Shown here piece after piece: positions 1 to 15,229 of a stretch of DNA of 15,229 nt. The translations under genes and the position numbers were made by a program. Positions within the stretch are counted from its first letter, which is position 1; every line of letters begins with the position of its first letter. The notes beneath the pieces were generated by a model, which saw nothing but the letters and a program-made list of their open reading frames with translations, searched no databases and was not told the DNA's origin. Source of the stretch: Flavobacterium sp. (lineage in GTDB: Bacteria > Bacteroidota > Bacteroidia > Flavobacteriales > Flavobacteriaceae); the NCBI GenBank assembly GCA_030682755.1, contig JAUXNR010000267.1, forward strand, positions 1 to 15,229, given 5' to 3'.

Positions 1-1
1 A

Positions 2-766
2 GGACAAGAGCTGTTTGTGGTAACTGATCCGGCAAGTAATGTTCCTGCAAATTCGCTCGCCATTAATGTGATGCAATCTCTTTTCAAAGAAGAATTTAAA
101 TCCGGTTACAATTACCATTTTATGCCTGAAGTGACGTACGGTTTTAATAAAGATTTAATGTTTCGAGGTTCAGCTTTTATTAGTAATAGAAGTAATCAAT
201 TGGTTACTGAAGGAGGAAGTTTTATGGCAAAATACCGCTTTTATTCTACAGATGATTTAAACAGTCATTTTAGAATGGCTGCCTATGGTAGGTATAGCTT
301 TAACAACGCAGACATTCACCAAGAACAAATAGACATACTAGGTCACAATACTGGTTTTGAAGCAGGAATTATAGCAACCAAATTGATAAAAAAAGTAGCC
401 ATTAGTTCATCATTAAGTTTTGAGAAAGCATTAGACAACAAACCTAGCTATCCCTTTCCAGACAACCTTGGTGACAATGCTACAAATTATACGCTGTCAT
501 TTGGTAAGTTGATGTACCCTAAAACGTACACCAGTTTTAAACAAACCAACATTAATCTAATGGTTGAATTTGTCGGACAAACTATTAATGAAAATGGTAA
601 ATCCTATTTAGATGTAGTTCCGGCTGTACAATTTATTTTCAATAGTCAAGCTCGTTTAGATTTCGCCTATCGTCATGAATTAATGAGTTCTATGATACGT
701 TCAGCTCCAAATGGATTTTATTTCAACCTCTATTATACTTTTTTCGATTTAAAGAGTAAAAAATAA
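2..766 (+). CDS. Outer-membrane beta-barrel protein, 5'-truncated by window edge
   Basis: The reading frame is open to the left edge (Gly-Gln-Glu-Leu-Phe precede the first possible GTG at 17), so this is the C-terminal part of a longer protein. The visible ~254 residues alternate polar and hydrophobic/aromatic residues in short strands separated by Asn/Asp/Gly-rich turns, and the tail (FYFNLYYTFF, then a few Lys) resembles the closing strand of an outer-membrane barrel. There are no helical membrane segments and no metal motif. A start such as ELFVVTDPASN is familiar to me from uncharacterised Bacteroidota outer-membrane proteins beside copper genes, but I cannot name the family. The stop is 16 bp before the DUF3347 lipoprotein gene, so the two are probably cotranscribed. 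A role in metal passage across the outer membrane is inferred from context only. Confidence 0.7.
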   Translation, partial: GQELFVVTDPASNVPANSLAINVMQSLFKEEFKSGYNYHFMPEVTYGFNKDLMFRGSAFISNRSNQLVTEGGSFMAKYRFYSTDDLNSHFRMAAYGRYSFNNADIHQEQIDILGHNTGFEAGIIATKLIKKVAISSSLSFEKALDNKPSYPFPDNLGDNATNYTLSFGKLMYPKTYTSFKQTNINLMVEFVGQTINENGKSYLDVVPAVQFIFNSQARLDFAYRHELMSSMIRSAPNGFYFNLYYTFFDLKSKK

Positions 767-782
767 TTTTAAAAACATACAC

Positions 783-1517
783 ATGAAAACACTTTTTTTA
801 ACTGCCTTTTTAGCAATCACTTTAGTTTCTTGTAATCATAAAACTAAAGAAACACACAATAATACTTCAGTTAATTCAAACGAGATATTTGCATGTCCAA
901 TGCACCCGGAAGTTACTGGAAAAAAAGGAGAAGACTGCTCAAAATGTGGTATGGAATTAACTGAACCGGTTGCTCTAAAAGAAGCTACATACAATGACAA
1001 TGATGAAGCTCACGAACATAAAGATACAGCAACAACACAAGCAACTAAAGTTAAGGAAAACACACAAATTTCTCAAACAGCTAATTCTTTTTCGACTTCC
1101 GAAATCATTAGTGATTATTTAAAACTTAAAAATGCTTTAACAGAGGATGATACCAAAAATGCTGCAACATTTGCCAAGCTATTGTTTAAGACATTAAATA
1201 GTACGGATATTTCTTCCGTGGACATCAAATTAAGAAAAAATCTTCAAGATATTATTCAAGATGCTAAAGAACACACAAAACATATTGGTGATAATTCAGA
1301 TAAAATTAACTACCAAAGGGAACATTTTGTATCACTAAGCAAAGACATAAATGATTTAGCAAAACAGTTTGGGAGTAAACAAAAATTATATCAAGATTTT
1401 TGTCCAATGGCAAATGAAGGCAAAGGGGCTATTTGGATTAGTGAAACAAAAGAAATAAGAAACCCATATTATGGTTCTGAAATGTTAAGCTGTGGCTCAA
1501 TTAAAACAACCTTTTAA
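783..1517 (+). CDS. DUF3347 lipoprotein with N-terminal heavy-metal-binding module
   Basis: A 244-residue exported lipoprotein: a hydrophobic leader ends in a lipobox (LVSC, Cys17), so it should be anchored in the periplasm or outer membrane. Residues 35-62 form a small metal-binding module with C38-P-M-H-P and C52-x-x-C55-G-M57, the pattern seen at the start of many CusB/CopA-type proteins and in stand-alone copper-binding lipoproteins. From about residue 105 onward it matches DUF3347. The C-terminus has the characteristic DFCPMANEGKGAIW segment with C207-P-M209 and a closing M234-L-S-C237-G, which may form a second metal site. In Bacteroidota this domain is often found with, or fused to, CusB-type adaptors. 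A periplasmic copper-buffering or delivery role is inferred. It lies 16 bp after the barrel gene and 2 bp before the regulator gene. Confidence 0.88.
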   Translation: MKTLFLTAFLAITLVSCNHKTKETHNNTSVNSNEIFACPMHPEVTGKKGEDCSKCGMELTEPVALKEATYNDNDEAHEHKDTATTQATKVKENTQISQTANSFSTSEIISDYLKLKNALTEDDTKNAATFAKLLFKTLNSTDISSVDIKLRKNLQDIIQDAKEHTKHIGDNSDKINYQREHFVSLSKDINDLAKQFGSKQKLYQDFCPMANEGKGAIWISETKEIRNPYYGSEMLSCGSIKTTF

Positions 1518-1519
1518 CA

Positions 1520-2080
1520 ATGAAACTATACATAAAAAATATGGTTTGCGACCGATGCAAATGGGTGGTTAAAACAGAAATTGAAAAGTTGGGCTTCAAA
1601 GCAAATGTCATTGACTTAGGCGAAATTGAACTCGAAACCGACATTGAACCTGATCAAAAAAAACAAATTAAAGAAGCATTAGAAAAATTTGGTTTTGAAT
1701 TAATCGATGATAAAAAAAGTAGAATTATCGAAAAAATAAAAGCACTTCTCATTGATGTTACGCAAAACAAAAATGCTGATTTAAGTAAAAACTTGTCATT
1801 ATATATAGCTGAACATCTAAATCAGGATTATAGTAAATTGAGTAATTTATTTTCTGAAGTAGAAGGAATAAGTATCGAGAAATACTTTATCAACCTAAAA
1901 ATTGAAAAAGCAAAAGAACTTATAATGTATGATGAATTAAGTCTGAGCGAAATTGCAGATATACTTAATTACAGTAACGTAGCACACTTAAGCAATCAAT
2001 TCAAAAAAGTAACCGGATTTACACCGAGTTATTTCAAACAAATAAAAGTCGCCAAAAGAACTCAAATTGATAAATTATAA
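1520..2080 (+). CDS. HMA-like/AraC-type helix-turn-helix fusion regulator
   Basis: A 186-residue cytosolic protein with two parts. The first ~65 residues resemble a small HMA metal-binding fold, beginning MKLYIKNMVCDRCK with a C10-x-x-C13 pair. Residues ~95-175 form an AraC/XylS DNA-binding domain: LSLSEIADILNYSN (140-153) is the second recognition-type helix region and FKKVTGFTPSYFK (161-173) is the typical family tail. There is no cupin ligand-binding domain as in AraC itself, so the CxxC domain is the obvious candidate sensor. It would make this a metal-responsive (probably copper) activator, which is inference. The gene starts 2 bp after the lipoprotein stop. Its own stop is 78 bp before copA, in a gap carrying paired direct repeats that suit its DNA-binding type. 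I recall similar small fusions in other Bacteroidota metal loci. Confidence 0.88.
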   Translation: MKLYIKNMVCDRCKWVVKTEIEKLGFKANVIDLGEIELETDIEPDQKKQIKEALEKFGFELIDDKKSRIIEKIKALLIDVTQNKNADLSKNLSLYIAEHLNQDYSKLSNLFSEVEGISIEKYFINLKIEKAKELIMYDELSLSEIADILNYSNVAHLSNQFKKVTGFTPSYFKQIKVAKRTQIDKL

Positions 2081-2087
2081 ATTGTGT

Positions 2088-2119
2088 AAATCATAACCAT
2101 AATTCTACAAATCATAACC
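2088..2119 (+). promoter_or_regulatory. Tandem 11-bp direct repeats, candidate AraC-type operator of copA
   Basis: AAATCATAACC occurs exactly at 2088-2098 and again at 2109-2119, so the start-to-start spacing is 21 bp, about two helical turns, placing both copies on the same DNA face. A T three bases upstream is also shared. The second copy runs into an 8-bp palindrome, AACCGGTT (2116-2123). AraC-family proteins typically contact two direct half-sites about 21 bp apart. The gene just upstream encodes such a protein and the gene just downstream is copA. A loose -7-like AATTTG ends at 2139, which would put the second repeat over the -33 region as expected for a class II activator site. The repeats are seen directly; the binding is inferred. 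Confidence 0.6.
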
Positions 2120-2158
2120 GGTTTTTCAATAGAAATTTGCATTATAAATCAGATAAAG

Positions 2159-4576
2159 ATGAAAACAGAGAAAACACATTTGTATGCAATACCATTAGAA
2201 AATGTTGAAAGTGAGCATTGTGCTATGATTGTTGATAAAGGATTACAATCAGTTAAAGGGATTGCTAGTCACAAAGTAGAATTAAATAACAAACAAGCAA
2301 TAATCGAATCCGAAAAACCGGAAATAGCGATCCCAGATGCTGTTAAAGCCATTCGTGACTTGGGTTATGATGTTTCAACAACAACCCAAACAATACCTGT
2401 ACTTCAAATGACTTGTGCTTCTTGTGCAGTAAGCGTGGAAAGTGTAATTCAATTTTTACCGGGTGTTGTAGCTGCTTCCGTTAATTATGCATCAGCAGAA
2501 GTTAAAGTTGAATATATTCCAAGTTTGGTTTCATTAAACAAAATGCGTGAAGCCGTTCAAAGTATTGGTTACGATTTATTCTTAAATCAAAGTGATGTCA
2601 ATCAGGAAACCTTAGAAGATATTCACACTAGAAAACAAAAACAGTTAAAAATTAGAACTTTTGGTGCAATAATACTTTCTGTACCTCTAGTTGCAATTGC
2701 TATGTTTTTTATGAATATTCCCTATGCTAATTATATCATGTGGGTTTTAGCAACACCTGTAATTATTGGTTTTGGTAAAGATTTTTTCATAAATGCGTGG
2801 AAACAATTAAAGCATCGTTCAGCAAATATGGACACTTTAGTAGCGTTGAGTACAGGAGTGGCTTACATTTTTAGTGTGTTCAATACGCTTTTTCCAAATT
2901 ACTGGCATTCAAAAGGATTACATGCACACGTTTATTTTGAAGCAGCAGCAGTAGTCATTGCCTTCATTCTTTTAGGAAAACTACTGGAAGAAAATGCAAA
3001 AGGAAATACTTCTTCAGCAATTAAAAAATTAATTGGGTTACAACCTAAAACCGTCACGGTAATCAATCAAGAGAATATCCAAACGCAATTACCAATCGAA
3101 CAAGTTACGGTAGGAATGACAATTTTAGTAAAACCCGGTGAAAAAGTAGCTGTAGATGGTATAGTGGTTCAAGGAAGTTCTTTTGTTGATGAAAGTATGC
3201 TAAGTGGTGAACCCATTCCTGTAAAAAAGGAAGCGAATGATAAAGTGTTTTCTGGAACCATTAATCAAAAAAGTAGTTTCCAATTTAAAGCTGAAAAAGT
3301 AGGTACTGATACGATGCTTTCCCAAATCATAAAAATGGTTCAAGATGCTCAAGGTAGTAAAGCACCAGTTCAAAAAATGGTAGATAAGATTGCTAGTATT
3401 TTTGTTCCAATCGTTATTGGAATTGCAGTTTTATCCCTAATAGTATGGATAATTTTTGGAGGACAAGATGGATTCACCCAAGGATTATTAGCCTTAGTAA
3501 CTGTTTTGGTTATTGCATGTCCGTGTGCATTAGGTTTAGCTACTCCAACCGCAATTATGGTAGGTGTTGGAAAAGGTGCAGAACAAGGAATTTTAATTAA
3601 AGATGCCGAAAGTTTAGAATTAGCAAAGAAAATCGACACAATTATTTTAGATAAAACAGGAACTATTACAAAAGGAAAACCTGCTGTAACCAATGTTGTT
3701 TGGACTGAGGAAACAGAAATTTTAAAAAAGATCTTGTTAACCATTGAAAAACAATCGGAACATCCACTAGCTGAAGCGGTTGTCCATTTTTATAAAGATG
3801 TAAATACAGTTGCAATCCATCACATCGAAAGTATTACAGGTAAAGGAGTTAAAGCAGATTTTAATGGTCAAAATTATTTTATTGGTAACCAAAAACTACT
3901 TTTAGAAAACAATATATCCATAGATAAAAATCTGGAACAAAATGCGTCAGAATGGTTAGCAGAAGCCAAAACTGTAATTTGGTTTGCTGATGATAAAAAA
4001 GCATTATCGGTTATAGCGATTGCAGACGAAATCAAGGAAACATCGATTGAAGCAGTCAAGGAATTGCAAAAGATGAATATTGAGGTGTATATGCTTACTG
4101 GTGACAATAATAATACTGCTAAAGCTGTGGCTGAAAAAGTGGGAATTACAAATTTCAAAGGAGACGTTTTACCAAAAGATAAAGCTGATTTTGTAAAAGA
4201 ATTACAAGCTAAAGGGAAAACTGTAGCAATGGTGGGCGATGGTATAAATGACAGTACCGCTTTAGCACAAGCCGATGTAAGTATTGCAATGGGTAAAGGA
4301 AGTGATATTGCCATTGATGTGGCAAAAATGACGATAATTTCTTCCGATCTTACTAAAATCCCAATAGCCATAAAGCTGTCAACTAAAACGGTAAATACCA
4401 TCAAGCAAAATCTATTTTGGGCTTTTATCTACAATATTATCGGAATTCCAATTGCAGCAGGAATTCTATATCCAATAAATGGGTTTTTACTTAATCCGAT
4501 GATTGCAGGAGCGGCAATGGCTTTAAGTAGTGTGAGTGTGGTTGCAAATAGTTTGCGACTGAAATATTATAACTAA
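2159..4576 (+). CDS. copA: Cu(I)-exporting P1B-type ATPase
   Basis: An 805-residue inner-membrane pump that uses ATP to expel Cu(I) from the cytosol. In order: a degenerate first HMA-like domain (about 8-73) whose CxxC is reduced to E19-H20-C21; a normal HMA domain with C86-A-S-C89; membrane helices from about 165; the actuator loop S349-G-E-P352 (Ser replaces the usual Thr); the helix 6 metal site C454-P-C456; the phosphorylated Asp in D498-KTGT; the P1B hallmark H535-P536; and the hinge G693-DGIND. The last two helices carry YN...P (FIYNIIGIP) and M..SS (MALSSVSVVANS), the pattern of the copper/silver P1B-1 group. All catalytic residues are present and length is normal for two N-terminal domains. 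It is preceded by the putative operator and followed after 16 bp by an HMA chaperone, its likely Cu donor. Confidence 0.97.
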   Translation: MKTEKTHLYAIPLENVESEHCAMIVDKGLQSVKGIASHKVELNNKQAIIESEKPEIAIPDAVKAIRDLGYDVSTTTQTIPVLQMTCASCAVSVESVIQFLPGVVAASVNYASAEVKVEYIPSLVSLNKMREAVQSIGYDLFLNQSDVNQETLEDIHTRKQKQLKIRTFGAIILSVPLVAIAMFFMNIPYANYIMWVLATPVIIGFGKDFFINAWKQLKHRSANMDTLVALSTGVAYIFSVFNTLFPNYWHSKGLHAHVYFEAAAVVIAFILLGKLLEENAKGNTSSAIKKLIGLQPKTVTVINQENIQTQLPIEQVTVGMTILVKPGEKVAVDGIVVQGSSFVDESMLSGEPIPVKKEANDKVFSGTINQKSSFQFKAEKVGTDTMLSQIIKMVQDAQGSKAPVQKMVDKIASIFVPIVIGIAVLSLIVWIIFGGQDGFTQGLLALVTVLVIACPCALGLATPTAIMVGVGKGAEQGILIKDAESLELAKKIDTIILDKTGTITKGKPAVTNVVWTEETEILKKILLTIEKQSEHPLAEAVVHFYKDVNTVAIHHIESITGKGVKADFNGQNYFIGNQKLLLENNISIDKNLEQNASEWLAEAKTVIWFADDKKALSVIAIADEIKETSIEAVKELQKMNIEVYMLTGDNNNTAKAVAEKVGITNFKGDVLPKDKADFVKELQAKGKTVAMVGDGINDSTALAQADVSIAMGKGSDIAIDVAKMTIISSDLTKIPIAIKLSTKTVNTIKQNLFWAFIYNIIGIPIAAGILYPINGFLLNPMIAGAAMALSSVSVVANSLRLKYYN

Positions 4577-4592
4577 TTTAAAAATAGAACAA

Positions 4593-4817
4593 ATGGAAAA
4601 TAACACCTTAAAATTCAAAACAAATATCAATTGTATGGGTTGTGTGTCCAAAGTGACACCGGAATTAGATAAACTTTCAGCTATTGAAAATTGGGAAGTT
4701 GACATCAGAAATAAAGATAAAGTTTTGACTGTGGAAGCATCTTCAGACAAACAAGACGAAATAATCTCAGCAGTTGAAAAAGCAGGGTTTAAAATCGAAA
4801 AAATAAATTCTTACTAA
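4593..4817 (+). CDS. Small cytosolic HMA copper chaperone
   Basis: A 74-residue protein without signal peptide, consisting of a single HMA (ferredoxin-like beta-alpha-beta-beta-alpha-beta) domain. The metal site is C14-M-G-C17 in the first loop. It follows IN rather than the common M(T/D) of CopZ/Atx1, so the conserved Met two residues before the first Cys is absent. The C-terminal half (AVEKAGFKIEKI) is the usual last helix and strand. It begins 16 bp after copA, so it is very likely in the same transcript and should hand Cu(I) to the ATPase N-terminal domains. The family and metal-binding class are clear. Copper as the metal is inferred from context, and I give no symbol because copZ-type naming would need comparison. 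Confidence 0.92.
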   Translation: MENNTLKFKTNINCMGCVSKVTPELDKLSAIENWEVDIRNKDKVLTVEASSDKQDEIISAVEKAGFKIEKINSY

Positions 4818-4819
4818 CA

Positions 4820-4870
4820 ATGAAGAACCCACTATACAAAACAGTTTGGTGGCTTTCTTTAATAGAATAA
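4820..4870 (+). other. 16-codon mini-ORF between chaperone and oxidase genes
   Basis: An ATG two bases after the chaperone stop opens a 16-codon frame (MKNPLYKTVWWLSLIE) that ends with TAA 7 bases before the oxidase start. It contains two adjacent Trp codons and looks like the beginning of a membrane protein that stops early. It could be the remnant of a deleted gene, a leader peptide that couples translation of the oxidase to the upstream genes, or chance. There is no recognisable domain and no ribosome site beyond the upstream stop codon. Confidence 0.25.
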
Positions 4871-4877
4871 TCATAAA

Positions 4878-7157
4878 ATGAATAATCAAAATAAGCTTTT
4901 CAAAAAACTGTTGCCGATACTAATCCTTGTTTTGGCTACACAAACGTTGTTTTCACAAAAGATAGTTCGATACGATCTTTATGTTAGAGATACTATCGTA
5001 AACTTTTCCGGTAAAGATAAAAGAGCTATTGCTGTAAATGGTCAAATTCCGATGCCAACACTTACTTTTACGGAAGGTGATATTGCTGAGATTTATGTGC
5101 ATAACGAATTAAAGGAAAGCACTTCTTTGCACTGGCACGGATTATTTTTACCCAATAAAGAAGATGGTGTGCCTCATCTCACTCAGATGCCGATTGAACC
5201 GGGAACTACTCATAAATACACGTTTCCTATAATTCAAAACGGAACACATTGGTATCATAGTCATTCCGGTTTACAGGAACAAATCGGGATGTATGGTATG
5301 TTCATAATGAATAAAAAAGAAAATGATAAAACATTCCGAAAAGGAATTGATGATATATCAACCGTTCCAATAATCTTAAGTGAATGGACGGATTTAAAAC
5401 CTGAAAATGTGCACAGGATGTTACACAATGCCTCCGATTGGTTTGCTATTAAAAAAGGAACTACACAGAGTTATGCAGAAGCTATTAGAGAGGGACATTT
5501 TAAAACAAAACTCACCAACGAATGGAAGCGAATGAATGCCATGGATGTGAGTGATGTATATTATGATAAATTTTTAATTAACGGAATTTCGGAAAGTCAA
5601 ATCACTACTATCGACGGAAAGAAGTTAAATGCAGGTGACAAAGTCAGATTGCGAATTGCCAATGGTGGAGCATCAAGTTATTTTTGGCTGCGATATGCCG
5701 GTGGTAAAATCACTGTTGTTGCCAGTGATGGTAACGATGTAGAGCCTGTGGAAGTAGACAGACTTTTAATTGCAGTTTCTGAAACCTATGATATCATAGT
5801 GACAATTCCTGCCGATAAAACATCATATGAGTTGCTAGCTACCGCCGAAGACAGAACAAAATCAACTTCTTTATACATTGGCGATGGCATCAAACAACTA
5901 ATTGCTCCATTACCGAAATTAAAATATTTTGAGGGGATGAAAATGATGAACGACATGATGAAGATGAATGGCGATTTGGATGATATGGGGATGCAAATGT
6001 CATTAAACCAAATGGATATGAATGCTGTTATGTATCCTGAAATTACGGGTGCTGCAAAAGACAGGAATAAGAAAAATACAGAAAGTAGCGATAGTATGAA
6101 TGATCATTCCAACCATACACAAAACCATGGTAACGAAATGTCTACTATTGGAACACTTAACTATGCAATGCTAAAAGCTACAGAAAAAACAACGTTGCCT
6201 AAAGATGCTCCGGTAAAAGAACTTCGTTTTGAATTAACCGGAAATATGAATCGGTATGTTTGGAGTTTAGACAATAAAGTAATTTCCGAAACTGACAAAA
6301 TTTTAATCAAAAAAGGTGAAAACGTCAGGATTACACTCTACAATAATTCTATGATGCGTCACCCTATGCATTTACACGGTCACGATTTCAGAATCATTAA
6401 CGGTCAGGAAGAATATGCTCCTTTAAAAAATGTGATGGATTTAATGCCAATGGAAACTAACATCATTGAATTTAATGCGAATGTAGAAGGCGATTGGTTT
6501 TTCCATTGTCATATTTTATATCACATGATGGCAGGAATGGGTAGAATTTTTACTTATGAAAACCAAGAGCCAAACCCACTAATTCCCAATCCTAAATTAG
6601 CAGAACGAAAGCTATTTGCAGACGATAGAGCTTTTCACATCATGGCTGAAAATGATTTTGCAACCAATGGAAATGATGGTATGGCAATGATACAAAATAC
6701 ACGTTGGAGTTTAGGTGCAGAATGGCGTTTAGGCTACCACGATATGCACGGCTACGAAGCAGAATTTCATTTAGGAAGATACATTGGAAAAATGCAATGG
6801 TTGATGCCTTTTATTGGTTTCGACTGGCGATACAGAAAGATGAACGATGAAGTTGAAAAAAACATCTTCGGTCAAGAAAACACCAAAGACAGAAGAGCGG
6901 TTTTAAGTGCAGGGGTTAATTATACATTACCGATGCTAGTGATGGCTCAAGCAGAAGTTTTTCAAGATGGAAATGTTAGATTTCAATTAATGCGGGAAGA
7001 TATTCCTGTCTCAAAGCGACTTCGAATGGGATTCATGGTTAATACCGACACCGAATATATGCTTGAAGCAAAATACATTCTAGCGAGAAATTTTAGCATC
7101 AGAACACATTACGATAGTGATATGGGATTTGGAGTTGGGTTGAATTTGAATTATTAA
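4878..7157 (+). CDS. Secreted multicopper oxidase with C-terminal beta-rich (CopB-like) domain
   Basis: A 759-residue exported oxidase of the copper-resistance (PcoA/CopA oxidase) type. The leader is about 27 residues (hydrophobic core, then TLFSQ). The upstream frame is closed by a stop 15 bases earlier, fixing the start. Copper ligands are complete: H85-W-H87-G, H124-W-Y-H127-S-H129, H495-P-M-H498-L-H500-G, and H543-C544-H545...H549...M554, giving the type 1, 2 and 3 sites of a three-cupredoxin oxidase. A Met-rich stretch (354-385) and a His/Asp stretch (405-421) lie in the linker before the last cupredoxin and probably bind Cu(I). From about residue 590 to the end, a separate ~170-residue segment of alternating strands (WRLGYHDMHGYEAEFHLGRY; ending MGFGVGLNLNY) looks like a small outer-membrane barrel related to CopB/PcoB. 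It should oxidise Cu(I) to the less toxic Cu(II) in the periplasm. Confidence 0.93.
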   Translation: MNNQNKLFKKLLPILILVLATQTLFSQKIVRYDLYVRDTIVNFSGKDKRAIAVNGQIPMPTLTFTEGDIAEIYVHNELKESTSLHWHGLFLPNKEDGVPHLTQMPIEPGTTHKYTFPIIQNGTHWYHSHSGLQEQIGMYGMFIMNKKENDKTFRKGIDDISTVPIILSEWTDLKPENVHRMLHNASDWFAIKKGTTQSYAEAIREGHFKTKLTNEWKRMNAMDVSDVYYDKFLINGISESQITTIDGKKLNAGDKVRLRIANGGASSYFWLRYAGGKITVVASDGNDVEPVEVDRLLIAVSETYDIIVTIPADKTSYELLATAEDRTKSTSLYIGDGIKQLIAPLPKLKYFEGMKMMNDMMKMNGDLDDMGMQMSLNQMDMNAVMYPEITGAAKDRNKKNTESSDSMNDHSNHTQNHGNEMSTIGTLNYAMLKATEKTTLPKDAPVKELRFELTGNMNRYVWSLDNKVISETDKILIKKGENVRITLYNNSMMRHPMHLHGHDFRIINGQEEYAPLKNVMDLMPMETNIIEFNANVEGDWFFHCHILYHMMAGMGRIFTYENQEPNPLIPNPKLAERKLFADDRAFHIMAENDFATNGNDGMAMIQNTRWSLGAEWRLGYHDMHGYEAEFHLGRYIGKMQWLMPFIGFDWRYRKMNDEVEKNIFGQENTKDRRAVLSAGVNYTLPMLVMAQAEVFQDGNVRFQLMREDIPVSKRLRMGFMVNTDTEYMLEAKYILARNFSIRTHYDSDMGFGVGLNLNY

Positions 7158-7179
7158 AAAAATATTTTAATTATCTTTG
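7145..7179 (+). promoter_or_regulatory. Candidate Bacteroidota promoter for the Cys-rich HMA gene
   Basis: TATCTTTG at 7172-7179 matches the Bacteroidota -7 consensus TAnnTTTG exactly. A TTTG at 7145-7148, inside the last codons of the oxidase gene, could be the -33 element with a 23-base spacer, at the long end of the accepted range. Transcription would start near 7185, giving a short leader before the ATG at 7200. It is an internal promoter if the genes are otherwise cotranscribed. Short motifs like this can arise by chance in A+T-rich DNA. Confidence 0.45.
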
Positions 7180-7199
7180 AAGAAACAATCCATCTCAAT

Positions 7200-7556
7200 A
7201 TGAAAACATTCACACTTAAGACTTTCTTTTTTCTCGCATTTACTCTTTTTACAATTCATACAGCATCTGCACAGAAAACAAATCAAAAAGCAATAATCAA
7301 AACGGTATTACACTGTAATCATTGCAAAGCATGTGAAACCTGTGGTATGAAATTTAAAACCGAAATGCTGAAAATAAAAGGTGTAAGAGCTTATGAATTA
7401 GATGATGAAAATATGACTTTCACAATCTTTTACAATGAAAAGAAAACAGATTTGCAAACGATTAAAGTAGCCATCTCTAAATTAGGTTATGATGCAGATG
7501 AAGTAAAAGCAGATCCTGAAGCTTATGAAAGTTTAGACGATTGTTGTAAAGCATAA
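7200..7556 (+). CDS. Secreted Cys-rich HMA-like metal-binding protein
   Basis: A 118-residue exported protein. The leader (hydrophobic 9-24, then SAQ) probably ends at Ala24 or Gln25. The mature part has an HMA-type fold: strand KAIIKTVL, then the metal loop, helix, KIKGVRAYELDDENMTFTIFY, helix, and ISKLGYDADEV. The loop is unusual, having four evenly spaced cysteines, C39-x-x-C42-x-x-C45-x-x-C48, preceded by His38, where ordinary HMA domains have one CxxC. The C-terminus adds C115-C116. It could bind more than one metal ion or use disulfides in the periplasm. I recall this architecture from unnamed Bacteroidota proteins. It lies 42 bp after the oxidase gene with its own promoter candidate and 5 bp before the methyltransferase gene. 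A periplasmic scavenger or MerP-like role is inferred. Confidence 0.85.
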   Translation: MKTFTLKTFFFLAFTLFTIHTASAQKTNQKAIIKTVLHCNHCKACETCGMKFKTEMLKIKGVRAYELDDENMTFTIFYNEKKTDLQTIKVAISKLGYDADEVKADPEAYESLDDCCKA

Positions 7557-7561
7557 TCTAT

Positions 7562-8176
7562 ATGGAAAACACCAAATCACACTGGGAAAATGTTTTTGCA
7601 ACTAAAAATCCAAACGAAGTAAGCTGGACACAAAAATATCCTAAAACGTCTATGAATTACATTGAAAGTCTGGGACTTTCTAAAACCGCAAATATCATCG
7701 ATATAGGTGGTGGAGACAGTAATTTAGTGGATGTTTTACTAGAAAACGGATATGAAAATATTTGGGTTTTAGACATATCCGAGTTTGCCTTAGAAAAAGC
7801 AAAATTACGCTTGGGCGAAAAAGCAGATAAAGTGCATTGGATCGTTTCAGAAATTACAGAATTTAGCACTGATAGTAAATTTGATTTTTGGCACGACAGA
7901 GCGGTTTTTCATTTCTTAACAGATAAAGAAAGCATCGATAAATATTTAGCTTTAATCAATAATGTAGTAGCTGACAATGGAAATTTCTTCTTAGGAACTT
8001 TCTCTGAAAACGGTCCCCTTAAATGCAGCGGTTTAGAAATTAAACAATATTCTGAAAACACAATGAAACAAACCTTCAAGCAAGCTTTTGAAGCAGTAAA
8101 ATGTTTCACAGAAAATCATACTACACCATTCAATACCGTTCAGAATTTTCAGTTTTGTGGTTTTAAAAAGCGATAA
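7562..8176 (+). CDS. Class I SAM-dependent methyltransferase
   Basis: A 204-residue soluble cytosolic protein with the Rossmann-type SAM-binding fold. Motif I is D47-I-G-G-G-D52, followed by strand 2 ending in the acidic D71 (VLDIS), which should bind the SAM ribose. A WHDRAVFHFLT segment (about 104-114) sits at the motif IV position. The N-terminal SHWENVFATKNPNEVSWTQ block (6-24) is shared by a group of small methyltransferases I know only as uncharacterised members of this superfamily, broadly near the TehB/thiopurine type. The substrate cannot be read from sequence. It starts 5 bp after the Cys-rich HMA gene and is the last gene before the terminator, so it belongs to the metal operon. 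Methylation of a metalloid, a thiol ligand or a damage product are possibilities, none shown. Confidence 0.88.
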   Translation: MENTKSHWENVFATKNPNEVSWTQKYPKTSMNYIESLGLSKTANIIDIGGGDSNLVDVLLENGYENIWVLDISEFALEKAKLRLGEKADKVHWIVSEITEFSTDSKFDFWHDRAVFHFLTDKESIDKYLALINNVVADNGNFFLGTFSENGPLKCSGLEIKQYSENTMKQTFKQAFEAVKCFTENHTTPFNTVQNFQFCGFKKR

Positions 8177-8211
8177 AAATTTAAAAATTTTGCTTTCTCG
8201 TTATTAAAATA

Positions 8212-8252
8212 AAAAACACCCATTAAATCATCTCGAAATAATGGGTGTTTTA
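8212..8252. terminator. Bidirectional intrinsic terminator between converging operons
   Basis: AAAACACCCATT (8213-8224) pairs with AATGGGTGTTTT (8240-8251), extended by one A-T pair inward, around a 13-base loop. Read rightward the stem ends in a short T run. Read leftward it ends in a longer T-rich run (the complement of 8204-8216). The methyltransferase stop lies 36 bases to the left and the CzcC-like stop 15 bases to the right, so one structure can end both transcripts. Confidence 0.85.
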
Positions 8253-8266
8253 CTTGAATTAATAAT

Positions 8267-9445
8267 CTATAATTTATACTTCAATAAAGTAGCTACAACA
8301 TCATAATACTCTTTTTCAATCTCCAAATAGGAATTATAAGTAGTGTTGTAATAATTAAGTTCTACAAAATATTCTAAAACCGAAATTTGACCAGCAGCTA
8401 AGGCTTTATCCAATAATTTTATTGGTTCAACCGATTGGTTTATTTTTTCATAGTCAGTTAAAATACTTTTCAAACTTTCATAACGTCCATAAAGCTGTTT
8501 TATTTCGTAATAATGGTCATTAGTATGATCTGTCAAAGCACTTTCTGCAAACGTCATTTTAGCTTTTTGAAGCTTAACCGTGTTTTTGCTTTCCCAAAGT
8601 GGTAATGATATTCCGGTGTGAATTCCGTTATACGTTTGCCCTAAAATACCTTGATAATGATACCCAAGTTCCATTTTGGGTAATGCTAATGCTTTGCTTA
8701 CATCAATTTGTTTTTGAGCAATTACTTTTTCTTGCTCTAGCGTTTTTCTGATGTAATCTTGGGCTTCAATCTCCTTTTCCAATATTTCAAAATTTGAAAT
8801 AGCAGGAACATCAAAATATACAACATCAACAAGATTAATTGAAGTTCCACCATTTAAACTCGTTAGCTTTTCATTCAGTTTTACAATTTCAGAAGCGTTA
8901 TCTTGAAACTGTTTTTTGATTTCTAACAACTGAATTTCAGCTTTGTTTACATCCAGAATAGTGCCATCTCCATTATCCAATTTCTTCTTGAAATTGGTTA
9001 ACCACTTTTCAGTAGCTTCTTTTCTTTTAGTCAACGGAACTTGTAATTTATTTCGGTAAACCAATTCAATACAAATCTTTTTAGCTTCCAAAAGCAATTC
9101 TTGATTAGCTGATTTCAATTGCAAATCGGCTTGAGTGCTTAATTGTTTAGCTAACTCATTTTTCTTTCCATAAACTGTTGGAAAATCAAAAGACTGCGTC
9201 ACAATAATATCCGTTTGATTACCAGCATTGGCAGGACTTCCTTTTAAATAATCATATTCAACAGTTGGATTGTATAATGAATTTCCTGTTTTGTACTGCA
9301 CTTTTTGAGCATTCCAATACTGCGTATTCGCTTGTATGGTTTTGTTGTTTTTAGCAATTTCTGAAAGGACTTTATCAATAGTTGATTGAGAATGTCCAAA
9401 ACCAAAAGTCATTGTTGCTAAAATAAGAAATAGTCTATTTTTCAT
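8267..9445 (-). CDS. czcC: CzcC-like outer-membrane efflux channel (TolC/OEP family)
   Basis: The third component of a CBA heavy-metal efflux system, the outer-membrane duct joined to the RND pump and adaptor. I start it at the ATG at 9445 (392 residues) because this gives a clean leader, MKNRLFLILATMTFGFGHSQ. An upstream ATG at 9490 would add 15 residues, including a mid-gene piece of the pump frame, and bury the signal. The body is long amphipathic helices rich in Lys, Glu, Gln and Asn (for example around KAEIQLLEIKKQFQDNASEIVKLNEKL) typical of OEP proteins, with barrel-like short strands (PTVEYDYLKGSP; MELGYHYQGILGQTYNGIHTGISLPLW). It overlaps the pump gene by 11 bases, which implies translational coupling and a fixed stoichiometry. 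Metal specificity is not encoded here. The czc name follows the pump. Confidence 0.9.
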   Translation of the reverse strand: MKNRLFLILATMTFGFGHSQSTIDKVLSEIAKNNKTIQANTQYWNAQKVQYKTGNSLYNPTVEYDYLKGSPANAGNQTDIIVTQSFDFPTVYGKKNELAKQLSTQADLQLKSANQELLLEAKKICIELVYRNKLQVPLTKRKEATEKWLTNFKKKLDNGDGTILDVNKAEIQLLEIKKQFQDNASEIVKLNEKLTSLNGGTSINLVDVVYFDVPAISNFEILEKEIEAQDYIRKTLEQEKVIAQKQIDVSKALALPKMELGYHYQGILGQTYNGIHTGISLPLWESKNTVKLQKAKMTFAESALTDHTNDHYYEIKQLYGRYESLKSILTDYEKINQSVEPIKLLDKALAAGQISVLEYFVELNYYNTTYNSYLEIEKEYYDVVATLLKYKL

Positions 9446-12400
9446 TGGTAACTTTTTTTCGATTAGATAAATAATACACCACAGGAACAATAAAAATGTT
9501 CAATAAGGTTGAAGTCAATAAACCACCCAAAATAACTTTTGCCATCGGACTTTGTATTTCATTTCCAGGCAAATCACTTGCAATAGCCAACGGAATTAAT
9601 GCCAATCCTGCGGTTAAGGCAGTCATTAAAATGGGACTTAATCTATCTTTTGAACCTTGAATGACGGTTTCATAAAGCGATAATCCTTCTTTTTCTAACG
9701 TTTCATAATGTGAAACTAATAGAATTCCATTTCGAGTAGCTACACCAAACAGCGTAATAAAACCTATAATAGCAGGAATACTCAAAATACCGCTAGTGAA
9801 GTAAATACTAAATACACCACCAATTAAAGCAAGAGGTAGATTTAGCAATATGATAGAAGCAGTTTTTACTTTTTTAAACTCTTGATACAAGATTAAGAAA
9901 ATAACTAATAACGAAATAAGTGAAGTTAGAATTAATGTTTTTGAGGCTTCAGCTTCGGCTTCAAATTGTCCACCATATTCGATATGATATTCTTCAGGTA
10001 ATTTTACTTCTTCATCAATGATTTTCTGAATATCAGCCACAACACTTTTTTGGTCACGCCCAGAAACGTTAGCAGATACAACGGTTTTACGTTGTACATT
10101 TTCTCTATTGATGGTATTTGGTCCCGATGTGCTTACAATATCTGCTACATAATACAATGGTATTTTTTTGCCATCGTGAGTGTCAATCATCGCATTTTTG
10201 ATGTTCTCGATTTTACCTTTATTAGCATCATCAAATCGAAGCATCAAATCAAAGGTTTTGTTACCTTCATAAATTTCAGATACTTTTTCACCTGCAAAGG
10301 CAACATCAACAAATTCATTAAACTGACCAATGGTAATTCCGTATTGGTTTAACACATCACGTTTGGCTTTAATTTGAATTTGTGGAATTTCAACTTGTTG
10401 TTCCACACTCAAATCAACCAATCCTTCAACATTCTGAATTTTAGCTTTTATTTCATTGGAAAGAGTAATGAGTTTATTCAAATCATTACCAAAAATTTTG
10501 ATAGCAATATTTGCTCTAGTTCCTGATAACATATGGTCAATTCGATGTCCAATAGGTTGTCCAATAGTAATATTTGCTCCCGAAACTCCTGCTAATTTTT
10601 CACGAACATCAGCCATAAAATCCTCACGACTTCTTTCATCAAGTGTAAAAGGAGCATCAATTTCAGCAGCGTTTACACCTTGTGCATGTTCATCGAGTTC
10701 AGCTCTTCCGGTTCTTCGAGTGGTGATTTTAATTTCAGGCACAGAAAGCAATGCTTTTTCTACTTGTGTGCCAATTTTATTACTTTCCTCTAATGATATT
10801 CCGGGTAAACTCACAGCACTAATTACTAATGAGCCTTCGTTAAATTCAGGTAAAAAACTTCTTCCCAATTGGCTCATTACAAACAAAGAAATCAAAAACA
10901 AGCAACCCGCAACAATCAATACTGCTTTTTTCATTTCCATAACTTTGTTCAAAGCATTGGAATATACTTTTTGCAAGCGTTGTACCAACCAACTTTCTTT
11001 ATGCTGTTGTAGAAGCATTTTATCATTAGTTAGTAAGTAACTTGCCAATACAGGCGTTAGTGTAATAGAAACGATTAACGATGCAAACAACGCCACTATA
11101 AAAGCAATTCCAAGTGGAGCTAATAATTTGCCTTCCATTCCTGATAAAAAGAACAACGGTAAAAAGGCAACGATGATAATAAAGGTTGCATTTATTACAG
11201 AACTTCTAATTTCAAATGAACCATCAAATATTACGGTCAATTTGTCTTTTTGTTCTGCTTTTGGTTTGAGTGCATTTTCTTTCAGTCGTTTAAAAACATT
11301 TTCCACATCAATAATGGCATCATCAACCAAATCACCAATAGCAATTGCCATGCCTCCTAAGCTCATAGTATTGATAGTAAAACCAAGATATTTTAAAGTT
11401 AGTATGGCGACAATCAATGAAATAGGAATAGCCAATAAAGATATAAATGTAGCTCTCCAATTCATCAAGAATAAAAACAGGATGATAATGACAAAAGCAG
11501 TTCCTTCCAGTAAAGTCTTTTGAATATTACTGATGGATGCATTAATAAAATCAGCTTGACGAAAGATTTTAGTATTAATATGTACATCTTTTGGCAAGTT
11601 CTTTTGAATGTCGGCAATCGAAGCATCAATAGTTTCAGTAAGTTCTAAAGTGTTGGTTGATGGTTGTTTCATAACTGTCATAATAACCGCAGGTTCACCT
11701 TTTAACGAACCATCACCAATTTTAAGTGAAGATCCAATTTTAATTTCAGCTACATCTTCAATTTTTATCGTATTTCCATTAACTGTTTTGATAACTGATT
11801 TACCAATTTCTTTAATATCAGATGTTCTACCAATACCTTTAACAATATATTCGTTATTGTATTCATTCATAAAACCACCAGACGAATTCCCATTGGCTTC
11901 TTCACTTGCTTTTAGCAATTCAGTCAATGAAACGTTATAATAGTTCATCTTTTGAGGAGAAGCTAATATCTGATATTGCTTATATTCCCCACCAATCACA
12001 ATTACTTGTGAAACACCACCAGTGGCTAATAATCTTGGTCTGATAGTCCAATCGGCAATGGTTCTCAAATCAATTTGAGACGTTTTATCTGCTGTAACAC
12101 TGATCAACATAATTTCTCCCATTATAGAAGATTGTGGACCCATGGTAGGATTTCCAACTCCTTGTGGTAATTTTTCAGCTACAGCAGTTATTTTTTCATT
12201 TACAATTTGTCTTGCCTTGTAAATATCAGTGTCCCATTCAAATTCAACCCATACAATAGAAATTCCTGCTGAGGAAGAAGAACGAACGCGTCTTACATTA
12301 GTAGCACCATTAACTGAAGTTTCAATAGGAAATGTAACCAATTTTTCTACTTCTTCAGGAGCCATACCATGAGCTTCAGTAAGCACAACAACCGTTGGAG

Positions 12401-12530
12401 CAGTCAAATCAGGAAATACATCTACTTCCATTTTTGAAGCAACTACGCTACCAAAAATCAGCAGTAAAACCGATGCTATCACTACAAAAAATCGATTGTG
12501 TAGTGAAAATTTAATTATTTTATTTAGCAT
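9435..12530 (-). CDS. czcA: CzcA/CusA-family heavy-metal efflux RND pump
   Basis: A 1031-residue inner-membrane proton-driven pump of the HME-RND family, full length. It begins with the first helix followed by EVDVFPDLTAPTVVV and the porter-domain segment HGMAPEEVEKLVTFPIE, both family signatures. Helix 4 reads G399-D400-L-V-D403-D404-A-I-I-D408-V-E410-N411. D403 corresponds to the proton-relay Asp of CusA. The second half repeats the layout (LGRSFLPEFNEGSLV; GHRIDHMLSGTRANIAIKIFG) and ends with paired helix blocks. Positions of the CusA methionines (recalled as M573 and M672) are S571 and H666 here, arguing against Cu(I)/Ag(I) and for divalent cations such as Zn, Co, Cd or Ni, or an unassigned metal. 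The gene follows the adaptor by 10 bases and overlaps the channel gene by 11. The symbol denotes family, not proven substrate. Confidence 0.95.
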   Translation of the reverse strand: MLNKIIKFSLHNRFFVVIASVLLLIFGSVVASKMEVDVFPDLTAPTVVVLTEAHGMAPEEVEKLVTFPIETSVNGATNVRRVRSSSSAGISIVWVEFEWDTDIYKARQIVNEKITAVAEKLPQGVGNPTMGPQSSIMGEIMLISVTADKTSQIDLRTIADWTIRPRLLATGGVSQVIVIGGEYKQYQILASPQKMNYYNVSLTELLKASEEANGNSSGGFMNEYNNEYIVKGIGRTSDIKEIGKSVIKTVNGNTIKIEDVAEIKIGSSLKIGDGSLKGEPAVIMTVMKQPSTNTLELTETIDASIADIQKNLPKDVHINTKIFRQADFINASISNIQKTLLEGTAFVIIILFLFLMNWRATFISLLAIPISLIVAILTLKYLGFTINTMSLGGMAIAIGDLVDDAIIDVENVFKRLKENALKPKAEQKDKLTVIFDGSFEIRSSVINATFIIIVAFLPLFFLSGMEGKLLAPLGIAFIVALFASLIVSITLTPVLASYLLTNDKMLLQQHKESWLVQRLQKVYSNALNKVMEMKKAVLIVAGCLFLISLFVMSQLGRSFLPEFNEGSLVISAVSLPGISLEESNKIGTQVEKALLSVPEIKITTRRTGRAELDEHAQGVNAAEIDAPFTLDERSREDFMADVREKLAGVSGANITIGQPIGHRIDHMLSGTRANIAIKIFGNDLNKLITLSNEIKAKIQNVEGLVDLSVEQQVEIPQIQIKAKRDVLNQYGITIGQFNEFVDVAFAGEKVSEIYEGNKTFDLMLRFDDANKGKIENIKNAMIDTHDGKKIPLYYVADIVSTSGPNTINRENVQRKTVVSANVSGRDQKSVVADIQKIIDEEVKLPEEYHIEYGGQFEAEAEASKTLILTSLISLLVIFLILYQEFKKVKTASIILLNLPLALIGGVFSIYFTSGILSIPAIIGFITLFGVATRNGILLVSHYETLEKEGLSLYETVIQGSKDRLSPILMTALTAGLALIPLAIASDLPGNEIQSPMAKVILGGLLTSTLLNIFIVPVVYYLSNRKKVTNEK

Positions 12531-12540
12531 AAGTTAGGTT

Positions 12541-14037
12541 TTAATGTTCGTGTCCGTGAGCAGGCAAAGCACCTGATGCACTGGATAATTTGATTTGATA
12601 ACCACCTTTGGTAACCACTCTTTCGTTTTCAACGATTCCTGATAGAACTTGAACATTTAAACCATCACTTGCACCTAGTTTTACTTCTCTTTTTTGAAAG
12701 CTTTCGCCACCAGTTTGCACATATACATAAAAAATTCCTTGTTCTTCAATTAAAGCTGAAACAGGAACTACTAAAGCATCAGCAATAGTGGAAGATTTAA
12801 GATAGATTTCAATAATCGAACCTGAAACCAATTGACCTTCATTATCAATTTCAAAAGTCACCGGAATAAAGGGAGTGGATGCTGAAGCACTTTTACCATA
12901 AGAAACAATTCTACCATTTAAAGCCGTTGTATTGTAAACCACATCACTTTGAGGTGTTTTAAAATTAGCCGATGTAATGCTTGATAATCTACTAAAGTAG
13001 TTTTGCGAAATATTGGCTTGAACTAACAATTTTTTGTTCTTTGAAATAGTGGCTAACGGTGTTCCTGATGCAACAAATTGTCCTTCGGTAACCAAAATAT
13101 TTTTAACAAAACCTGACATTGGAGCTAATACATTCTGACCTTTACCACTATAATTTTTAGAAATGGTGTTGTAGGCAGTTTGTGCATTTTCAAATTGTAA
13201 CTTAACTTGTTGGTGCTCTCTTTCTGAAACGATTTTATCAGCAACTAATGCTTTAGAACGTTCATAATCGGCTTTAGCTTTTAAATAATTGGCTTTAGCA
13301 TCTTTTACAGAAGCATCAATATTGCTTTCCGTCATATCACCACCCGTAATGGTAAAAAGTGAATTCCCAGAATTTACAGCTGAACCCACAATGGTGTTTT
13401 TACCAGAAAAAACAACTACACCGCTGGCTTTAGCAGTAACAATCATTTCGTCTCCAGGAGCAGAGAGAATTTGACCACTGGTTTTAATGACATCATTGAA
13501 AGTATCTTTTTTAACCGCTTGGTTGGCAAATTCCACTTTCCAAGCTTGTTCTTTCAGATAGGAAATATCGCCACTTTCAGTGTGCTCAGGTTGTTTGGCT
13601 AATGCGGTTTTCATATCAGCATAAACCACTACATCTTCAATGGTAATTTTATCTGTAAAATCTTTGGTAATGATGTCAAAAATTAATGTTCCTATTCCTG
13701 TTGTCTTCGGATTTAATGCCAAACGAAATATACCGGGTGAACTGGGAGCATCAACAGAATTTTTAATGCCTTTATCGCCAACAATCAAGCTAACAGTTAT
13801 TTTAGCATCAGTCAAAGCTGTAAAGTTTTCTCCTAAAACGGTGAAGTGAGCTGCAAACTTTGAAGTTTCACCAACTATCAAAGGTTTAAACTCAACAAAT
13901 AGTTCTGAATTTTCAGTATAAAGTGTGTAAGCTAGAGGTTCTAAATGAGCTTCGTGTTTAGCTTCCTCTTTGTTGTTGCAACTTGTAAATCCTATTAAGA
14001 ATAAACTAAGTAGCAGTGTTTTTTTTATTATTTTCAT
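12541..14037 (-). CDS. czcB: CzcB-like periplasmic adaptor lipoprotein
   Basis: A 498-residue membrane-fusion (adaptor) protein linking the RND pump to the outer-membrane channel. It has a lipoprotein leader ending in FTSC (Cys20). Residues ~35-150 form an extra beta-sandwich-like domain (ENSELFVEFKPLIVGETSKF...) found in some CusB/CzcB-type adaptors. From ~190 comes the adaptor core: the half-lipoyl segment around ILSAPGDEM (M198), a coiled-coil hairpin ~238-298 (KDAKANYLKAKADYERSKAL), the second half-lipoyl VLAPMSGFVKNILVTEGQFV, then the beta-barrel and membrane-proximal domains. The last residues carry H494-G-H496-E-H498 and a H-E-A-H cluster lies near the N-terminus (28-31), both potential metal contacts. 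It is 10 bases ahead of the pump gene and 57 bases behind the small His-rich lipoprotein gene, separated from it by a hairpin. Confidence 0.93.
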   Translation of the reverse strand: MKIIKKTLLLSLFLIGFTSCNNKEEAKHEAHLEPLAYTLYTENSELFVEFKPLIVGETSKFAAHFTVLGENFTALTDAKITVSLIVGDKGIKNSVDAPSSPGIFRLALNPKTTGIGTLIFDIITKDFTDKITIEDVVVYADMKTALAKQPEHTESGDISYLKEQAWKVEFANQAVKKDTFNDVIKTSGQILSAPGDEMIVTAKASGVVVFSGKNTIVGSAVNSGNSLFTITGGDMTESNIDASVKDAKANYLKAKADYERSKALVADKIVSEREHQQVKLQFENAQTAYNTISKNYSGKGQNVLAPMSGFVKNILVTEGQFVASGTPLATISKNKKLLVQANISQNYFSRLSSITSANFKTPQSDVVYNTTALNGRIVSYGKSASASTPFIPVTFEIDNEGQLVSGSIIEIYLKSSTIADALVVPVSALIEEQGIFYVYVQTGGESFQKREVKLGASDGLNVQVLSGIVENERVVTKGGYQIKLSSASGALPAHGHEH

Positions 14038-14051
14038 ATAAATTAAAAAGT

Positions 14052-14092
14052 AATTTGATGCCTATAATTTCAATAATTACAGGCATCAAATT
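14052..14092 (-). terminator. Hairpin with T-rich tail after the small lipoprotein gene (attenuator-like)
   Basis: AATTTGATGCCT (14052-14063) pairs exactly with AGGCATCAAATT (14081-14092). After one mismatch, five more A/T pairs continue (14065-14069 with 14075-14079) around a 5-base loop. In the leftward direction the stem starts 2 bases after the lipoprotein stop and is followed by a T-rich stretch (the complement of 14041-14051), then the CzcB start. This looks like an intrinsic terminator, perhaps partial, between two genes of one cluster. The structure is seen; its strength is unknown. Confidence 0.6.
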
Positions 14093-14094
14093 GA

Positions 14095-14343
14095 TTAATG
14101 TTTGTGGTCTTCACCGTTTTCGTGGTCATGATCGTGAGCTTCTTTCGTAGTCGCCGTATCTTTTCCAACAGTAAACTCTTCTTGTGAAACTGTATCTGTT
14201 TCGTGATTTGCATGTTCTTCACCATCTGCGTGTTGGTGTGTTCCATCTGTGTGATCGTGACCGTGGTCTTCTTCGGTTTTTTTACCATTACAAGCAGTAA
14301 ATAGCATACCTATAACTGCCATAGAAAGCAATAATTTTTTCAT
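14095..14343 (-). CDS. Small His/Asp/Glu-rich lipoprotein
   Basis: An 82-residue lipoprotein of unrecognised family. The leader ends in a lipobox (LFTAC, Cys18), so the mature chain of about 65 residues is lipid-anchored outside the cytoplasm. It is dominated by 12 His and many Asp/Glu in two clusters: DHGHDHTDGTHQHADGEEHANH (about 26-47) and EAHDHDHENGEDHKH (68-82). Such sequences bind Zn, Ni, Co or Cu weakly and reversibly. No fold is visible and the chain is probably disordered. It follows the larger His-rich gene by 89 bases and precedes the adaptor gene. An overlapping 72-codon frame on the same strand (14070-14288) lacks a signal and has no coherent composition; I prefer this one. A periplasmic metal sponge or donor to the efflux system is inferred. 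Confidence 0.8.
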   Translation of the reverse strand: MKKLLLSMAVIGMLFTACNGKKTEEDHGHDHTDGTHQHADGEEHANHETDTVSQEEFTVGKDTATTKEAHDHDHENGEDHKH

Positions 14344-14432
14344 CGATTTTGTTTTTAGAAATTAATATATATGAAAATAACTTAAAGCCAGGATTAGGCA
14401 ATAAGAGTCTTGTAATTCAAATAATGAATAGT

Positions 14433-14837
14433 TTAGCTAAAAAGTGTGGGCGGACCACGAAAATGTAAGGAATGTAAATGTGGAGAAATAAAAATGAGCG
14501 GTTCTTTATTTCTAACCACTTCTTTTTTATTGTAAAAAGTAAGTGAGAGACTATAAATAGAATGATTGTCAAAAACCAATAAATCATTCGGTACTTTCTT
14601 GACTATTTTACTAACTTCTTCACTATGAGTAGTTGAAAAGGTATCTGAAGAATGAGAAAAATGAGAAAAAAAATGCGACAAACCATTTTCATTAGAATGA
14701 TCTTCATCATCGTGATGATGATGTGAGTTTCCATGATGATGATGTTCCGTTTCATGGGTATGCGGAATCAAGCTGTGTCCTAATTGTAGAAAACAAGCCA
14801 AAAAAAGAAAATAAATACAGATTTGCTTTTTTATCAT
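14433..14837 (-). CDS. His-rich secreted protein, uncharacterised
   Basis: A 134-residue protein whose first ~22 residues form a hydrophobic leader (KKQICIYFLFLACFLQLGHS). Cys15 is not in a good lipobox. The next region holds 20 His overall, concentrated as HxH and two HHHH runs with Asp/Glu (26-47), followed by SHFFSHFSHSS. The remainder (80-134) is an ordered-looking segment ending PHLHSLHFRGPPTLFS. I recall a short C-terminal RGPP in unnamed Bacteroidota proteins near CzcCBA genes but know no function. It is the first gene of the leftward cluster. A metal-binding periplasmic role, buffering or sensing, is inferred from composition and position. A TAnnTTTG-like box lies 5 bases before the ATG, so a near-leaderless transcript is possible. 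Confidence 0.75.
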   Translation of the reverse strand: MIKKQICIYFLFLACFLQLGHSLIPHTHETEHHHHGNSHHHHDDEDHSNENGLSHFFSHFSHSSDTFSTTHSEEVSKIVKKVPNDLLVFDNHSIYSLSLTFYNKKEVVRNKEPLIFISPHLHSLHFRGPPTLFS

Positions 14838-14842
14838 CTATA

Positions 14843-14850
14843 CAAAAGTA
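14843..14850 (-). promoter_or_regulatory. Candidate -7 box of the leftward operon
   Basis: On the - strand 14850-14843 reads TACTTTTG, an exact TAnnTTTG match. No TTG/TTTG -33 element is visible at the usual distance upstream. The box is so close to the ATG (14837) that the mRNA would be almost leaderless. It is either a weak promoter dependent on an activator or a chance match. Confidence 0.3.
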
Positions 14851-15172
14851 AGATATTTTTATTAAAACTATTTATAATAAACTTGAAACTCAGAATCTCA
14901 ACATATAAATTCGGACATTTAATAGTCAGAAAAAAGATAGTTAAATAAATCTTCTTTGCTTTATAAAAGTATTTAAAATGTTGCTAAATAACTCGATTCT
15001 TTGTTCTCGGGATAAAATTATTAAACAAAACCATTTTTTTATTATTACTTCAGAATTCATGTCATTAAAATAAACCATACCCAGCTTTATAGAAAAATAA
15101 TATTTTTAAATATGTCTTACAACTTTATCAGTATATGAAAGTCATCTAAAAAAGCCTAATAAAAACAAAGTT

Positions 15173-15229
15173 TTAATTAATTTTTAGACCATCGAAAAAG
15201 GATAAAATGGGAATCAAGTGTTCGATTAA
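15173..15229 (-). CDS. Possible 3' end of an off-window gene
   Basis: On the - strand one frame is open from the right edge for 18 codons and reads LIEHLIPILSFFDGLKIN before TAA. Its composition is protein-like, but the piece is too short to assign and a second frame is also open. Its orientation would place an upstream gene running towards the His-rich operon. Confidence 0.2.
   Translation of the reverse strand, partial: LIEHLIPILSFFDGLKIN

Follow-up and report, generated by a model that had tools for sequence, protein, structure and literature searches.

The AraC operator of Escherichia coli consists of two direct half-sites, araI1 and araI2, which are spaced 21 bp apart with the second located next to the -35 element. 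AraC-family proteins with sites next to the -35 or -33 element are mostly activators. The operator of CueR is an inverted repeat within the promoter spacer.

The DNA described here is a whole contig (C543, 15,229 bp, referred to as the window) of a 3.69-Mb Flavobacterium assembly of 950 contigs, which is 96% complete with 6% contamination. It carries a gene for an AraC-type protein directly upstream of copA, and an earlier note had pointed to a pair of direct repeats between the two. The locus resembles the AraC/XylS activators, as exemplified by AraC on araI1-araI2, in the double-HTH domain of the regulator and in a pair of direct half-sites spaced by 21 bp, of which the second lies by the -35/-33 region. 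It differs in that an HMA metallochaperone-like sensor is found where AraC has its arabinose-binding cupin domain, in that the operator comes directly after the regulator's stop codon whereas that of AraC lies in a divergent promoter, and in its Bacteroidota -7 box.

With CueR-copA (MerR family) the locus shares the likely cytosolic copper activation of the copA operon, but the regulator belongs to a different protein family, and the direct repeat is located upstream of the promoter core, not inverted within the spacer. CsoR-copA is similar in that a copper regulator gene lies beside copA, and different in that the regulator of the window is predicted to bind DNA by HTH motifs. The earlier note had proposed a switch using neither CueR nor CsoR. 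This is consistent with the 96% complete assembly (6% contamination), where no match to PF02583 (CsoR) was found and the best match to TIGR02044 (CueR) reached 29.1 bits against a cut-off of 147.4. With the chaperones CopZ, Atx1 and GolB the regulator appears to share the ferredoxin-like order of strands and helices with a CxxC, going by a structure model and its weak fold matches; it differs from them in being fused to a DNA-binding domain and in falling below the Pfam cut-off for HMA.

Four families of Cu(I)-sensing regulators, MerR, CsoR, CopY and ArsR, are named in PMC3817396, and the terms AraC and Bacteroidetes gave no match in the main text of that article. A description of an HMA-AraC copper regulator was not found among the titles and abstract beginnings of the openly licensed literature. 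The parts are of known kinds, while their combination and their wide use in the phylum appear to be undescribed in the searchable literature. Judged from its sequence, the system would join an AraC-family regulator and an AraC-type operator to a metallochaperone-like sensor.

The regulator and its copper gene neighbourhood

Table 1. Features of the window, with positions counted from its first base
Feature	Position	Strand	Basis
HMBD + DUF3347 gene (by eye lipoprotein-like), 2 bp ahead of the regulator gene	783..1517	+	ORF and domain matches
HMA-AraC regulator gene, 186 aa	1520..2080	+	ORF; HMA-like N-terminus C10-x-x-C13, helix 65-82, C-terminal AraC-type double HTH
Whole operator-promoter element matched by model R1	2081..2146	+	34.8 bits, E=3e-10 in the window; training without the window
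First half-site core TGTAA (TRYAA)	2085..2089	+	Conserved column block
First exact AAATCATAACC copy	2088..2098	+	Exact match
Central block CCATAATT (CCAWAATT)	2097..2104	+	Information content of columns 15-21
Core TACAA (TRYAA) of the second half-site, offset 21 bp from that of the first	2106..2110	+	Conserved columns; spacing peak at 21 bp
Second exact AAATCATAACC copy	2109..2119	+	Exact match; extension beyond the TACAA core mostly unconserved
Putative -7 box GAAATTTG, 21 nt after the second half-site	2132..2139	+	TAnnTTTG type with G for the first T
copA, copper-translocating P-type ATPase, 805 aa, predicted target	2159..4576	+	TIGR01511, 629 bits (cut-off 397)
HMA protein, 74 aa, CopZ-like	4593..4817	+	PF00403, 36.9 bits (cut-off 24.8)
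Multicopper oxidase, 759 aa	4878..7157	+	Three Cu-oxidase domains
HMA protein, 118 aa, signal-like N-terminus (by eye)	7200..7556	+	PF00403, 27.1 bits (cut-off 24.8)

Domain matches and coordinates agree with the gene arrangement given in the earlier note, namely an HMA-like protein with an AraC-type HTH, a CopA ATPase, and a gap of 78 bp between the regulator's stop (2080) and the copA ATG (2159). In the regulator, HTH_18 scores 56.5 bits, above the curated cut-off of 33.6, and HMA (PF00403) scores 23.6 bits, just under the Pfam cut-off of 24.8. An AlphaFold2 model built from a 71-sequence alignment (mean pLDDT 88.4) places a beta-alpha-beta-beta-alpha-beta domain before the long helix (65-82) and the double HTH. 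The top Foldseek matches of this model are AraC-family DNA-binding domains, with E-values starting at 2.5e-5. A two-HTH fold like that of the AraC/MarA DNA-binding domains is supported by the model and by its matches to 6swi, 3lsg and 2k9s (E<=3e-4) and to 1bl0 (E 3.6e-3). Weak matches to the 60-70-residue chaperones TTHA1718, GolB, CopZ and Atx1 (E 0.02-0.1) would, from fold and length, align to the N-terminal part. According to the model, the regulator is a CopZ-like ferredoxin-type fold with a CxxC, joined to an AraC DNA-binding fold. The HTH_18 score and the two-HTH fold point to an AraC/XylS-type protein, for which sequence-specific DNA binding is predicted.

The regulator gene and the gene in front of it are likely cotranscribed, and because the window is an entire contig, transcription of the regulator gene may begin beyond its edge. 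An RND-type efflux operon with OEP, ACR_tran and HlyD/CusB-like domains (8267-14037, minus strand) faces the copA operon. No strong match to the operator model described below precedes this efflux operon; the next best match in the window scores 8.6 bits.

The repeat pair

The 11-mer AAATCATAACC occurs in two exact copies offset by 21 bp, as first noted, and an exact search of all 15,229 bp of the window gave no third copy, again in agreement with the earlier note. The exact pair (gap 5-15) is found once in the 3.69-Mb assembly. When the sequence of the 78-bp gap was dinucleotide-shuffled 20,000 times, an exact 11-mer direct repeat arose in 38 cases, and for the whole window two exact 11-mer pairs at offsets of 11-60 were observed against 0.67 expected from 30 shuffles. 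The second of these pairs (at least 11 identical bases), at 14713-14745 and also offset by 21 bp, lies in a TGA-repeat tract within low-complexity His-rich coding sequence. The exact 11-mer alone is weak evidence, since it is only mildly unlikely by chance.

What makes the repeat convincing is its conservation across relatives, not the exact 11-mer match. Copies 1 and 2 are identical at 11/11 positions in the window alone, at 9/11 in L033/L035 and at 3-6/11 in the seven other close relatives listed. Of the nine positions in the extension of copy 2, compared with shuffled partners across 29 non-redundant sites, two stood clearly higher (0.48 vs 0.34, 0.62 vs 0.36) and a third slightly so (0.38 vs 0.25). 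The ATCATAACC part of the second copy is largely window-specific and most of the extension lineage-specific; the exact ATCATAACC extension may be due to chance. The exact 11-mer was therefore rejected as a functional unit, the extension of copy 2 being mostly not kept in relatives. The repeat unit of the earlier note has to be replaced by a half-site shifted by a few bases, TRYAA, together with a CCAWAATT block, and this conserved core is, on the comparison of loci, strong evidence.

The conserved operator-promoter element

The DNA 3' of the regulator's stop codon is strikingly conserved among the relatives listed. Comparison of the loci defined the conserved unit as TRYAA-N16-TRYAA with the CCAWAATT block, located 21-22 nt before a -7 box of the TAnnTTTG type; the first half-site and the CCAWAATT block stand out as its conserved parts. 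A weight matrix seeded and refined on the relatives' loci has the consensus TCTTRCAAATCATTCCCAWAATTNTRCAA. It scored at least 14 bits in 87 of 109 loci (the two window copies not counted), loci of the same set having been used for refinement, and 24.3 bits in the window, which had been excluded from it. A/G covariation between the half-sites is weak (same base in 20/29, p=0.05), too weak to be taken as proof of a common reader.

In 84 of 89 sites, a total that includes both copies of the window, an NAnnTTTG-type box follows the second TRYAA at a distance of 21 or 22 nt. The flavobacterial -7 consensus is given as TAnnTTTG, at -12 to -5 (PMC9723704). At the observed distance the second half-site would therefore end at about -34, adjoining the -33 element, and relative to the putative -7 box the promoter-proximal half-site is predicted to abut the -35/-33 region. 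A TTG near -33 is present in one of 29 aligned promoters and absent from the window, and the first letter of the -7 box departs from TAnnTTTG in 27 of 29 (counted by eye), which suggests that the promoter is weak without help. Scans for sigma-70 promoters and terminators gave nothing above shuffles; the sigma-70 promoter type does not fit the phylum Bacteroidota.

Conservation across loci and genomes

A family-level search found relatives of the regulator in 75 of 149 genomes at E<=1e-20, and 30 loci, followed by a further 60, were taken from the matches listed. A second set consisted of the best 80 of 430 relatives and so favours window-like orthologues. A promoter model was built from sequence only, on 29 promoters with the window excluded. 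In the window's own genome its sole strong match was at 2085-2146 (E=1.2e-7; next 0.014). A wide regulon in this genome, reached via the operator motif, was rejected on account of this single strong site.

In the best 80 of 430 relatives, the model matched downstream of the regulator in 77 loci, 19 of which were in the training set; among loci outside the training set the count was 58/61. Conservation of the pair in related genomes, for which the earlier note had called, is thus found as a two-turn repeat with its promoter spacing behind 77 of these 80 close-regulator loci, and the lack of conservation that would have refuted the earlier proposal was not seen. At the model threshold the site is missing from L099, L104 and L107, of which L104 has no copper neighbour within 1.4 kb and L107 was outside the neighbour test described below.

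Strong sites also followed the regulator across 60 related genomes. At E<=5e-6 a match was found in 18/39 genomes with the regulator and 0/21 without it; the corresponding numbers were 21/39 and 2/21 at E<=1e-4, and 34/39 and 6/21 at E<=0.01. This search used stricter filters, by which weak matches are lost. Furthermore, the weight matrix reached at least 14 bits in 39 of 107 regions within 300 bp downstream of a regulator, many of which had helped to train it, against 0.07 in shuffled sequence and one on the reverse strand. In a phylum-wide sample, 28 further loci, scored apart and outside the other counts, were divided into 15 at 14 bits or more and 13 below. Relatives of the regulator (E<=1e-25, paralogues included) were present in 116 of 247 sampled Bacteroidota genomes, about half.

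Half-site spacing was examined in 107 non-redundant regulators from 171 loci, several paralogues per genome being kept. In 35 of them, the window included, the 250 bp behind the gene contain TRYAA-N16-TRYAA followed by a -7 box 20-23 nt further on, and this 21-bp peak bears out the AraC-like, two-turn spacing of direct half-sites proposed earlier. The full layout at other spacings (9-37 bp) occurs 0-2 times each, except for 13 regulators at 30 bp; this second peak was discarded, as it consists of the same sites counted from a TATAA or TGTAA formed by the last codons and the stop. When the -7 box was not required, the repeat was counted in 45 regulators at a spacing of 21 bp, in 20 at 9 bp, in 18 at 30 bp and in no more than eight at any other; the peak at 9 bp looks to be this by-product again. 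Seventy-two of the 107 lack the strict layout in the 250 bp searched, and many distant paralogues have weak or altered sites. In L015, L018, L023 and L160 the half-sites are of the TGTAA type with the 21-bp spacing kept, and in L183, L203 and L212 (L195 by eye) the first half-site overlaps the regulator's stop codon.

The site can also stand apart from the regulator. In L138, L141 and L146 it stands before a copA-like gene, and no regulator gene lies closer than 1.5 kb; one is located 4.2 kb upstream in the genome of L138 and on other contigs in those of L141 and L146. The site is thus tied to the target gene as well as to the regulator gene's 3' end. In view of these three loci, the earlier note's description of the copper switch as self-contained is too strong.

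Related promoters were seen elsewhere in the loci. A site-like promoter (at about locus position 1501) precedes an ArsP_1/HMA permease gene beside an HMA-AraC gene in L139, L140 and L145, suggesting that this branch controls another efflux system. A weaker TACAA-N16-TACAA promoter, found on the minus strand at L094:2950-3014 and in similar matches in 28 other Flavobacterium loci, precedes an MFS transporter gene (the next ORF in seven loci; MFS_1 in L094), and may serve as operator for a further AraC-type regulator. Upstream of the regulator gene in L102, a weak match on the plus strand (4135-4199, E 0.025) precedes a gene for a cysteine-rich 101-aa protein with no Pfam match, possibly a copper-storage-like protein under the same control.

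The link to copper

The CxxC is kept in 88 of the 107 regulators, including that of the window. A copper/HMA neighbour, defined as a match within 1.4 kb to any of twelve copper/HMA-type query proteins, was found for 81 of these 88 and for 0/19 of those without CxxC. Mapped onto a tree built from the HTH part, loss of CxxC takes two changes, with as few as one being forced. With only one or two losses on the tree, the Fisher p=1e-15 for CxxC against copper neighbours is discounted, and the comparison is best read as one or two natural experiments rather than 107 independent observations. From the CxxC and the copper neighbours, the regulator is predicted to be a cytosolic Cu(I) sensor.

Fourteen of the 107 regulators (L015, L017-L023, L025, L026, L028, L029, L160 and L161) have SxxC for CxxC. 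None of the tested copper neighbours was found at these 14 loci, and some of them carry a TGTAA-N16-TGTAA site at the same promoter spacing. The genome of the window encodes a second HMA-AraC protein (C268:3866-4408, L156), in which both cysteines of the CxxC are gone. A response-regulator gene (PF00072, 60.9 bits) lies behind that of this second protein, which on the HTH tree groups with the CxxC-less paralogues L197, L199, L209 and L210.

Proposed mechanism and alternative explanations

The comparisons above link a conserved operator-promoter geometry to the regulator family and to copper genes. We predict, with a probability of roughly two in three, that the element is the copA operator-promoter, bound by a Cu(I)-responsive AraC-type activator encoded just upstream. 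Two regulator monomers would sit on the two direct half-sites on one face of the DNA, the second half-site abutting the -33 region much as araI2 of AraC does at -35. Activation would occur by contact at -33, with RNA polymerase being recruited to a promoter that has no TTG there and an off-consensus -7 box. The signal would be Cu(I), or a similar soft metal, on the CxxC of the HMA-like domain, perhaps delivered by a CopZ-like chaperone. Metal binding would then rearrange the HMA and HTH parts and switch on copA and the small HMA gene, probably with the multicopper oxidase gene. In L097 a second strong operator match (254-319, plus strand, 34.9 bits) is located 1.1 kb upstream of the regulator; it may lie before the regulator's own operon and serve autoregulation.

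The main rivals of the Cu(I)-activator reading are repression and a different soft metal. If the sign were opposite, the apo-regulator on the half-sites would block -33 and repress copA, and copper would release it. Cytosolic copper repressors of the CsoR, CopY and ArsR types act in this direction (PMC3817396). The position of the second half-site, abutting -33 in 84 of 89 sites, would likewise fit blocking. We nevertheless consider repression unlikely: the TTG near -33 in 1/29 and the deviating first letter of the -7 box in 27/29 suggest a promoter that is weak unaided, and AraC-family proteins that bind there are for the most part activators. About equally unlikely is a sensor for some other metal, thiophilic or divalent (Ag, Zn, Cd, Hg or Au), instead of or besides Cu(I). 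A CxxC by itself leaves the identity of the metal unfixed, and the regulators of L139, L140 and L145 adjoin the ArsP_1/HMA permease and not copA, but most of the neighbouring genes encode CopA-type ATPases, multicopper oxidases or HMBD/DUF3347-type proteins.

It seems to us improbable that some other protein, for instance a two-component response regulator or a second AraC protein, reads the site and that gene order alone puts it behind the HMA-AraC gene. The sites in L138, L141 and L146 that have no regulator within 1.5 kb would fit such a reader, as would the related 21-bp TACAA repeat before the MFS gene in Flavobacterium loci. Against it, strong sites track the presence of the regulator across the 60 genomes, and paralogues whose half-sites have different letters (TGTAA in L015, L018, L023 and L160) are again followed by the 21-bp layout. 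A chance repeat in A+T-rich intergenic DNA, for which the 0.67 exact pairs expected window-wide in shuffles would speak, is refuted for the conserved core by the conservation results, leaving it a negligible chance.

Implications

Returning to the Cu(I)-responsive activator, we lean, on balance, towards a wider reading in which HMA-AraC proteins form a further class of cytosolic copper sensors besides MerR, CsoR, CopY and ArsR, and the main copA regulator in much of Bacteroidota. A copper-chaperone domain on an AraC DNA-binding domain would read TRYAA-N16-TRYAA. With the operator often at the 3' end of the regulator gene, overlapping the stop codon in some distant paralogues, switch and site could move as a cassette, and Cys-less paralogues may have taken on targets unrelated to metals, some of them retaining the 21-bp geometry. 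Copper sensing in Bacteroidota would in that case lie outside the four sensor families named in the main text of PMC3817396. The question is directly testable, given a defined protein, operator and target promoter and relatives in about half of the sampled Bacteroidota genomes. Furthermore, the parts would make a compact list for copper reporters in Bacteroidota, and the regulator suggests a route from chaperone domain to sensor by fusion to an AraC DNA-binding domain.
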